Assembly: GCF_039641995.1 (NCBI RefSeq)
Contig: NZ_CP087714.1
Coordinates: 682,001 to 746,000, forward strand
Direction: 5' to 3'
Length of the DNA: 64,000 nucleotides
DNA from: Geoglobus acetivorans
GTDB lineage: Archaea > Halobacteriota > Archaeoglobi > Archaeoglobales > Archaeoglobaceae
The position numbers were made by a program, and so were the translations under genes. The notes beneath the pieces are model-generated. The model did no database searches and was not told the origin of the DNA. It saw only the letters and a program-made list of their open reading frames with translations. Each line of letters begins with the position of its first letter. Position 1 is the stretch's first letter. Shown piece after piece: positions 1 through 64,000 of this stretch.

Positions 1-403
1 TGGAAGCACTGCTCCGGAACTGGAAGGTCCGGTATGTGAGAACTGCCATCTGAACAGCAAGAGACAGTATGTTCCGCAGGCGGACAAGATAGAGGGACAC
101 CTGGATGGCACAAAATTCTGCCAGTACTGTCATGTTAAGGGAGATGACGTGGTCAGAGAGCTGGGCAATCTTCATCACTCAAAATACTCGGACTGCAGCA
201 AATGCCATGTGAATTACGATCTCGAAAAAATGGACTGCGGTTCATGCCATGCATATCCTGACCCCTTCGAGCCGAGCAATGGTAATTTGCTGAAGATACA
301 CCTGAGCAGGGGTGTGGGCTGCAAGGACTGTCATGGAACTGATTTCCTCAGAATACATCAGGACAAAAAAATCTTCCCCGACAAATTTGGCATTGAAAAC
401 TGA
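1..403 (+). CDS. multihaem c-type cytochrome, C-terminal part (5' end outside window)
   Basis: The frame is open from base 2, so this is the tail of a longer protein; 133 residues are visible. Five haem-binding CXXCH motifs can be read: CENCH, CQYCH, CSKCH, CGSCH and CKDCH. Additional histidines (HLDG, LHHSK, IHLS) could be distal ligands. This spacing is typical of c3-like or NrfB-like multihaem cytochromes exported across the membrane for electron transfer. No membrane segment lies in the visible part. The neighbour downstream is convergent (Hef), so this is the last gene of its operon. Together with the cytochromes at 12.9 and 15.5 kb it supports a metal-respiring lifestyle (inference). 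Confidence 0.9.
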   Translation, partial: GSTAPELEGPVCENCHLNSKRQYVPQADKIEGHLDGTKFCQYCHVKGDDVVRELGNLHHSKYSDCSKCHVNYDLEKMDCGSCHAYPDPFEPSNGNLLKIHLSRGVGCKDCHGTDFLRIHQDKKIFPDKFGIEN

Positions 404-491
404 AATGGCAGTGTAAAACAATTCATACCTTATTTTTTAACGCTTCTGAACTTTTCTGTTGGCTTCATTTGCTCCATGACAAAAACCCGAG

Positions 492-2717
492 TCACCCCTC
501 TTCATCATATTTTGCATTGAAGAAACTCCAGATTTTTTCGGCTGTCTTATCTCCCACCTTCGGCACTTTTTTCAGCTCTTCCACATCAGCGTTGGCCAGG
601 TTTTTCAAAGTCCTGAAGTGGCTGAGCAGATTTTTAGCAATCACCGGCCCGACATCCGGGATGGCTGAGACCACGTATTCAAGCTCCTCTCTCAGACTCC
701 TTTTAGTTTTATCCGCATGCAGGCTGATTTCCCTTTTCTTAATTTCCTGCTCTCTTTTTGCAATTGCAGTTAGAAATTCTGCAGTTTCGTCCTCGTTTCT
801 TGTGAAAATTACCGGAATACCGAAATCCACCGTTATGCTCGCTATCGCCCCCCTTATGGCGGCAGGACTGACCATACGTCTTCCGTAGAGGTTTTCGCCT
901 TCTATAATCAGAAGTGGCCTCTGATAACTTTTTTTGAGGTTTATCAGCTGGGAAAACAGTCTTTCCTTTCCAATCAGGCTATTCACAAAATCCTCTGCGG
1001 TTTTTCTCTCTACCGCAACTCTCTCGCTCAGAACATAATCTGCGACTTCAAGGCTCTTTATTTCGATTTTCACTCCTCTGTCTCTCAGTTTCTTGACAAC
1101 TGAAGATCTCATCTCCCTGCTGTCCGCAAATATGGTCACTCTCTGATCTTCTTCATAGTCTATGTATCTTGCTAAGCTCTCCTCACTCTTTCTCTCTGCG
1201 AGCTCGTCTTTTATTCTGTAAAGCATGTTGTACATCATTTTTTCCTTTCTAACGCTCGCCCAGTAATACGCTTCATCTCTCGTCCCCCTGGTTATGAGGA
1301 CTGCAATTCTTCCCTCTCTTCCTCTGCCCGTTCTGCCCTTTCTCTGTATCGCTCTTATCTCTGAAGGAACTGCCTCGTAAAAGATGACCAGATCCGTGGC
1401 AGGTATGTCAAGCCCCTCTTCTCCAACGCTGGTGGATACCAGGACATTGATTTCACCAGCTCTGAAAGAGTCCAGAACTTCAATCTGTTTTTTCTGGCTC
1501 ATTCCTCTGTCGTCCTCTCTGTTGGCCTGGCCTATGAATTTTTCTGCCCGAAAGCCTTTTTCTCTCAGTATCTCTGTAATTTTGTCTGCGGTATCTCTGA
1601 AGTTGGTGAAGATGATAATCCTGGATTCGGGATTGTTCTTGAGCTGTCCTTTTAGAATTTCAAGCAGTTTTTTTACCTTCGGATGTTCGATGTTTATCTT
1701 CATGGCTTTGATCATGGCCTCTCTGAAAACAGGGTCCTCGAAAAGTGATTTCGAGGCTCTGCTCCCTCTGCCCTTTGCCTCCCTGAACAGTCTTTTCAGA
1801 TATTTTTTCAGAGCTTCCAGTCCCTGAGTTTCAATCAGCTCAATGGCGTGCTGTATTTTCATTATTTCAGCGAGAATTGACAGTGCCTCAAAATAAACCT
1901 GCTCTCCGCTCTCCCCTGCCTGGGTTTGAAGTGCCTCCTGCAAACCGAGCATCTCTTTTTTGGATAGACCTTTCAGATCTATTTCAAGCCCGAGACGTTC
2001 GAACCTTCTGTATCTCAGTTCAAGCGCTCTTTCAAAGCTTTTTCTAACACTGTCCATCTCGGGGGGTATGTTGACTTTAATCCACTCGATATCCCTCTCG
2101 GAAACATAGGGCCTCACGTCCGGGTCGTATTCAGTTTTTATTTCGAGATTTTCAATGTACAGGTTTCTGATGACTTCTCTGATTCTTTCAGGATCGCTTC
2201 CCGGTGAAGCGGTGATTGCGAGTATTAGCGGTTTCCTTGATCTATTCCTGAACTCCTTTGCTATGAAAACGTAAGAGTAGTTTCCAACCGCCCGATGAGC
2301 CTCATCAAATATGGCAAGCACGAAATCCTCGAGGTCCAGTCTTCCGGCTATGATATCATTTTCAATGACCTGAGGGGTGGATACAACAATTTTTGAGATT
2401 TTATAAACATCTGGCCTTTTTTCGGGAAGCATCTCGCCGCTGAGCGAGACGATGCTATTCTCACCTATTTTCAGGGTTGCTTTCAGGAATTTGGCATGCT
2501 GCTCAACCAGTGGTTTTGTTGGTGCGAGAAAGAGTATTTTTCCATCCTCGTTCAGCAGCCTTGAAGCTATTACAAGCAGCGCCACAACTGTTTTGCCAAG
2601 TCCGGTGGGCAGCACGATCAGCGTGTTTTTGAGAAGTGCTGACGCAGCAAGAGAAAGCTGGTATCCTCTTCTTTCAACAGTCTTTGGTTTTACCATTGGG
2701 TGTGAGATGTATTCCAT
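492..2717 (-). CDS. hef: Hef-type fork-structure helicase/nuclease
   Basis: 741 residues, the usual size for euryarchaeal Hef, the relative of FANCM and XPF. An N-terminal superfamily 2 helicase has Walker A PTGLGKT near residue 37, the DEAH box near residue 138, and motif VI QRKGRTGRGR near residue 460. After it comes an XPF/ERCC4 nuclease domain with the ADYVLSERVAVERK motif near residue 560, then a C-terminal tandem helix-hairpin-helix (IPDVGPVIAKNLL, VPKVGDKTAEKI). In characterised archaea Hef unwinds and cleaves stalled forks and interacts with PCNA. All catalytic motifs look intact. It sits alone on the minus strand between a convergent cytochrome and the iron permease gene. Confidence 0.95.
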   Translation of the reverse strand: MEYISHPMVKPKTVERRGYQLSLAASALLKNTLIVLPTGLGKTVVALLVIASRLLNEDGKILFLAPTKPLVEQHAKFLKATLKIGENSIVSLSGEMLPEKRPDVYKISKIVVSTPQVIENDIIAGRLDLEDFVLAIFDEAHRAVGNYSYVFIAKEFRNRSRKPLILAITASPGSDPERIREVIRNLYIENLEIKTEYDPDVRPYVSERDIEWIKVNIPPEMDSVRKSFERALELRYRRFERLGLEIDLKGLSKKEMLGLQEALQTQAGESGEQVYFEALSILAEIMKIQHAIELIETQGLEALKKYLKRLFREAKGRGSRASKSLFEDPVFREAMIKAMKINIEHPKVKKLLEILKGQLKNNPESRIIIFTNFRDTADKITEILREKGFRAEKFIGQANREDDRGMSQKKQIEVLDSFRAGEINVLVSTSVGEEGLDIPATDLVIFYEAVPSEIRAIQRKGRTGRGREGRIAVLITRGTRDEAYYWASVRKEKMMYNMLYRIKDELAERKSEESLARYIDYEEDQRVTIFADSREMRSSVVKKLRDRGVKIEIKSLEVADYVLSERVAVERKTAEDFVNSLIGKERLFSQLINLKKSYQRPLLIIEGENLYGRRMVSPAAIRGAIASITVDFGIPVIFTRNEDETAEFLTAIAKREQEIKKREISLHADKTKRSLREELEYVVSAIPDVGPVIAKNLLSHFRTLKNLANADVEELKKVPKVGDKTAEKIWSFFNAKYDEEG

Positions 2718-2769
2718 TGCTGGAATATCAGAACAGGTGTGTTAAAAAATTATGGCTTCGTGTTTGACA

Positions 2770-3582
2770 TCACGTGCCGGAAGCCCTGAATTTCCGGGTG
2801 ATCAAGAGCAGAGTCAGTCCCAGGTATCCGAACTGGAGGAAAACTCTCAGGTATTCCATGCTTGCAGAGTATCCAAACAGCACTGCAAATATGCTTCCCA
2901 CAGCGCCCTTGTGGTGGAGCAGATTTGTAGCATCGATACCGAGATCGTAGGCTTTCTCAAAGAGCCATGACTCGTACCCGCTCTCCTCTGCGACCTCTAT
3001 CAGCTCATGGGTACCGTAGCCGAGCAGTCCAGAGGCTATGAATGCAAGAAGCACACCCGTAACGTAGAAAAACTTTCTCAGGCTCAGCCTGTACTCGAAC
3101 CGGAGTATTGCGATGCTGAGTGCGAGAGAGGTGGCTATTCCGAGAGTTGCTCCGGTAGCAGTCTCGACTGCATTCTGTGCGGCAAATGGAGTCAGGAACA
3201 GCACGGTCTCAATAACCTCCCTCACCACGAATATGAAGGCTATCAGAGCTATGCCCCACGCAAACTTCTTTTCAGCCCTGCTCTCTATGTCTCTTTTCAC
3301 GTCCTTGCCGGTCATCCAGATGATCATGTACGTAAGCACGGCAACCGCAAGGTACGCTGCGAGACCCTCGAAAAGCTCTTTCCCGTCTCCCTGCAGACCA
3401 CCGTATATCTTTAGAACTCCTGCGGCAATAATCGCTCCTGCCACAATAGCCCCCAAAGCTCCATAGTAGGCAAACTTTATCTCGCCCGCTCTGCCACTCC
3501 TTCTCAGGTATGCCACGAGTATTGCCACAAGCAGCACAGCCTCGAAACCTTCCCTTAGTGTGATCACGAACTGACCCATCAT
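2770..3582 (-). CDS. FTR1-family high-affinity iron permease
   Basis: 270 residues and about seven hydrophobic segments. Two family-defining REXXE motifs are visible, REGFE in the first helix (GQFVITLREGFEAVLL) and REVIE in the fourth (FIFVVREVIETVLFL); in yeast Ftr1 and bacterial EfeU these bind iron for import. I place the start at the ATG of MMGQF; an upstream in-frame GTG (3591) is possible, but the TATA box near 3616 predicts transcription start only about 10 bases before the ATG. No multicopper oxidase or EfeO/B partner is adjacent. Two perfect inverted repeats flank its TATA box (separate entries), so metal-dependent repression is likely. Confidence 0.92.
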   Translation of the reverse strand: MMGQFVITLREGFEAVLLVAILVAYLRRSGRAGEIKFAYYGALGAIVAGAIIAAGVLKIYGGLQGDGKELFEGLAAYLAVAVLTYMIIWMTGKDVKRDIESRAEKKFAWGIALIAFIFVVREVIETVLFLTPFAAQNAVETATGATLGIATSLALSIAILRFEYRLSLRKFFYVTGVLLAFIASGLLGYGTHELIEVAEESGYESWLFEKAYDLGIDATNLLHHKGAVGSIFAVLFGYSASMEYLRVFLQFGYLGLTLLLITRKFRASGT

Positions 3583-3600
3583 ACTAAACACCGTTAAAAT

Positions 3601-3614
3601 TTAGGTAGCCCTAA
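3601..3614. promoter_or_regulatory. candidate metal-regulator operator, proximal palindrome at FTR1 promoter
   Basis: Perfect inverted repeat TTAGG-TAGC-CCTAA between the TATA box and start codon of the iron permease, covering the expected initiation zone. The half-site TTAGG...CCTAA resembles the DtxR/IdeR consensus (TTAGGTTAGCCTAA). A DtxR-family metal-dependent repressor (MDR1) is known in Archaeoglobus fulgidus. Binding here is inferred. Confidence 0.6.
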
Positions 3615-3624
3615 TTATTTAAAT
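3613..3624 (-). promoter_or_regulatory. TATA box of the FTR1 gene
   Basis: On the minus strand the sequence reads ATTTAAATAATT, about 25 bases upstream of the expected start of transcription near 3592. It lies between the two palindromes. Confidence 0.55.
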
Positions 3625-3625
3625 C

Positions 3626-3641
3626 TTTCGGCATACCGAAA
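3626..3641. promoter_or_regulatory. candidate operator, distal palindrome at FTR1 promoter
   Basis: Perfect inverted repeat TTTCGG-CATA-CCGAAA upstream of the TATA box, centred 26 bp from the proximal palindrome. The half-site differs from the proximal one, so it may bind a second regulator or an activator. Function is inferred from position and symmetry only. Confidence 0.5.
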
Positions 3642-3731
3642 TTTTCAATAATCTCAGCATCTCGATCTTCAACTCAGAATACTGCGAAAATTCAGATGGT
3701 GGGGGAAACCGTGGCAGAGAGAAACATTGGT

Positions 3732-4559
3732 TCAGATTTCAATTTCAATTCCGTAAACTCTCTCAACGTTGTCCTTGCAGATTTTTATCACGAAATCCTC
3801 ATCAAAACCTTTTTGCAGGAGTTCTCTGATTTTTCTTGGAACGGTTTTTGGACCGAGAACACTTCCGGGCCTGTCTCTGTCATCAATGTAGTCAGTTTCC
3901 ACCATAAACCTGTCACCCTGCTGTGCCGCTTTGAGGATGTTATCTCCCATGGCGATTACAGAGGGAACTATCCCAATCTCTCTGAATTCGTCTATTCTTG
4001 CCGGAGAAAAGTGCTTCACGATCTTCTCTCTGTCAAGCCCAGCCCTGTCTGCAAGCTTTGCGATCTCTTCCATACCCTCTCTTGTGTAGCTTTCGGTGTG
4101 CAGCTGAACCACACACCCGACATCTCTCGCAACCTCAAACGCGTGCTGCAAAACCTCGTTGCTCGTTCTCCAGACATATTCACTCACCTCGTAATGGGGG
4201 CGGCCTGACTTTATTGCAATTGCCTTACCCTCACTGACGTATTCACCCGCTATTTCGAGAGCCTCCATCATTATCTCTGCCGCTCTGTCAACTCCCCACT
4301 TTTTTGACAGGATTGTTATTTCTGCAGGATGGACTGAAAGGACGGCATAGGCTCTTACGATTTCGTTTGCCTTTTTGACCAGTTTTATGTGGTCTTCAAA
4401 AATCTGCCTAAAGTCTTCACCTTTCGATGGCAGAATGCCGTAATGGTGGCTGAGGAGAGAAACAAGGAGGACGTGAGTCCCACCAACTTGCCTGAACTGC
4501 TTCAGTGCCTTGAGTCTGAGGTGGTTGTACAGGTGCATGTGATTGTCGGTGATTATCAT
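3732..4559 (-). CDS. TatD-like metal-dependent hydrolase
   Basis: 275 residues. The N-terminal metal-binding motif DNHMH (residues 5-9), further ligand candidates HSESYTREG-like LHTESYTREG and HFSPARI, and the late MVETDYIDD (aspartate ligand) are in the order expected for the amidohydrolase/TatD superfamily. It resembles the archaeal branch of TatD-related hydrolases, whose substrate is not known; DNase activity as in bacterial TatD is only a possibility. It is followed on the same strand by nothing closer than the FTR1 gene and preceded by the siroheme/ferredoxin gene with a 31-base gap, so co-transcription is likely. Confidence 0.8.
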   Translation of the reverse strand: MIITDNHMHLYNHLRLKALKQFRQVGGTHVLLVSLLSHHYGILPSKGEDFRQIFEDHIKLVKKANEIVRAYAVLSVHPAEITILSKKWGVDRAAEIMMEALEIAGEYVSEGKAIAIKSGRPHYEVSEYVWRTSNEVLQHAFEVARDVGCVVQLHTESYTREGMEEIAKLADRAGLDREKIVKHFSPARIDEFREIGIVPSVIAMGDNILKAAQQGDRFMVETDYIDDRDRPGSVLGPKTVPRKIRELLQKGFDEDFVIKICKDNVERVYGIEIEI

Positions 4560-4590
4560 GCTGGAGGAGTGGAAGCTGCGCTTTAAAAAC

Positions 4591-5160
4591 TCAGCCCCTG
4601 ACCCTTTCCTTCAGAAGCTCCACGCAACCGGGGATATGGCTGAAGCGCATTTTGTTCTCCATGCTGATTTTCACAATCCGGCTAAAGACATCAACTATGC
4701 TGTTAACATCGTCAGTAATCAGCACCTCTTCTGCAAACCTCGGATGCCTGCCGAGCTTCCCACCTGCAAGAACTCTGAACTTCACCTGTCCGGTTATGGC
4801 TCCTGATGGGCATGCCCTCATGCAGTCCCCGCACCCCATGCATTTTTCACTGAAAACTGGGTATTCTTCCAGTTTTATGGCGTTCTCTCTGCATGCTTCC
4901 ACACACATTCCACAAGCTGTGCATATTTCTCTGTCAACTTCAGGAATTATGAATGCCACAACTCCGAAATCTTTTATTTGTGGGGCAGCACATGCGTTCG
5001 GGCATGCTGAAATGCCTGCCTTTATTCTCTCATGGCTTTTCCTGGCTTTCCAGCCAGCTTTCTTTGCAAGGTCTTCCATCTCTGCTTCGATGGTTTTCAC
5101 GTCTGCGAGGGCATTTTTACACTGCCTGCAGAATGTTATCTCTATCCCGTCCATCATCAT
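4591..5160 (-). CDS. small sulfite/nitrite reductase-like protein with two [4Fe-4S] ferredoxin motifs
   Basis: 189 residues. The first third resembles the siroheme/[4Fe-4S] half of sulfite and nitrite reductases: FCRQCKNA near residue 11 and ACPNACAAPQIKDFG near residue 53 (the CX3C part). Residues 75-125 hold two ferredoxin CX2CX2CX3C motifs (CTACGMCVEAC and CMGCGDCMRACP), and a second reductase-like segment follows (VLAGGKLGRHPRFAEEV). The usual first motif CX5C is replaced by CX2C, and the upstream reductase domain is absent, so siroheme reduction of sulfite is uncertain; it could be an assimilatory or electron-transfer relative. The first of three consecutive ATG codons is given as start. 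It lies between the TatD-like and flavin-binding genes on one strand. Confidence 0.75.
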   Translation of the reverse strand: MMMDGIEITFCRQCKNALADVKTIEAEMEDLAKKAGWKARKSHERIKAGISACPNACAAPQIKDFGVVAFIIPEVDREICTACGMCVEACRENAIKLEEYPVFSEKCMGCGDCMRACPSGAITGQVKFRVLAGGKLGRHPRFAEEVLITDDVNSIVDVFSRIVKISMENKMRFSHIPGCVELLKERVRG

Positions 5161-5208
5161 TTACTGTCTTGCCATGGTCGAATTAAGCTTGTTCCCTAAG
5201 CTTTTAGG

Positions 5209-5613
5209 TCAGAACAATCTTTTTCTTTCATTTCCTGGGCTCAGCGAGTACATCTCCTCAGGCTCGATTACAAGCGCTCCTCTGGGACTTCTCTTCCCAC
5301 CAGTTTTTTCCTCGACGAACCTCTTGATTTCTCTGAAGTATTCTCCATCGTAGTCCATCCAGGCCCTGCCCTTTACGAGGTATCCGTAGAATCCTGATTC
5401 TCCTCTCTCCGCAAACCCTATACTCGCCTTTCCGGTTTTATCCACAAGCTTTGCAGTCTTCACTATGAAATTGTATGCTACAACGATTTTTCCATCCATA
5501 CTTCTTACGAAACAAACCGGAGCGAGGTGTGGCAGGTTATCGCAGGTTGAAATCCAGAAAATCCTCCCGCTGCAGTCGCCATTAAACATTTCGAGTATTT
5601 TGTCTTTCTCCAT
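5209..5613 (-). CDS. pyridoxamine 5'-phosphate oxidase-like flavin-binding protein
   Basis: 134 residues with the split-barrel pattern of the PNPOx-like/FMN-binding family: ISTCDNLPHLAPV for the first strands, then AYNFIVKTAKLVDKTGKASI and GYLVKGRAW. Family members bind FMN, haem or F420; the cofactor cannot be told from sequence alone. A promoter-like TTTTAATTTTTT lies about 25 bases upstream of the ATG. The next gene on the strand encodes the siroheme/ferredoxin protein, 48 bases away, suggesting a shared redox role (inference). Confidence 0.75.
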   Translation of the reverse strand: MEKDKILEMFNGDCSGRIFWISTCDNLPHLAPVCFVRSMDGKIVVAYNFIVKTAKLVDKTGKASIGFAERGESGFYGYLVKGRAWMDYDGEYFREIKRFVEEKTGGKRSPRGALVIEPEEMYSLSPGNERKRLF

Positions 5614-5647
5614 GATGCTGATTTGTACACAAAAAATTAAAAGATTT

Positions 5648-7108
5648 TCAGATCACATTCTGAGCCTTGCACAGCATGCACCTTGCAGGCTGGATTTCTG
5701 CTGTGGCGCAACCCTTGCACAGGTTAACCGGGGCGAATGCCTTTTCAGGATTCATTGCTATTGCATTGACCATTACGGTTATGCTTGGGGGCTCTGGTGC
5801 GAGAAGGCAGGGCATATCGATGAATTTCATGAGCGATGCAAACCGAGTTGCGCTGTTGCATAAGGGAAACGCATACAGTTCTCCAGAATTGAGCAGGTCA
5901 GATTCTTCAACCGGAGAGAAGTCTATTTTGTAGTTTCTGATCTTCCATCCACCTCTCCCGATTTTTTCCCCTCTTGTGGCGAAATCCAGGAAATCGTTTA
6001 CGTGAAGCTCTCTCACTATGTATCGCTCAAACTGGTTCCCCATGATGCTGTGGTAAAACCTTTCACTGAACAGCCTTGTGAGCATGTTTGCCGTGAACCC
6101 CTCATCGCTCAGCAGCTTGTATATGTATCCCGCTGAAACACCGGTGAATAGGGTTGAAAGGTCGAATATGCTCTTTACATGTCCACCGTCAATTGCATTC
6201 CGTATATTCGTTTCAAGGAGATGATAATGGGTTCTCAGAATTTCCATGTTCATCTCATCCCTGCAGATGCTGTAATACTGCCACCCTATATGGTGGCCAA
6301 TATCACCAACGTGGGTTGGCAGAACCACGATGTTTGCGGGATGGACACCATCCTTGAAAGCCCTGTCTATGTACGGGGTGAATTTTTTGCCGTAGATTTC
6401 GTAATATTTTGCTGGATCAAATGATTCAAAACCGAACGATTTCATTATGGCGATCTGCATCTCCACCGGATTCAAAAGCATCCTTTTCATCGCGTTCTTC
6501 TCAGCATCAAGAGCCTTCTGGATGTTTCCTGTCTCTTTCAGAACCATCAGAAATGTGTCTCCGAACACGTATGATGTCAGCAAACCCCATGATTTGCTCG
6601 CAAGAATGGTTTTTGCATGCTCTCTGTCAATTCCTGCCCATTCGACGATTTTCGCAAGAACGCTCAGGGTTGAGCCTGGGATTGCTGCAAAATCTTTCGC
6701 TGATGTAACACCGTAAAACCCGTTCGCCAGCCTCATCGCCTCTATCCCTATGATTTCATCACTTTCGTCGACAGTTTTTGCAAGGGTCTCAACACTCTCT
6801 CTGAATGAACTGTCAAGTTCTTTGAGCCTCTCGAAAGCAACTGGAGTTTGCATCCATTCGAGAAATGCAGACTCGAAGGGTTTTATCGAGTCTGTAAGTG
6901 CGGTAAGGGTCTCGAAGTGGATGATGAGAGAACTTCTGTAAAGCTGGAATGCCGAATCGCTCTGATTGTTGAGAGCTTTCATCTCTCTAACTGCATTTAC
7001 AAAACCTTCTGCATGTTCAAATCTGAATTCGTCAAACCTGTGTGTGTCTATTGCCTTTACCGCTTCATTCTGGAGCCTTAAAGCGCTTTCAGCAACCTCC
7101 TCAATCAT
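5648..7108 (-). CDS. uncharacterised archaeal protein coupled to MtrH-like gene (possibly DUF2193 family)
   Basis: 486 residues from the ATG at 7108; an in-frame GTG at 7117 is less likely because GGTGG there serves as ribosome binding site. The protein is soluble and largely helical. Its N-terminal third is acidic and helix-rich; the middle has several His-rich patches (LPTHVGDIGHHIGWQYY, RTHYHLLETN); the C-terminus carries CKGC and CMLC, a plausible metal site. It reminds me of the archaeal family DUF2193, which has no assigned function, but I cannot check this. Its start overlaps the stop of the MtrH-like gene by 8 bases, so the two are translationally coupled. Confidence 0.8.
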   Translation of the reverse strand: MIEEVAESALRLQNEAVKAIDTHRFDEFRFEHAEGFVNAVREMKALNNQSDSAFQLYRSSLIIHFETLTALTDSIKPFESAFLEWMQTPVAFERLKELDSSFRESVETLAKTVDESDEIIGIEAMRLANGFYGVTSAKDFAAIPGSTLSVLAKIVEWAGIDREHAKTILASKSWGLLTSYVFGDTFLMVLKETGNIQKALDAEKNAMKRMLLNPVEMQIAIMKSFGFESFDPAKYYEIYGKKFTPYIDRAFKDGVHPANIVVLPTHVGDIGHHIGWQYYSICRDEMNMEILRTHYHLLETNIRNAIDGGHVKSIFDLSTLFTGVSAGYIYKLLSDEGFTANMLTRLFSERFYHSIMGNQFERYIVRELHVNDFLDFATRGEKIGRGGWKIRNYKIDFSPVEESDLLNSGELYAFPLCNSATRFASLMKFIDMPCLLAPEPPSITVMVNAIAMNPEKAFAPVNLCKGCATAEIQPARCMLCKAQNVI

Positions 7109-7937
7109 GGCTACCACCCAGAAATTCGTGTAGTTTCATGCTCAGGCCCTCTTTGATCTCCTCCACAATGTATGCGCTCTGGAAAGCTATGTCTGCCCTC
7201 TCAATGGGCCCATAAAGCAGAAAGTCGCTGAAAAGCTGAGCAGCGCTGTCAACACTGCTCACGAGTATCCCAGTATCGAGCTCTTCTTTGAGGTAGTCGG
7301 CCATGTAATAGCTCACGTTCGCCGGTCCACAGCCTGCGGGGTAGGGATATGTGGACTTCACGAGCAGAAGGGTCTCTATAACCTCTCCGAGGCTTTTGAT
7401 ATCTGTTGGCACAACATCAATCATCATGTTCTCTATTCCGAGCTGTTTGGCTCTCTGAATCAGACTTTCCTTCCTTCCGTCTCCGGAGAGGAGAAGAATT
7501 CTTCTGCTCGGGGAGGTGTATGACGGATCGTAGTCGAAGATAATGGCGTGCTTTATTCTGGCATCCTTTATTGCCTCGAGCTCTTCCCTGGTGTTTATCG
7601 GGTTGATTGAGTTGTATATCACTCTGTCTGAGAGACCTGTCTCCTTCACGAATTTCAGTCCCTCAAGTCTTGCCTCCAGATATCCATCCAGGATGAAGGG
7701 TCTGTCTGTAACGTCCGCCACAAAATCTATGTATTTGACTATTGCCTCTCTCGTCTCTGCGACAACATCAAGTATGCCCTCGATTTGGTAATGGTCTGAA
7801 AGCTCTTCCTGTTTCAGTATTAGCTCTTCAGCTCTATTTTTGTCAAAAATTCCCTTATCGTGGTCCTCGACGATCTTGTGGCGAGAGTAGAATATGCTGC
7901 CAATAAGCACAACTCTGCTGAAGTCGAGCCAGGACAT
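7101..7937 (-). CDS. MtrH-like methyltetrahydromethanopterin methyltransferase
   Basis: 278 residues, clearly homologous to subunit H of the methanogen N5-methyl-tetrahydromethanopterin:CoM methyltransferase: IGSIFYSRHKIVEDHDKGIF near residue 12, YIDFVADVTDRPFILD, DRVIYNSINP, and FLLYGPIERADIAF near the end. MtrH moves the methyl group from the pterin to a corrinoid. The protein is shorter than methanogen MtrH (about 310 residues), lacking the first 25-30. No other mtr subunit or corrinoid protein is nearby, so it probably serves a different acceptor. Archaeoglobales use tetrahydromethanopterin in their C1 pathway, so the donor is available (known for the group). It is first in a two-gene operon with the uncharacterised gene downstream. 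Confidence 0.88.
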   Translation of the reverse strand: MSWLDFSRVVLIGSIFYSRHKIVEDHDKGIFDKNRAEELILKQEELSDHYQIEGILDVVAETREAIVKYIDFVADVTDRPFILDGYLEARLEGLKFVKETGLSDRVIYNSINPINTREELEAIKDARIKHAIIFDYDPSYTSPSRRILLLSGDGRKESLIQRAKQLGIENMMIDVVPTDIKSLGEVIETLLLVKSTYPYPAGCGPANVSYYMADYLKEELDTGILVSSVDSAAQLFSDFLLYGPIERADIAFQSAYIVEEIKEGLSMKLHEFLGGSHD

Positions 7938-7981
7938 AAAAACGGAAGAATTAAAAAATATTAATAGCTTTTCGATTTTGC

Positions 7982-8647
7982 ATGGAGATAAAAGGCGTTG
8001 CCATAGACATTGATGGCACTATAACTGATAGAAAAAGAAGGCTTAACTGCCGGGCTGTCGAAGCCCTGAGAAAGCTCGAGGTTCCCGTTGTGCTTGCAAC
8101 CGGAAACATATCATGTTTTGCACGAACCGCTGCAAAGCTAATCGGGGTTTCAGACATTGTTATCTGCGAAAACGGGGGCGTTGTGAGGTTCGATTATGAT
8201 GGAGATGATACTGTGCTTGGTAACAAGGAGAAATGTTACAAGGCCCTCGAGGTTCTCAGGGAGAAATACGAGGTCGTGCTTCTTGATGACGTTTATCGAA
8301 AGTCTGAGGTCTGTTTGAGGAGAACGTTCCCGAAAGATGAGGCTGAAAAACTCATTGCCAGAATGGGTGTAAAATTACTCGATTCAGGTTTTGCATACCA
8401 TATTGCGGATGCTGAGGTGAGCAAGGGAAAAGCTCTCAGGTTCATAGCGGACAGGCTTGGCATCGATGTGGAAAACTTCCTCGCCATAGGGGATTCCGAA
8501 AACGACATTGATCTGCTTGAAGCGGCTGGAGTGGGCGTTGCTGTGGCGAATGCAGACCTGAAGCTGAAGGAAATTGCAGATGTTGTTACTTCCCGGCCCA
8601 ACGGAGACGGGGTTGTTGAGGCGCTCGAGTTTCTGGGACTGATATGA
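7982..8647 (+). CDS. phosphoglycolate phosphatase, archaeal HAD type
   Basis: 221 residues. HAD motif I is AIDIDGTITD (residues 7-16), motif II ATGN near residue 39, and the late motifs KGKALRF and GDSENDIDLL near residues 143-170. The architecture matches the archaeal phosphoglycolate phosphatase of Thermoplasma type (Cof-like cap), which removes glycolate phosphate produced by DNA repair or Rubisco side reactions; other sugar-phosphate substrates are possible. The ATG at 7982 is 44 bases from the divergent MtrH-like gene, and the AT-rich gap must hold both promoters. Confidence 0.85.
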   Translation: MEIKGVAIDIDGTITDRKRRLNCRAVEALRKLEVPVVLATGNISCFARTAAKLIGVSDIVICENGGVVRFDYDGDDTVLGNKEKCYKALEVLREKYEVVLLDDVYRKSEVCLRRTFPKDEAEKLIARMGVKLLDSGFAYHIADAEVSKGKALRFIADRLGIDVENFLAIGDSENDIDLLEAAGVGVAVANADLKLKEIADVVTSRPNGDGVVEALEFLGLI

Positions 8648-8656
8648 GCTGATTCA

Positions 8657-8669
8657 AAATTTTATATTC
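8657..8669 (+). promoter_or_regulatory. TATA-like element for the C/D box sRNA
   Basis: AAATTTTATATTC sits about 25-30 bases before the first base of the sRNA, the distance expected for an archaeal promoter. It also lies just after the stop of the phosphatase gene, making an independent transcript plausible. Confidence 0.45.
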
Positions 8670-8689
8670 TGTATATGCGACTTCATATT

Positions 8690-8746
8690 GCCGATGATGA
8701 GATTTGGACATGCTGAAAGGTGATGAGCCTCCACGGCTCTGAGGTG
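8690..8746 (+). ncRNA. box C/D sRNA (2'-O-methylation guide)
   Basis: All four boxes are present in order: C box ATGATGA (8694-8700), D' box CTGA (8713-8716), C' box GTGATGA (8720-8726), D box CTGA (8739-8742). Both guide spacers are exactly 12 nt (GATTTGGACATG and GCCTCCACGGCT), and D' and C' are 3 nt apart; this is the canonical compact archaeal design in which two symmetric RNPs form on one RNA. A short CC/GG clamp encloses the C and D boxes. By the N+5 rule the modified target bases would pair with A8708 (target U) and C8734 (target G). Targets were not identified. Confidence 0.85.
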
Positions 8747-8760
8747 CGGACATGTTTAAT

Positions 8761-9228
8761 TTATTTCTTGAAAAAGAACTTCCATATCTTGTCGTTTAAA
8801 TGGTGTATGTTTTCTATAACCTTCCCCTTCTCACCGGTCATGTCTGTTCCATCAACAAGCGCAACACCGACAGCCAGCGGGGTTAGCTTTTTTTCCACAA
8901 CGATGTAGCAGAAATCGCCCTGCTTTATACTCTCATCAGCCTCAACTATTCCCGGCCTCATCACGTCCGCACCGTTCATTATGAACTTAACCGCCCCCTC
9001 GTCCACAACAACCCTGCCCTTCTTGGGCATGAGTTTCATTACTCCGTAAACCGTGAAGTACACGTTACCATCATGCTCCAGTAGCAGAGGCTCGTTATTG
9101 ACAAGAAAAACAGTTCTGCCATCTATATCGACTTTATCTATTTCTCCCGATAATTCCACGCCATATGCGTCCTTAATCTTTCCCAGAATATTTTTGGTAT
9201 CTTTTTTCCTCAATCTCTGCCGCTTCAT
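8761..9228 (-). CDS. PUA-domain RNA-binding protein (archaeal MCT-1-like)
   Basis: 155 residues. The N-terminal half (residues 1-75) resembles the archaeal domain that precedes PUA in MCT-1-like proteins; the PUA domain occupies about residues 75-150 (KGRVVVDEGAVKFIMNGADVMRPGI, then GDFCYIV and LTPLAVGVA). Related proteins act in translation initiation or ribosome recycling; the exact archaeal role is unknown. The start ATG is about 25 bases downstream of the minus-strand TATA-like AATTTTAAAAC near 9253, implying a leaderless message. It ends directly beside the C/D sRNA, with which it is convergent. Confidence 0.82.
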   Translation of the reverse strand: MKRQRLRKKDTKNILGKIKDAYGVELSGEIDKVDIDGRTVFLVNNEPLLLEHDGNVYFTVYGVMKLMPKKGRVVVDEGAVKFIMNGADVMRPGIVEADESIKQGDFCYIVVEKKLTPLAVGVALVDGTDMTGEKGKVIENIHHLNDKIWKFFFKK

Positions 9229-9473
9229 CGTCTTTCAATTGTTTCACGGGTTTTAAAATTTTCACCTTTGCGGCTCCACGTCTCGGGCCACTCTCTGGTT
9301 TTGTGGCACCCGGCATGAAAGCAGAAATTTCGTTTCGTGATGGGCCAGTGGACTCCTTTTTAAAAAGCAAGTTTCTTCCAGTTGTGTTGACCCTGAGGAA
9401 TTTGGTCGAGTCTTCCGATATTTTTAAATACACACAAACTAATGGGGATTAAAAAACAACGGAGGAAAGAAAA
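9229..9473. other. 245-bp divergent intergenic region between PUA gene and lsm
   Basis: It holds the minus-strand promoter of the PUA gene near 9253 and the plus-strand promoter of lsm: a TATA-like ATTTTTAAATAC at 9419-9430 followed by the Shine-Dalgarno GGAGGA at 9461-9466. An 86-codon GTG-initiated frame on the minus strand (9433 to 9173) overlaps both the lsm TATA box and the PUA gene start; I consider it spurious. I see no RNA gene here. Confidence 0.55.
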
Positions 9474-9695
9474 ATGGCAAGGCCGCTTGATGTGCTGAAC
9501 AGGGCGTTGAACACTTCCGTGCTCGTCAGGTTAAAGGGTGGAAGAGAATTCAGGGGAATCCTGGACGGTTATGATATTCACATGAACCTTGTTCTCCTGA
9601 ATGCTGAGGAAATACAGGATGGAGATGTCATCAAAAAGATGGGCAGTGTTGTGATTAGAGGAGACACTGTTGTTTTTGTCTCACCATCTCAGTGA
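9474..9695 (+). CDS. Sm-like archaeal protein (Lsm/SmAP)
   Basis: 73 residues with both Sm motifs: Sm1 [23 protein letters not shown]-type segment (residues 18-40) and Sm2 [13 protein letters not shown] at the C-terminus. Archaeal Lsm proteins form heptameric rings that bind U-rich RNA. A strong GGAGGA lies 8 bases before the ATG. It heads the operon lsm-rpl37e-purF, a gene order found in other euryarchaea. Confidence 0.95.
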
Positions 9696-9704
9696 GGTGA
9701 TGCA

Positions 9705-9884
9705 ATGTCTGATGGAACGGCTTCAATGGGTAAGAGGGGCAGAAAAATAGTTCACATCAAATGCAGAAGGTGCGGTAGGGTTTCGTTCCACAGGAGAAAG
9801 GGATACTGTGCAGCATGCGGCTTTGGCAGAAGCAAAAGGCTGAGGGGTTACAACTGGGTCAGGAAGAAGAAATCCAGATACTGA
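9705..9884 (+). CDS. rpl37e: large ribosomal subunit protein L37e
   Basis: 59 residues, read directly from the bases between lsm and purF. It has the N-terminal GTASMGKRG, the zinc finger CRRCG...CAACG, and the family signature [13 protein letters not shown]. It starts at an ATG 9 bases after the lsm stop with the ribosome binding site GAGGTGAT overlapping that stop, and its own stop lies one base before the purF ATG, so all three genes are tightly coupled. Confidence 0.96.
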
Positions 9885-9885
9885 G

Positions 9886-11256
9886 ATGTGTGGCATAACT
9901 GGTGTTTATTCAGAAAATGAGGCCCTGACCTCAAAACTTGCTTTCTTTTCCCTATATTCTCTTCAGCATCGCGGTCAGGAATCTGCGGGTATTGCCGTTT
10001 TTGGAGATTACATACACATACATAAGGGGATGGGTCTCGTAAATGACGTTTTCGGCGACAAGAAGCTATCTGAGATGGTTGGCAGGATTGCTGTAGGTCA
10101 TGTGAGATATTCTACCACGGGAGAGAGCAAAATTGAGAATGCTCAACCTCTGCTTGTGAAAACGAAGTCCGGGGCTCTTGCCATAGCCCATAACGGAAAC
10201 CTTGTTAATTATCAGACCTTGCGAAATCAGCTCGAAAATGAGGGAGCGGTTTTCATCACCGACTCGGATACCGAAGTGATTGCCAAGCTGATGGCGAAGG
10301 AACTTCTGACGAAGGAACCGGAAGACGCTTTGAAAAGAGTTTCTGAACAGTTGAGGGGATCGTACACTCTTGTAATGGCTCTAAATGATACACTCATAGG
10401 TTTCAGAGATTCACTTGGTTTCAAGCCGCTTGTTATTGGGGAAGGTGAGTTTGGATACATTATAGCAAGTGAAAGCTGCGCAATCGATGCTGTCGGTGCC
10501 AGAATCATAAGGGAGGTCAGACCAGGGGAAGCAGTATTCATTAAAAATGGCGAGCTTGAGTTCGTTAAAATAGAGGATTCCAGCAGAAAAGCCCTGTGCG
10601 TGTTTGAGTATATTTACTTTGCAAGGCCCGACTCTGTTATCGATGGCATCAGCGTTTATGGGGTCAGACACAGGATTGGAGAAATCCTCGCCAGAGAATC
10701 TCCCGTTGATGCTGACATTGTCTCACCCGTTCCTGACAGCGGAACGACTTCTGCAATAGGTTTTTCCAAGGAGTCCGGTATAGAGTATCTGGAAGCACTG
10801 ATAAAGAACAGATACGTTGGCAGAACATTCATCCTTCCTCATCAAAGCACAAGGGAACTGTCTGTCAAAATAAAAATGAATGCGGTGAGAAAAAACGTTG
10901 AGGGAAAGAGGGTTGTGCTCATCGACGACAGCATTGTCAGGGGCACCACGAGCAGGAAAATCGTGGATATGGTTAGAAGTGCTGGAGCGAGGGAGGTGCA
11001 TTTCAGAGTTGGCAGCCCGCCGATAATCTCTCCGTGTTACTTCGGCATAGATATGTCAACGAGGGAGGAGCTTATTGCTTCTAACAGGAAAGTTGAAGAA
11101 ATACGAAGGGAAATAAATGCTGATTCGCTTGCCTATTTAAGCCTTGACGGGCTGATTGAGGCTGTTGGGCTGGAAAAAGGCGAACTGTGTCTCGCATGCC
11201 TGACTGCTGAATATCCGGTGGATGTCAGTGAGGCAATGGAATGCAGAAGGTGCTGA
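9886..11256 (+). CDS. purF: amidophosphoribosyltransferase
   Basis: 456 residues. MCGITGVY places the nucleophile cysteine at residue 2 of the Ntn-type glutaminase domain. LQHRGQESAGIAVF, HVRYSTTGE and HNGNLVN follow. The C-terminal phosphoribosyltransferase domain carries the PRPP motif VVLIDDSIVRGTT near residue 343. Cysteines in the last 40 residues (LCLACLTAEYP, ECRRC) and elsewhere could bind a [4Fe-4S] cluster as in the Bacillus-type enzyme. It catalyses the first committed step of purine synthesis in the cytoplasm. The stop of rpl37e lies one base upstream. Confidence 0.96.
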   Translation: MCGITGVYSENEALTSKLAFFSLYSLQHRGQESAGIAVFGDYIHIHKGMGLVNDVFGDKKLSEMVGRIAVGHVRYSTTGESKIENAQPLLVKTKSGALAIAHNGNLVNYQTLRNQLENEGAVFITDSDTEVIAKLMAKELLTKEPEDALKRVSEQLRGSYTLVMALNDTLIGFRDSLGFKPLVIGEGEFGYIIASESCAIDAVGARIIREVRPGEAVFIKNGELEFVKIEDSSRKALCVFEYIYFARPDSVIDGISVYGVRHRIGEILARESPVDADIVSPVPDSGTTSAIGFSKESGIEYLEALIKNRYVGRTFILPHQSTRELSVKIKMNAVRKNVEGKRVVLIDDSIVRGTTSRKIVDMVRSAGAREVHFRVGSPPIISPCYFGIDMSTREELIASNRKVEEIRREINADSLAYLSLDGLIEAVGLEKGELCLACLTAEYPVDVSEAMECRRC

Positions 11257-11263
11257 AAAATAT

Positions 11264-12298
11264 TTAGAGTTTTAGAATTTCAGGAACGTTTCTGTCATAG
11301 GGAGGATGGATTATTCCGTATTCCGTGATTATTGCAGATACAAGTTCGAGAGGTGTTGGGTCAAATGCAGGGTTGTAAACCTTCACATCTTGCGGTGCCA
11401 TCAGAGTTTTTCCGCATTTGACGTTGCAGTAGATGATTTCCTCTCTGCTCCTCTCCTCGATTTTTACGTCGTCTGCTTTTTTGCTCCAGTCGAATGTTGT
11501 TTTTGGCGCTGCGATGTAGAACGGGATGCCGTGGTGTTTTGCCAGCACTGCCAGCGTGTACGTTCCAATTTTGTTGAACACGGCATCTCTGACGATTCTG
11601 TCTGCTCCGGCGATAACCTTGTTTACCATGCCCTTCTGCATGACTATTCCTGCCATGCTGTCTGTAATCAGGGTTACGTCTATTCCATCCTGCATCAGCT
11701 CCCAGGTCGTAAGCCTCGAACCCTGGTTGAGGGGCCTCGTCTCACACGCATAAACTCTGATTTTCTTACCCTCCTCGACTGCACTTCTTATCACTCCCAG
11801 AGCGGTGCCCCAGTAAACGGTCGCAAGACTTCCCGTGTTGCATATTGTCAGAATGGAATCCCCATCTTCAAAAAGCTCCGCGCCAATTTTGCCCATTTTT
11901 CTGTTTCTCTCAACGTCTTCGTCAGCAATCCTCTGTGCCTCCTTCAGCGCCAGCTCTCTAACCTCCTCAACCCTTTCACCCTTCAGGGCCTCTTTCAGCA
12001 CCCTTTCTATACCGACAAAGAGGTTAACTGCTGTGGGTCGTGTAGATGCGAGGTATTCTGCCCCTTTTTTGATGTATTCTTTGATCTCCTCAACGCTCGT
12101 AAAATCTCTTTCGAAGGCTGCGAGAGCCACACCATACCCCCCTGCAGCTTCAAGGGCAGGGGCACCCCTGACAGCCAGCGTTTTAATTGCCTCTCCCAGC
12201 TCAACCACATTCTTGCATTCCAGAACCTCGAAGGTATCCGGCAGTTTTCTCTGATCAATCAGCTTTATGGTATTATTTTCCCACAGGATGGTCCTCAT
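11264..12298 (-). CDS. mtnA: methylthioribose-1-phosphate isomerase-family protein
   Basis: 344 residues from the ATG that gives MRTILWENNTIKLIDQ; an ATG four codons upstream (12310) is possible. Family motifs are RGAPALEAAGGYGVALAA, the catalytic ICNTGSLATVYWGTALGV, and GADRIVRDAVFNKIGTYTLA containing the catalytic aspartate. The family isomerises methylthioribose-1-phosphate to methylthioribulose-1-phosphate in methionine salvage; it is related to eIF2B and to the ribose-1,5-bisphosphate isomerase of the AMP pathway, but CNTGSLAT favours MtnA. It is convergent with purF, 7 bases apart, with no partner gene on its strand. Confidence 0.9.
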   Translation of the reverse strand: MRTILWENNTIKLIDQRKLPDTFEVLECKNVVELGEAIKTLAVRGAPALEAAGGYGVALAAFERDFTSVEEIKEYIKKGAEYLASTRPTAVNLFVGIERVLKEALKGERVEEVRELALKEAQRIADEDVERNRKMGKIGAELFEDGDSILTICNTGSLATVYWGTALGVIRSAVEEGKKIRVYACETRPLNQGSRLTTWELMQDGIDVTLITDSMAGIVMQKGMVNKVIAGADRIVRDAVFNKIGTYTLAVLAKHHGIPFYIAAPKTTFDWSKKADDVKIEERSREEIIYCNVKCGKTLMAPQDVKVYNPAFDPTPLELVSAIITEYGIIHPPYDRNVPEILKL

Positions 12299-12310
12299 GA
12301 ATGACCACAT

Positions 12311-12601
12311 GATATGCTGACTATATATCCTTTACTTCACCTGCAATTTGCGGCAATTATTTTCTCCGGTTTCTGACAGACTGTTTTACGGGGTTTCTGG
12401 CGTTGGTTTTCCGTATCTGCTATCTTGGAATTGTAATTTTTAACGATGTTAATTATAAGCGCTAAATAATTTATGATTAAAAATAATGAAGGAAATCCCG
12501 GTATTTAAGGATTCGGTTTTTCATCTGCCTCTTTTTACACATCAATACTTCAAAACCTTTAAATATTTTCGAATCTTAGTATGTAATGGGGGTGAATGGA
12601 T
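12311..12601. other. about 290-bp AT-rich intergenic region upstream of the cytochrome operon
   Basis: No gene is seen. It contains the mtnA promoter at its left end and, at 12555-12568, the TATA-like ACCTTTAAATATTT that probably drives the cytochrome/NrfD operon, followed by Shine-Dalgarno GGGGGTG at 12588-12594. The AT-rich middle (12430-12490) could hold regulatory sites; I see no convincing palindrome. Confidence 0.5.
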
Positions 12602-12892
12602 ATGAACGAAGCTATGTTGGTAATTACGGTTGGCATTCTTGGAGGTATTGTCAATCTGCTGCTGGCCTACGTGAAGAAGTGGGAGCTGCTTGCAGTGTTC
12701 ACACTGGCTCTGGTGTTTCCGATAATCGGAGTGCTGCTCATAGATGCATTGTATGGCAACATGGGCTGGTTTGGGGCAATAGTGATGTTCTCCGCAATGG
12801 TGGGCATTCTTGGACTGACAGCGATCTCGGTGGTTGCAGTTGCAGTACAGAGCCTGTCAACCGTCAAGGAACCGGAAAAGGCTGAGCATTAA
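12602..12892 (+). CDS. small membrane protein at head of cytochrome operon
   Basis: 96 residues from the second ATG, chosen because it lies 7 bases after GGGGGTG; the first ATG (12596) is only one base away from it. Three hydrophobic segments fill almost the whole protein (about residues 5-22, 31-50, 58-84), ending in a charged tail. I do not recognise a family. It lies 30 bases upstream of the octahaem cytochrome, separated by a T-rich stretch, and may be an accessory or anchor subunit of the complex encoded downstream. Confidence 0.7.
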   Translation: MNEAMLVITVGILGGIVNLLLAYVKKWELLAVFTLALVFPIIGVLLIDALYGNMGWFGAIVMFSAMVGILGLTAISVVAVAVQSLSTVKEPEKAEH

Positions 12893-12921
12893 ATTTAATT
12901 TTTTATATTTTTGGTGGTGGA

Positions 12922-13608
12922 ATGAAACACGTTTTTAGAGCCTTATTTGTATTTCTGAATATCCTGATCATTTTTTTGGGAGTGATTATTGCCCTGAGAT
13001 CAATGGGCGAAGAATTCTATCCGGGCATGGCTGACAAGCTTCTTGGAGTCGAGGGCATCTATGGGATCAGTGGCGAGGCCAAAGAGCTGACAAAAAAACC
13101 GGTTTTTGCTGATGCTGGTTACTGTGAGAACTGTCACCAGGAGGTATTTGCCACTATTAACAGGAATTACCATGGATTTGACTGTCAGACCTGCCACGGA
13201 CCGCCAGATGGTCATCCAGGTTCCGATATGGTTGTGAACAAGTCATCCGGTTTCTGCCTGATGTGCCACAGGAATGTTATTGGCAGATATGAGGCTGTGG
13301 TCTCTACAGTGGGCGATGACCATGGAGCTGGCAGGCAGTGTGTCGAGTGTCACAATCCCCACGAGCCATACCAGTGTTCCACCTGTCATTCTGACGTTTA
13401 TGACAGGATTGTAGCCGGAAAACACACGACAGATTGCAAGGCATGCCACGGAGAAGTTGGCGATCATCCGAAATCACCTGCACCTGTAATAGAAAATCCT
13501 GACAGGCTGTGCCGGAAGTGCCATACTCTGAACATGCCGGCGAGTCATGAGCCTGACTGGAAGTGTACGACGTGTCATGAACCCCACAATCCTATGAGTA
13601 GTGGATGA
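12922..13608 (+). CDS. membrane-anchored octahaem c-type cytochrome
   Basis: 228 residues with one N-terminal hydrophobic helix (about residues 5-27) that looks like an uncleaved anchor. Eight CXXCH motifs follow: CENCH, CQTCH, CLMCH, CVECH, CSTCH, CKACH, CRKCH and CTTCH. The haem domain should face the outside of the cytoplasmic membrane. It is followed 11 bases later by an iron-sulphur subunit and then NrfD, an arrangement like quinol-oxidising Nrf/Qrc-type complexes. Its likely job is to accept electrons from that module and pass them outward (inference). Confidence 0.9.
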   Translation: MKHVFRALFVFLNILIIFLGVIIALRSMGEEFYPGMADKLLGVEGIYGISGEAKELTKKPVFADAGYCENCHQEVFATINRNYHGFDCQTCHGPPDGHPGSDMVVNKSSGFCLMCHRNVIGRYEAVVSTVGDDHGAGRQCVECHNPHEPYQCSTCHSDVYDRIVAGKHTTDCKACHGEVGDHPKSPAPVIENPDRLCRKCHTLNMPASHEPDWKCTTCHEPHNPMSSG

Positions 13609-13619
13609 GGTGATGGGCT

Positions 13620-14321
13620 TTGCAGAGGCGAGAGTTCGTTAAAAAGATCATAGCTGGTTCAGCCATTGTGCTGATGATAAAGCCGGCCAAGAGTGATGAC
13701 GTTTTCATTTACATTGTCGATGCTGCTAAATGCATAGGGTGTGGGAGCTGTGTGCGAGCGTGCAGGAAGGAAAATAAGGTCATGGAGGGCAAATACAGAA
13801 CCTGGGTTGAGAGATATGTGGTTACGACGGATGGCAGCATAGAGTCAGTCCACGTCGAGTCCCCACACGGTGGTGAGTACGGGTTTGAAGACATCGAGGT
13901 TAATGATGAAGTGCTGAGAACGTATTTTGTTCCAAAGCTCTGCATGCACTGTGAAAAGGCACCCTGTGTGAAGGTGTGTCCCGTAAAGGCCACGTGGCTA
14001 ACTCCAGAGGGTGTCGTCCTGATCGACAAGTCTCACTGCATAGGGTGCAAGTACTGCATTCAGGCCTGTCCCTATGGTGCGAGATACTTCAACCACCATG
14101 AGAGGGTTGTTGACAAATGCACCTGGTGTTATCACAGGATTATGCGGGACCTGAAACCTGCATGCGTTACAGTATGTCCGACAGGAGCGAGGATTTTTGG
14201 AAAGCTAAGCGATGAACACATTCAGGCAGCTCTGAGGGACAGAAACATCCAGGTGCTAAAGCCTGAGCTGAATACAAGACCCAAGGTCTTTTACAAGAAT
14301 GTCGGCTGGGAGGTGTGGTAA
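13620..14321 (+). CDS. Tat-exported four-cluster ferredoxin subunit (NrfC/DmsB type)
   Basis: 233 residues from a TTG start, supported by GAGGTGAT 5-12 bases upstream. QRREFVKKIIAGSAIVLM at the N-terminus is a twin-arginine signal, so the protein is exported folded. Four [4Fe-4S] binding sets are present: CIGCGSCVRAC, CMHCEKAPCVKVCP, CIGCKYCIQACP, and CTWCYHRI...CVTVCP. Such subunits wire an NrfD-type quinol-oxidising subunit to an extracytoplasmic redox partner. The stop codon is immediately followed by the ATG of nrfD, indicating tight coupling. Confidence 0.93.
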   Translation: MQRREFVKKIIAGSAIVLMIKPAKSDDVFIYIVDAAKCIGCGSCVRACRKENKVMEGKYRTWVERYVVTTDGSIESVHVESPHGGEYGFEDIEVNDEVLRTYFVPKLCMHCEKAPCVKVCPVKATWLTPEGVVLIDKSHCIGCKYCIQACPYGARYFNHHERVVDKCTWCYHRIMRDLKPACVTVCPTGARIFGKLSDEHIQAALRDRNIQVLKPELNTRPKVFYKNVGWEVW

Positions 14322-15479
14322 ATGAGTGCTACAACGCTTTTTGAGGGCTACGTGTATCCCAATCACGAGGTGTTCTGGGGAATCCTCATCGTCATATATC
14401 CCTATTTCGTGAGCATCATTACCGGGATGGTAACAATCTATGCAATTGCTGAATTCTGGAAAAAGGAGCTTAAAGACCTGGAAAAACTCGTTGTGGTTTC
14501 AAGCCTCCCATTCGTTCTTTCAGCTCTCATGCCTTTGCTTCTTGACCTCGGTCAGCCACAGAGAGCGTTTGAACTCTATGTAACTCCAAACTTCAGCTCG
14601 GTAATGGCCGTCTTCGGTATAGTGTATCTGACCGAGCTTTTCACGCTGCTCGGCGAGATGTGGTTCCTCTTCAGAATTGACATTGTTAACAGGGCTCTGA
14701 ACGAGAGAAACCCGGTTTTAAAGCTCCTTTACAGAATACTGACCCTGGGAGTTTACGATACGAGCGAAGAGGCGAGAAATGTGGATAAGAAGGTCATAAA
14801 GATTTTAACAGGGATTGAGCTGATTGCGGCATGGTGTCTCAGCTACGTTTCATTCCTGTTCGGTGTCGTCAAGTCAAATCCATGGTGGAACACTACGATT
14901 CTGCCGGTAAGCTTCGTGTTTGGAGGGCTTGCTGCGGGAGGAGCGATGGTTCTTCTGCTTTACATCGCATTCACTGCACGCTATGGAGTTGGGAGGAAGC
15001 CTGAGATCATTGCGACCGTGTCAAACTACGTCTTCTATTTCCTTCTCGCTGCCTTCGCTCTTGAAACTATAAACACCATTCTCTACGCATACAAGGAGGA
15101 TATTGCCTGGGCAGTCATCAAACTTGCATCAACACAGCTTGCAATTCCTCTCGCGATTCAGGTCATAGGCTCGCTGGAGGCACTGCTGTTTCTGAGGTAC
15201 ATCTGCTACAAGTGCAGGAATGGCAGCATGAACACGCTCTTTGTTACAATAGCCGCACTCACAATTCTTGTTGTGGTCTTTGCAATGAGGTGGAACATGG
15301 TCATCGGTGCACAGCTGATCGACTACAGTCTCAGAGGGTTCGTGTCATACACACCACCACTGCTTGGAAGAGAGGGTCTGCTGGCTGCACTCGGTGTGCT
15401 GCTTGCACCTTTCGTGATGCTGCCAATAGTAACATATTTCTTTCCACCCTACGAGAAAAAGGTTAGTGTTAAGCTATGA
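14322..15479 (+). CDS. nrfD: NrfD/PsrC-family membrane subunit
   Basis: 385 residues with about nine to ten hydrophobic segments. EGYVYPNHEVFWGILIVIYPY at the N-terminus, LLDLGQPQRAFELY near residue 70 and GGLAAGGAMVLLL near 205 match NrfD-family integral membrane subunits that exchange electrons between (mena)quinone and a periplasmic-side ferredoxin subunit. It carries no haem motif. The gene starts directly after the ferredoxin gene and overlaps the decahaem cytochrome gene by 4 bases (ATGA), so the three products are probably made in equal amounts. Confidence 0.93.
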   Translation: MSATTLFEGYVYPNHEVFWGILIVIYPYFVSIITGMVTIYAIAEFWKKELKDLEKLVVVSSLPFVLSALMPLLLDLGQPQRAFELYVTPNFSSVMAVFGIVYLTELFTLLGEMWFLFRIDIVNRALNERNPVLKLLYRILTLGVYDTSEEARNVDKKVIKILTGIELIAAWCLSYVSFLFGVVKSNPWWNTTILPVSFVFGGLAAGGAMVLLLYIAFTARYGVGRKPEIIATVSNYVFYFLLAAFALETINTILYAYKEDIAWAVIKLASTQLAIPLAIQVIGSLEALLFLRYICYKCRNGSMNTLFVTIAALTILVVVFAMRWNMVIGAQLIDYSLRGFVSYTPPLLGREGLLAALGVLLAPFVMLPIVTYFFPPYEKKVSVKL

Positions 15480-16525
15480 AATGGACATGTCCGTTCTGCG
15501 GATCAGAAAACGAAACGAAAGACTACAGGTGTGAGGTCTGCGGGAAGAAATTCAGGGTATCAGGGGGCAAGCTGGTAGAGGTCAAAACCAGACCTCCAGA
15601 GTACCTGATCTCAATTTTTTTAATACTGGCCTTTTTGCTCTTCAATGCTGCTCTGATTGGAATCGAATATGCCAGTGACCCCAGGCTGTGCACCACCTGT
15701 CATCAGATGGAGTACTACTTCCACAGCTGGGAAGAGTCCACGCACAAGGGCGTAAAATGCTACGTCTGCCATTACGGCACAAACCCTGTGGACTTTGTAA
15801 GGGGTGCATACCACTCGCTGTCAGTCCTTTCCGAAAAGCCGCAGGTCTACAGAAACCTGCCTGCCAATGTCTCATCTGACAACTGTCTTGCCTGCCACAG
15901 AAACATTACGAATGTGGGTTATCTGAATTACAAGAACCTTTCTTTCAGCCACAGCAACCATCTCAGCGGGTATAAGAGAGGTTTTCTGCATCTCGAATGT
16001 GTGAGCTGTCACAGGGAAATAGTGATAGGCAGCCACATTGCCGTGAAGGATACGACATGTTTTGTCTGCCACTTCTACAAGACTCCTGAGGGACTTCCAA
16101 TTACCGGCTGTCCGTCCTGCCACAAAAGCCCGTCAGATAACATTGAGCTTGGAAACATATCCTTCAGCCATTCACTGCACCTTGAAAAGGACATCAAGTG
16201 CGAGTTCTGCCACAAGGAAATCATAAAGTTCTCTGGAAATATGTCACTGAACTGCAAGCAGTGTCATGGCGACGATGACGTTCTCACGAAACAGCTATCT
16301 GATCTGGAAATACATTCTATCCATGTGAATTCCTACAAGCTGGATTGCGTAACCTGCCATGAAATGCCGGAGCACAAGCCAAAAGTGGATTTCGATAAAT
16401 GCTCACTGTGTCACCGTGGCATGGAAATCAGGTTTCAGGGTCCAGTTGAAGTCAATGAAAATACTGTAAAAGTGAATGGAACATTGAATGAAAGGCCCTA
16501 CGACGTACCTATTTCTTCTCCCTGA
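15476..16525 (+). CDS. decahaem c-type cytochrome with N-terminal zinc ribbon
   Basis: 349 residues with three parts. Residues 1-25 form a zinc ribbon (CPFCGSENETKDYRCEVCGKKF). Residues 42-63 are one hydrophobic helix (YLISIFLILAFLLFNAALIG). The remainder holds ten CXXCH motifs: CTTCH, CYVCH, CLACH, CVSCH, CFVCH, CPSCH, CEFCH, CKQCH, CVTCH and CSLCH. With no cleavable signal, the zinc ribbon should be cytoplasmic and the haems outside. The first haems (CTTCHQMEYYFHSWEESTHKGVKC) resemble NapC/NirT quinol-side cytochromes. Last gene of the operon; its 3' end overlaps the convergent zpr1 gene by 17 bases. Confidence 0.92.
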   Translation: MKWTCPFCGSENETKDYRCEVCGKKFRVSGGKLVEVKTRPPEYLISIFLILAFLLFNAALIGIEYASDPRLCTTCHQMEYYFHSWEESTHKGVKCYVCHYGTNPVDFVRGAYHSLSVLSEKPQVYRNLPANVSSDNCLACHRNITNVGYLNYKNLSFSHSNHLSGYKRGFLHLECVSCHREIVIGSHIAVKDTTCFVCHFYKTPEGLPITGCPSCHKSPSDNIELGNISFSHSLHLEKDIKCEFCHKEIIKFSGNMSLNCKQCHGDDDVLTKQLSDLEIHSIHVNSYKLDCVTCHEMPEHKPKVDFDKCSLCHRGMEIRFQGPVEVNENTVKVNGTLNERPYDVPISSP

Positions 16526-17111
16526 ACTCCTGCTTTTCAAGCTCCTCTGACAGAAAGTCTCTGCCCGCAATGTCTATAATCGATAAGCCACTCTTCAAGC
16601 TCTTCGCTTCAATCTCAGACATTTTTTCAACGAATACACTGTCGTCTATTATTGCGCTGTTGCCGTGGGGGTCCTCAAGAATCAGCGTAAGCGTTTCACT
16701 GCCGTCCATTGCCCTCCTGAGCTTTTCAAGAATAATATCACAGCGTTTTACAGCCTCTTCGTCGTCAGCGTTCCATCGTCTGGCAGTTTCGACAATATCA
16801 ACGAATCTCGCGAGAACGCCCTCGACGTTCGTTATGAACCCCTGACTGGCAGGACCAGGTTCAAGGGCGAGACCGAGCTCGGGAATTCTTATCGTTCCGG
16901 ACGTTGATCTAACGACCTTTGCGAAAAGGGTTTTTTCGCTTATTTTGAGGGTAAATCTCACGGGGTCCTTAATTTCAGCCGAAAAGGAATCCGAATGCCT
17001 GAACCCACATTTACAGCTAATTGATGTGATCAGGAGTTTACCAAAATAAGGGGTGTCATAAATTGCGGTTATTACGTCCAGTTCCTCTCCGCAGGCAGGA
17101 CAGGGGATCAT
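16509..17111 (-). CDS. ZPR1-type zinc-finger protein
   Basis: 200 residues. One ZPR1 zinc finger is at the N-terminus (MIPCPACGEELDVITAIYDTPYFG...ISCKCGFRHSD), followed by the beta-rich domain with RSTSGTIRIPELGLALEPGPASQG and GFITNVEGVLARF. Eukaryotic ZPR1 has two copies and chaperones eEF1A; archaeal proteins have a single copy and their role is unclear. Its start overlaps the end of sepF by 4 bases. Confidence 0.9.
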   Translation of the reverse strand: MIPCPACGEELDVITAIYDTPYFGKLLITSISCKCGFRHSDSFSAEIKDPVRFTLKISEKTLFAKVVRSTSGTIRIPELGLALEPGPASQGFITNVEGVLARFVDIVETARRWNADDEEAVKRCDIILEKLRRAMDGSETLTLILEDPHGNSAIIDDSVFVEKMSEIEAKSLKSGLSIIDIAGRDFLSEELEKQEFREKK

Positions 17112-17485
17112 TTTCTGGTTCCCTTTATTTTGTTCCTGTCCACTTTTATGCCCATGGGGGTGATGATCACATAATCTTCACCAAGTCCAACAATATCTCC
17201 GTGAACATCTTCAGCAAGCTGTTTCAGGTCTTTCAGTACTCTATCAAGCGTGAGTTTGTCGTGCTTGAGGAATGCAACATCTGCTATGACAATATTTCCA
17301 TCATAAACCTGTCTTCTTATTTCAGGAATTTCATTGAGACTTGTAACCTCGGCAACCTTGATGTATGTCTCGCTGTCACCCTCAAGTTCGGCCTCAAATT
17401 CGCTTAGGTCCAGTTCTTCATACTCTTCTACATTGATTCTCTCCTGTTTGCCAAAGAGCTTTTCCATCAGACTCATGACACTCAC
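17108..17485 (-). CDS. sepF: SepF-like cell division protein (FtsZ anchor)
   Basis: 125 residues. MSLMEKLFGK at the N-terminus can form the membrane-binding amphipathic helix. An acidic linker is followed by the SepF core (residues 40-118: YIKVAEVTSLNEIPEIRRQV, GNIVIADVAFLKHDK, DVHGDIVGLGEDYVIITP). Archaeal SepF tethers FtsZ to the membrane at mid-cell in characterised FtsZ-containing archaea. Coupled to zpr1 by a 4-base overlap. Confidence 0.9.
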   Translation of the reverse strand: MSVMSLMEKLFGKQERINVEEYEELDLSEFEAELEGDSETYIKVAEVTSLNEIPEIRRQVYDGNIVIADVAFLKHDKLTLDRVLKDLKQLAEDVHGDIVGLGEDYVIITPMGIKVDRNKIKGTRK

Positions 17486-17796
17486 CTGAAAAACATTATT
17501 CGGAATTACTATTTAAAAGTTTCACATGCCTGAAACACATCAGCTACCGGACACAGGTTCCGATTCAGTCCTCTTACGATTGAATAACTTTAAGCCCGGT
17601 GAAACGATACGCTGTGAGCGTCCGTTTTGTGACACTTAACTTCTCCACTCGCCGGTGTCCCGTTCTTCGGATGTTTCGTTCTCATGTTTATCTGGAAGCG
17701 GTTTTGATACCCCGGTCGGCTTCAGAGCAAAGTTATTCTGCTACTGTGGATTGTCTGAAACAAACCTTTAAAAAGCAATCAGGCAACTCTAATCCA
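17486..17796. other. 310-bp divergent region between sepF and idi
   Basis: Holds the minus-strand sepF promoter (TATTTAAAAG near 17509-17519 as read on plus) and, at 17763-17776, the plus-strand ACCTTTAAAAAGCA that predicts a start of transcription at or near the idi ATG. A frame open from 17599 into idi is untranslated or non-coding by this reasoning. No RNA gene recognised; I looked for C/D boxes on both strands and found none. Confidence 0.5.
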
Positions 17797-18876
17797 ATGA
17801 CCACCACAAAAAGAAAGCTGGACCACATCAACATCTGTCTGAACGAGGGTGTGGAATCGAGCTACACCGGTTTTGGAGATGTTACGTTTATCCACAATCC
17901 ACTTCCTGAAGTGCATTATGATGAAATAGACATGGAGGTCAACTTTCTCGGTAAAAAATTGAAAGCGCCTTTTCTGATTGCCTCAATGACTGGCGGGCAT
18001 CCCGAAACCTATGAAATCAACAAAAATCTTGCGATTGCTGTTGAGAATGCTGGAATCGGAATGGGTGTGGGCAGCCAGAGGGCCGGGATAGAGGACGAAA
18101 GCGTAGCCGATACATTTGCAGTTGTGAGAGAACACGCACCGAACGCCTTCATCTACGCGAATATCGGCCTCCCACAACTGATCGAGAAAGGCGTTGAATA
18201 TGCGGAAAAGGCAGTAGAAATGATTGATGCTGATGCACTTGCAATCCATCTGAACTTTCTCCAGGAAATTGTCCAGCCTGAGGGTGACAGAAACGCCGAG
18301 GGCGGATTCTCCATCATAAGGGATGTTGCATCGGAGCTGAAGGTTCCGGTAATGATAAAGGAAACCGGAGCAGGCATACCGCGTGAAATTGCATTCAGTG
18401 TGCGAGAGGCTGGTGTGAAGGCCATAGACATTGGAGGCAAGGGTGGGACTAGCTGGAGCGGTGTGGAGGTTTACCGCATTGCAGATGAGCTCAACAGGGA
18501 TGTAGCCAGAGATTTCTGGGACTGGGGTATTCCAACTGCCTTTTCTATTGTTGACTGTCACGATGTTCTGCCGGTCGTTGCCACAGGAGGTATAAGGAAC
18601 GGAATAGATGCTGCGAAGGCAATAGCTCTCGGAGCCAAAATTGCAAGCTCAGCACTCCCATTTCTGAAACCTGCGAAATACAGCGTTGAGGATGTTGAGC
18701 GGAAAATCAGGTATTTTTTGGACGGGTTAAAGAAGGTGCTGTTTCTTACGGGATGCACCCACGTTTATGATCTGCACAAAACAAAAATTTTTGTATCGGG
18801 GCTGTTGAAAGAGTGGATTGAGTTCAGAGAGCTGGACTATCTTGAATTGGTGAGGAGGAGGTTTCATGATTTCTGA
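17797..18876 (+). CDS. fni: type 2 isopentenyl-diphosphate delta-isomerase
   Basis: 359 residues from the ATG at 17797, immediately downstream of a TATA box; the longer frame upstream has no promoter support. Family motifs include KLDHINICLNEGVE at the N-terminus, the FMN-binding APFLIASMTGGHPE, IGVGSQR-like MGVGSQRAGIED, and the glycine-rich VKAIDIGGKGGTSWSGVE and VVATGGIRNGIDAAKAIALG. This flavoenzyme interconverts IPP and DMAPP for archaeal lipid synthesis. It overlaps idsA by 11 bases and heads the operon fni-idsA-gltX. Confidence 0.95.
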   Translation: MTTTKRKLDHINICLNEGVESSYTGFGDVTFIHNPLPEVHYDEIDMEVNFLGKKLKAPFLIASMTGGHPETYEINKNLAIAVENAGIGMGVGSQRAGIEDESVADTFAVVREHAPNAFIYANIGLPQLIEKGVEYAEKAVEMIDADALAIHLNFLQEIVQPEGDRNAEGGFSIIRDVASELKVPVMIKETGAGIPREIAFSVREAGVKAIDIGGKGGTSWSGVEVYRIADELNRDVARDFWDWGIPTAFSIVDCHDVLPVVATGGIRNGIDAAKAIALGAKIASSALPFLKPAKYSVEDVERKIRYFLDGLKKVLFLTGCTHVYDLHKTKIFVSGLLKEWIEFRELDYLELVRRRFHDF

Positions 18877-19825
18877 GATAATTAAGGACAGGGCAAAGCT
18901 CGTTAATGAAAAAATCGGGGAACTTTTAAAGGAGCATGAGCCAGAAGGCCTTTACAGAGCAGCGAGGCACTATCTAAAAGCCGGTGGAAAGAGGCTGAGG
19001 CCGGTCATAACGCTGCTTTCTGCGGAAGCTCTGGGAGAGGATTACAGAAAAGCCATTCACGCAGCCATAGCCATTGAGACTGTCCATAACTTCACACTCG
19101 TGCACGATGACATAATGGACGAGGATGAGATGCGGAGGGGTGTGAAGACCGTTCACACCCTGTTCGGGATTCCGACCGCAATTCTGGCTGGGGACACTCT
19201 CTATGCAGAGGCGTTTGAAATCCTTTCAATGAGCGATGCCCCACCTGAAAACATCGTCAGGGCAGTATCAAAGCTTGCGAGGGTCTGCGTTGAGATATGC
19301 GAGGGCCAGTTCATGGACATGAGCTTCGAGGAGAGAGACTGTGTTGGGGAGAGCGAATATCTGGAAATGGTCATGAAGAAAACAGGCGTTCTGATCGGTA
19401 TTTCGGCATCCATCCCGGCAGTTCTTTTCGGAAAGGATGAGTCTGTTGAAAAGGCTCTCTGGAATTATGGTGTTTATTCAGGAATCGGTTTTCAGATTCA
19501 TGATGACCTTCTCGATATATCCGGGAAGGGGAAAATAGGCAAGGACTGGGGAAGCGACATCCTTGAGGGGAAGAAAACACTCATAGTTATCAAGGCCTTT
19601 GAGGAGGGAATCGAGCTTGAAACGTTTGGAAAGGGCAGGGCCAGCGAGGAGGAGCTTGAAAGGGACATAAAGAAACTCTTCGATTGCGGTGCAGTGGACT
19701 ATGCAAGGGAAAAGGCCCGTGAGTATATTACGCTGGCGAAGAAGAACCTTGAGGTGATTGATGAATCTCCTGCCAGAAGTTATCTGATAGAGCTTGCAGA
19801 TTACCTCATCGAGAGGGATCACTGA
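18866..19825 (+). CDS. idsA: geranylgeranyl/farnesyl diphosphate synthase (IdsA type)
   Basis: 319 residues. The first aspartate-rich motif DDIMDED is near residue 81, and the second, DDLLD, near residue 213; GGKRLRP near residue 36 binds the pyrophosphate. The residues before the first motif (VHNFTLVHDD) include no obviously bulky stop, consistent with a C15-C20 product. It supplies prenyl chains for ether lipids and quinones. A strong ribosome binding site GGAGGAGG lies in the end of fni. Its stop shares one base with the gltX start. Confidence 0.94.
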   Translation: MISEIIKDRAKLVNEKIGELLKEHEPEGLYRAARHYLKAGGKRLRPVITLLSAEALGEDYRKAIHAAIAIETVHNFTLVHDDIMDEDEMRRGVKTVHTLFGIPTAILAGDTLYAEAFEILSMSDAPPENIVRAVSKLARVCVEICEGQFMDMSFEERDCVGESEYLEMVMKKTGVLIGISASIPAVLFGKDESVEKALWNYGVYSGIGFQIHDDLLDISGKGKIGKDWGSDILEGKKTLIVIKAFEEGIELETFGKGRASEEELERDIKKLFDCGAVDYAREKAREYITLAKKNLEVIDESPARSYLIELADYLIERDH

Positions 19826-21483
19826 TGGAGGATCTGATCTGGAAGCACGTGGTGCTGAACGCAAAGAAATACGGAAAGCCGAATGAGAAGGCTGTGATCG
19901 GAAAAATTCTCGCCGAAAGTCCTGAGCTGAGGAAAAATGCCAGGGAGTTGCTCGAAAGGATTAGGGTCGCAATTCAGGAGTTTGAAAATCTGGATGACGG
20001 GAGAAGGAATGAGCTTTATGCTCTTTATTCTGAGGAGAAAACCGGTGGAAAGCAGGAACAGGGCCTGCCTCCCCTGAAAAACGCAGAAAAGGGTAAGGTT
20101 GTGATGAGGTTTGCCCCCAATCCCAACGGTCCTCCGACCATTGGCTCGGCGAGGGGCATAGTTGTCAATGACGAATACGCAAAGATGTATGATGGTAGAC
20201 TGATTCTGAGGTTCGATGACACCGATCCGAGAACAAAGAGGCCCATGATTGAGGCGTACGACTGGTATCTGGAGGATGCTGAATGGCTCGGGGCAAAAGT
20301 GCATCAGGTTGTGTATGCATCTAAGAGAATAGACCTCTATTATGATTATGCTGCGAAACTGATCGAAATGGGGCATGCCTACGTTTGCAGGTGTGCAAGG
20401 GATGAATTCAAGAGATACAAGGATGCCGGGCTTCCGTGCCCCCACAGGGAACGAAGTGCAGAGGAAAACCTCGAAGACTGGGAGAAGATGCTTGATGGCG
20501 CTTATGATGAAGGCGAAGCAGTTCTCAGGATTAAGACGGACATGGCTCACAAGGATCCTGCGGTGAGGGACTGGGTTGCTTTCAGGATCATCAACTCTGA
20601 CCACCCTCTTGTTGGTGCCAAGTATATAGTATACCCCACCCTCGATTTCGAATCTGCTGTGGAGGACCACGAGCTTGGAGTTACACACATCCTGAGGGGC
20701 AAGGATCTGGCGGATTCGGAGAAAAGACAGAGGTATATTTACGAATACTTTGGCTGGGAGTATCCTGTTGTCAAGCTGTGGGGCAGGGTCAAAATCCACG
20801 AGTTCGGGAAATTTTCAACAAGCACCCTGAGGAAGGACATAGAAAGCGGAAAATATTCTGGCTGGGATGACCCTGCCTTACCGACTGTTAGGGCATTGAG
20901 GAGAAGAGGTTTCAGGGCAGTGGCAATAAGGAATTTCCTGCTCTCTCTGGGGGTAGGGGAGAACGACGTGAGCGTCAGCCTGAAGAACCTCTATGCTGAA
21001 AACAGAAAGATTGTTGATGGTGTAGCCAGAAGATTCTTTTTCGTCTGGAAACCCGTTAAACTTGAGATAGAGGGCTTGGATGGAGAGGTGGAGGTCAATC
21101 TTCCTGTACATCCCTCGAAGGATATGGGTGTGAGAATCCTCAGGGCGAACAGGGCCATATACATAACGGAGGACGATTGCAGGAATTTTGACGGAAAAGA
21201 GGTCAGGCTGAAGGGGTTCTGCAATATCCGGATTGAAAACGGAAAGGCCGTGTATCTTGGAGACGAGATTGAGAGCGCAAAGAAGGGCAGAAACATCATA
21301 CACTGGCTGCCAGAAGGACAGGTCATTGAGGGTGAGGTTATAACTCCGGAAGGTATCGTGGAGGGTCTTTTCGAGTCAAATGCTGCAGGCGCTGAGGGAG
21401 AAGTTGTTCAGTTTGAACGATATGCATTCTGCAGAATTGAAAGGGCAGGTGAAAGGATCACTGCGATATACACACACCCCTGA
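19825..21483 (+). CDS. gltX: glutamyl-tRNA synthetase, archaeal type
   Basis: 552 residues with an archaeal/eukaryotic class I architecture: about 95 N-terminal residues, then the nucleotide-binding core with RFAPNPNGPPTIGSARG (the HIGH-like motif near residue 105) and RFDDTDPRTKRP. The KMSKS-like loop reads FGKFSTSTLRKDI near 340. The C-terminal half is the beta-barrel anticodon-binding domain. Archaea use it to charge tRNA-Glu and, as a non-discriminating enzyme, often tRNA-Gln. Cotranscribed with isoprenoid genes. Confidence 0.95.
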   Translation: MEDLIWKHVVLNAKKYGKPNEKAVIGKILAESPELRKNARELLERIRVAIQEFENLDDGRRNELYALYSEEKTGGKQEQGLPPLKNAEKGKVVMRFAPNPNGPPTIGSARGIVVNDEYAKMYDGRLILRFDDTDPRTKRPMIEAYDWYLEDAEWLGAKVHQVVYASKRIDLYYDYAAKLIEMGHAYVCRCARDEFKRYKDAGLPCPHRERSAEENLEDWEKMLDGAYDEGEAVLRIKTDMAHKDPAVRDWVAFRIINSDHPLVGAKYIVYPTLDFESAVEDHELGVTHILRGKDLADSEKRQRYIYEYFGWEYPVVKLWGRVKIHEFGKFSTSTLRKDIESGKYSGWDDPALPTVRALRRRGFRAVAIRNFLLSLGVGENDVSVSLKNLYAENRKIVDGVARRFFFVWKPVKLEIEGLDGEVEVNLPVHPSKDMGVRILRANRAIYITEDDCRNFDGKEVRLKGFCNIRIENGKAVYLGDEIESAKKGRNIIHWLPEGQVIEGEVITPEGIVEGLFESNAAGAEGEVVQFERYAFCRIERAGERITAIYTHP

Positions 21484-21524
21484 ACCATTCTATTTCTTTT
21501 AAATCCGAAAGTATGTGTAAAAAA

Positions 21525-22100
21525 TTAAAGGGATAGCAGGTCCTTTGCCACGTAATATGCCCTCGAATGTCCGCAGCTTGGACACTCTTCTGGCGGCTCA
21601 GTCCCGTAATGGATATATCCGCATTCGAGGCAGATCCATGCTGTTTCCTCGTCTCTCCTGAAAAACGTACCTCTCTCAATCTCTTCGAGGAGTCTTCTGT
21701 ATCTTTTTTCGTGATGCTCCTCTGCCTTTCCAATGGCTTTCAGTCTTTCTGCTATATCGGAATACCCTTCCTTCTCCGCCACATCTGCAAATTCGGGATA
21801 CATCACGGAATTTTCGTGGTGTTCTCCGGCTATGGCTGTTTTCAGATTTTCCACCGTGGTTCCCCAGACGAGTGGAGCTTCGGCTTCAACCGTCAGGGAT
21901 TCGGCATCTCCTCTCAGCTGCTGTATGTATTTGAGAAGATTCTCGGCATGCTCCTTTTCGTTTTCGGCAGTTTCGAGAAATACCTTCTGCAGGAACACGT
22001 AACCCTCATCCTTGGCGACCTTTGCGTAGAACGTGTACCTGTTTCTTGCCATGCTCTCTCCTATGAATGCCTTAATCAAATTCTTTAAAGTTTCAGACAT
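21525..22100 (-). CDS. rubrerythrin
   Basis: 191 residues. An N-terminal ferritin-like four-helix domain carries the di-iron ligands in the pattern EX2H (ENEKEHAENL near residue 49; GEHHENSVM; KAEEHHEKRY). The C-terminal rubredoxin-like domain has CLECGYIHYG and CPSCGHSRAYY. Rubrerythrins are cytoplasmic NADH-linked peroxide reductases in anaerobes. The ATG follows GAGGTGAT. The ferritin gene is 32 bases upstream on the same strand, giving a small oxidative-stress/iron operon. Confidence 0.95.
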   Translation of the reverse strand: MSETLKNLIKAFIGESMARNRYTFYAKVAKDEGYVFLQKVFLETAENEKEHAENLLKYIQQLRGDAESLTVEAEAPLVWGTTVENLKTAIAGEHHENSVMYPEFADVAEKEGYSDIAERLKAIGKAEEHHEKRYRRLLEEIERGTFFRRDEETAWICLECGYIHYGTEPPEECPSCGHSRAYYVAKDLLSL

Positions 22101-22132
22101 GCCTTATCACCTCGTTCTTAAAACTCAAACTT

Positions 22133-22657
22133 TTAAACCTCCTGTCCATCCGCCGGAGGATTGAACCGTCTCTTTCCAAGTTCCTGATCGAGCATGAGAA
22201 GAGCGTGTTTATCCTCTCCTATAATGCGGAGCTTACCGACAATTTCGCTTGTCGAAGCCTCTTCTTCCACCTGCTCAGCCACAAACCACTGAAGCATGTT
22301 GTACGTTGCATAATCCTTTTCTGAAAGGGCGAGGTCGATCAGATTGTGGATTCTCTTGGTTACACCGACCTCGTGATTGTACGCCTCCTCAAAAGCTTCG
22401 AGTGGAGAAGACCACTCAGCTTTTGGCTCCTGAATTGCGTGCAGCTTCACTCTCCCTCCTCTCTCGTTGATGTAGTCGTAAAATCTCATTGCGTGTGTTA
22501 TCTCCTCCTGCCACTGGACTCTCATCCAGTTGGCAAAACCCTTTAGCTCGATAGAATCGAAGTATGCTGCCATGGAGAGGTAAATGTATGCAGAGTACAG
22601 CTCCCAGTTGAGCTGCTCGTTTAATGCCTCAACCATCCTCTCGCTGATGGAACTCAT
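22133..22657 (-). CDS. ferritin
   Basis: 174 residues of ferritin type without haem ligands at the usual bacterioferritin position. Ferroxidase-centre residues appear in EQLNWELYSAYIYLSMAAYF, WQEEITHAMRFYDYINERGG and FVAEQVEEEAS. It stores iron as a mineral and, in Archaeoglobus fulgidus, ferritin assembles into an unusual tetrahedral 24-mer. The minus-strand promoter TTTTAAATC lies about 25 bases before the ATG. With the FTR1 permease this gives uptake and storage of iron in the same window. Confidence 0.94.
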   Translation of the reverse strand: MSSISERMVEALNEQLNWELYSAYIYLSMAAYFDSIELKGFANWMRVQWQEEITHAMRFYDYINERGGRVKLHAIQEPKAEWSSPLEAFEEAYNHEVGVTKRIHNLIDLALSEKDYATYNMLQWFVAEQVEEEASTSEIVGKLRIIGEDKHALLMLDQELGKRRFNPPADGQEV

Positions 22658-23152
22658 GTAATTTAATTATTCGATTAATGATTTAAAACTTTTGAAGTAT
22701 TGATTTCTGAGTACTAGGATTGAAAATGTGAATTTTCACCCATCAAGATTGGCAATTTGACGCCTCTGAGGGGGTGGCTGTGTAATAGAGCGAAATGTTA
22801 TTGGAGACCGGGGCAATCCTGATTTACCTTCACCGTTCCGGCTTTTTTCCGTTCATTATCGTTCCAGGCCATTCGACACATTGCTCAGCTCAATAATGTT
22901 CGGTATTCTGCCGTAATGGGGGGCAGAGAGATCCGGTCATCCTCTTCTCAGGCATTTCGTTCCGGATCTTCTACCTCACTCTGTGTTTCTCATGTTTAAT
23001 GTTTTTAAAATCCATCTCCATGTCTCCGGCAGCATTTACCTGCCAAAGTCTTTATAAATCCACCCGGAATTCTGGCAAAAAGATTTATATCCTCACGGCA
23101 AAGAGGCGAAGAGCCGATGAATGATGAACACATGTGAAGGAGGTGCATGAAG
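22658..23152. other. about 490-bp intergenic region upstream of rpl7ae
   Basis: No convincing gene. The left edge holds the ferritin promoter. The right edge holds two TATA-like elements, GTCTTTATAAATCC near 23048-23061 and AAAGATTTATATCC near 23079-23092, then Shine-Dalgarno GGAGG (23139-23143) for rpl7ae. In the middle, AGATCCGG (22929-22936) and CCGGATCT (22962-22969) form an 8-bp hairpin with a 25-nt loop. The remaining sequence has no long frame and unknown function. Confidence 0.5.
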
Positions 23153-23515
23153 ATGGTGTATGTCAGGTTTGATGTTCCTGAGGAATTGCAGAATGAAGCG
23201 CTTGTACTGCTGCAGAAGGTAAGAGAGACGGGAAAGGTAAAGAAAGGGACAAATGAAACGACGAAATCCGTGGAGAGGGGGCTTGCAAAGCTTGTGTATA
23301 TTGCGATGGATGTGGATCCACCTGAGGTTGTGGCCCATCTGCCTCTTCTCTGCGAGGAGAAGAACATTCCCTACATTTATGTGAAGAGCAAGGAAGACCT
23401 TGGAAACGCAGCCGGAATCCAGGTCGCATGTGCTGCGGCAGCAATCCTCAGCGAAGGAGAGGCAAAGAAAGAGCTTGAGGATATTGTTACAAAAGTTAAC
23501 GGACTCAAAAAATAA
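23153..23515 (+). CDS. rpl7ae: large ribosomal subunit protein L7Ae (also C/D and H/ACA sRNP core)
   Basis: 120 residues starting [11 protein letters not shown]; the second of two ATGs is chosen because it lies 9 bases after [31 protein letters not shown] is the kink-turn binding core. L7Ae binds kink-turns in rRNA, RNase P and guide RNAs such as the C/D sRNA at 8.7 kb. It heads the conserved cluster rpl7ae-rps28e-rpl24e-ndk-infB. Translational self-control through a leader kink-turn is known for L7Ae in some archaea; I could not fold a convincing one here. Confidence 0.96.
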
Positions 23516-23541
23516 ATATCTCTTTTTTGAGGTGAAGGGTT

Positions 23542-23757
23542 ATGGCGGAAGATGAAGATATTCAACCAGCTGAGGTTGTTGAGATAGTGGGCAGGACAGG
23601 AATGCACGGTGAGGCTACTCAGGTGAAGGTGAGGGTTCTTGGAGGAGATAACAAGGGCAGAATCATAACGAGGAACGTATTCGGGCCTGTAAGGGTTGGA
23701 GATATCCTCATGATCAAGGAGACTGCGAGAGAGGCAAGGAAGCTGGCGGTTAAGTGA
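23542..23757 (+). CDS. rps28e: small ribosomal subunit protein S28e
   Basis: 71 residues with the S28e signature: [23 protein letters not shown], then [18 protein letters not shown] and the basic C-terminus. It lies 26 bases after rpl7ae; the stop overlaps the ribosome binding site of rpl24e. Confidence 0.96.
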
Positions 23758-23770
23758 GGTGGTAACATTG

Positions 23771-23959
23771 GTGCTTGAAAAGAGAATATGCTCTTTCTGT
23801 GGTGAGGAAATTGAACCAGGAACGGGCAAGATCTATGTGAGAAGGGACGGCAGAATCCTTCATTTCTGCTCAAGAAAGTGCGAGAAAAACATGGTCAAAC
23901 TGGGAAGAAACCCGAGAAGGGTTAAATGGACGAAATACTACGTCAAGGGAGGTCAGTAA
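23771..23959 (+). CDS. rpl24e: large ribosomal subunit protein L24e
   Basis: 62 residues from a GTG start 9 bases after GAGGTG; an in-frame TTG at 23768 is an equal alternative, while a GTG at 23759 lies inside the ribosome binding site and is unlikely. The zinc finger [13 protein letters not shown]...FCSRKCEKN and the tail [12 protein letters not shown] are diagnostic. Two bases separate its stop from the ndk start. Confidence 0.93.
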
Positions 23960-23961
23960 TT

Positions 23962-24414
23962 ATGGAACGGACCTTTGTCATGATCAAGCCCGATGGCGTC
24001 CAGAGGGGACTGGCGGGGGAGATCATATCTCGGTTTGAGAGGAAAGGCCTGAAAATTGTCGCAATGAAAATGCTCTGGATCGGCAGGGAGCTTGCAGAAC
24101 AGCACTATGCAGAGCATAAGGAAAAACCATTTTTCAATGCTCTTATTGATTATATCACCTCCGGACCTGTAGTTGCAATGGTAGTTGAGGGAAGGAGTGC
24201 TGTGAGCGTTGTGAGGACGATGATTGGCAAGACCAATCCTGCTGAGGCTGCTCCCGGTACTGTGAGGGGAGATCTTGCAATGGATACTGGAAGAAACGTT
24301 GTTCATGCCTCGGACTCATTGCAGTCTGCGGAGAGGGAAATCAGCCTCTTCTTTAAACCGGATGAGATTTTCGATTACGCAAAAGTCGATGAAGACTGGG
24401 TTTACGAAAAATGA
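23962..24414 (+). CDS. ndk: nucleoside diphosphate kinase
   Basis: 150 residues from the ATG giving [21 protein letters not shown], the usual N-terminus. The active-site histidine lies in [17 protein letters not shown] near residue 114. [18 protein letters not shown] is also conserved. It exchanges terminal phosphates among nucleoside triphosphates. The stop overlaps the infB start by 4 bases. Confidence 0.96.
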
Positions 24415-26177
24415 AGCAGCTGAGAACGCCGATTGTTGCAGTCCTCGGACACGTGGATCACGGTAAAACAACCCTACTTGACAGAATCAGAAGGAGCAAC
24501 GTTACTGCAAAAGAAGCGGGAGGAATAACCCAGCACATAGGGGCCACAGAGGTCCCCCTTACGGTCATCAAGGACATCTGCAGGGAGGTCTGGAATGCCA
24601 ATGTGGTCATTCCTGGACTGTTGTTTATTGACACTCCCGGCCACAAGGCATTCACAAATCTGAGGAAGAGAGGGGGGGCGTTAGCTGATCTTGCGATTTT
24701 GATAATTGATATAAACGAAGGCTTTAAACCGCAGACAGAAGAGGCTCTGATGATCCTCAAGACATTCAAAACTCCGTTCATTGTTGCGGCGAACAAGATT
24801 GACAAGGTTCCGGGATGGAAGAGCCAGGATGGATCTCCGTTCATGAAGAGTTACTCCATGCAGGACGATGTTGTGAAGCAGAGGCTGGATAACAAAATTT
24901 ACGAGCTTATCGGTGAGCTGTATCAGCGTGGTTTCTCGGCAGACAGGTTTGACAGAATAAGGGATTTCACGAAGAATGTTGCAATAGTGCCAATATCTGC
25001 AATGACCGGTGAAGGCATTCCCGAGCTTCTTCTGCTCCTCACCGGCTTGGCTCAGAGGTACCTCGAAAGCAATCTCAGGCTTCATGTGGGGGGGAAGGCA
25101 AGGGGCACGGTTCTGGAAGTGAAGGAGGAAAAGGGTCTTGGATTGACCTTCGATGCCATCCTCTACGATGGAACCCTGCATGTAGGCGACAGGATTGTGA
25201 TCGGTGGAATTGAAGGAGTCATTGTCACGCACGTGAGGGGTATTTTCCGGCCCAGGCCTGCAAAGGAAATGAGACTTGAGAGCAGGTTCAAAAGCGTTGA
25301 GAGCGTTACTGCGGCGGCAGGAATCAAGGTTGTGGCTCCAGACATTGAGAACGTCCTTGCAGGTAGTGAATTCGAGACTGTTGAGGGCGATGAGGACATA
25401 AGGACATTTGAAGAAAGGATACAGAAGGAGTATCAGGAGATAACGATTGAGACTGACGATGAGGGAATAATAATAAGGACTGACACTCTGGGTTCGCTTG
25501 AGGCGCTGATCAACGAGTTCAGGGAGCTTGGAATTCCGATAAAAAAAGCTCAGGTGGGCGATGTAACTAAGAAGGACGTGATTGAAGCATCAGCCAACAG
25601 GGATGAGCTGAACAGAGTCATAATTGGCTTCAACGTGAAACTTCTTCCTGGAATAGAGGAAGAAGCTCAGAAATACGATGTCAGGATTTTCACGGACCAG
25701 ATCATCTATAGCCTGATTGATAATTTCACCCAGTGGAGGGAGGAGGAGAAACGAAAGAGAGAGAAGCAGAAGATTGAGTCCCTCATCATGCCAGGCAAGA
25801 TTCAGTTGCTCAAGAACTACATATTCAGGAGGAGCAAACCCGCAGTAATTGGTGTGAAGGTCCTTGGAGGGGAACTCAGAAAGGATGTGAAGCTGATAAA
25901 GCCAGATGGTTCTCCCGTGGGTTTTGTGCGGAGCATGCAGAAAATGGGCGAATACATCAGTGTAGCGAAGGAAGGGGATGAAGTGGCGGTTGCGATAGAT
26001 GGAGTCACTGTTGGCAGACAGATAGAGGGTGATGAGGTCCTCTATGTTGATGTACCTGAAAGGCATGCGAGGATCATTGAGAGGGAGCTTGTGGACACGC
26101 TGAGTGAGGGGACAAAGATGGCCCTGAATGAGTTCCTTGAGATAAAGAGGAAAGAAAACCGATTCTGGGGGAAGTGA
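24411..26177 (+). CDS. infB: translation initiation factor aIF5B (IF2-like GTPase)
   Basis: 588 residues, standard for the archaeal factor with its short N-terminus. G1 is GHVDHGKTT near residue 12, G3 is DTPGHKAF near residue 76, G4 is NKID near 130. Domains II to IV follow, with [17 protein letters not shown] typical of the C-terminal barrel. It joins ribosomal subunits at initiation. No intein is present. Confidence 0.96.
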
Positions 26178-26281
26178 GTTCGGGCGGTGAGACGTAATGT
26201 ATATTAACATCTTCATTTCAGAAGCTTCAATCTCTTGCAATAACCTCTCAAAAAGGTAAAAGTCAGATGGGGTGATGAAAG

Positions 26282-26671
26282 ATGGAGTTTAAAGTCGTGA
26301 TTTCAGATCCTTCAACCGGAAGAGCGTATCAGAAGGTAATTAGCGGTGCAAATGCAAACAAGCTGATCGGTAAGGAAGTTGGCGATTCAATAAACGGAAC
26401 CCTTGTTGAGCTTCCTCCCGATTATGAACTTGTTATTACAGGAGGGAGCGATAAGGACGGATTCCCGATAAGACCTGACATCCCAGGCCCTGTCAGAAAA
26501 AGAATCCTGCTTTCAGGAGGCGTGGGATACAGGCCGAGGGAAAGAGGTATCAGAAAGAAAAAGATGGTCAGGGGCAGAGTGATAACGAGGGACATCGTCC
26601 AGATAAACATGAAGGTTGTCAAGCACGGAAAGGTTCCTCTGGAGGAATATTTCAAGAGCCAGCAGGAGTAA
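26282..26671 (+). CDS. rps6e: small ribosomal subunit protein S6e
   Basis: 129 residues. The S6e signature is visible: MEFKVVISDPSTGRAYQKVI, IGKEVGDSINGTLVELPPDYELVITGGSDKDGFP, and RPRERGIRKKKMVRG. Archaeal S6e lacks the eukaryotic phosphorylated tail. The ATG follows GGGGTGATG. Three bases separate its stop from the methyltransferase gene. Confidence 0.96.
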   Translation: MEFKVVISDPSTGRAYQKVISGANANKLIGKEVGDSINGTLVELPPDYELVITGGSDKDGFPIRPDIPGPVRKRILLSGGVGYRPRERGIRKKKMVRGRVITRDIVQINMKVVKHGKVPLEEYFKSQQE

Positions 26672-26674
26672 ATT

Positions 26675-27292
26675 ATGGGGATTCTTGAGGATAAGAAAAG
26701 GGCAAGAACCTTTTACAAATATTTTTCAAAAATATATGATTTCGTAAATCCGTTTTTTTACTCGGACGAGATGAGAAAAACCGTTGTTGACATGGCTAGG
26801 GTTGCGAAGGGCGATCTTGTCCTTGAGGTTGGTTGCGGAACGGGCTTTACGACACAGGAGATTGTGAGGAGGGTTGGGGAGAGCAACGTTGTTGCGGTCG
26901 ACCTGACCCCTGAACAGATGGCAAAGGCGATAGCAAGGTATCCCGGATCAAGCTTCATAAGAGGGGATGCTGAGAATCTGCCTTTTGAGGATGGTGTTTT
27001 CGACGCATCTATTTCGGCCGGGAGCATAGAGTACTGGCCGCATCCTGCTGAGGGAATTAAAGAAATGGCGAGGGTAACAAAAAAAGGTGGCAGGGTGGTA
27101 ATACTGGCTCCAAGAAAGCCTGAAAACCCTCTTGTGAGGAGATTTGCTGAAGGGATCATGCTTTTTCCCTCTACGCAGCAGATGATACTGTGGATGCAGA
27201 AAGCTGGACTTGAGGATATAAGGTTCGTTGAAATGGGCCCTTACTTTTTCTGGGATAAACTTGTTGTGATAATTTCGGGCAGGAAGCCCTGA
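26675..27292 (+). CDS. class I SAM-dependent methyltransferase (UbiE/MenG-like)
   Basis: 205 residues. Motif I is VLEVGCGTGFTTQEI near residue 49, followed by VAVDLTPEQM (motif II), GDAENLPFEDGVFDAS and ARVTKKGGRVVILAP. The overall pattern resembles UbiE/MenG enzymes that methylate menaquinone precursors, which would fit a quinone-using organism, but the substrate is not proven. It follows rps6e by 3 bases and precedes an RNA-binding protein gene by 9. Confidence 0.8.
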   Translation: MGILEDKKRARTFYKYFSKIYDFVNPFFYSDEMRKTVVDMARVAKGDLVLEVGCGTGFTTQEIVRRVGESNVVAVDLTPEQMAKAIARYPGSSFIRGDAENLPFEDGVFDASISAGSIEYWPHPAEGIKEMARVTKKGGRVVILAPRKPENPLVRRFAEGIMLFPSTQQMILWMQKAGLEDIRFVEMGPYFFWDKLVVIISGRKP

Positions 27293-27301
27293 GGTGGTTA
27301 T

Positions 27302-27946
27302 ATGGACACGGCGAACGACATCAGAATTAGGCTCGCTGAAAAGGCTTTTTCAGAGCTTGAAAAATCCCTGAATAATGTCAGGGTTCAGAGGAGGAAAGAG
27401 CTCGTTAAGAAAATTCAGGAACTGAAAAGTGATGTTCAGATAATAAAATATTCTTACATGCCCTTTGAGGAACTGGCAGAGTATGAAACAACTGTTAAAA
27501 TTTCCCGGTCTGCGGGTGAGATTCTGGAGGCCATCACCTCGGCTGAAAGGGACTTTCACTACTTTACATCCAGATACTGGCTCGAATACCTGGTTTTTCT
27601 CCCGTCCCTTCTTAAGAGGGGGGAAATCCAGAAGGCTTATGAGGCGATCAGGTATTTTTCGGGAGAGATTATTTCAGTAACTCAGCTTTCGGAAAATCTG
27701 TGGCTGTGCAATGTTGACTGCGGATTTAAAATGGACATTGTAACGAATTCCGAGGTATTCAGGAGCGGAAGGTATGCGGTTGTGAGCCACCTCCCTCCAA
27801 GACAGTTTGGAAACGTCGTGAGCGAGGGCATGTTTGTCGATGCGGCACTTGACAGGAAAGGAGAACTTGACCATCACGATATCCTGTCGATAAAGGATAG
27901 GCTTGGAGAGGTCGAGGCTATAATTTTAAGCATCTTGCAGTCCTAA
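27302..27946 (+). CDS. predicted RNA-binding protein with C-terminal EMAP/tRNA-binding-like domain
   Basis: 214 residues. The N-terminal 120 residues are helical and charged. The C-terminal 90 (NLWLCNVDCGFKMDIVTN, YAVVSHLPPRQFGNVVSEGMFV) resemble the EMAP/tRNA-bind OB fold seen in an archaeal family of predicted RNA-binding proteins. No catalytic motif is seen. Its 3' end overlaps the convergent BioD/DRTGG gene by 21 bases. Confidence 0.65.
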   Translation: MDTANDIRIRLAEKAFSELEKSLNNVRVQRRKELVKKIQELKSDVQIIKYSYMPFEELAEYETTVKISRSAGEILEAITSAERDFHYFTSRYWLEYLVFLPSLLKRGEIQKAYEAIRYFSGEIISVTQLSENLWLCNVDCGFKMDIVTNSEVFRSGRYAVVSHLPPRQFGNVVSEGMFVDAALDRKGELDHHDILSIKDRLGEVEAIILSILQS

Positions 27947-28990
27947 GTATTTTTTCAGTTCTTCTATTTTAATGTGGTTCTTCACAAGCGTTTTGATCCT
28001 CTGCGCCTTGATCTCGCCAGTAACCCTCGCTTTCCTGAAAATTTCCTCGATCCTGATTGTGGCTGTCAGGGTATCTTCGCTCACCAGTATTACAGGAACT
28101 TCTTTTTCCTCCGCACGCCTGATTATTGCTCTGTTTGGTTCAAGATTGCCAGTCAGTACTATGCATTTTATACTCGGTACGCTGAGGGCAACCTCAAGAA
28201 GGTCGTTCCTATCTCCACCTGTGATCAGAACGGCGTTTTTAACATCTCTGAAGTATCTGAGAGCTGATGAGGGAGACATTGCTCCGATAACCAGATGTTC
28301 GATTATTGTGTCCTTCTCGGGCTTCACGATGAACTCTCCGCCAAGCTTTTCCCTTAAATCGCTGACGAACACCCCTGCGAGCAGAGGATCATGCGGAATG
28401 ACTCCCAGAACATCCATTCCTGCAGACTCTATAACCCTGGATGCCACGGCCTGAGCGTAGGAGAGCTTGTAGCCGGTGAGTCTGTTGATTATAACCTTTT
28501 CCAGCATCGCTCCGAAAACGTCCTTTGAGTTAAGCAGTTTATCGATAATGAAATCGTCTCGATATCTTGCGACCATCAGGACCTTTGGGGCAATAAGTCT
28601 GGCTACGGTAAAATCTCCAAGCCCAATTGCTCTACCCGTCTTGTAGTCTGCCGAGCCCTCCACAAATACAACGTCCTTTCCTCTCGAGATTTCTGCATAC
28701 TTCTCGGAAATTTTCCCCCTTATTTCTGAAGGTTCTGCGCTAAGTATGTATTCCACGTAGGGCCTGTCCAGCATCAGCCCGACAACGTCCTCGTCCATTC
28801 CGAGCTGCTGGGCGGTTACGGTAGCGTCTTCATCAACAATCTCTCCTTCTTTTTTTACGGGGTTTACGGCAAATGGCTTGAAGTATCCTATTTCGTAACC
28901 TTCCTCCTGCAGAATCTTCCCAAAGGCTATTATCAGGGCGCTCTTTCCAGAATGCTCTTCCAGAGATGATATCATGATTGAGTGTGTCAT
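27926..28990 (-). CDS. BioD-like ATPase with DRTGG domain (phosphotransacetylase N-terminal-like)
   Basis: 354 residues. The N-terminal half is a dethiobiotin synthetase/CobB-like P-loop domain, though the loop reads LEEHSGKSALI near residue 10. It contains VVFVEGSADYKTGR, typical of the family. The middle and C-terminal part (ALRYFRDVKNAVLITGGDRNDLLEVAL, GNLEPNRAIIRRAEEKEVPVILV) is a DRTGG domain. Such two-domain proteins resemble the regulatory N-terminus of long Pta enzymes, without the catalytic domain; their function in archaea is unknown. It is transcribed alone. Confidence 0.8.
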   Translation of the reverse strand: MTHSIMISSLEEHSGKSALIIAFGKILQEEGYEIGYFKPFAVNPVKKEGEIVDEDATVTAQQLGMDEDVVGLMLDRPYVEYILSAEPSEIRGKISEKYAEISRGKDVVFVEGSADYKTGRAIGLGDFTVARLIAPKVLMVARYRDDFIIDKLLNSKDVFGAMLEKVIINRLTGYKLSYAQAVASRVIESAGMDVLGVIPHDPLLAGVFVSDLREKLGGEFIVKPEKDTIIEHLVIGAMSPSSALRYFRDVKNAVLITGGDRNDLLEVALSVPSIKCIVLTGNLEPNRAIIRRAEEKEVPVILVSEDTLTATIRIEEIFRKARVTGEIKAQRIKTLVKNHIKIEELKKYLGLQDA

Positions 28991-29196
28991 TTCGATCTAC
29001 CTCCTGCGGTGGACGCTTTGCAATTTCGGGGTTGATCCCACTCTGCCACCGGACACAATCCTGCAGAATCTACTTTTTTAAACTAATTAACTGTTTCCAT
29101 TGTCTTCACCGAAATGAGTCGAGGCAGCGAAAGCTTGCGGGACTTTACCGTAAAAATATAAATATGAGAATCCATTATACTTTCTGGGGGATGGAA

Positions 29197-29511
29197 ATGG
29201 AAAGGGACGTTGCTTTTGCCGCTGTAATGATAATCTCTGCAGTGATATTGACATGGAAATGGCTGTCTCTCTATGATAACGTGGATGCTATCGTGATTTT
29301 CTCAGCGTTTCTCCTAACACTCTCTCTTGGCCTGCTTCTGATTAGCATGGAATACAGGATGGAAAAAATGAAGGAAGAGTTCGAGAGCGTAAAGAGGACG
29401 GTGGCCATAAACTCTGCAGATCTAGAAGAGAAAATAGAGGGTAAAATGAGGGCCTATTTGGATTCAATTGATGACAGGCTTGACAAGATTGAGAGAAGGC
29501 TTTACAGGTAA
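29197..29511 (+). CDS. small membrane protein with C-terminal coiled coil
   Basis: 104 residues starting [18 protein letters not shown]; the ATG at 29197 is chosen because it lies 6 bases after GGGGG, and the TATA-like AAAAATATAAATAT at 29151-29164 rules out the longer frame. Two hydrophobic segments (about residues 5-22 and 30-50) are followed by a charged heptad-like coiled coil to the end. Family not recognised. It precedes fen by 32 bases. Confidence 0.7.
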
Positions 29512-29543
29512 GGTTATTTATTTTCGAGTACAGGTCTGAGTGT

Positions 29544-30554
29544 ATGGGTGCGGATATTGGCGACATCCTTAAAAGAGATGTGGTTGAACTTGAATCCTTT
29601 TCAGGAAGAAAAATCGCCATAGATGCCTTCAACACAATCTATCAGTTCATAACGACCATTCGTCAACCGGACGGTACCCCGCTTAAGGATTCGCAGGGGA
29701 GAATAACATCCCACTTTTCAGGGCTTCTCTACAGAAACGCCAGTTTGATAGAGAACGGTATAAGGCCCGTTTATGTATTTGACGGCAAACCACCAGAATT
29801 CAAAGAGAAAGAGATCAAGGAAAGGATTGAAAGAAAAATTGAGGCTGAAGAAAAGTGGGCTACTGCTCTTGAGAGGGGAGAGGAGGCAAAGAAATACGCA
29901 ATGATGGCTGCGAGGGTTGATGAGTACATAATCACATCTTCGAAAAGGTTGCTCGAATTGCTGGGAATCCCCTGCGTTGATGCTCCGAGTGAAGGGGAGG
30001 CTCAGGCCGCTTACATGACTGCAAAAGGCGATGTGGACTTTACCGGCAGTCAGGATTATGACTCGCTCCTCTTCGGATCTCCGGCTTTGGCGAGGAATCT
30101 CACAATAACGGGCAGGAGGAAACTGCCCGGAAGGAGCGTTTATGTGGATGTTAGACCTGAGGTAATCTATCTTGAAAAGAACCTCGGAGAACTCGGTATA
30201 AGCAGAGAACAGCTTGTGGATATTGCGCTGCTGGTGGGTACAGATTACAATGATGGGGTTAAGGGTGTTGGAGCCAAGAAGGCCCTCAAGTATATCAAGA
30301 TGTATGGCGACATTTTCAGAACGCTGAAAATGCTGAAGGCGAGTATTGACAATCTTGAGGAGATTCGGGACTTTTTCCTGAACCCGCCCGTGACGGACAG
30401 CTACGACATCTCATTTGGACAGCCCGACGTTGACGGAGTGATTGAATTTCTGTGTGAGGAGCACGATTTCAGCAGAGACAGGGTTGAGAAGGCTGTTGAG
30501 AAGATCCAGGAGAATCTATCCGCAACTCAATCAACCCTGGACAGGTGGTTCTGA
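29544..30554 (+). CDS. fen: flap endonuclease 1
   Basis: 336 residues, the normal archaeal length. The N-domain starts MGADIGDIL with ISDAFN-like [12 protein letters not shown]. Acidic metal ligands occur in [24 protein letters not shown] and [12 protein letters not shown], then [17 protein letters not shown] (the H3TH motif). The C-terminal QSTLDRWF is a PIP box that binds PCNA. It removes RNA primers and flaps at Okazaki fragments. The stop overlaps the moaB ATG. Confidence 0.96.
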
Positions 30555-31063
30555 TGCACAGGCACGAGGCAGTTGAGAGTTACACTGCCAGAATCATAAC
30601 CGTCTCAACTTCGAGGTTTGAGAAATACGGCAGGATTGAGGGCATTGAGAACATCCCCGAGGATGATGGGTCGGGAAGGTTGATTGCCGAAGTCCTCGGA
30701 GACAGGGCAAGGAGCTATGTTCTTGTTCCGGATGACGCTGCGGAGATAAGGAAGGCTGTTGTTGAAAGCGAGGAGGATCTGGTCATAATTACGGGTGGCA
30801 CCGGTCTGAACCCCAGAGACGTTACTGTGGAGGCGATCGAACCCCTCTTTGATAAGAGGCTTGATGGTTTTGGCGAGATATTCAGAATCGAGAGCTACAA
30901 GGAAATCGGATATAGTGCAATTCTGAGCAGGACAACTGCCGGAATTATCGGGGGAAAAGCAGTATTCTGCCTGCCTGGCTCAAAAAACGCTGTGAGGCTC
31001 GGGATGGAGATTGTGGTTTCCATAGCCAAGCACGTAATTTCACATGCAAGGGGAATTAGATGA
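30554..31063 (+). CDS. moaB: molybdenum cofactor biosynthesis protein MoaB
   Basis: 169 residues starting MHRHEAVES at the ATG overlapping the fen stop. The MPT-binding motif TGGTGLNPRDVTVEAIEPL is near residue 80 and LPGSKNAVRLGMEIV near the end. MoaB/MogA-type proteins adenylylate molybdopterin; in Archaeoglobales the metal is probably tungsten or molybdenum. It is located between a replication nuclease and Cdc6, an operon without obvious functional logic. Overlaps cdc6 by 4 bases. Confidence 0.93.
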   Translation: MHRHEAVESYTARIITVSTSRFEKYGRIEGIENIPEDDGSGRLIAEVLGDRARSYVLVPDDAAEIRKAVVESEEDLVIITGGTGLNPRDVTVEAIEPLFDKRLDGFGEIFRIESYKEIGYSAILSRTTAGIIGGKAVFCLPGSKNAVRLGMEIVVSIAKHVISHARGIR

Positions 31064-32124
31064 TTATAAGATACGAGGTTTTTGACGAGGATTACGTTCC
31101 GGAAGAAATTCTCTTCAGGGATGGTCAGATCGAAAGGATAGCTTTCAATCTGAAGCCGGCCGAGCAGAAAAGCCGTCCCTTCAACATGCTCTGTCTGGGG
31201 CCGCCTGCCACCGGCAAGACCACGGTGATGAAGTATATTCTGAAGGAAGCCCCGCCCAGCCTAATAGGTGTGTATGTCAACTGCCAGATTCACCAGACAA
31301 AGCAGCAGATTTTTTCCAAGATATTCGATTCTCTTTACGGATATTTCCCACCATCCGGCACATCGTTCCAGAAACTTTATTCAGCCATTCTGAAAAAAGG
31401 TGTTGAGGAGGACCGGGTTATTTTTGTCGTTCTCGATGATGTTAATTTTCTCAGCCCTAAACTGATGAACGACATAATTTATCTGATCCTCAAAGGACAT
31501 GAGGATCACGAGGGTTTTAAAGCCGCTGTAGCCGGAATATCCACGGATGCGAAAATTTCGGCAGCGTTTGATGCGAAGGTAATGTCTGTTTTTCACCCAG
31601 ACGAAATACTCTTTCCGGTATATGACTTCGATGAGATGCTGGAAATTCTGAAAAAGAGAGCCGAGGCAGGGATTATTGGAGGCAGGGTCTCTCAGGAGGC
31701 GCTTGAGTTCATTGCAGGAAAGGCGTTTGAGTATCTCGACATTCGTTTTGGAATCCATCTCCTGAAAATGGCTGTGATCAGTGCGGACAGAAAATCCCGG
31801 GATTCGGTCTCCCTTGAAGATGCCGAAAGCGTTTTTGAAGATGGCAGAACTGTCTTTTTCAGGAAGCTGATATCGGCTCTCGACAGAGAGGACTTGGACG
31901 TGCTGAAGTTCATTTATGGTTCGGACATTAAGTTTACAAGCGAAATCTATGAGGCTCTAAAGGGGAGGATGGGGTACACAAAGTTTTATGAGATTCTCAG
32001 GAAGCTGGAGAATCTGAGGCTCATTGATACTGCCGCGAAATACGAAAAAGGTTTGAAGAGATATGTCGTGAGGAGATTCCGGAGAGAGGAAATTTTCAGG
32101 GCTATCGAGGAATTCGGGAGATGA
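31060..32124 (+). CDS. cdc6: Orc1/Cdc6-family initiator-like AAA+ ATPase
   Basis: 354 residues, short for the family (about 400). Walker A is GPPATGKTT near residue 47; the Walker B region reads VVLDDVNFLSP, with DD where DE is usual. Sensor-type residues follow. The C-terminal 80 residues form a winged helix (LKGRMGYTKFYEILRKLENLRL). The N-terminal VPEEILFRDGQIERIAFNL is the initiator-specific motif. Origin recognition is the probable role, but the altered Walker B suggests a divergent or regulatory paralogue. It has no non-coding flank with obvious origin repeats. Its 3' end overlaps trm1 by 23 bases. Confidence 0.85.
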   Translation: MIIRYEVFDEDYVPEEILFRDGQIERIAFNLKPAEQKSRPFNMLCLGPPATGKTTVMKYILKEAPPSLIGVYVNCQIHQTKQQIFSKIFDSLYGYFPPSGTSFQKLYSAILKKGVEEDRVIFVVLDDVNFLSPKLMNDIIYLILKGHEDHEGFKAAVAGISTDAKISAAFDAKVMSVFHPDEILFPVYDFDEMLEILKKRAEAGIIGGRVSQEALEFIAGKAFEYLDIRFGIHLLKMAVISADRKSRDSVSLEDAESVFEDGRTVFFRKLISALDREDLDVLKFIYGSDIKFTSEIYEALKGRMGYTKFYEILRKLENLRLIDTAAKYEKGLKRYVVRRFRREEIFRAIEEFGR

Positions 32125-33145
32125 TTTCCTTCACAGTTTGAATATCTGCATCGCTTTTGAAACTTGTGCCACCGAACCTTGTTCTTGAGGCCCGGTAGCC
32201 CTCATCTCTGAGCCGTTCTATCACTGCATCGAGTCCCGGAGGAGAAATCTGGAGTATCTTCGTTATTTCGTGAATGTCGTAGTGAGTAATGGTCTCGATC
32301 TCGTTCTCTATTGCGGAGAAAAGTTTGCCTGTGTCCCCCTCCTTGTTCAGTCTTTCAACAAAGTCCCTTCTGTGCAGTTCTCCCAGCCACAGTGGGCCGT
32401 ACATTCTGAACTCATTTCCACATACACACGCCCTTTCAGGTGTGTCGAAAACGCTGATTGTCATTCTGTTCCTGCATTTTCTGCAGTGGAGAATGTAGCC
32501 GATTTTCTCATACATTTTCCCGGCTTTTCTGCTTGACTTACCTGTCTTCAGGTGGACTCGATAATAGTGTTCCCTTGCCCAGGAAATCAGAACCTCAGCA
32601 TACCTGTCGTACTTTGTGATCTCTCTAACGGCCTTTCCTATGAGCATTCTCAGACCCACCTCGTGGTAGTATTCTGTTTTTTCTGCGAAGGCCGAATATT
32701 TCCTCAATCCAGAAATGGATGCACTGCCACAGAGGGCAGAGGTGTCTGTTGCAGTAATGCTGAGGTACCTTTTAGCAGACCTGCATGCGGAGTCAATGAA
32801 TTCGGACGGAGAACCGAACGGATCCAGATCAACATGCTCGTAGCTCCTCTCACGCATAAGTGATGCCGCATCTCTGTTGTGGACGACAGCTTCTATGCCA
32901 TTCAGGCTGAGATTTCTCTCGATAACCTTAACGGCACTGCTGCTTATGTCGTTGAACTCCACCCGGTCAAACCCTGCCTCAAGATGGGCTCTGATTCCCC
33001 TGATACCGCTGGCAGAAAGAGCATCAAGGTAGCTTTTACTGTCGAGGTGTCTGAAAATTTCCATGTCTGCATCTCTGCAGAACTTCATTCTCGGATTGTA
33101 AAAAACCCCTTCGGCTATGATTTTTGCCCTGCCCTCAACTATCAA
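32102..33145 (-). CDS. trm1: tRNA (guanine26-N2)-dimethyltransferase
   Basis: 347 residues. Early FYNPRMKFCRD, the SAM-binding SYLDALSASGIRGIRAHLEAG, and the catalytic DLDPFGSPSEFIDSA near residue 105 are all Trm1 hallmarks. A zinc finger (CRKCRNR...CVCG) sits around residue 220-242. It dimethylates G26 of many tRNAs. The start overlaps the THEP1 NTPase gene by 11 bases; the three-gene operon runs biotin carrier, NTPase, trm1. Confidence 0.95.
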   Translation of the reverse strand: MIVEGRAKIIAEGVFYNPRMKFCRDADMEIFRHLDSKSYLDALSASGIRGIRAHLEAGFDRVEFNDISSSAVKVIERNLSLNGIEAVVHNRDAASLMRERSYEHVDLDPFGSPSEFIDSACRSAKRYLSITATDTSALCGSASISGLRKYSAFAEKTEYYHEVGLRMLIGKAVREITKYDRYAEVLISWAREHYYRVHLKTGKSSRKAGKMYEKIGYILHCRKCRNRMTISVFDTPERACVCGNEFRMYGPLWLGELHRRDFVERLNKEGDTGKLFSAIENEIETITHYDIHEITKILQISPPGLDAVIERLRDEGYRASRTRFGGTSFKSDADIQTVKEIISRIPR

Positions 33146-33644
33146 TTCTTTTCAGCACCTCCTCCACGACCTGATTTCTGTTTTCAGGGGTTAATATCAC
33201 CACTTCAAATTCTTTCTTTATTTTCATGACCAGAGGGTGATTTGACCTGTAGTGGACGGTTACAATCAGATCTGTTTTGCTTTCGAGCAGCCTCTCCATT
33301 GCGCTGACAAATTCTCTGCTCTTGAGTTCCATAGGTCCTACCTCATCTATGATGACAATATCCGAGGTGGACCAGCTCTTCTGAATCCTTTCAGCCACCG
33401 CATCCATGTTCTCGACAAAAACCCTGTACTTGCCCACCCTCGGAAACCCCTCTCCTTTTCTGGCCAGCAGCGTCTCCTCTCCCGTGGAAAGATCAATGAT
33501 GGAAAAACCGATTCTCAATCCACGCTCTCGAATCTCCTTTGTTATGAAACCCGAAATTTGCATTCTGTCCTTCAGTGATTCGTAAATCTTCAGGCATGCA
33601 GTGGTCTTCCCAGAGCCTGGTTTGCCGGTTATCGCCACCCTCAT
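33135..33644 (-). CDS. THEP1-family nucleoside-triphosphatase
   Basis: 169 residues. Walker A is GKPGSGKTT (residues 7-15) and the Walker B region [14 protein letters not shown] near residue 95 is the family signature. Members hydrolyse NTPs in vitro; their cellular role is not known. Overlaps the biotin carrier gene by 4 bases and trm1 by 11. Confidence 0.92.
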
Positions 33645-34039
33645 TCCAGTACTACCAGAACCTGTCCCGTTTCGACCCTCTGTCCTTCTGAAACCTTTAT
33701 CTCCTTGACTTTTCCGTTTGCTGGAGCAGTTATCTCGTTTTCCATTTTCATGGCTTCCAGTATTAGAAGAACGTCTCCTGTGTTTACGCTTTCACCTTCG
33801 GAAACGAGGATCTTCGTAACATTTCCAGGGAGCATGGCCTTCACGACCCTGTTGCCCCCTTCCACGGCTCCCGTCCTCATCTGTGGCGAGTGAGACAGCT
33901 TGGCGGACTTGATTTTTTCCTCCTCGACCTCCACTTCGATAATGTTGTCATCCACCTTTACCTTGAAAAGTGCAGGAGATATCTTTTCAACTTCAGCGTA
34001 ATAGACATTTCCACCAACGCTGACCTTGAATCTTTTCAT
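33641..34039 (-). CDS. biotin carboxyl carrier protein
   Basis: 132 residues. The C-terminal 70 residues form a biotinyl domain with the biotin-lysine motif EAMKMENEI near residue 95, preceded by an acidic linker and an N-terminal beta region ([19 protein letters not shown]). This matches the gamma subunit or C-terminal domain of pyruvate carboxylase B/oxaloacetate decarboxylase. No carboxylase gene is next to it. The gene is first in its operon. Confidence 0.9.
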
Positions 34040-34089
34040 GGCCTGATTTACACTTCAAGGATTATAAAAACGTTTTTCAACTTCACGCC

Positions 34090-35004
34090 TCAGATTCTGA
34101 CTCTTCTTACTGCGATGTATTCTGGGTTCCTGCAGAGTATCGGGTATATGAGTGTTTTGTTAACCGCTCCTGAAAGTCTGACATCTCCTGCCAGCTCCCT
34201 GAGGTTGAGATTGCTCCTCAGCTTTACGAGGTATTTCGAATGTTTAAGCTCGGAGATGTTTTTAACCTGCTCATACACTCTGAATTCACTGCCAAACTTG
34301 AAGCCGGTCTTTACCATGAATCTCCTTTCTCTCAGATCTCTGTACACTGTGAATATTTTCTCGAAATCCGGTATGGTTTTTCTGGCGAATTCCAGCACTT
34401 CTTCTCTCTCAACGTCAGCCTCCATTATGCCCTCGTCCATTAAATAGAGCCCCTCGTATATTGACATTATCACTCTGTTCCCCTTCAGCACTCCGTAAAA
34501 GTATTTTCTGTACAGCTCTGTGTTTTCTGTAACGAAGTAACTCCCGGAAAACCTTGAACTGAATTTTTTCAGCTCTTCGCGGTGGTTTCCATGCTCGTCA
34601 AAAGCTTCAACTTTGAAGTAGGTAACATCTGCCTCCTCATCGACAACTGCAAGTTTTTTCCCACTCATTTCTTTGAGATCCTCAACTGGAAAGCAATCTT
34701 TTTCGCTTACCGGAATGTAGTCTCCAAAATCAAGAAAACGGGCTCTGACACCTCTATCTCTCAAATCCTGGAATACGAAGTATTTTACCGGGTCACACAT
34801 TTTGAAAAGCCGATCAAAATCCACAATATGCTCGTCATCTGAGAATACCTCAAGTGTTCCCTTATACACGAGATAAGCTGCTTCCTCGGGAGTGAGGATT
34901 GCTGAATTACCCTTAGCGGTTCCAAAATTTCTTGAAATCAATTTCTGGGCTTTTTCGACAACGATACTCTCTCCTTTCAGCAAACCCTTCATCATACCCT
35001 TCAA
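34090..35004 (-). CDS. endA: tRNA-intron endonuclease, long (homodimer) form
   Basis: 304 residues, matching the Archaeoglobus-type enzyme made of an inactive N-terminal repeat and an active C-terminal repeat in one chain. The C-terminal half has the catalytic set: a tyrosine in GSEFRVYEQ, histidine in ELKHSKYLVK, and lysine in that same segment. The N-terminal repeat has YFVFQDLRDRGVRARFLDFGDYIPVSEKD. It excises introns at bulge-helix-bulge sites in pre-tRNA. It is divergent from the tRNA-Asn gene next door. Confidence 0.93.
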   Translation of the reverse strand: MKGMMKGLLKGESIVVEKAQKLISRNFGTAKGNSAILTPEEAAYLVYKGTLEVFSDDEHIVDFDRLFKMCDPVKYFVFQDLRDRGVRARFLDFGDYIPVSEKDCFPVEDLKEMSGKKLAVVDEEADVTYFKVEAFDEHGNHREELKKFSSRFSGSYFVTENTELYRKYFYGVLKGNRVIMSIYEGLYLMDEGIMEADVEREEVLEFARKTIPDFEKIFTVYRDLRERRFMVKTGFKFGSEFRVYEQVKNISELKHSKYLVKLRSNLNLRELAGDVRLSGAVNKTLIYPILCRNPEYIAVRRVRI

Positions 35005-35033
35005 ACCTGATTGCCGTTAAAAATGTTGCGAGG

Positions 35034-35046
35034 ATAAAATTTAAAT
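35034..35046 (+). promoter_or_regulatory. TATA box of the tRNA-Asn gene
   Basis: ATAAAATTTAAAT lies about 30 bases before the mature 5' end of the tRNA, the expected distance for archaeal stable RNA promoters. Confidence 0.5.
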
Positions 35047-35071
35047 TCCATGCCATGCTCTCACTGGTAGA

Positions 35072-35144
35072 GCCGCCGTAGCTTAGCTGGTAGAGCGCCG
35101 GACTGTTAATCCGGTGGTCGCAGGTTCGAATCCTGCCGGCGGCG
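35072..35144 (+). tRNA. tRNA-Asn (anticodon GTT)
   Basis: A 73-nt cloverleaf. The acceptor stem pairs GCCGCCG with CGGCGGC (35137-35143), with discriminator G. The anticodon stem is CCGGA/TCCGG with loop CTGTTAA; the GTT anticodon is at 35105-35107. The T arm is GCAGG-TTCGAAT-CCTGC. No intron; the CCA end is not encoded. I looked downstream for a repeat of the 3' end that would mark an integrated element and found none. Confidence 0.97.
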
Positions 35145-35225
35145 CTCTTATCTCCGGTTTTACACCTAACCATAACTTTCAGTCCGCTCTCTACAGATAT
35201 AAGCTTTTTTCTTCCTGTTTTAACC

Positions 35226-35987
35226 ATGCTTGGGGTTGAAAGAAAACCCTATCTGGTAGGTGTGGCATCTAAGGAAAAACTCAGAGACTGGCTGAACTCT
35301 CTCCCGGAGACAGCAAGAGAAAGAGAGCCAGCAGAGATTCTCTCATTTCTCTTCATCAAGGTTATCGAGATCTCCTTCCTCGTTGACCTCTCATCCTCTC
35401 AATCATTCTGGATTGTGATGCCACTGTATTCAGTTCTCGCAGACTTTGACAGCATTGCCGGAATAAAGCACCGGACATACTCGCATGCCATCTACGCCCC
35501 ATTCATCCTTTCCCTGCCTCCCATTCCATTTCCTGAACTTTATGCGGTTGCGACCATCTCCTATCTCTCCCACATCTTTGCAGACATGCTCACTCCGAGT
35601 GGTGTGATGCTCCTTTACCCTTACAGAGAGACAACATTCAGCTTTCTCCCTCCAGCATGGAGAATAGGAACAGGCACAAATGCCGAGATGATCTTTCTCA
35701 TAGCAGTTCTTCTCCTCACCGCTTCATTCAGCCTTGCAGAATCCACAAAGGAGGTTGTTGCTGAATTCTCGGCAGCAGTAATAGCAACCCTGCTCGGATA
35801 CAGAGTTCCCTTGGGCAACGTGAAGGAGTATCTTGAACACTACAGTTTCACCGAGCTTTTCAGGGCATTTTCCAGAGTCGAGAGGGTTGTCAGCTTTGTT
35901 GTTGAGAGAACAGCCCGCCATCGTAACGAGCGGGCTTTCAGAAATCTGCATGAGGTGATGCAGGATGGGGTTTGTCAGATGCAATAA
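35226..35987 (+). CDS. DUF457/YdjM-type membrane-bound metal-dependent hydrolase
   Basis: 253 residues with four to five hydrophobic segments. Family metal ligands are in LADFDSIAGIKHRTYSH (near residue 75-92) and SYLSHIFADMLTPSGVMLLYP. The first 45 residues, charged and lacking a membrane segment, do not resemble the usual N-terminus of the family and may come from another reading or a fusion. The protein has a long charged C-terminal tail. It is the first gene after tRNA-Asn in an accessory-looking stretch. Its end overlaps the next small gene by 23 bases. Confidence 0.75.
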   Translation: MLGVERKPYLVGVASKEKLRDWLNSLPETAREREPAEILSFLFIKVIEISFLVDLSSSQSFWIVMPLYSVLADFDSIAGIKHRTYSHAIYAPFILSLPPIPFPELYAVATISYLSHIFADMLTPSGVMLLYPYRETTFSFLPPAWRIGTGTNAEMIFLIAVLLLTASFSLAESTKEVVAEFSAAVIATLLGYRVPLGNVKEYLEHYSFTELFRAFSRVERVVSFVVERTARHRNERAFRNLHEVMQDGVCQMQ

Positions 35988-36102
35988 ATGCGGAAATTGT
36001 GGATGCTTTGAAATTGTTGAAGCAAGGTATTCTGATTCAGGAGCAGTCGAGAAAATGCAGTGCTGCAGGTGTGGTAGCATAACAATTCTGGAAATGTGGT
36101 GA
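35965..36102 (+). CDS. 45-aa zinc-ribbon microprotein
   Basis: Found by reading the bases. The 45-residue product has two cysteine pairs in ribbon arrangement: CNKCGNCGC near residue 6 and CCRCGS near residue 33. It overlaps the end of the DUF457 gene by 23 bases and its stop overlaps the ribosome binding site of the SWIM-finger gene, so it fits a three-gene operon. Function is unknown. Confidence 0.6.
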   Translation: MGFVRCNKCGNCGCFEIVEARYSDSGAVEKMQCCRCGSITILEMW

Positions 36103-36107
36103 TTGGC

Positions 36108-36392
36108 ATGGAAAGAAAGTTCAGGATGATTGTAACCAGAATCAGCGAGTCAGAATTCAGCGTTCTCAGCCTGAATTCAACATCTGGAAAACCAAAACAG
36201 TATGCAGTCAGGTGGAATGGTTACAGGTGGATATGCTCATGCCCCGATTTTGCAAGGCATTCAGAGGAAATTGACTACGTCTGCAAGCACATCGAGGCGA
36301 TGTTTAAAGCGGTGAGACTTGTGACCGGAATGGAGATTGAGGTGATCAGGAGTTACAACAGCAAGAGCGGGATATCAGCACGGATAAAATAA
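36108..36392 (+). CDS. SWIM zinc-finger protein
   Basis: 94 residues starting MERKFRM; GTGGTGAT just upstream serves as ribosome binding site. The CXCXnCXH pattern of the SWIM finger reads CSCPDFARHSEEIDYVCKH (residues 45-63), preceded by the typical YAVRWNGYRWI strands. SWIM fingers bind DNA or proteins and occur in Rad51-associated factors and transposases; this stand-alone form has no known role. Confidence 0.8.
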   Translation: MERKFRMIVTRISESEFSVLSLNSTSGKPKQYAVRWNGYRWICSCPDFARHSEEIDYVCKHIEAMFKAVRLVTGMEIEVIRSYNSKSGISARIK

Positions 36393-36408
36393 AAACAAGA
36401 TGTGGAAA

Positions 36409-36642
36409 TCAGAGCAGCCTGATAAACTCCTCAACACTCAATCCGGCCTGCTTAAGTATTACTCGCAAAGTTCCTTTTTTCAAAGTGTGATGGAGAGGGA
36501 CTATGACCTTTATAACACCCTCATCTGTCCTTTTTTCCATACGAACATGACTTCCTTTCTGTCTCACAACTCTGAAACCTGCTTTATGCAGGGCTTTGAT
36601 TGTCTCTTCTCCAGAAACAGCAGGCAGTTTCAATAATAACAC
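36409..36642 (-). CDS. hicA: HicA-type mRNA interferase toxin
   Basis: 77 residues from a GTG start one base after the hicB stop. LPAVSGEETIKALHKAGFRVVRQKGSHVRM contains the catalytic histidine of the double-stranded RNA-binding fold, followed by VPLHHTLKKGTLRVILKQAGLSVEEF. HicA toxins cut mRNA and are neutralised by HicB. The order antitoxin then toxin (hicB-hicA) is one of the two found in nature. Confidence 0.9.
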   Translation of the reverse strand: MLLLKLPAVSGEETIKALHKAGFRVVRQKGSHVRMEKRTDEGVIKVIVPLHHTLKKGTLRVILKQAGLSVEEFIRLL

Positions 36643-36643
36643 C

Positions 36644-36856
36644 TTAGAGAGTGACCTCAACGACCTCCGCCTTCTTTCCTCTGGTCTCTGCCTCTATTTC
36701 TGCATCGTCAATATCCAGATAAACCTCTATAGCTTCCCTGATATTCTCAAGTGCTTCTTCTCTTGTTTCACCCTGGGATACACATCCAGGAAGAGAAGGA
36801 ACATAAACGACGTATCCGCCTTCTTCAGCTTCTTCAAGGACGACCTTGAACTTCAT
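36644..36856 (-). CDS. hicB: HicB-family antitoxin
   Basis: 70 residues: FKVVLEEAEEGGYVVYVPSLPGCVSQGETREEALENIREAI is the classic partial RNase H fold of HicB. The protein ends soon after the fold, so it lacks the usual C-terminal DNA-binding domain; self-regulation may differ from full-length systems. It precedes hicA by one base. Confidence 0.92.
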   Translation of the reverse strand: MKFKVVLEEAEEGGYVVYVPSLPGCVSQGETREEALENIREAIEVYLDIDDAEIEAETRGKKAEVVEVTL

Positions 36857-36871
36857 GATTCTGTATTTGAT

Positions 36872-36970
36872 TCACAGGTTGATAAAAGTTACCTGAGAGA
36901 TTTGTTGTTCTAACTTCAATTGTCTATTCTTAAGAACAATCAGAGGAGATGTGTCAGAAACTATCTGCAT
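36872..36970 (-). pseudogene. truncated VapC (PIN-domain) toxin remnant
   Basis: Read from the raw bases. Translation from the ATG at 36970, 8 bases after AAGGAG, gives QIVSDTSPLIVLKN, the characteristic first strand of VapC-like PIN toxins including the first catalytic aspartate. The frame ends after 32 residues at a TGA, whereas PIN domains need about 130; residues after position 14 lose family similarity. The hicB start follows 16 bases on, so the rest of the toxin has been lost or replaced. Confidence 0.6.
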
Positions 36971-37015
36971 TCCTAATCTCCTTTTCCAGTTCCTCTTCAT
37001 CCCAACTTATCACGC

Positions 37016-37195
37016 TCACCTTTTTCTCGCTGAGAGTATTGCCTCGGCTGTCTCCCTGCTGAGAGTTCCGGAGAACTCTTTGATTGATGATCTCCTAATC
37101 AGCCTTCTGATGACCTCGCTGAAGCTTTCATCATCTCTTTTCAGCGATTTGAGCATGTCATAAACATCGTCTGAGATGGAGATGACCTTTGTCAC
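37016..37195 (-). CDS. VapB-like antitoxin, probably frameshifted
   Basis: 59 residues from a GTG at 37195: MTKVISISDDVYDMLKSLKR followed by DDESFSEVIRRLIRRSS, typical of archaeal ribbon-helix-helix/VapB antitoxins. It ends at a TGA right after an A5 tract (GAGAAAAAGG). One additional A would let translation run on to 36954, adding a charged tail (VSVISWDEEELEKEIRN) that abuts the VapC remnant. TATA-like TTAAATAAG near 37220 would make it leaderless. Either a decayed gene, a frameshifting gene or a sequence error. Confidence 0.55.
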   Translation of the reverse strand: MTKVISISDDVYDMLKSLKRDDESFSEVIRRLIRRSSIKEFSGTLSRETAEAILSARKR

Positions 37196-37251
37196 AGTAT
37201 TTGTGTAAGTGTATGCACTTATTTAAGGCTTTTGTGTCATCGTCCATGATG

Positions 37252-37476
37252 TCACCACCACAGCACAGCATCAACCGGCCCAAGCTCAGCCTTAACCCAT
37301 CCAGAATCAGGTCGGTCACCAATAACCTCTGTAACAGCCCAGAAGGACTTGATTTTTGCCCCCAGCGCAGGTTGAGAGACTGTCGAGGCATAGAAGATGA
37401 GAAGAGGGCGTTGAGAGGCTGGAGGTCTGGAGCTCGAGTTCTCCTTATGAGCTTCTACAATAAAGACTTTCCACAA
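37252..37476 (-). CDS. hypothetical small protein, doubtful
   Basis: A 74-codon frame on the strand of the vapB/hicBA genes. The second half (KIKSFWAVTEVIGDRPDSGW and onward) has protein-like composition with many G-starting codons, but I recognise no family and the N-terminus is low in plausibility. No clear promoter or ribosome binding site. It could be a gene fragment or chance. Confidence 0.25.
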   Translation of the reverse strand: MWKVFIVEAHKENSSSRPPASQRPLLIFYASTVSQPALGAKIKSFWAVTEVIGDRPDSGWVKAELGPVDAVLWW

Positions 37477-37565
37477 TCTGCAAAAAGGTATCCCTGAAAA
37501 AAGCAGAACCTTTTAAAAATGAGCCATTTGCGGAGTCTCTGATAAAGAACTCCAGAGGTGTTGGG

Positions 37566-38528
37566 ATGAGCAAGAGTGATAAGGTAATGGGGCTTGAAGA
37601 GGCGGTCAGAAAATTTGTGAGAAATGGAAATCACATTGCTTTTGGCGGTTTTACCCTCAACAGAATGCCAGTAGCCCTCATCTATGAGATAATACGCCAG
37701 GGAGTTAAGGATCTGCACGTTTACGGACATTCCCCCGGTTTCGGTGTTGACGTTTTGATAGGTTCCGGCAGTGTAAAGGCGATAGAGCTGGCTTACGAGG
37801 CAGATGAGGGTTTTGGCAGAGTCGGTCCAAGATTCAGAAAAGCTGTCGAGAGAAGGGAGACCATGTGGGAGGATTATTCCAACTTTGGAATGACGCTCAG
37901 GTTTCTTGCCGGTGCGATGGGCATTTCTTTCCTTCCGACAAAAACCATGCTCGGTTCGGACATGCTGTCAAAGGAGGGCTTCAGCAGAGAATTCCGCGAG
38001 AGCGATCCAAAAATTGCATCGAAAAAGCTGGATGTAATTGAATGCCCGTTCACGGGAGAGAAGGTTGTCGCACTTCCAGCGGTAAACCCGGATGTTGCTG
38101 TGATTCATGCTCAGGTTGCCGATGCAGATGGAAACGTCAGGATTTACGGACAGGCATTTGCAGATGACATAATCGCAAAATCTGCGGACAGGGTGATTGT
38201 AACCTGTGAGAAACTTGTCGATTCAGAAGAGCTGAGGAAATTCCCGGAACAGAATGTTCTTCCGGGATTCCTCGTTGATGCAGTCGTCCCTGTCGAGTTT
38301 GGTGCACATCCCACAAGCTGTGCCAGGTTCTACGACTATGATCCAGAATTTCTGAGAATATATCACTCTCTGGCGAAAGATGACGGGAGCTTCACAGACT
38401 TTCTCGAAAAATATGTTCTGGGGGTGGAGGACCATGATGAATATCTCAGAAAGGTCGGTATCGATAGACTTGAGAGTCTGAGAGCAAGCTTCGAAGTCGG
38501 ATACAATCCTGGGTTAAAGAGGGTGTGA
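37566..38528 (+). CDS. CoA-transferase family I, subunit A (glutaconate/IpdA type)
   Basis: 320 residues. MGLEEAVRKFVRNGNHIAFGGFTLNRMPVAL is the conserved start of glutaconate CoA-transferase alpha-like subunits. No catalytic glutamate is expected here, it is in the partner subunit. The start codon lies about 10 bases after AGAGGTGTTGG, and AACCTTTTAAAAATG (37507-37521) may be the promoter. Works as a complex with the next gene. The relatives include hydrolases of cyclic CoA esters (IpdAB), so the substrate is open. Confidence 0.88.
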   Translation: MSKSDKVMGLEEAVRKFVRNGNHIAFGGFTLNRMPVALIYEIIRQGVKDLHVYGHSPGFGVDVLIGSGSVKAIELAYEADEGFGRVGPRFRKAVERRETMWEDYSNFGMTLRFLAGAMGISFLPTKTMLGSDMLSKEGFSREFRESDPKIASKKLDVIECPFTGEKVVALPAVNPDVAVIHAQVADADGNVRIYGQAFADDIIAKSADRVIVTCEKLVDSEELRKFPEQNVLPGFLVDAVVPVEFGAHPTSCARFYDYDPEFLRIYHSLAKDDGSFTDFLEKYVLGVEDHDEYLRKVGIDRLESLRASFEVGYNPGLKRV

Positions 38529-38538
38529 GGTGAGTACC

Positions 38539-39312
38539 ATGAAGAAGTATGCGGAGGATTATACCCTGACCGAGCTTATGGTCGTTACAACCGCGAGGGA
38601 GTTCAGAAATGGGGAGGTGGCCTTCATAGGAACTGGAATACCAATGGTCGCAGGGATGCTGGCGAAGCTCACCCATGCTCCTGATCTCACAATAATATTC
38701 GAGGCTGGAGCGGCGGATCCGGAACTGGAACACCTTCCAATGTCTGTGGGTGAACCGAGAACCTTCAGAATGGCAGGAATTGCTGCCGGACTGTTTGATA
38801 TATTTTCCCTCACCCAGAGAGGCAGGGTCGATGTTGGAGTCATTGGTGGAGCGCAGGTCGATAAATTCGGAAACGTGAACTCCACCTGTATCGGAGATTA
38901 TGGCAACCCAGCAGTTCGTTTTCCGGGCAGTGGTGGTGCTGGGGATATTGCGTGCCTCTGTAAGAGGACAGTGATACTCATGCCTCATGAAAAAAGGAGA
39001 TTCGTCGAGAAAGTGGACTATCTGACAAGCCCCGGGTGGATTGATGGCCCCGATGGAAGGAACAGAGCGGGCCTTCAGTGGGGAGGTCCTTCGGCGGTAA
39101 TAACCACCATGGGCGTCATAAGATTTGAGGAGAAGACGAAAAAACCCTACCTCGAGTCATATCATCCGGGACTAACCCCTGAAGAGGTGCTGGAAAACAC
39201 GGGGTTTGAGATTGACGTTTCAAAAGCCATTGAGACTGAACCGCCCACGGAAGAGGAGATATGGATACTGAGGGAGAAGGTGGATCCGGAAGGAATATTC
39301 CTGAAAAAATGA
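38539..39312 (+). CDS. CoA-transferase family I, subunit B (glutaconate/IpdB type)
   Basis: 257 residues from the ATG 6 bases after GAGGTGAG; an in-frame GTG at 38530 lies inside that signal. TLTELMVVTTAREFRNGEVAFIGTGIPMVAGMLAK is the family N-terminus, then TIIFEAGAADPELEHLPMSV and GGAQVDKFGNVNSTCIG. In classical glutaconate CoA-transferases a catalytic glutamate follows the N-terminal part; IFEAG could supply it. Cotranscribed with subunit A and convergent with an acyl-CoA dehydrogenase. Confidence 0.88.
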   Translation: MKKYAEDYTLTELMVVTTAREFRNGEVAFIGTGIPMVAGMLAKLTHAPDLTIIFEAGAADPELEHLPMSVGEPRTFRMAGIAAGLFDIFSLTQRGRVDVGVIGGAQVDKFGNVNSTCIGDYGNPAVRFPGSGGAGDIACLCKRTVILMPHEKRRFVEKVDYLTSPGWIDGPDGRNRAGLQWGGPSAVITTMGVIRFEEKTKKPYLESYHPGLTPEEVLENTGFEIDVSKAIETEPPTEEEIWILREKVDPEGIFLKK

Positions 39313-39344
39313 ATTGGGTTAGTTTCATTTAATTTCATTAATTT

Positions 39345-40439
39345 TCATGCAAGCAGCTTTCTTGCAACCAGGAGTTTCATGACTTCTGTGGCCCCTTCGG
39401 CAAATTCTATGGTTTTTGCATCCCTGTATGCTCTCTCAGCTTTACTGCCACGCAGAAGCCCATGCCCACCGAACACTTCAACCGCGACATCGGCAGCCTT
39501 CTTGGCAACCCTCGCCGAAAGTATCTTTGCAACCGCCCCCTCATAACCCGGATCACTCATGTTTCTCGCTGCGTCATATAATGTTCTCCTCAGGGCCTCT
39601 ATTTCAACCGCAACGTCTGCAAGCATGAACTGAACGGCCTGCAAGTCTGACAGCGTTCCACCGAATGCTTTCCTCTTTTTGGCTCTTTCAACAGCAATCT
39701 CAAGACACCTTTCAGCTATGCCAAGCCCTATTGCTGAGAAAGGCAGTCGATTTGGGGCGAGGGTTCCTAAGGCAACTTTCAAACCTGCCCCCTCCTTTAC
39801 GAGAACGTTGCTTTCATGCACCTCAACATTGTCAAACTGCAGGCTCGCAAGCCCGCTTCCCCTCATTCCTGCCAAGTCGATTCTGGTGGCTTTTATCCCC
39901 TCACTCTTTTCGGCTATGAATGCCGTAAGTCCTTTTGGACCCTCACCAGTTCTTCCGACGACTATGAAAACATCAGCATACATGCCGTTGGTGATCAGAG
40001 TCTTGCTTCCGCTGAGTGTGTATGCATCACCCTGCTTTTCGGCCTTCAGGCTTACAGAACCTGCAACATCACTTCCTCCCTTACCTTCGGTGATTGCTAT
40101 TGTGCCTATGGATTTCAGCAATTTTGGAAAGAATATTTCCTTCTGCTCCTCGCTGCCATACAGCCTTACCGCGTCAGCAGCCATTGAGTGGACAATAATG
40201 CTGTGGGCAACACCTGCAGAAACTTTCGCAAGCTCTTCTGCAACAACGCACGCGTCATAGTAACCCCCGCCCAGCCCTCCATATTCTTCAGGTATGATCA
40301 AGCCGAGGATGCCGGATTCTTTCACAGCATCGAGCACGTCACCCATATCATTGTTTCTGTCAATTTCTGCTGCCTTTTCTCTGACAATGCTCTTCAGTTC
40401 ATCAACAATCTTCTGCATAACTCTGTATGCATTAATCAT
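39345..40439 (-). CDS. acyl-CoA dehydrogenase
   Basis: 364 residues from the ATG at 40439 (MINAYRVMQKIVDEL); the ATG at 40418 is possible, and the longer frame to 40547 is not supported by the promoter-like AAAAATTTACG near 40458-40468. Motifs: GLGGGYYDACVVAEELAKVSAG, AITEGKGGSDVAGS (FAD-binding), AFGGTLSDLQAVQFMLAD, and a catalytic base candidate in AYRDAKTIEFAEGATEVMKL. It oxidises acyl-CoA, probably in the same catabolic route as the neighbouring CoA-transferase. Confidence 0.92.
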   Translation of the reverse strand: MINAYRVMQKIVDELKSIVREKAAEIDRNNDMGDVLDAVKESGILGLIIPEEYGGLGGGYYDACVVAEELAKVSAGVAHSIIVHSMAADAVRLYGSEEQKEIFFPKLLKSIGTIAITEGKGGSDVAGSVSLKAEKQGDAYTLSGSKTLITNGMYADVFIVVGRTGEGPKGLTAFIAEKSEGIKATRIDLAGMRGSGLASLQFDNVEVHESNVLVKEGAGLKVALGTLAPNRLPFSAIGLGIAERCLEIAVERAKKRKAFGGTLSDLQAVQFMLADVAVEIEALRRTLYDAARNMSDPGYEGAVAKILSARVAKKAADVAVEVFGGHGLLRGSKAERAYRDAKTIEFAEGATEVMKLLVARKLLA

Positions 40440-40565
40440 GCTATAATAACGTTTTCGTAAATTTTTGCCGCTCGAAGGTAGCACCTTCAAGGTGTGTCTG
40501 GTGGCATACTTTGTCATGGGGTTTCTATCATCTCGATTGCTGCACATTCTGTGAGGGCTTAACCA

Positions 40566-40580
40566 AAATGTTTATATAGA
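40566..40580 (+). promoter_or_regulatory. thermosome promoter (BRE/TATA)
   Basis: AAATGTTTATATAGA, with a purine-rich element just upstream (AACCAAA), 35-45 bases before the thermosome ATG. The ribosome binding site GAGGTGAT is at 40602-40609. I looked for the heat-shock palindrome CTAAC-N5-GTTAG of Archaeoglobus and did not find it. Confidence 0.65.
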
Positions 40581-40613
40581 AATACCCACCCACCAAAGTT
40601 TGAGGTGATGTAA

Positions 40614-42260
40614 ATGGCAACACTACAGGGTCAGCCTGTGCTGATTTTGAAGGAAGGAACCCAGAGAACTGTTGGCAGGGATGCACAGAGAATGAACATT
40701 CTTGCCGCGAGAGTTATTGCTGAGGCTGTGAGAAGCACCCTTGGTCCGAGAGGAATGGACAAGATGCTTGTTGACAGCCTTGGAGATGTTGTGATAACAA
40801 ACGATGGAGTCACAATTCTGAAGGAGATTGATGTTGAGCACCCGGCAGCCAAGATGGTTGTTGAGATTGCAAAGACTCAGGAGAATGAGGTAGGAGATGG
40901 CACAACCACGGCTGTGGTTATTGCTGGAGAGTTGCTCAAGAAGGCTGAGGATCTGCTTGACAACGAGATCCACCCGACAATAATCGCAAACGGTTACAGG
41001 CTTGCAGCAGAGAAGGCGATGGAGATCCTCAACGAGATTGCAATAGATGTGAGCAAGGATGATGAGGAAACACTCAAGAAGATCGCCGCAACCGCAATGA
41101 CAGGCAAGGGTGCCGAGGTGGCAATAAACAAACTCTCTGAAATTGTTGTTAAGGCTGTAAAGCAGGTGGCTGAAGAAGAGAATGGTAAGATTGAGGTAGA
41201 TACTGACAACATCAAGATTGAAAAGAGAACCGGAGCGAGTGTTGAGGAGACTGAGCTTATCGAAGGCATCGTCCTCGACAAGGAAGTCGTTCATCCGGGA
41301 ATGCCCAAGAGAATAAAGGACGCGAAGATTCTCGTCTACAACGGTGCACTTGAGGTTAAGGAGACCGAGACAGATGCAAAGATCAACATAACCGACCCCG
41401 AGATGCTTCAGAAGTTCATCGAGCAGGAGGAGAAGATGATCAAGGACATGGTTGACAAGATTACCGAGGCTGGAGCCAACGTTGTATTCTGCCAGAAGGG
41501 TATTGACGACCTGGCCCAGTACTACCTCGCCAAGGCAGGAGTTCTCGCCGTCAGGAGGGTCAAGAAGAGCGACATTGAAAAGATTGCAAAGGCATGCGGT
41601 GCAAGGATTCTGACAGACCTGAGAGACATAAGCAGCGCAGACCTCGGTGAGGCAGACCTCGTCGAGGAGAAGAAGGTCGGCGACGAGAAGATGGTCTTCG
41701 TCACAGGATGCAAGAACCCGAAGGCCGTTACAGTGCTTGTGAGAGGAGGCACGGAGCACATTGTCGATGAGATTGCAAGAGGACTTGAAGATGCGATAAA
41801 GGTTGTTGCAGTTGCCCTCGAGGACGGTAAGGTTGTGGCAGGAGCAGGCGGTCCGGAAATCGAACTCAGCCTGAGACTCAGGGACTGGGCACCGAGCCTT
41901 GGTGGGAGAGAGCAGCTTGCTGCAGAGGCATTCGCATCAGCCCTCGAGGTTATTCCCAAGACACTGGCAGAGAACGCAGGACTTGATCCGATTGACGTTC
42001 TTGTCGAGCTGAAGAAAGCTCACGAGGACGGCAAAGTCTATTCGGGTGTTGATGTCGACACCGGTAAGGTTGTTGACATGAAGGACACAGGCGTTCTCGA
42101 GCCTCTCAGAATCAAAACACAGGCCATCGAGTCCGCAACAGAGGTTGCGGTGATGCTTCTCAGAATTGACGACGTCATCGCCGCCAAGGAGCTCAGCAAG
42201 GGCAAGGGCGACGAGGGCGACGAAGGCGGAATGGGTGACATGGGAGGCATGGGCTTCTAA
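40614..42260 (+). CDS. thermosome subunit (group II chaperonin)
   Basis: 548 residues. [43 protein letters not shown] (ATP hydrolysis Asp) and the C-terminal [11 protein letters not shown] tail are diagnostic. The subunits form a double ring with a built-in lid for folding proteins at high temperature. No gene pair is adjacent, so any second subunit is elsewhere. Codon use is highly biased and G/C-ending, as expected for an abundant protein. Confidence 0.97.
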
Positions 42261-42265
42261 GCAAA

Positions 42266-42290
42266 AAATTTAATTCTTTTTTCTTTTAAC
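42266..42290 (+). terminator. T-rich terminator after thermosome gene
   Basis: AATTCTTTTTTCTTTTAA shortly after the thermosome stop is the type of U-run that ends archaeal transcripts. The same region holds AAAAAATTTAATTC, the likely promoter of the next gene. Confidence 0.4.
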
Positions 42291-42297
42291 CACTTCT

Positions 42298-43665
42298 GTG
42301 GAAGAACTCCTTAAAAAAGCAAATTCTATCGCAGAAATTCTCAGGCGAGAAGACGACATTCTGATTGTGACTCACATAGATGCGGATGGCATAACTTCTG
42401 GAGCGATAGCCTACAGGGCGCTTGAAAGGGCGGGAAAGGAAGCGGACATCCGGTTTGTGAAGTCTCTGGACGATGAGGCCATAGAAGATATAGCCGATGA
42501 AAACAGATTTGTCTGGTTTACCGATCTCGGTAGCGGGCAGATAAGCTCTATAGAGCGTTCGGGGATAAGGTGTGTCATATCTGACCATCACAATCCTGAA
42601 AGAATTACTGATAATCAGATCAATCCTCACATTTTCGGGCATGATGGCTCTTACGAGCTGAGCGGTTCAACAACAACATATCTTGTGGCAAGGTTTTTGG
42701 GGCTGAATTTTGATCTGTCCGGGATAGCAATAGTCGGTGCTGTTGGAGATCTACAGGACAGCAATTACGGCAGGCTCGTTGGGCTGAACAGATTTGTGCT
42801 GAAGGAAGCAGAAAACTCTGGCTATATCGAGACCATAAGAGATATAAGGTTTTTCGGAAAGCAGACCCGACCGGTTTTCAAAATGCTTGAATACACCTTC
42901 GATCCATACCTGCCTGGGATTAGCGGTAGCGAGAGGGGCGCAATTGACTTTCTGGTTTCACTTGGGGTGAGAGTTAAGGATAATGAGCAATGGCTCAGGT
43001 GGATTGATCTCACTGCAGAAGAGAAAAGGAAAATCACAAGCGAAATCGTGAGGATGCTGATTTCGAGGAGGTACCCCTTCAAGCTCATCTGGAGGATTGT
43101 TGGGGAAAGCTACCTTCTGAAGGAAGAGGAACCCGGAACCGAAGTAAAGGATGCGATGGAATTCTCAACTCTTCTGAATGCGACTGCACGTTATGGTGAA
43201 GAGATGATCGGTCTGAAAGTGTGCCTTGGGGACAGGGATGAGGCATTCAGAAGAGCAAAGGCGTTGCTTCAAAACCACAGGAGAAACCTCAGCGACGGAA
43301 TAAAACTTGTTGACGAAATTGGCATTGTTGAGCTTGAGAACGTACAGTACTTCCATGCGGGGAATAGGATTCTCGATACCATTATCGGAATCGTCGCGGG
43401 GATGAGTTACTCGTTTGCGAACCGGGGCAAGCCAATAATTGCCTTTGCTGAGAACGATGATGGAATTAAAGTTTCAGCCAGAGCAACGAAGGCTCTCGTT
43501 GAAAAGGGAGTACATCTTGCCCAGGCTCTAAAAATAGCTGCTGAAAAGGTTGGTGGCAAGGGAGGGGGTCACAGCATAGCTGCCGGAGCAACCATACCGA
43601 AAGGGAGCGAGGATGAGTTCCTGAAGATTCTTGATAAATTAATAGGTGAACAGGTTTTGAAATGA
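42298..43665 (+). CDS. RecJ-like DHH-family single-strand exonuclease
   Basis: 455 residues from a GTG that lies about 25 bases after the TATA-like AAAAAATTTAATTC, so probably leaderless. Motif I ILIVTHIDADGITSG, motif III SDHHNPE near residue 98 and GAVGDLQDSNYG are DHH hallmarks; the C-terminal DHHA1 domain has GGKGGGHSIAAGATIP. Archaeal relatives act with MCM/GINS (GAN) or in RNA decay; which applies here is uncertain. Confidence 0.85.
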   Translation: MEELLKKANSIAEILRREDDILIVTHIDADGITSGAIAYRALERAGKEADIRFVKSLDDEAIEDIADENRFVWFTDLGSGQISSIERSGIRCVISDHHNPERITDNQINPHIFGHDGSYELSGSTTTYLVARFLGLNFDLSGIAIVGAVGDLQDSNYGRLVGLNRFVLKEAENSGYIETIRDIRFFGKQTRPVFKMLEYTFDPYLPGISGSERGAIDFLVSLGVRVKDNEQWLRWIDLTAEEKRKITSEIVRMLISRRYPFKLIWRIVGESYLLKEEEPGTEVKDAMEFSTLLNATARYGEEMIGLKVCLGDRDEAFRRAKALLQNHRRNLSDGIKLVDEIGIVELENVQYFHAGNRILDTIIGIVAGMSYSFANRGKPIIAFAENDDGIKVSARATKALVEKGVHLAQALKIAAEKVGGKGGGHSIAAGATIPKGSEDEFLKILDKLIGEQVLK

Positions 43666-43726
43666 ACTGAAAAATTTCGAAAACATTATTACTTTTTGAA
43701 AGCTAAATTGAATCGGGGGTGATTGT

Positions 43727-43984
43727 ATGGCAGAGAAAAAGGAGAGGAATAGAGAACACCATGAAAAACTCTTCAAGGCGTCAATGAGTCCTGTTAGAAG
43801 GCAGATAGTGGCTGCAATTGGTATTCACGGTAAGAGCAGAGATGAGCTGAAACAGGAGCTGAATCTGTCTGATTTTCAGCTTAAATTCAATCTCGACTGG
43901 TTGATAAGAGAAGGGTTCGTTGTTGAAGATGATGGAAAGCTGAAGCTCACCGACGACGGTATAGAGCTGCTTGAAGCCGGTTAA
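43727..43984 (+). CDS. small winged-helix protein
   Basis: 85 residues. MSPVRRQIVAAIGIHGKSRDELKQELNLSDFQLKFNLDWLIREGFV fits an ArsR-like winged helix with recognition helix near residue 45-60. Probably a DNA-binding regulator; target unknown. Ribosome binding site GGGGGTGAT before the ATG. Its end overlaps the end of the convergent TrmB-type gene by 4 bases. Confidence 0.75.
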   Translation: MAEKKERNREHHEKLFKASMSPVRRQIVAAIGIHGKSRDELKQELNLSDFQLKFNLDWLIREGFVVEDDGKLKLTDDGIELLEAG

Positions 43985-44613
43985 ATTTCCGGAGGTTTCC
44001 TATTTTTAAACATTTCAACCATATCTCTGTAGAACTCGTAAAACTCGCCCGAACCCACCATTATGTTCGGAACGCCATTTACCACTGTGAATATCAGCAC
44101 CGTATTCTCCCCGAAAATCAGTCCGTGAACGACATCGCTCTTTCCCATGAGGTTCAGTCTCACCTTTTCCCTGTATCTTTCGAAGATAGTCCTCATTCTA
44201 TCGTCAATGCTGATACCGTATATTTCCACCAGCTCCGAGTTCTTCACAAGGCCTTCGATAACGTTGTATGCAAGGTCACCCTTGTGAAACGATACAGTCT
44301 CCTTTTTGCTTTTCCTCTCAAGTTCCTTCAATCCCTCGCTAATAACCTGCATTTTTTCTTTCAGCCTGGATGAAAAGAAGTCTATCAGCCTTTCAGCAGG
44401 TATCGCTCTGAACTTCATCGGTTTTCCGAAGGATTCAACGAGCCCCCTGTTTTCCAAACTTCTTATGACCTCATACACCGAAGTTCTTGGAATCCTGCTC
44501 CTCTCTGCCAGCTCCGAGGCTGACATCTCTCCTTCGGTTATGAGTGTTAAAAGTACTTTTATTTCGTAATCTGAGAGTCTGAAGTCTTTCAGCACTTCCA
44601 CCAGTCTGTCCAT
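43981..44613 (-). CDS. TrmB-family transcriptional regulator
   Basis: 210 residues from the ATG at 44613 (MDRLVEVLKDFRLSDYEIKV); the longer frame runs through the divergent promoter. Residues 10-75 form the winged helix (YEIKVLLTLITEGEMSASELAERSRIPRTSVYEVIRSLENRGLVE). A coiled-coil segment follows, then a C-terminal effector region (NSELVEIYGISID, VNGVPNIMVGSGEFYEFYRDM) like TrmB-type sensors. Placed divergently from the surface protein/RND exporter genes, which it probably controls through the palindrome in the gap. Confidence 0.85.
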   Translation of the reverse strand: MDRLVEVLKDFRLSDYEIKVLLTLITEGEMSASELAERSRIPRTSVYEVIRSLENRGLVESFGKPMKFRAIPAERLIDFFSSRLKEKMQVISEGLKELERKSKKETVSFHKGDLAYNVIEGLVKNSELVEIYGISIDDRMRTIFERYREKVRLNLMGKSDVVHGLIFGENTVLIFTVVNGVPNIMVGSGEFYEFYRDMVEMFKNRKPPEI

Positions 44614-44635
44614 ATCCTGATGGAAAACTCCAGCA

Positions 44636-44649
44636 ATATTTATATATCT
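44636..44649 (+). promoter_or_regulatory. TATA box of the surface protein/RND operon
   Basis: ATATTTATATATCT lies 35-45 bases before the ATG at 44681, immediately upstream of the palindrome; it is symmetrical enough to serve the divergent TrmB gene too. Confidence 0.55.
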
Positions 44650-44652
44650 TTT

Positions 44653-44666
44653 GTAGCTACCGCTAC
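44653..44666. promoter_or_regulatory. candidate TrmB-type operator
   Basis: Perfect inverted repeat GTAGC-TACC-GCTAC in the 67-bp gap between the divergent regulator and exporter genes. It lies between the TATA box and the exporter-side start codon, where bound protein would block initiation. Assignment to the neighbouring TrmB-family protein is inferred. Confidence 0.55.
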
Positions 44667-44680
44667 GACAGGTGGTACAC

Positions 44681-46492
44681 ATGAGGAGGGCATTACTGGC
44701 AATAATTGCACTCATACTAATTCTGCATCCGGTGGCAGCCATAAGCTATGCAGACAAGCCGTATTTTAGTGCGTATATTGCTCAGAGTAACTACATAACG
44801 GCAGGAGAAGAAAAAACACTGTATGTGGTTCTGCAGAACAGCGCCAGACTCTGGAAGATTGATTATGCTGATCAGCAGGAATTCCAGCTTTTCAGCAACA
44901 ATCCTGATTACCTGCAAATGCTTTCAACAGCCTACAATGTCTCTGTGAGGTTTGAAAGCGATGGCCTGAACGTAAAAACACCTGAAATGTTTTTCCCGGC
45001 CATTCCAGCCTTCCAGCCCCTCCAGATTCCCGTTGTTGTTGACGCCTCGGGGGTTGAGGAGGGCGAATATGATCTCACCTTGACTATTGGCTATGAGGTT
45101 GTCGATGATGTGTCATTCTCCTCATCACTTTCAATTACGCCTGTGCCTTCTCAGGACATCTACAACTACTCGTACAACGCAACCCTGGGGATCTATAAGC
45201 CTGTCCCGTATCAGCAGATACAGGATTACCAGACCACGTATTCTCTTGATTACCTGAAGATTTACTACGCTGAGAAGAACCAGGAAATCAGGCTGAAAGT
45301 TGTCGTAGAAAAGCCTGATGTTATTCTGAATGTGACTGATGTCCGGTCGGACATCGTTGCGGGTGGAAAGGGAACCATCACCCTTGTTATAAAGAATGAT
45401 GGAAAGAGAGATGCCGAGAACCTTTTTGTGAGCCTTCTGACACCATCTGGCTTTACTGCCCAGGGTGTCCAGCAGGTGGACCTTGAAAGCTACACCAAGG
45501 CTCTTGAAAGCATGCTCTCTCAGAACCCAATGTTCTCCCAGTTTGGACTGCAGGGCGTCGAGGTTCAGCTTCCACCTGAGCTTCAGAGCATGCTGACACA
45601 GAGTGCTGTTTACGTCGGATCTCTGAAGGCAGGAGAGAGCATAAACGTAACCTTCAGGGTTACCGCCAATACCGAGGACGGAGGCTATTACCCCTTCCAA
45701 GTAAGGGGAACCTACACCCTTGACGGGGACGTTAAACAAACACCCCCCGTGGCTTTTGGTGTGAGCGTAAAGGACAAGCCGGAGATACGAATAGTTTCTG
45801 TTAATTCAACCGTATTTGCGGGCAGCAAGGGAGATGTGATCATTGATGTCGAGTCAACCGAAACTCTGAAAGATCTGAAGGCAAAGCTCGAGACGAAGCC
45901 TCCGCTTTCGGCAATAACCGAGGAGTATTTTGTCGGGGACTCTGCGAAGGCCACACTCAAGTTCAGGGTTAAGGCAAGCGGAGATGCTGAAAGCACAGTG
46001 TATCCAGCAAAGCTCACTCTTACGTATGATCTGAACGGAAAGGAGGTTGAAGAAGCGTTCGATATCGGAATAAAAGTGGGAGATAAGATTAAATTTGCGC
46101 TTGAAGGTCAGGGAGAGATTCCAGCTGGAGAAGAAAAAATCATTACTGTGAGAATCAAAAACACCGGTTCGTTTGAGGTGAAGGACGCCACTGCGAGAAT
46201 CACCGTGGTTGATCCATTCTCGACCACTGACGACTCCTCTTACATAGGCAGCTTAAAGCCAGGTGAAGCGAAGGAAGTCTCGTTCAGACTGAAGGCAGAT
46301 AAGGATGCCACACCAAAGACCTACGCTCTAAATCTCGAGATAAAGTACAGGGATCTGAATGATGAGTGGGTCATAAGCGATCCGGTGAAGCTTCCGATAG
46401 TCGTAACGGAAAGCAGGAATACAATCCCTGGATTTGAGGCATTGGTGGCAGTTATAGCCCTGATTGCAGTAGCTGTCTGGATGAGAAAATGA
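44681..46492 (+). CDS. exported surface protein with repeated Ig-like (CARDB/S-layer-type) domains
   Basis: 603 residues from the ATG 6 bases after AGGTGG. A signal peptide is present (RRALLAIIALILILHPVAA), and a C-terminal hydrophobic helix (EALVAVIALIAVAVWMRK) anchors the protein. Between them lie several Ig-like beta domains of the CARDB/COG1361 type, each with VxxGxKGTITLVIKNDGKRDAENL-like strands (near residues 220, 380, 480). Such proteins pair with RND transporters in archaea. Overlaps the exporter gene by 4 bases. Confidence 0.82.
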   Translation: MRRALLAIIALILILHPVAAISYADKPYFSAYIAQSNYITAGEEKTLYVVLQNSARLWKIDYADQQEFQLFSNNPDYLQMLSTAYNVSVRFESDGLNVKTPEMFFPAIPAFQPLQIPVVVDASGVEEGEYDLTLTIGYEVVDDVSFSSSLSITPVPSQDIYNYSYNATLGIYKPVPYQQIQDYQTTYSLDYLKIYYAEKNQEIRLKVVVEKPDVILNVTDVRSDIVAGGKGTITLVIKNDGKRDAENLFVSLLTPSGFTAQGVQQVDLESYTKALESMLSQNPMFSQFGLQGVEVQLPPELQSMLTQSAVYVGSLKAGESINVTFRVTANTEDGGYYPFQVRGTYTLDGDVKQTPPVAFGVSVKDKPEIRIVSVNSTVFAGSKGDVIIDVESTETLKDLKAKLETKPPLSAITEEYFVGDSAKATLKFRVKASGDAESTVYPAKLTLTYDLNGKEVEEAFDIGIKVGDKIKFALEGQGEIPAGEEKIITVRIKNTGSFEVKDATARITVVDPFSTTDDSSYIGSLKPGEAKEVSFRLKADKDATPKTYALNLEIKYRDLNDEWVISDPVKLPIVVTESRNTIPGFEALVAVIALIAVAVWMRK

Positions 46493-48699
46493 AGGTCTTC
46501 GACCTTCTTTCTTCTTCTGTGGTGAGGGGAAGGTATCTGATTCTGGCTCTGGTAGCGGTAGCGGTCATACTCGCGATTCATTCGAGCCAGAACATAACGA
46601 TGGATCAGGGCTATGAAACGTACTTCAGCAAGGACTACAAGGAGTATCAGCAGTACGTTCTGTTTTCCAAGAATTTCGGTGGGGGAGTTGCAAGCATTTA
46701 CATCTTCATAAAGGGCGACGATGTTGTAAATTACGAGACATATGATTTCGCTCTCAAGCTTGGAGAGGAGATTTCGAGGATCGATGGTATCGGGCGGGTG
46801 AAGTCGCCTGCCCACACGGTTGTGGACATCCTCGGATATCTTCCTGCTGATGAAGAAGTCCTGAAACAGCTGTCTTACCAGTATTCCTCTTTTTATCTGC
46901 CCAAAAAAACCCTGATGCTGATGGAATTCGAGGTTACTGCAGATGAAAGCCAGTATAATTTCATAGCCAAGGAGGTTGAGAAACGAATTTCCGAAATCGA
47001 AAAGCCCCCCGGAATCGTGGTCGAAGCCACTGGGAATCCTATGATAATGTATCAGGTGGATAAAAGTATTGGAGAAAGCATGGGGACTATGGGGGCCGTA
47101 GCCGTAGTTTTAATGGTGGTGACGCTTGTCATAGTTTTCAGGGGCGTTGTTGAACTCAAGAGATATCTCCTCCTACCTCTCGTGATATCAATTCTCACTT
47201 TCCTGTTTGCGTTCGGATTGATGCCCGTACTCGGGATCCCCCTCACAGAGATCACGAACGCCATCGCACCAATTCTGATAGGTCTCAGTATTGAATATGC
47301 TGCTCAGTTTATGGGCAGGTACGAGGAGGAGAGGAGAAAGGGAAACAGCCCGGCAATTTCTGCTGTGAAGTCCATCAAGAGTGTGGGTCTCGCACTGTCT
47401 CTTGCGATGATCACCACCGTTATCGGTTTTCTTTCCATGATATTCTCTGGAGTTCCCGCTCTGGGCTGGTTCGGACTTGTTTCGGCAATTGGTCTGATTG
47501 TGGCATATCTTCTGAGCCTGACGTTTCTTCCGTCAGTCCTACTCATAACTGACAGGAAAGAGAGGAAGCGAAAGGATGAGGAAAAGATCTCTTTCACGGA
47601 GAAAGTTCTCGATCTTGCTTCATTAATCTCAGCGAGGCATTACAGGGTTTTACTGCTTACTGTCCTCGTCATAACCTCTGCAAGCTATTTTGGTTACTCA
47701 AAGGTACCCTTGGAGACAGATTTCATGAAGTACATTCCTCAGGATCTTCCGGCCATGAGAAAGCTTAGCGAGCTTCAGGACCTCGTGGGGAGTAATGACA
47801 GAATAATAGCCGTTTTCCAGACAGATGGAATTGATTCGAGTGTCATTGCGAGATTTGAGGAACTTGCCAGATACGTTACAAACTCCGAACAGAATATTGT
47901 CGGATACTCGTCTCTCGGTGAGATAATCAAGATGAACTTCGACAAACTGCCTTCCAGCGACACTGAACTTCAGCAGGCACTCGAAAAAATCCCTGAAGAC
48001 AGGGTTTCCAGGTACATGCAGGGTTCGAGCTACGCAATATACTTCACTGTCGCACCAATGGACTGGCTTGAATTCAGGAAGCTTTATGAAAGGGTTACTG
48101 AGGAAATGAAGTTCTTCGGTATAGAGTATCCGTTTTATCTCACAGGTGATGTCGTCCTGAAAATGTTTGTCGCTGATCTGATAGTCAACGGTCAGAACAG
48201 GATGACCATTGCGAGTTTTGCTTTTGTATTCATTCTGCTCCTGTTCGTTTACAGAAGTCCAAGGAAAGCGATTGTTCCAATAATACCGATTACCGTGGTT
48301 ATACTTGCTAATGGAGGTCTCATGTACCTTCTTGGCTATTCCAGGACCCTTGTTACCGCCTCTCTGAACTCTCTGACAATAGGTCTTGGAATCGATTTTT
48401 CCATTCACGTGATGGAAAGGTATTTCGAGGAGAGGAGAAGAGGATTTGAACCTGAAAAGGCAGTTGAGATTACGATAACCAACATAGGTAAGCCGATCTT
48501 AACGTCCGGCCTTACCATGGCAGGAGGTTTTGCTGCGATGCTTGCGTCACCATTCCCCATCATGTCTGATTTCGGTGTGGTCAGCCTGATGGCGATAATT
48601 CTCAGCCTCTTCGCAGCTCTCACGGTCGTTCCTGCATTTCTGGTCTTTACCGACAACCTGAACAGCAAAAACAAAAAAGAGAAATTGGATGATGTCTAA
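46489..48699 (+). CDS. RND/MMPL-family exporter
   Basis: 736 residues with the 12-helix pattern 1+5+1+5: one helix at the N-terminus, a large extracellular loop, a block near residues 195-350, a second helix near 395 and loop, and a final block near 560-725. GLSIEYAAQFMGRYEEER and GLGIDFSIHVMERYFEER are the repeated helix-4 motifs with the proton-relay acidic residue. The archaeal family (COG1033) may export lipids or hydrophobic compounds; substrate unknown. Regulated together with the surface protein by the TrmB-type protein (inference). Confidence 0.88.
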   Translation: MKVFDLLSSSVVRGRYLILALVAVAVILAIHSSQNITMDQGYETYFSKDYKEYQQYVLFSKNFGGGVASIYIFIKGDDVVNYETYDFALKLGEEISRIDGIGRVKSPAHTVVDILGYLPADEEVLKQLSYQYSSFYLPKKTLMLMEFEVTADESQYNFIAKEVEKRISEIEKPPGIVVEATGNPMIMYQVDKSIGESMGTMGAVAVVLMVVTLVIVFRGVVELKRYLLLPLVISILTFLFAFGLMPVLGIPLTEITNAIAPILIGLSIEYAAQFMGRYEEERRKGNSPAISAVKSIKSVGLALSLAMITTVIGFLSMIFSGVPALGWFGLVSAIGLIVAYLLSLTFLPSVLLITDRKERKRKDEEKISFTEKVLDLASLISARHYRVLLLTVLVITSASYFGYSKVPLETDFMKYIPQDLPAMRKLSELQDLVGSNDRIIAVFQTDGIDSSVIARFEELARYVTNSEQNIVGYSSLGEIIKMNFDKLPSSDTELQQALEKIPEDRVSRYMQGSSYAIYFTVAPMDWLEFRKLYERVTEEMKFFGIEYPFYLTGDVVLKMFVADLIVNGQNRMTIASFAFVFILLLFVYRSPRKAIVPIIPITVVILANGGLMYLLGYSRTLVTASLNSLTIGLGIDFSIHVMERYFEERRRGFEPEKAVEITITNIGKPILTSGLTMAGGFAAMLASPFPIMSDFGVVSLMAIILSLFAALTVVPAFLVFTDNLNSKNKKEKLDDV

Positions 48700-48707
48700 T
48701 CTGAAAT

Positions 48708-49091
48708 ATGGATGTGCGAACACATAAGCTTGCGGACGGGGAACTTGTTGGCAGGGTTGTTGAGGCGGGAGATGGCTATGCAAGGGTTGTGCTGAAAACA
48801 ACTGACAGTATGGCTGTTGACGAACATGGTCTTGTGCATGGTGGCTTCACGTTTGGTGCCGCAGACCTTGCTGCGATGGTTGCGGTAAATCACCCCAACG
48901 TGGTGCTTTACAAAGCTGAGGTGAGGTTCACGGCACCTGTCAGGGTTGGAGAAGAGGTTACAGCTGAAGCTACAGTTACCACAGTAGAGAACAAAAAGAT
49001 CACGGTTGGCGTAAGGGCGTTTACGGATAAAACGGTGCTTGAAGGCGTGATGTACTGCTACATCCCGGACAGACATGTGCTTGAAAAATAA
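48708..49091 (+). CDS. PaaI-like hotdog thioesterase
   Basis: 127 residues. The hotdog signature is HGLVHGGFTFGAADLAAMVAVNHP (active-site region near residue 42), then VLYKAEVRFTAPVRVGEEVTAEA. Likely hydrolyses acyl- or aryl-CoA thioesters. It follows the RND gene by 8 bases and is probably in its transcript, which is compatible with lipid-linked export (inference). Confidence 0.85.
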   Translation: MDVRTHKLADGELVGRVVEAGDGYARVVLKTTDSMAVDEHGLVHGGFTFGAADLAAMVAVNHPNVVLYKAEVRFTAPVRVGEEVTAEATVTTVENKKITVGVRAFTDKTVLEGVMYCYIPDRHVLEK

Positions 49092-49112
49092 AAAATGAAA
49101 ACTCTGGGTGCC

Positions 49113-49868
49113 TTATTCTTCACCCTTGCTCTTTTTGAAGTACTCCAGAATCTCTATGGGTATCGGGAATATGATTGTCGCATTCTCGGCGTTGCCAATC
49201 TCGTTCATGGTCTGGAGTATTCTCAGCATCATTGCCCCTCTGCTCTCAGCGAGAATCTCAGCGGCGTCTTTCAGCTTCATGGCTGACTGGAATTCACCAT
49301 CTGCTCTGATTATCTTGGCTCTTCTTTCTCTCTCCGCTTCAGCCTGCATTGCCATTGCCCTCTGCATTTCTTTGGGGAGTTCAACGTCCTTAATTTCAAC
49401 TGCAGATACCTTTATTCCCCACGGATTTGTGGCCTCATCAATAATGTGCTGAAGTCTAACGTTGAGTTTCTCCCTCTCTGAAAGAAGTTCATCAAGCTCA
49501 GCCTGGCCTATTACACTCCTCAGAGTTGTCTGTGCGATCTGGGCTGTGGCGTATCTGTAATCGAAAACCTCGGTCACGGCTTTTTCAGGATCCAGAACCC
49601 TGTAGTAAACGACTGCATTAACCCTGACCGTAACATTATCTCTCGTTACGACCTCCTGTGATGGAACATCGTAAGTTACAGTTCTCAAATCAACTACCTG
49701 CATCTGTTCGAGGAGCGGTATGACAATGAATATTCCCGGCCCTCTTGCTCCAACGAGCCTTCCGAGCCTGAAAATCACGCCTCTTTCGTATTCCTTCACT
49801 ATTTTAATCGAGGACAGCAGGAACAGCAATACCACTACCAGCAGTCCTATCAAAAGTTCGCTTGCCAT
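49113..49868 (-). CDS. stomatin/prohibitin-like SPFH protein (slipin)
   Basis: 251 residues. One N-terminal helix ([20 protein letters not shown]), then the SPFH domain ([38 protein letters not shown]) and a helical C-terminus ([20 protein letters not shown]). Slipins form membrane scaffolds; in many prokaryotes they pair with an NfeD protease partner, which is not adjacent here. Confidence 0.93.
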
Positions 49869-49889
49869 GAATAAAATGGTATTTTAAAG

Positions 49890-50597
49890 TTAAATAATTT
49901 TTGCCAGCCGCGTTCCGACATGACGTCCTTCAAGGAATTTCTCAACGGCCCCATTCTCAAGGCCGTTGAATATAAAAACGTCACAGATTCTGGCTATTCT
50001 GATTGCTTCCTCCAGTTTACCCTTCATTCCGCCTGTAACGTCTTCCTTGTTTCCTGCATCGCCAATCCTCTTTAGAATTTCGGTAAAGTTATTGGAATTT
50101 ATTTCCTCGACGGGTTTGCCGTCCACAATCACAGGCAGGTCGCTTGCGAATCCAACTGCTTCGGGCCCAAGCTCCTCGGCAAGTACTCTGACAATCTCGT
50201 CTCCACTCATCACCCTGAACTTACCGCCTTCCAGAACAACATCTCCGTGAAGCACTGGAATGAATCCCATCGAGACGAGTTCCTTTATGAACTCGAAATC
50301 CGGATTGTTGAAGAACTCCATTGGGTGCAGAGGAATCGGGTTCAGCCCGTGTTCTATCAGCGAGTTGCAGAATATTGAATTGAGTCTGAGGCATGCGCTG
50401 TGCGTCCTTGAAACACCTTCCGGAGAAAGACCGAATTTTTTAACGTGAGGATGACCGAAACTGCCGGCCCCATGAACGAGAATTACCTCACCACGTATTT
50501 GCCTGGAAACCATGTCCATTATGTCTGTTTTTGCAATCTCAAACGCTCCTTCAGACTTGTCGGTTATAAGGCTCCCGCCAATCTTCAAAATCTTCAA
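49890..50597 (-). CDS. ipk: isopentenyl phosphate kinase
   Basis: 235 residues. KILKIGGSLITDK, VHGAGSFGHPHVKKFGL (substrate-binding histidine) and VTGGMKGKLEEA match archaeal IPK. The start is TTG, preceded by GGAGGGGG about 8 bases away inside the mevalonate kinase gene; the two genes overlap by 47 bases. It phosphorylates isopentenyl phosphate to IPP, the last step of the archaeal mevalonate pathway variant, and so feeds the idi/idsA enzymes encoded at 18 kb. Confidence 0.95.
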   Translation of the reverse strand: MKILKIGGSLITDKSEGAFEIAKTDIMDMVSRQIRGEVILVHGAGSFGHPHVKKFGLSPEGVSRTHSACLRLNSIFCNSLIEHGLNPIPLHPMEFFNNPDFEFIKELVSMGFIPVLHGDVVLEGGKFRVMSGDEIVRVLAEELGPEAVGFASDLPVIVDGKPVEEINSNNFTEILKRIGDAGNKEDVTGGMKGKLEEAIRIARICDVFIFNGLENGAVEKFLEGRHVGTRLAKII

Positions 50598-51441
50598 CTC
50601 TGACCCCCTCCGCAGAAAGTTTTATCCTGAAGTCTCCCTCGCCTGTTGTCAGCAGACATCCCCCGCCTCCTGCCCCGGTGATTTTTGCTGAATGTCCACT
50701 CAATTCAACATCGGCAACGATTCTGTCTATCTCAGGCGTGCTAACTCCAATGGCCCTGAGGAGACTCTGGTTTATTTTGAAAAGTAGACTCAGCTTTGTC
50801 ACATCCCCATTTTCGAGCGCTCTGGCGCCCTCCAATGCAACCTGATCTATTGAATCCATTATCCTCTCAACCAGTTCCGGGTACTTTTCTTTCAGTTCCC
50901 TTACCTTTCTGACCATTTCGGAGGTTATGGACTCTATTCCTGTGTTTATCACCCCGAATTCGACGTTCGACGAAAATTTCCTCTTTTCAGGGATTATCCA
51001 GCCTCCCCCGTACGTGGAAACAAACGGATCTGTGCCGCTTCCTATTCCCTGGACGTCGAGTTCAACCTTTCTTGCGAGTTCGAAAATTTCCTCTCTGTCC
51101 ATTCCGGCCTCAAATTCGGCATTCAGTGCTCCAAGTGTTGCGACTGTAACTGCAGCAGAGCTACCAAGTCCTGATGCCGGGGGTATCTGGCTTCTCACCT
51201 CAATTCTAACTCCTCTGATGCTAAAAGACTCGGAGAACCTTTTTATTGCATAGGAAATGTATGCATGCTCTCCTCTAAAATCCAGACCGGTTTTGCCAAA
51301 GTGTGAGATTATCCGGAAATCGTTTGACTTTTCTGCTTTGACATAGCATCTCAGGTTTATCGCAGATACGACAGCGTGTCTCCCGTAAACCACAGCATGT
51401 TCTCCGAATATTATTGCCTTACCGGGGGATGAGGCGATCAT
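50551..51441 (-). CDS. mvk: mevalonate kinase
   Basis: 296 residues of GHMP-kinase fold: GKAIIFGEHAVVYGRHAVV (motif 1), PPASGLGSSAAVTVATLGAL (ATP-binding motif 2 near residue 90), and KITGAGGGGCLL (motif 3 near residue 250). It phosphorylates mevalonate in the cytoplasm, two steps before IPK. Tightly coupled with ipk by a 47-base overlap. Confidence 0.95.
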   Translation of the reverse strand: MIASSPGKAIIFGEHAVVYGRHAVVSAINLRCYVKAEKSNDFRIISHFGKTGLDFRGEHAYISYAIKRFSESFSIRGVRIEVRSQIPPASGLGSSAAVTVATLGALNAEFEAGMDREEIFELARKVELDVQGIGSGTDPFVSTYGGGWIIPEKRKFSSNVEFGVINTGIESITSEMVRKVRELKEKYPELVERIMDSIDQVALEGARALENGDVTKLSLLFKINQSLLRAIGVSTPEIDRIVADVELSGHSAKITGAGGGGCLLTTGEGDFRIKLSAEGVRVEDFEDWREPYNRQV

Positions 51442-51478
51442 TGGTGAATCCCACGCATTTGAAAAATAAAAACTTACC

Positions 51479-52516
51479 TCAGCAAACTCTCGGAATCGGA
51501 TCCATTACCGGTGGGGGGAGGATCTTCGTCGTACCTATCCTTGTTTCAACCACGACCTCTTTGAATTCGTCGGTGGCATAGCCGATTATCTCCGCATTTT
51601 TGTCATGCATTCTCAGAGCTTTCAGAACATCCTCCGCAAGCTCGTTGACAACTCCGAGAACGACCTTGCCCTCGTTGGCGAGGGTTAGTGGGTCAAGTCC
51701 GAGAGCCTCACACACCCCGGCAACGTCATCTCTGACCGGAACTCTCTCTTCGTCTATTTTTATCCCAACACCGCTTTTTTCGGCCATTTCGTTTAGAGTC
51801 TCTGCCAGTCCCCCTCTTGTTGGGTCCTTCATTGCCACAATTCCCCCCACGTCAAGCGCGTCTCTCACGGCAAACCAGACTGGCTGGACATCACTCTTAA
51901 TGTCGATCTCAAATCCAAGGTCTTCCCTTTCAAGGAGCATTGTCAGACCATGCTCACCGATGGTTCCACTGACAATTATCTCATCTCCTGCTCTCAATCC
52001 GGAATCTCTGACCCACCTGAACGGGTAATCTCTGTGCTCCTTTATTGCCTCGAGATTCCTTTCAAGGTGCTCGTTTCTCATTCCAATCCCCGATGTGTTC
52101 ACGAAGATACCTGCGTTCATTTCGACGACCTTTGTGTCTCCCGTTATTATTCTAACACCAATCTTCTCTACCCAGTAGGCGATATCGTCCATAATTCTCT
52201 CGAATACACTGTCCTCAAACCCCTCCTGGATTATGAACGCAAGGGACATGAATGCGGGCTCAGCACCGACAACGGCAAGGTCATTCGCCGTACCGCAAAT
52301 CGCCAGGCTTCCTATGCTCCCCCCTCTGAATACCGGAGGGTAGGCGGTGTAGCTGTCTGTCGTCAGCACGTATGCATTATCAAAATCCGCCGAGTCCTCC
52401 ATGTCGGAAAGAGCGATTTCTCCAGCACTGGAGTCAATTCTTGAAAAAATCCTTTTTTTGAGGAATTCTGACATGTATTTTCCGCCGGCACCATCTTCTC
52501 TTCTTATCATCTTCAA
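51479..52516 (-). CDS. hypE: hydrogenase maturation protein HypE
   Basis: 345 residues. [48 protein letters not shown] and [17 protein letters not shown] are PurM-like HypE motifs. The C-terminus ends PRVC, the conserved cysteine that HypF carbamoylates and HypE dehydrates to a cyanide ligand for the [NiFe] centre. Overlaps hypF by 4 bases. Confidence 0.96.
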
Positions 52517-54747
52517 ACCTCCAGGAATTTTAGAGCATACAGCTGTCCGAGGGATATCCCATTATCTCCCGCCGGAACAAACTCATTCGTGTAAAATTTC
52601 AGGCTTTCTGAAAGCGAAGCCATGAAATGGGAGTTGTAGGCAACACCTCCGCTCACAACTACCGGAATATCATGCTCTTTCACAACCTCACAGAACGCCT
52701 TTGCGAGGTAGTCTATGAGTCTCCATGCAACCGCTCTTCTATCCTCTCCCTGCTCAAGCCTTTTGAGGGAGTCAGAAAATATATGGGCGAATCTGATAAT
52801 TCTGACGTAATCCTTCCTGCCTGAACCATCAATGCTGAACTCGGATGGTTCGTAGCTCTCCTCGATTACCGGCTCATACATCTGATCATCCCTTCTTGCA
52901 AGCCCTTCAGCTTTCATTGCGGGCTCTCCCTCGTATGTTCTCTTAAAGCAGACTTCCGTCATGGCTGCTATGGCGTCCATGTATCTCCCGGCTGAGGATG
53001 CTGAGATGGTGTTGATGTTCTTTACGTACATTTTCTCGAACAGCTCGAAACTCTCTCCCTCCCTTAAATACATCTCATAGCCCCTTAACAGCTCGAAGTC
53101 TTTCTCATGCTTGTATATTATCGAAAAAAGCGTTCTGAGAGGATAATGTACAGCGAGATCTCCTCCGAGTAGCTTTATTCTTTCCAGTCTTGCCACCCTC
53201 CTGAAAATTCTCTCTTTCAGGTCAACGTAGAGAACCTCGCCACCCCATATCGTGCCATCCATGCCGTAACCAGCCCCATCCACGGTTATAGCCATGGCCT
53301 TGTCAAGCCCTCTTTCAGCCATGACTGAGAGGGCGTGGGCAAGATGGTGCTGAACACTCAGCACTTCAGCTCCCGTTCTCTCGGCAAGTTCGGTGGCGTA
53401 TTGTGAGGTGTTGTAGAGCGGATGCATGTCCCGGACAACAAAGTCCGGGCTGATGCTGAGGTATTCCAGCCAGAATTCGACTGCCTTTTTGAAAAATCCG
53501 TTGAACGTTTTGAAGTTGGCGGTGTTGCCAATGTACTGTGATGGTATGGCCTTGCGATCCTTCAGGACTGCTATGGAATTGTAAAGCTCAGCTCCAAGTG
53601 AAATTGCCTCGGCATCAACCTCAATACTGATTGGAGTGGGGACGAAACCCCTCGAGCGTCGTATAATCATCCTCCTTCCACCGACAATTTTCAGGACCGA
53701 ATCGTCCACCCTGTTGTATATCCTCATGTTGTGGGTCAGCACAGCATCACACTTTATATCCGGCATTTCAATCGCCATCGGTTCTCCAGGCATGTTGGCA
53801 GAGGTCATGACGAGAGCATCAGCCCTCAAAAAGCTGAACAGGATTCTGTGAAGTGCAGTGTACGGTAGCATTATGCCTACAGTATCGAGGTGTGGTGCCA
53901 CCTGGTAAAGCTCCATCTTCTTTTTTAGCACGACAATGGGCCTTGTGTAGCTGAGAAGCTCTGACTTTTCCTTTTCGTTCACGTATGCGTACTTCTCTGC
54001 CGTTTCAATATCCCTCACCATTACTGCAAACGGTTGCTGGGGCCTTCTGAGAACAACCCTCAGCCCTTTCACGGTATCGTCGTCAGTAAGGCATGCGATG
54101 TGAAAGCCCCCAATTCCCTTTATTGCCAGGATTTTTCCGGAATCGAGCAGCTCAGCAGCCTTCCTGATCGCCTCAACCCCTCTGATTTCACAGGGAGCAA
54201 GCTGGTAGTGAGGCCCGCATTCGGGGCAGGTTATCGACTGGGCGAAATATCTTCTGTCCTCTGGATTTTCATATTCTTCCTGACATTTTTCACAAAGGGG
54301 GAATTCCGCAAGTGTGGTGTTCTCTCTGTCGAAGGGAAGTGAGAATGAGATGCTGAACCTCTGCCCACAGTCCGTGCATGTGGTGAAAGGGTAAAGGTAC
54401 CGCCTGTTGCTTTCATCAAAAATCTCCCTGGAACATTCATCGCATACTGCAAAATCCGGAGGAGGAAGTGAAAAAAGCCCGGAGACGCCACCACTTTTCA
54501 GGATTGTAAAGTCATCATAATCTCCATCTGCTTTTCGAATAATCACCTGGTCTATGACCGCCATCGGGGGCTTCTCTTTTTTGAGTCTCCCTATAAAAAC
54601 ATCCGGGTCTCTGTCAACCACAATCTCTACAGTACCATCTCCAACGTTTTTCACATAACCCTTAAGACCCATGTTCCTTGCAAGTCTAAAAACGAACGGT
54701 CTGAATCCCACTCCCTGAACTCTTCCGGTTACGAGGATTTTAAACAC
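52513..54747 (-). CDS. hypF: carbamoyltransferase HypF
   Basis: 744 residues with all domains: acylphosphatase-like ([18 protein letters not shown], residues 5-22), two zinc-finger sets ([33 protein letters not shown] near 105-190), a YrdC-like domain, and the C-terminal Kae1/carbamoyl transfer domain with the [10 protein letters not shown] motif near residue 470. It makes the carbamoyl group passed to HypE. Divergent from hypA, 49 bases apart from its ATG. Confidence 0.96.
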
Positions 54748-54796
54748 GAATCTGGGAGGGAAAATGGTTATATTACGTTTTCCATGCCTTGATGTG

Positions 54797-55132
54797 ATGC
54801 ACGAAATGAGTTATGCGGAGGCTATACTCGAAAATCTGATCAATCTGGCCGAAAGGAACAATGCCAGGGAAATTAAAAAAGCTCATCTCGTAATTGGTGA
54901 ACTGCTTTTGATAAATCCCGAACAGCTTGAGTTCTGTTTCAGGGCTATAAGCAGGGAAACGATAGCCGAAAACTGCACCCTTGAAATCGAGTTTGTGAAG
55001 CCCGAAATCAGGTGTGTGAAGTGCGGGAAAGAGTTCGAGGCTCCTGCGGGAGTCTGTGAGTGCGGTGGTTTTGTAAGTGTTAACGGCGGGAAGGAAATGA
55101 TTTTAAAAAGCGTAATTATGGAGGTGGATTGA
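54797..55132 (+). CDS. hypA: hydrogenase nickel incorporation protein HypA
   Basis: 111 residues from the ATG giving [14 protein letters not shown]; His2 binds nickel. The zinc site is [19 protein letters not shown]. It delivers nickel to the hydrogenase large subunit with HypB. An upstream frame to 54764 overlaps the promoter and is not used. Confidence 0.95.
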
Positions 55133-55794
55133 TGCACAAAATAGAGATCGACGCTGAAATTGATCTGCTGAGCGAAAACAGGAGACTTGCAGCGGAGAAC
55201 AGAAAGTTTCTGAGGGAACATGGTATTGTTGCGGTGAACATAATGGGTGCGATAGGCTCGGGGAAAACGCTGCTTATCGAGAAGACCGTTGAAGCTCTCA
55301 AGGGCATCAGAATTGGAGTGATTCTTGGAGATGTGATATGCAGGGCGGATTATGAGAGGGTGGCGGCACATGAAGTAAAGGCTGAGCCTGTTAATACCGG
55401 AAAAGAGTGTCATCTTGATGCTCACCTGATAAATCACAGAATTCAAAAATTTGAGGATGTTGACCTCCTTCTGATTGAAAATGTTGGCAACCTGATCTGC
55501 CCGGTGGATTTTGACCTCGGAGAGGACTTCAGGGTTGTGATGGTAAGCGTTACAGAAGGAGATGATGTGGTCGAGAAGCATCCTGAAATTTTCAGGCTTG
55601 CTGACGTCATAATAATCAACAAGGTGGCACTTGCGGAGTTTGTTGAGGCGGATGTGGATAAGATGGAAAGGGATGCAAAAAATCTTAACCCTGAGGCGAG
55701 AATAATCAGGATGGATCTGAAAAAAGACATCGGGTTTGATGAGTGGATTGAATTTCTGAGGGGTGTCCTGAATGTGTCTGGCAATTCCAGCTGA
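55132..55794 (+). CDS. hypB: hydrogenase nickel insertion GTPase HypB
   Basis: 220 residues. P-loop MGAIGSGKTLLIEKT near residue 40, GDVICRADYERV, and LLIENVGNLICPVDFDLGED near residue 122; NKVALAEF is the base-recognition region. It has no histidine-rich nickel-storage N-terminus. Its ATG overlaps the hypA stop. It overlaps hypC by 23 bases. Confidence 0.95.
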   Translation: MHKIEIDAEIDLLSENRRLAAENRKFLREHGIVAVNIMGAIGSGKTLLIEKTVEALKGIRIGVILGDVICRADYERVAAHEVKAEPVNTGKECHLDAHLINHRIQKFEDVDLLLIENVGNLICPVDFDLGEDFRVVMVSVTEGDDVVEKHPEIFRLADVIIINKVALAEFVEADVDKMERDAKNLNPEARIIRMDLKKDIGFDEWIEFLRGVLNVSGNSS

Positions 55795-55987
55795 AGTCGT
55801 GGAGGTTGAGTGGCCTTACGCCACGGTGGACATGAAGGGGGCTAAGAGGAAGGTGAGGGTTGATCTGCTTGATGATGTTAAGGTTGGGGATTACGTTTTA
55901 ATTCATGTTGGGCTTGCGATACAGAAGGTTTCGAAAGAGGAAGTTGAGGAGATTGATAGGCTATGGCAGAAGATACTGGAAGAATAG
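55772..55987 (+). CDS. hypC: hydrogenase assembly chaperone HypC
   Basis: 71 residues starting MCLAIPAEVVEVEWPYATVD; Cys2 is essential and binds the Fe(CN)2CO precursor with HypD. Overlaps both neighbours, hypB by 23 bases and hypD by 25. Confidence 0.95.
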   Translation: MCLAIPAEVVEVEWPYATVDMKGAKRKVRVDLLDDVKVGDYVLIHVGLAIQKVSKEEVEEIDRLWQKILEE

Positions 55988-57021
55988 TCCGGAAGATAGA
56001 GGAGCTTAGTGAAGGACAGGAAATCAACCTGATGCATCTGTGCGGGACACATGAAGACACAATTTCGAAGTACAACCTCAGGAGTATTCTCCCTCCAAAC
56101 GTAAAGCTTCTGAGCGGACCCGGATGTCCAGTGTGCATAATCCCCGACACGGATCTGCAGGAGGTATTTCATCTTCTCGAAAACCGGGATGTTATCCTCA
56201 CGACGTTTGGTGATATGGCAAGGGTTCCGTTCGAGGACAGGAGCCTCTTCTATTACAGGAGTAAGGGAAAGGACGTCAGAATAGTTTACAGCGTTTTCGA
56301 TGCTGTTGAGATTGCAAAGCGGGAAGATAAGGACGTGGTATTTTTCGGCATTGGATTTGAGACGACCATGCCGTCAATAGCTGTGGCGATTAAGGATTCT
56401 CCTGAGAACTTTTACGTGTACTCTGCTCACAGGTTCTTCATCCCTGCGATAGAGGCTCTGGTATCCGAGGATATGAAGATTGATGGCTTCATCAATCCGG
56501 GACACGTTTCCACGATCGTTGGCGTGAAAGCCTATGAGAGGTACAGAAAATATGGCATTCCAATGGCCATAGCAGGATTTGAACCACAGGATGTGCTTCT
56601 TGCGGTTTACATGCTCGTTAGGGCAGTTAAAGAAAATGACGGTGGAATCTTCAACGAATACACGAGGGCAGTCAAATACGAGGGTAATGTGAAAGCCCAG
56701 GAGGTCATGAATGAGGTGTTTTATTCCAGAGATGGCGAGTGGAGGGGTCTGGGTACAATTCCTGAAACCGGCGTCGGAATAAGGAATGACTTTGAAGAAA
56801 AAGATGCCGAAAAGGTATTTGAGGATGTGTTTGAGAACTTTGCTCCAAAGGAGGATAAGCGGAAGAAGCACTGCAGGTGTGGCGAGGTCCTAAAGGGGCT
56901 GATAACTCCGAAGGATTGCAGGCTGTTCATGACTGCATGCACACCCCGAAACCCCATAGGCCCGTGCATGGTGAGCTTCGAGGGTACGTGCAATATATGG
57001 GCCAAGTACAGTATCTCATGA
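55963..57021 (+). CDS. hypD: hydrogenase maturation protein HypD
   Basis: 352 residues. MHLCGTHEDTISKY, SGPGCPVCIIPDTDL, GFETTMPS and the C-terminal iron-sulphur cysteines (HCRCGEVLKG, DCRLFMTAC, GPCMVSFEGTC) are all present. With HypC it assembles the iron cyanide/carbonyl unit. Its end overlaps the convergent Lhr gene by 6 bases. Confidence 0.96.
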   Translation: MAEDTGRIVRKIEELSEGQEINLMHLCGTHEDTISKYNLRSILPPNVKLLSGPGCPVCIIPDTDLQEVFHLLENRDVILTTFGDMARVPFEDRSLFYYRSKGKDVRIVYSVFDAVEIAKREDKDVVFFGIGFETTMPSIAVAIKDSPENFYVYSAHRFFIPAIEALVSEDMKIDGFINPGHVSTIVGVKAYERYRKYGIPMAIAGFEPQDVLLAVYMLVRAVKENDGGIFNEYTRAVKYEGNVKAQEVMNEVFYSRDGEWRGLGTIPETGVGIRNDFEEKDAEKVFEDVFENFAPKEDKRKKHCRCGEVLKGLITPKDCRLFMTACTPRNPIGPCMVSFEGTCNIWAKYSIS

Positions 57022-59595
57022 GTTCGCAGAAAGGTATGCAAGAATTTTTTCGTGCAGTTCCCTCAACACCTTTCTTCTATCCTCCATAAGAACGACATCT
57101 TCCTCCCCCATCACGTAGAGGTTCAGGCCAAACGGGCTTGGATAGGGGATGCGTGTAATAACCACATCGATCTCTTTCCCGATTTTTGAAAGATAATCCC
57201 TCGCATTTTTGATGTCCATCGCATCTTCCATAATCTCCCGGAATGTCTCCTTTATTACCGGGAACTCCTTTCCGAAGTGTTTCAGAAGCAGCCTGAGCAG
57301 AGTGTCTGCGTTTACCTGCTGCCTCCATACGCTTTTCTCTCTCCCGAGATAATTTCTCAAAATCATCAGGCTTCTCACAGCAACATGTCTGAACCTCCTT
57401 CTGAGAATTTCGGTTTTCATGAGCGCCTCTTTAAGGTCCTCTTCAAAATCCTTCAGCTCGAAGAGGTCGATTATTTCACTGTCCTTCAATCTTTTATTCT
57501 GAGGGAGGATGAGAACAAAGCCATTGTCGTTCAGAGTAAACTGGACATTGCACCTCTTTGCTTTTCCAACCCTGTAAGCGAATGTTCTTGCGATGGCACT
57601 GTTGGCTCTTCTGCCCACAAGGGTGTGGAAGAAATAGTAGTTTCTCTCTTCTTCAAGCTTCTCCACCACAAGCCTCCTGCTGTGTGGGATGATGCTGAAC
57701 CTCTTCTGCTCGTCGAAGTACTCTATGATGGACTCTACAGCATTCCTGTCTGCTGGAAAGCTCTTCAGTATTTCATGTGCATTTTCAAGGTTTTCGTCCA
57801 TTTCTTTTCTGAACTCCTGTATTCTCAGTGCGAGATCGTAGCTCAGGGGCAACTGCTCGGAAAACCAGCTTGGGACTGTAGGTTTCTCGCCCTTAACCTC
57901 TTCGACTATTATGCGCATACCCCTCGATCTCAGAAATCTGAATGTCCTTCCCGCAAGAACGAAAATATCTCCCTTAACGAGCCTCTCTGCAAACTCCTCC
58001 TCGACCTTTCCCACGTGGTGCCCATCCTTTGTCACGACCGACACTGCAACCTCGTCCGGGATTGTACCGGTGTTGAGATAGTATATGGGCCGCACCATTT
58101 TGCCCCTTTTCCCGAATTCCATGGTATCCTCGTCGAACCATATTTTTCCGTAAACGTTCTTCTCCTCAAGCTCTGAATATTTTCCTGCCAGGTATCTCAG
58201 CACGGCCACGAATTCTTCTTTTGTGAGGTTTCTGTAGGGGTATGCTCTTTTCACGACTCTGAGAGCATCATCGACACTCCATTTTCTTTCGATCGCCATT
58301 CCAACAACGTGCTGACACAGCACATCGAGAGGTTTTTCCGGAATATGGATCCTGTCAAGCCGTCTCTCAAGGGCTTCCCTGGCCAGAACAGAACACTCAA
58401 TGAGGTCGTCATGGTCAAGAACCACGATTCTGCCCACACTCGTCTCGTGGAGCTTATGCCCTGCTCTGCCAATTCTCTGCAATGCTCTGTTTATGCTTTT
58501 CGGAGAACCTATGAGAATTACCAGGTCAACATATCCAATATCTATGCCAAGTTCCAGGCTTGTTGAGCTCACCACAACCTTAAGTTCGCCCCTCTTCAGC
58601 TTCTCCTCAACTTCGAGCCTCACATCCTTTGAGAGAGATGAATGGTGTGCAGCAACCGGAAACTCTTCCCCCATTATTTTTTTGAGATGGAACACGACTC
58701 TCTCCGTTGCACTTCTCGTATTTGTGAATATCAGCGTGGTCTTTGACTCTCTTATCATTTCTGCCAGTGTTTGATAGAGTCTCTCGCTTATCTCCTCAGC
58801 GGTGGCGTTGAAGAGATTTTCTACGAGTGAAAGCACTGAGATGTCAATTTTCTTTTCGAAGGTCACATCTGCAATCATACAGTCCCTCTCTCTGCCGTTT
58901 TCATATCCGGCAAGGAACTTTGCCACCTCTTCAAGCGGATGTATTGTTGCAGAGAGACCTATCCTCACCATCTTCCCTTCCTGGATTTCCTGAAGTCTCT
59001 CTACCGAGAGTGAGAGGTGGGTGCCACGTTTGTTCTCTGCAAGGGCATGAAGTTCATCTATTATGAGAAACTCCACCTTCTTCAGGGCTTTTGAGAACTT
59101 GGGTGAGCACAGAGCAATTGCAAGACTCTCGGGGGTGGTTATGAGTATATGTGGGGGCTTTCTGAGCTGTCTCTGCTTCTCGCTTGAATCCGTGTCTCCT
59201 GTTCTCACAGCTACCCTTATCTTCTGAATTCTGATCTTTTTTCTCCCTGCCAGCTCGTAGATTTCGTTCAGCGGTTCTTCGAGATTTTTCCTTATGTCGT
59301 TGTTAAGGGCTTTCAGTGGGGACACATACACGACGTACACTCTGTCCTCGAGCGTCCCCTCCACTGCTCTGTCGAGAAGCCTGCTCAGAGCGGTCATGAA
59401 AGCTGCGAGAGTCTTGCCGCTCCCGGTGGGAGAGGAGATCAGCACGTTATTGCCGTTAAAAGCCTCCATTATTGAATACTTCTGGGGTGGAGTAAATTCA
59501 CCATATTTTGCTTCAAACCATTCCCTCAGAATGGGGTTGAGCCTTGATTTTATCTCCTCATCATCGTATGCATTTCCCTGAACTATCACCAGCAT
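57016..59595 (-). CDS. Lhr-type superfamily 2 helicase
   Basis: 859 residues, Lhr-core length. Walker A SPTGSGKTLAAF near residue 54, DELHAL near residue 180, SATIHPLEEVA, and motif VI QRIGRAGHKLHETS near residue 370, followed by winged-helix and the Lhr C-terminal domains. Lhr helicases translocate 3'-5' and act in DNA repair; archaeal Lhr2 may also remodel RNA. The start MLVIVQGNAY at the ATG (59595) has no strong Shine-Dalgarno. Confidence 0.93.
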   Translation of the reverse strand: MLVIVQGNAYDDEEIKSRLNPILREWFEAKYGEFTPPQKYSIMEAFNGNNVLISSPTGSGKTLAAFMTALSRLLDRAVEGTLEDRVYVVYVSPLKALNNDIRKNLEEPLNEIYELAGRKKIRIQKIRVAVRTGDTDSSEKQRQLRKPPHILITTPESLAIALCSPKFSKALKKVEFLIIDELHALAENKRGTHLSLSVERLQEIQEGKMVRIGLSATIHPLEEVAKFLAGYENGRERDCMIADVTFEKKIDISVLSLVENLFNATAEEISERLYQTLAEMIRESKTTLIFTNTRSATERVVFHLKKIMGEEFPVAAHHSSLSKDVRLEVEEKLKRGELKVVVSSTSLELGIDIGYVDLVILIGSPKSINRALQRIGRAGHKLHETSVGRIVVLDHDDLIECSVLAREALERRLDRIHIPEKPLDVLCQHVVGMAIERKWSVDDALRVVKRAYPYRNLTKEEFVAVLRYLAGKYSELEEKNVYGKIWFDEDTMEFGKRGKMVRPIYYLNTGTIPDEVAVSVVTKDGHHVGKVEEEFAERLVKGDIFVLAGRTFRFLRSRGMRIIVEEVKGEKPTVPSWFSEQLPLSYDLALRIQEFRKEMDENLENAHEILKSFPADRNAVESIIEYFDEQKRFSIIPHSRRLVVEKLEEERNYYFFHTLVGRRANSAIARTFAYRVGKAKRCNVQFTLNDNGFVLILPQNKRLKDSEIIDLFELKDFEEDLKEALMKTEILRRRFRHVAVRSLMILRNYLGREKSVWRQQVNADTLLRLLLKHFGKEFPVIKETFREIMEDAMDIKNARDYLSKIGKEIDVVITRIPYPSPFGLNLYVMGEEDVVLMEDRRKVLRELHEKILAYLSANS

Positions 59596-59656
59596 CCGGT
59601 TCTGTGAGGCTGCTTAAAATGTTGTGGTACCTCAATGCAATCTCCTGGTTGGTGAA

Positions 59657-59670
59657 AAACAATATATAAT
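59657..59670 (+). promoter_or_regulatory. promoter of the lipoprotein gene
   Basis: The TATA-like AACAATATATAATT lies about 45 bases before the ATG at 59711, which has GGAGGT 7-13 bases upstream. Confidence 0.55.
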
Positions 59671-59710
59671 TCTTAAGCTAAAATCATGATAATTAATGGA
59701 GGTACCGTGC

Positions 59711-60361
59711 ATGAGGAAAATACTGGTGGTTGTGCTTGCAGTTCTGGCTCTTGTAATGGCAGGTTGCTCAGGCCAGAAAGAAGAGTCCAAACCGGCTGCA
59801 ACACCGACACCCGTCTCAACGCCGGAAGCTGAGAAAACCCCTGAACCCGCACAGGGAGAAAGTTCAGGTGAAAGTGGTACATCTGCCGGCGGAATCAATA
59901 CGCTTTACGACCTGTTTGTGGCTAAAAAGATGTATTACGGGAAAGCAACGGTGGTGGAAAACGGGGAAACGAGGACGGTGGAGTTCTGGTATTACTATGA
60001 TGCGAACAATAACGAGCAGCTAATGCGAATGGAGCATTCTGATGGCGGAGTTGTCATAATGCGGAACAAGTATGAGGATAACACGCTTACAATGACGATG
60101 TACATGAAGGGGATGCAGGGTATGCCCATGTCTCCCAACTGCGACTGGGTTATGGTAAAGACCACTCAAACTGTGAGTCCTGGAGAGGCTGAGGAGGTTA
60201 AGGATGAACCTGTGGGTGATGCATTTACGGCGACTGTGAGTTATCAGGGGCAGGTTATGGAGAACTATGAGGGGAAATTTGTTGACGCTGATCTAACGCT
60301 TTTCCAGCCCGATGGAGAGGTGTGTTCGGTAACGATGGTGATGACTCCGTCACAGGGATGA
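59711..60361 (+). CDS. lipoprotein of unknown function
   Basis: 216 residues. MRKILVVVLAVLALVMAGCSG is a lipoprotein signal with a lipobox-like VMAGC; a Thr/Pro/Glu/Ser-rich linker (residues 25-62) follows, then a beta-rich domain (VENGETRTVEFWYYYDANNNEQLMRM, methionine-rich MKGMQGMPMS). No family recognised. The structure resembles archaeal outward-facing lipoproteins with a LolA-like fold, but I cannot confirm that. Confidence 0.8.
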   Translation: MRKILVVVLAVLALVMAGCSGQKEESKPAATPTPVSTPEAEKTPEPAQGESSGESGTSAGGINTLYDLFVAKKMYYGKATVVENGETRTVEFWYYYDANNNEQLMRMEHSDGGVVIMRNKYEDNTLTMTMYMKGMQGMPMSPNCDWVMVKTTQTVSPGEAEEVKDEPVGDAFTATVSYQGQVMENYEGKFVDADLTLFQPDGEVCSVTMVMTPSQG

Positions 60362-60423
60362 GATACTGCCATTTTGATAAAAAGGTAACAAAATTTTTTT
60401 ACCCTGCTTTTTTCCCATGTCCG

Positions 60424-61263
60424 ATGAAAAGACTTCACGCGGACCTCGGTCTTCTGGCTGTGGCGTTGATATGGGGTGCAACTTTTCCCGTTGTCAAGAT
60501 TGCGCTTGAATTCATGTCTCCGTTTGCATTCAATGCGGTAAGGTTCATTTTCACAGGATTGCTTTTCTTCCCATTTTTGAGGATGGATGAACTCCGGGCT
60601 GGAATTGCCATAGGCTCTGCAACCTTCCTCGGTTATGCGCTTCAGACCGCTGGACTTCAGTACACAACGGCAACGAACGCAGGATTCATAACCTCAGTGT
60701 ATATCGTGATAACTCCAATTCTGGCTTTTCTGCTGTATAGGGAGCGAGTTTCACTAACTGAGGTTGCGGCAGTTCTTCTTGCTTTTGTGGGCATTTATCT
60801 TCTTTCTGGATACGCTGGTTTCAACTACGGCGATCTGCTCATTCTTCTCTGTGCAGTAGCTTTTGCCCTCGAAATTGCCATGATTTCGCACTACGCAAAA
60901 AATCTGAACCCTCTGAGTCTTGCGGGCTGGCAGGTTGTGGCTGTGGGGATGTTTTCAGCCATGCCGGCGGCTTTCATTACTGACCGATTTGTGCTGAACA
61001 GCTACGTTCTTTTTGCCCTGCTGGTTACGGGTTTACTGGGAACGTTCGTTGCAAAAATTCTTCAGAATTACATGCAGGCACACACAAAGTCGGTGGATGC
61101 CGGAATAATTCTGTCAATGGAGGGCGTGTTTTCCTACATGTTTGCGGCCGTATTTCTCGGCGAGCGTCTCGACATGCTTCAGTATGCGGGCGTTGCCCTC
61201 CTGTTCATAGCAATACTGCTCGTTTCGCTGAAGGATGAAGTTTCCGGGCTAATCAAGGCTTAA
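60424..61263 (+). CDS. EamA/DMT-family transporter
   Basis: 279 residues starting MKRLHADLGLLAVALIWGAT (the frame upstream overlaps the lipoprotein gene and is not used). Ten hydrophobic helices arranged as two EamA repeats (ALIWGATFPVVKIALEFMSPF; FLGERLDMLQYAGVALLFIAILLV). Substrates of this superfamily vary from amino acids to nucleotide sugars; unspecified here. Its end overlaps the convergent helicase gene by 15 bases. Confidence 0.92.
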   Translation: MKRLHADLGLLAVALIWGATFPVVKIALEFMSPFAFNAVRFIFTGLLFFPFLRMDELRAGIAIGSATFLGYALQTAGLQYTTATNAGFITSVYIVITPILAFLLYRERVSLTEVAAVLLAFVGIYLLSGYAGFNYGDLLILLCAVAFALEIAMISHYAKNLNPLSLAGWQVVAVGMFSAMPAAFITDRFVLNSYVLFALLVTGLLGTFVAKILQNYMQAHTKSVDAGIILSMEGVFSYMFAAVFLGERLDMLQYAGVALLFIAILLVSLKDEVSGLIKA

Positions 61264-63195
61264 GAATGTGGAGCCACCAATCACTGCACCCCTCTCCTTT
61301 ACGTATCCGATAAATCTCCTGTAAACGACGTCTCTGCTCAGGGTCTCAGCATTACCCACGGCGATAAGAAGTCTTTTTGCTCTTGTAAGTGCAACGTTCA
61401 GCCTTCTGTAATCTCTCAGAAATCCAAGGTCCCCTTTTTCATTGCTCCTAACGAAAGAGATTATGATGACCTCCTTTTCTCTTCCCTGATAGCCGTCAAC
61501 GCTCTTAACCTCACAGTCCACCAGACCTCTTATCAGCCTGACCTGATCGTCGTAGGGCGAGATTACCCCTATGCAATCCCTGTCTATTCCCATTTTTTCA
61601 AGTATTCTGACAACCTTTTCCACAATCTTCGCTTCAACAGGATTGTGGTAGGACTTGCTTCCCCTTTTGGATCTTTCCCTTCCTGATTTTTCAGTGTCGA
61701 TAAAGATGAGCGGATGACTGGTGAGAAATCTTTCGGCTGTACTTCTGGCTGATGGGTTGAGGTCTGAAATCGATATTTTTTCTGCACTTTCATGGGTTTT
61801 CACCCTTCCACCGTAGAACGTCATTGATGGAAAATCTGCAATCTCCCTTCTGGCCCTGTACTGTGTATCGAGCATTTCTGATTTGAAGGGATACCTTTCG
61901 ATCAGAATCTCAAAAAGCGTTCTTTCAAGTTCTTTTGCCTCCAGATTGAGGATTGTGGGGGGAAGCTGTTTGTGATCGCCCGCAAGAATGAACTTTCTGG
62001 CTTTATTGATCGGGATTAGAGTGCTGGGTATCACTGACTGCGTCGCCTCGTCGATAACTGCAACGTCGAATCTGGCATCAACTGTAAATGCGGTCGAGTT
62101 TGTGGTGAGCACAACCTGCATTTTCTCAAGAATGTCTTTTTCGATTCGCTTTTCGATTTCCTCTGCTTCACTGAAAAGCTCCTTCAGCCTCTCGTTAATC
62201 TCAAGCCACCTTGCCATGGACCTTATTGCGGCTCCTGAAACACCCCTGTAGGCCTTCACTCTCTTCTGGGCGAGTTCCATGATTTCTATGTCGCTCATAC
62301 CCCTCCTGAATCTCGGTGTTGGCTGTATCTCCATCTCCCGTTTTTTCACCAGTTCTTCAATCTCTTTCCAGACCTCCTCCAGTTCTCTGTACCCTTCATG
62401 TTCTTTCTTCATTTCCTCTAAGGAGACCCTTCTCAGCTTTTCACTGATCCTTGACGGATGCCCCACCCTGACGATTTTTGCATTGCCGGCAAGTCTCTCA
62501 ACCAGGTTGTCCACTGCAGTGTTGCTTTCAGCGGTGGCGAGAACCCTGTTTCCTCTCTCAACTTCCTGGAGGATGTACTCTGCAAGTGTTCGTGTTTTCC
62601 CCGTCCCGAAAGGACCATGGATGATGAAGAAGTCCTCGCTGCCCAGAGCCTTTGAAATTGCTGCTCTCTGTGAGGGATTCAGTTTATCGTCAAATGGTCT
62701 GAAATCAACCGTTTCTGCTTCGCTAACAACTTCATCTTCAAAAATCAGCTTTATGGCCATCAGTCCGCCGTAAGACAGCCTGTCGAGATTTTCCTCCATC
62801 CTGTTGAAGGTTGTGTCATCGTAAAACAGATCAACCCTGACACCCTCAAGCCCGATGTCCGGGAATTTTAGGAATTCCACGTCAATATACCTGCTGCCCC
62901 TCTCGATAACAACACCTTCGGAGGCTTTTTTAAGCGGATCTCCATTGCTTACAAGAACCACATCTCCCGGGCCTATGTCCGTTTTGATTTCAACCCGTCT
63001 TCCGAATCGTATGACTGTCTTTTTAGGATTCTGTGAGACAACCTTGCCCTTCAGCCCTGTAATCGTCTTGCCCGATTTTTCCCTCTGTGCTGCGGAGAGA
63101 GACTTTATTTCCTCAATTGCCTTTCTTCTTTCCTCTTCTCTCTCGGACTCAATCAGGTTTTTCAGGTGCTCGAGATAATCTTTATATTCCTCCAT
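61249..63195 (-). CDS. IGHMBP2/UPF1-like superfamily 1 helicase
   Basis: 648 residues. A charged N-terminal region and a beta-barrel (residues 50-140) precede the helicase core: Walker A HGPFGTGKTRTLAEYIL near residue 200, DEATQSVIPSTLIPI near residue 375, GDHKQLPPTI, DTQYRARREIADFPS, and the C-terminal VDGYQGREKEVIIISFVRSN and ALTRAKRLLIAVGN. These are SF1B features of a DNA/RNA 5'-3' helicase family. Its archaeal role is unknown. Confidence 0.93.
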   Translation of the reverse strand: MEEYKDYLEHLKNLIESEREEERRKAIEEIKSLSAAQREKSGKTITGLKGKVVSQNPKKTVIRFGRRVEIKTDIGPGDVVLVSNGDPLKKASEGVVIERGSRYIDVEFLKFPDIGLEGVRVDLFYDDTTFNRMEENLDRLSYGGLMAIKLIFEDEVVSEAETVDFRPFDDKLNPSQRAAISKALGSEDFFIIHGPFGTGKTRTLAEYILQEVERGNRVLATAESNTAVDNLVERLAGNAKIVRVGHPSRISEKLRRVSLEEMKKEHEGYRELEEVWKEIEELVKKREMEIQPTPRFRRGMSDIEIMELAQKRVKAYRGVSGAAIRSMARWLEINERLKELFSEAEEIEKRIEKDILEKMQVVLTTNSTAFTVDARFDVAVIDEATQSVIPSTLIPINKARKFILAGDHKQLPPTILNLEAKELERTLFEILIERYPFKSEMLDTQYRARREIADFPSMTFYGGRVKTHESAEKISISDLNPSARSTAERFLTSHPLIFIDTEKSGRERSKRGSKSYHNPVEAKIVEKVVRILEKMGIDRDCIGVISPYDDQVRLIRGLVDCEVKSVDGYQGREKEVIIISFVRSNEKGDLGFLRDYRRLNVALTRAKRLLIAVGNAETLSRDVVYRRFIGYVKERGAVIGGSTFLSLD

Positions 63196-63364
63196 TCAGC
63201 CACCTTGGATACCATTGCATGGCGGGTTAAATCAGTTGTGGGTTCTAACTCGTGCTTCCGGATACTAACTGTCATACTAATATTCTGGCAGAAATACATA
63301 TTGTCCTTGTCTTGTATTAGCAAGTGGGCGTAAAAAACTTGTATCCCTAAGAAAAAATAAGAAT

Positions 63365-64000
63365 ATGGAGTATGCAGACAATGTAAAAATGCCCGATAAT
63401 GAGCTTATAAATCTTGAAAAATCCCCCTGGGGATTGGAGCAGGGTGTATCTCACTCTAACTTCCTCGAAATATTTGAACCTCTTCCGGAGCTGAAAGAGT
63501 TACTGCTGAAGGCGGAGAATATTGATGAGGCCAGAAACCTTGCACAGAAATTTTCTGGAGAGCTGTTGATTAAATGCAAGAATGGTGAAATTGTCTCAAA
63601 ACCGGTGGAAAGGTGGCTGTGCGAGGAAGCGATAGGCGTTTTTATGAACCTGACCTCTGAATACATGGAGAATGTTGCGGGATTCTCGACTCTGGAATAC
63701 CTCTGGAGAGCAACAAAGGGAGACGAAAACGTTTTATCGGTCATTACGGAGGGCTTCGTGGAGGAGTTCAGACACCTTTTCAGGGCAATGGCCGGAAAGG
63801 CAGAGTATTCGAAGGGCTGGCTCGGTCAGATGCTCTCTGAAAGGGGTGTTGAATTTGTCGATTTTGACCGGATAAAGGGCAGAAAAGCAGCAGAGATACG
63901 GTCAAAACATCTTGATGAGGCATGGAGAATTATAAAAGGTTACGTGGACAGGTATCCAACCGGTCTCGATGATGCGATTATTGAAAAGAGAAAGGAACAG
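63365..64000 (+). CDS. uncharacterised protein, cut by window end (possibly KamA-like radical SAM N-terminus)
   Basis: The frame from the ATG at 63365 stays open for 212 codons to the last base. The visible part is helical and charged, with EPLPELKELLLKAENIDEAR, KPVERWLCEEAIGVFMN and a late RYPTGLDDAIIEKRKEQ. The last phrase resembles the linker that precedes the radical SAM domain in lysine 2,3-aminomutase-like proteins, but no CXXXCXXC cluster is visible because the gene is truncated by the window. A gap of about 170 bp separates it from the divergent helicase gene. Confidence 0.6.
   Translation, partial: MEYADNVKMPDNELINLEKSPWGLEQGVSHSNFLEIFEPLPELKELLLKAENIDEARNLAQKFSGELLIKCKNGEIVSKPVERWLCEEAIGVFMNLTSEYMENVAGFSTLEYLWRATKGDENVLSVITEGFVEEFRHLFRAMAGKAEYSKGWLGQMLSERGVEFVDFDRIKGRKAAEIRSKHLDEAWRIIKGYVDRYPTGLDDAIIEKRKEQ

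Follow-up and report, generated by a model that had tools for sequence, protein, structure and literature searches.

The window that we analysed, 64,000 nucleotides of contig NZ_CP087714.1 (682001-746000) from the complete 1,903,522-base genome of Geoglobus acetivorans, contains five tightly packed genes on the forward strand between positions 12602 and 16525 (ORF1 to ORF5, Table 1). An earlier note, made from the sequence alone, had described them as an operon for a small membrane protein, an octahaem cytochrome, a Tat ferredoxin, an NrfD protein and a decahaem cytochrome, and we recovered all five genes at these positions with these features. The intergenic gaps from ORF1 to ORF5 measure 29, 11, 0 and -4 bases; the genes on either side are unrelated and for the most part housekeeping. 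The TATA box proper (TTTAAATA, 12558-12565) lies about 40 bases upstream of the first start codon. The sequence TCAAAA(C/G)CTTTAAATA occurs upstream of the operon in four genomes (the studied genome, G001, G002 and G004), and both the TATA box and the ribosome-binding site before ORF1 are kept in other Geoglobus.

Table 1. Features of the operon, with positions in the window.
Feature	Position	Strand	Basis or remark
Archaeal promoter: BRE-like CAAAACC and TATA box TTTAAATA	12551..12565	+	sequence
ORF1 ribosome-binding site GGGGGTGA	12588..12595	+	relatives have GGGGGTGA or GGAGGTGA
ORF1, 96-aa orphan membrane protein	12602..12892	+	predicted helices 3-25, 28-51, 55-88
ORF2, octahaem c-type cytochrome, hydrophobic N-terminus	12922..13608	+	228 aa, 8 CxxCH, Cytochrome_C7/c3 families
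ORF2, first tetrahaem domain	13123..13353	+	relatives have one tetrahaem domain, orthologous to this one
ORF2, second tetrahaem domain, putative lineage-specific in-gene duplicate	13375..13578	+	best non-identical matches are same-operon tetrahaem orthologues
ORF3, Tat-exported NrfC/PsrB/DsrO-type ferredoxin	13620..14321	+	233 aa, RR motif, 16 Cys, TTG start
ORF4, NrfD/PsrC-type integral membrane quinone protein	14322..15479	+	385 aa, about 9 helices (hydropathy)
ORF5, decahaem NapC/NrfH-type cytochrome, one N-terminal helix	15476..16525	+	349 aa, 10 CxxCH, PF03264 E=2.4e-9
ORF5, N-terminal zinc ribbon CPxC-x10-CxxC, predicted cytoplasmic	15488..15541	+	invariant cysteines, strand model
ORF5, transmembrane helix, residues 41-67	15596..15676	+	hydropathy/AlphaFold model
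ORF5, ten CxxCH motifs	15689..16414	+	first motif CTTCHQM as in NrfH

Membrane and Iron-Sulfur Proteins

Comparison with the nearest genome, the G. acetivorans-like G001, gave the following numbers of codons with synonymous and non-synonymous changes: 14/0 in ORF1, 44/10 in ORF2, 41/4 in ORF3, 70/6 in ORF4 and 60/13 in ORF5. Because synonymous changes outnumber non-synonymous ones throughout, all five genes look to be under purifying selection, most visibly ORF1, which on the strength of its codon changes we take to be a real gene. Searches of Pfam and NCBIfam returned no meaningful family match for ORF1, in agreement with the earlier description of a head protein without recognised family. 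The AlphaFold model consists of three helices (pLDDT 82.7), and a fold search of this model against the PDB gave no significant match (best E=5.8).

The cysteines of ORF3 are arranged in four 4Fe-4S motifs. Among proteins of solved structure it is closest to the NrfC protein (PsrB) chain of polysulphide reductase (2vpw, E=8.9e-41), and it matches models for TtrB, DsrO and NrfC with scores below the cut-off of the best-matching respiratory-reductase models. ORF4 matches PF03916 (E=1.4e-31), and a profile built from 12 relatives picks out subunit C of alternative complex III, itself of the NrfD type (6f0k, E=8e-9). The equivalog thresholds for NrfC and NrfD were missed: the NrfC model gave 131.5 bits where 377.6 are required, and the NrfD model 32.8 where 347.6 are.

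Multihaem Cytochromes

Eight haem motifs in ORF2 are found only in the studied genome and in G001; in the other orthologous operons this protein has 153-159 residues and four motifs. When the second half of ORF2 was compared with six genomes, the top matches after itself and its G001 orthologue were the tetrahaem orthologues from the same operon (38-41% identity, E 2e-8 to 2e-10), and other cytochromes ranked lower. Measured against shuffled controls with cysteines and histidines held fixed, the two halves match these tetrahaem orthologues with z of about 8-12 and 6-7, and each other more weakly (z 3). The simplest reading of these alignments would be a tandem duplication of the tetrahaem domain in the G. 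acetivorans lineage. The eight motifs of ORF2 and the ten of ORF5 add up to the 18 haems counted previously. That both cytochromes are membrane-anchored, as the same source had it, is well supported for ORF5 with its single helix of the NapC type; the hydrophobic N-terminus of ORF2 could be a cleaved signal.

ORF5 has the layout of NapC and NrfH, with an N-terminal anchor followed by a NapC-type haem domain whose first haem motif is CxxCHxM. The methionine of this motif (M78) is invariant among orthologues. The ORF5 profile matches NrfH (2j7a, E=4e-6), with an alignment that stops short of the positions of the quinol-site lysine and aspartate of NrfH. AlphaFold models the N-terminal zinc ribbon as strands (pLDDT about 84); the decahaem part beyond residue 67 has a pLDDT mostly of 22-48 and is unusable. 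The zinc-ribbon cysteines C5, C8, C19 and C22 are invariant in eight orthologues. Since nine lysine and arginine residues precede the membrane helix and the haems follow it, we infer that the zinc ribbon is on the cytoplasmic side. This domain was absent from the earlier note.

Distribution and Paralogous Operon

We found operons orthologous to this one in G. acetivorans, in G. ahangari, in Ferroglobus and in another two lineages of Archaeoglobales. Orthologues of ORF5 are present in the studied genome, four other Geoglobus, two Ferroglobus, JdFR-37 (G018) and a genome from another family of the order (G037). None was found in the other 28 of the 36 Archaeoglobaceae genomes searched, among them one that we take to be Archaeoglobus veneficus, and 393 genomes of the phylum yielded no further full-length match. 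Three genomes of family f36 in this set match ORF5 only without the zinc ribbon. ORF1 was detected in 9 of the 393 genomes, exactly those that hold an ORF5 orthologue, and in this search both ORF1 and the zinc-ribbon decahaem protein were confined to Archaeoglobales. Two draft genomes of the genus Geoglobus (G003 and G005) gave no match to the operon, and Ferroglobus contains a second, stand-alone homologue of ORF1 away from cytochrome genes. The named public genome records that were matched belong to Geoglobus, Ferroglobus and MAGs of Archaeoglobus sp. JdFR-37.

A comparison of synteny among iron reducers had been suggested as a check, and its outcome supports the suggestion: the iron reducers Geoglobus and Ferroglobus have the operon, and most other Archaeoglobaceae searched gave no match to it. 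This correlation is not independent of phylogeny, since the two genera are close relatives and one or few gains among related genera may account for it.

A second operon at 1,096-1,100 kb of the genome codes for a small membrane protein, a tetrahaem cytochrome, a Tat ferredoxin, an NrfD protein and a dodecahaem NapC-type cytochrome. The complete genome contains only two NrfD genes, one in each module. In G002 and G037 only a few kb separate the two modules, and in JdFR-37 a dodecahaem gene directly follows ORF5. No homology was detected between ORF1 and its counterpart at the head of the second operon (hhalign probability 0.6%).

In a tree of 44 NrfD proteins, a clade with 99/100 support unites eight ORF4 orthologues with the paralogous group and the NrfD proteins of two genomes from the more distant family f36; a long-branch warning applies to other rows of this tree. 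The NrfD protein that adjoins the ORF5 orthologue in G037 branches outside the supported clade. Judged by this position, G037 has a cytochrome of the same kind and ORF1 beside a different, non-orthologous NrfD, and in a different gene order.

Proposed Function

Geoglobus is an iron-breathing archaeon from hot vents. We estimate a probability of about 0.75 that the operon encodes a menaquinol:cytochrome c oxidoreductase that feeds extracellular multihaem cytochromes and, finally, Fe(III). It combines the broad features of an FeS-NrfD module, namely an NrfD protein, an exported four-cluster ferredoxin and multihaem cytochromes without a catalytic subunit, and this domain content bears out the predicted quinol-oxidising module of the earlier note. 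Equally in line with that note, no NrfA catalytic subunit is encoded in the operon, and no molybdopterin catalytic subunit of a polysulphide or tetrathionate reductase was found in the genome. The sole match to the molybdopterin oxidoreductase family PF00384 in the whole genome is formylmethanofuran dehydrogenase FwdB, which its neighbours place in an fwd cluster. A whole-genome search with PF02335 (NrfA family) produced one partial match, a hexahaem lipoprotein-like protein outside the operon. Genes of the futalosine pathway to menaquinone (MqnA/D-type) are present. An oxidoreductase from menaquinol to cytochrome c is the best reading because both NrfD genes lie in such modules, FwdB is the only molybdopterin hit, the NrfA-family match is only partial, menaquinone genes are present and Fe(III) is the only electron acceptor of Geoglobus species (PMC4600277 Table 5; PMC8280799).

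The complex would sit on the outer face of the cytoplasmic membrane, where ORF4 would oxidise menaquinol. From there the four 4Fe-4S clusters of ORF3 would conduct the electrons to the octahaem ORF2, the decahaem ORF5, or both. Extracellular multihaem cytochromes encoded by separate genes would receive them next, and Fe(III) last. ORF1 may serve as a small structural or assembly subunit within the membrane, and the zinc ribbon of ORF5 probably functions in assembly or regulation, not in electron transfer. That the operon itself would carry electrons to the cell surface, as had been suggested, is doubtful. A surface-anchoring domain was looked for in ORF2 and ORF5 and not found, and a separate 20-kb island at 284-305 kb of the genome codes for cytochromes with 4, 4, 22, 29, 4, 8, 15 and 8 haem motifs. 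Its 22- and 29-haem proteins are better candidates for the cell surface than ORF2 and ORF5. The last two cytochromes of the island may be parts of one protein, because two sequence stretches meet there.

Membership of ORF3 and ORF4 in the superfamily of PsrB/PsrC, TtrB and NrfC/NrfD could mean that the operon is the electron entry for a soluble-acceptor reductase encoded elsewhere, acting on nitrite, polysulphide, thiosulphate or tetrathionate, and the partial PF02335 match of the hexahaem protein points the same way. This protein, however, fits MtrC/MtrF-like domains by slightly more bits, and FwdB as the only molybdopterin match leaves little room for a partner of the other kind. The whole-genome searches with PF02335 and PF00384 thus led us to reject a nitrite or polysulphide reductase partner as the main reading. 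Geoglobus respires Fe(III) only, as cited above, and no nrf genes were found in G. ahangari (PMC4600277), so that we regard a soluble acceptor as quite improbable. Somewhat less far-fetched, although still unlikely, is that ORF5 acts as the main quinol dehydrogenase in the manner of CymA, with the FeS-NrfD pair as a parallel branch. The PF03264 match, the similarity to NrfH and the CxxCHxM first haem all fit such a role, and GAH_01256, the G. ahangari orthologue, has been drawn as a CymA-like quinol oxidase (PMC8280799). Against it, the operon also codes for a full FeS-NrfD quinone module that is conserved together with ORF5, and with these alignments we were unable to locate the NrfH quinol-site residues within ORF5. 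The NapC-type domain could nevertheless provide a second quinol entry.

NrfD complexes are able to work in both directions, including towards quinone reduction as in Qrc. The quinone pool might accordingly receive electrons from an external donor, such as Fe(II) in the case of Ferroglobus, which can indeed oxidise Fe(II) anaerobically (PMC8280799). The operon is nonetheless also present in G. acetivorans and G. ahangari, whose only acceptor is Fe(III) and for which there is no independent reason to assume such a flow. Of the three alternatives we give this one the least credence.

A more specific and decidedly tentative idea is an export complex particular to Archaeoglobales and marked by ORF1 and the zinc-ribbon cytochrome. 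Its cytoplasmic zinc domain might control the assembly or activity of the conduit, while the NrfD protein would be exchangeable and the tetrahaem carrier would have been doubled. If true, a zinc-binding domain in the cytoplasm would act on an electron conduit located on the other side of its membrane. For the route from the quinone pool to outside cytochromes in iron-breathing archaea, the operon and its paralogue offer a defined five-gene candidate. ORF1 and the zinc-ribbon cytochrome also provide sequence markers by which to choose genomes for tests of Fe(III) respiration.

Relation to Known Systems

The module is of the known FeS-NrfD-multihaem type described from Methanoperedenaceae, Geobacter and Shewanella. 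Clusters for NrfD-type menaquinone:cytochrome c oxidoreductases in Methanoperedenaceae likewise combine NrfD, a 4Fe-4S ferredoxin and multihaem cytochromes and are proposed to export electrons (PMC7327174); in one Ca. Methanoperedens operon the cytochromes carry 3 and 6 haems (PMC7082337), unlike those found here. In Cbc4 (CbcSTU) of Geobacter and SirCD of Shewanella an FeS protein and a membrane quinone protein feed the cytochromes of extracellular electron transfer (PMC11434368). These systems, which we liken to the operon by description, are bacterial and have other cytochrome partners; SirCD is able to take the place of CymA, also with ferric citrate (PMC11434368). DsrMKJOP (DsrO, DsrP, DsrJ) and the Nrf, Psr and Ttr modules share the families to which ORF3 (TtrB, DsrO, NrfC) and ORF4 (NrfD) score, but these scores fall below equivalog cut-offs and catalytic or DsrMK partners are absent from the operon. 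Alternative complex III resembles the operon through its subunit C and through weak matches of ORF2 and ORF5 to its cytochrome subunit; it differs by a large ActB fusion and two NrfD-like subunits, where the operon has one NrfD and the short ferredoxin ORF3.

In the literature searched, only PMC7327174 and PMC7082337 name both Geoglobus and NrfD, with the Geoglobus mention shown standing in the reference list. They describe NrfD complexes as common among metal reducers and refer for this to the genome paper on G. acetivorans. The term NrfD does not occur in the text of PMC4600277 or PMC8280799, and ORF1, the zinc ribbon and the operon structure were likewise not seen there. The linkage of FeS protein, NrfD and ORF1, the zinc ribbon of ORF5, the in-gene duplication in ORF2, the non-orthologous NrfD in one lineage and the paired paralogous operon are apparently unreported; the operon itself may already be described in the G. 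acetivorans genome paper.

The G. ahangari operon holds the same orthologous cytochromes, GAH_01253 (ORF2) and GAH_01256 (ORF5, 10 haems), with the difference that its ORF2 has 4 haems instead of eight. Both proteins have already been proposed to act in a pathway from quinol to Fe(III) (PMC4600277, PMC8280799), and GAH_01253 has been linked, by mass only, to a surface haem protein tied to Fe(III) oxide reduction (PMC4600277). We calculate a mass of 43.56 kDa for GAH_01256 (published: 43.6 kDa) and of 16.93 kDa for GAH_01253 if it is cut after residue 33 (published: 16.9).

Candidate surface cytochromes and related modules

The surface cytochromes are likely the products of a multihaem island in the Geoglobus genome, which encodes proteins with 22 (1319 aa) and 29 (1659 aa) haem motifs, proteins with 15 and 8 motifs (possibly parts of one) and small tetrahaem proteins. 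Giant cytochromes resembling these have been reported from Geoglobus and Ferroglobus (PMC9012536). Since an octahaem cytochrome on stretch L088 carries a PGF-CTERM motif, an archaeosortase probably anchors it at the cell surface. A hexahaem protein on L088 matches PF22113 (MtrC/MtrF-like domains II/IV) above the cut-off and also part of the NrfA family (PF02335).

In G037, from another Archaeoglobales family, the stretch with the paired modules also carries a Rieske-like gene and cytochromes of 5 and of 2 haems; the NrfD adjoining the ORF5/ORF1 module is non-orthologous. The gene rows in two genomes of the more distant family f36 are kin of the paralogous module. Neither cytochrome nor NrfD genes lie near the ORF1 homologue in two Ferroglobus genomes.

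Coordinates of the features (G000, Geoglobus genome; L, genome stretches)
Feature	Position	Remark
Cytochrome island, ~20 kb	G000:C1:284700-305000	L087, L088
Octahaem cytochrome	L088:12101-13444	PGF-CTERM motif
Hexahaem protein	L088:13650-15032	lipobox-like start
ORF5/ORF1 and paralogous modules, adjoining	L035:1451-13470	G037
FeS, NrfD, 5-haem, 12-haem genes, consecutive	L066:3019-8665	f36 genome
FeS, NrfD, 5-haem, 12-haem genes, consecutive	L069:885-6780	second f36 genome
ORF1 homologue, 91 aa, stand-alone	L070:6254-6529	Ferroglobus
ORF1 homologue, 91 aa, stand-alone	L071:6582-6857	Ferroglobus
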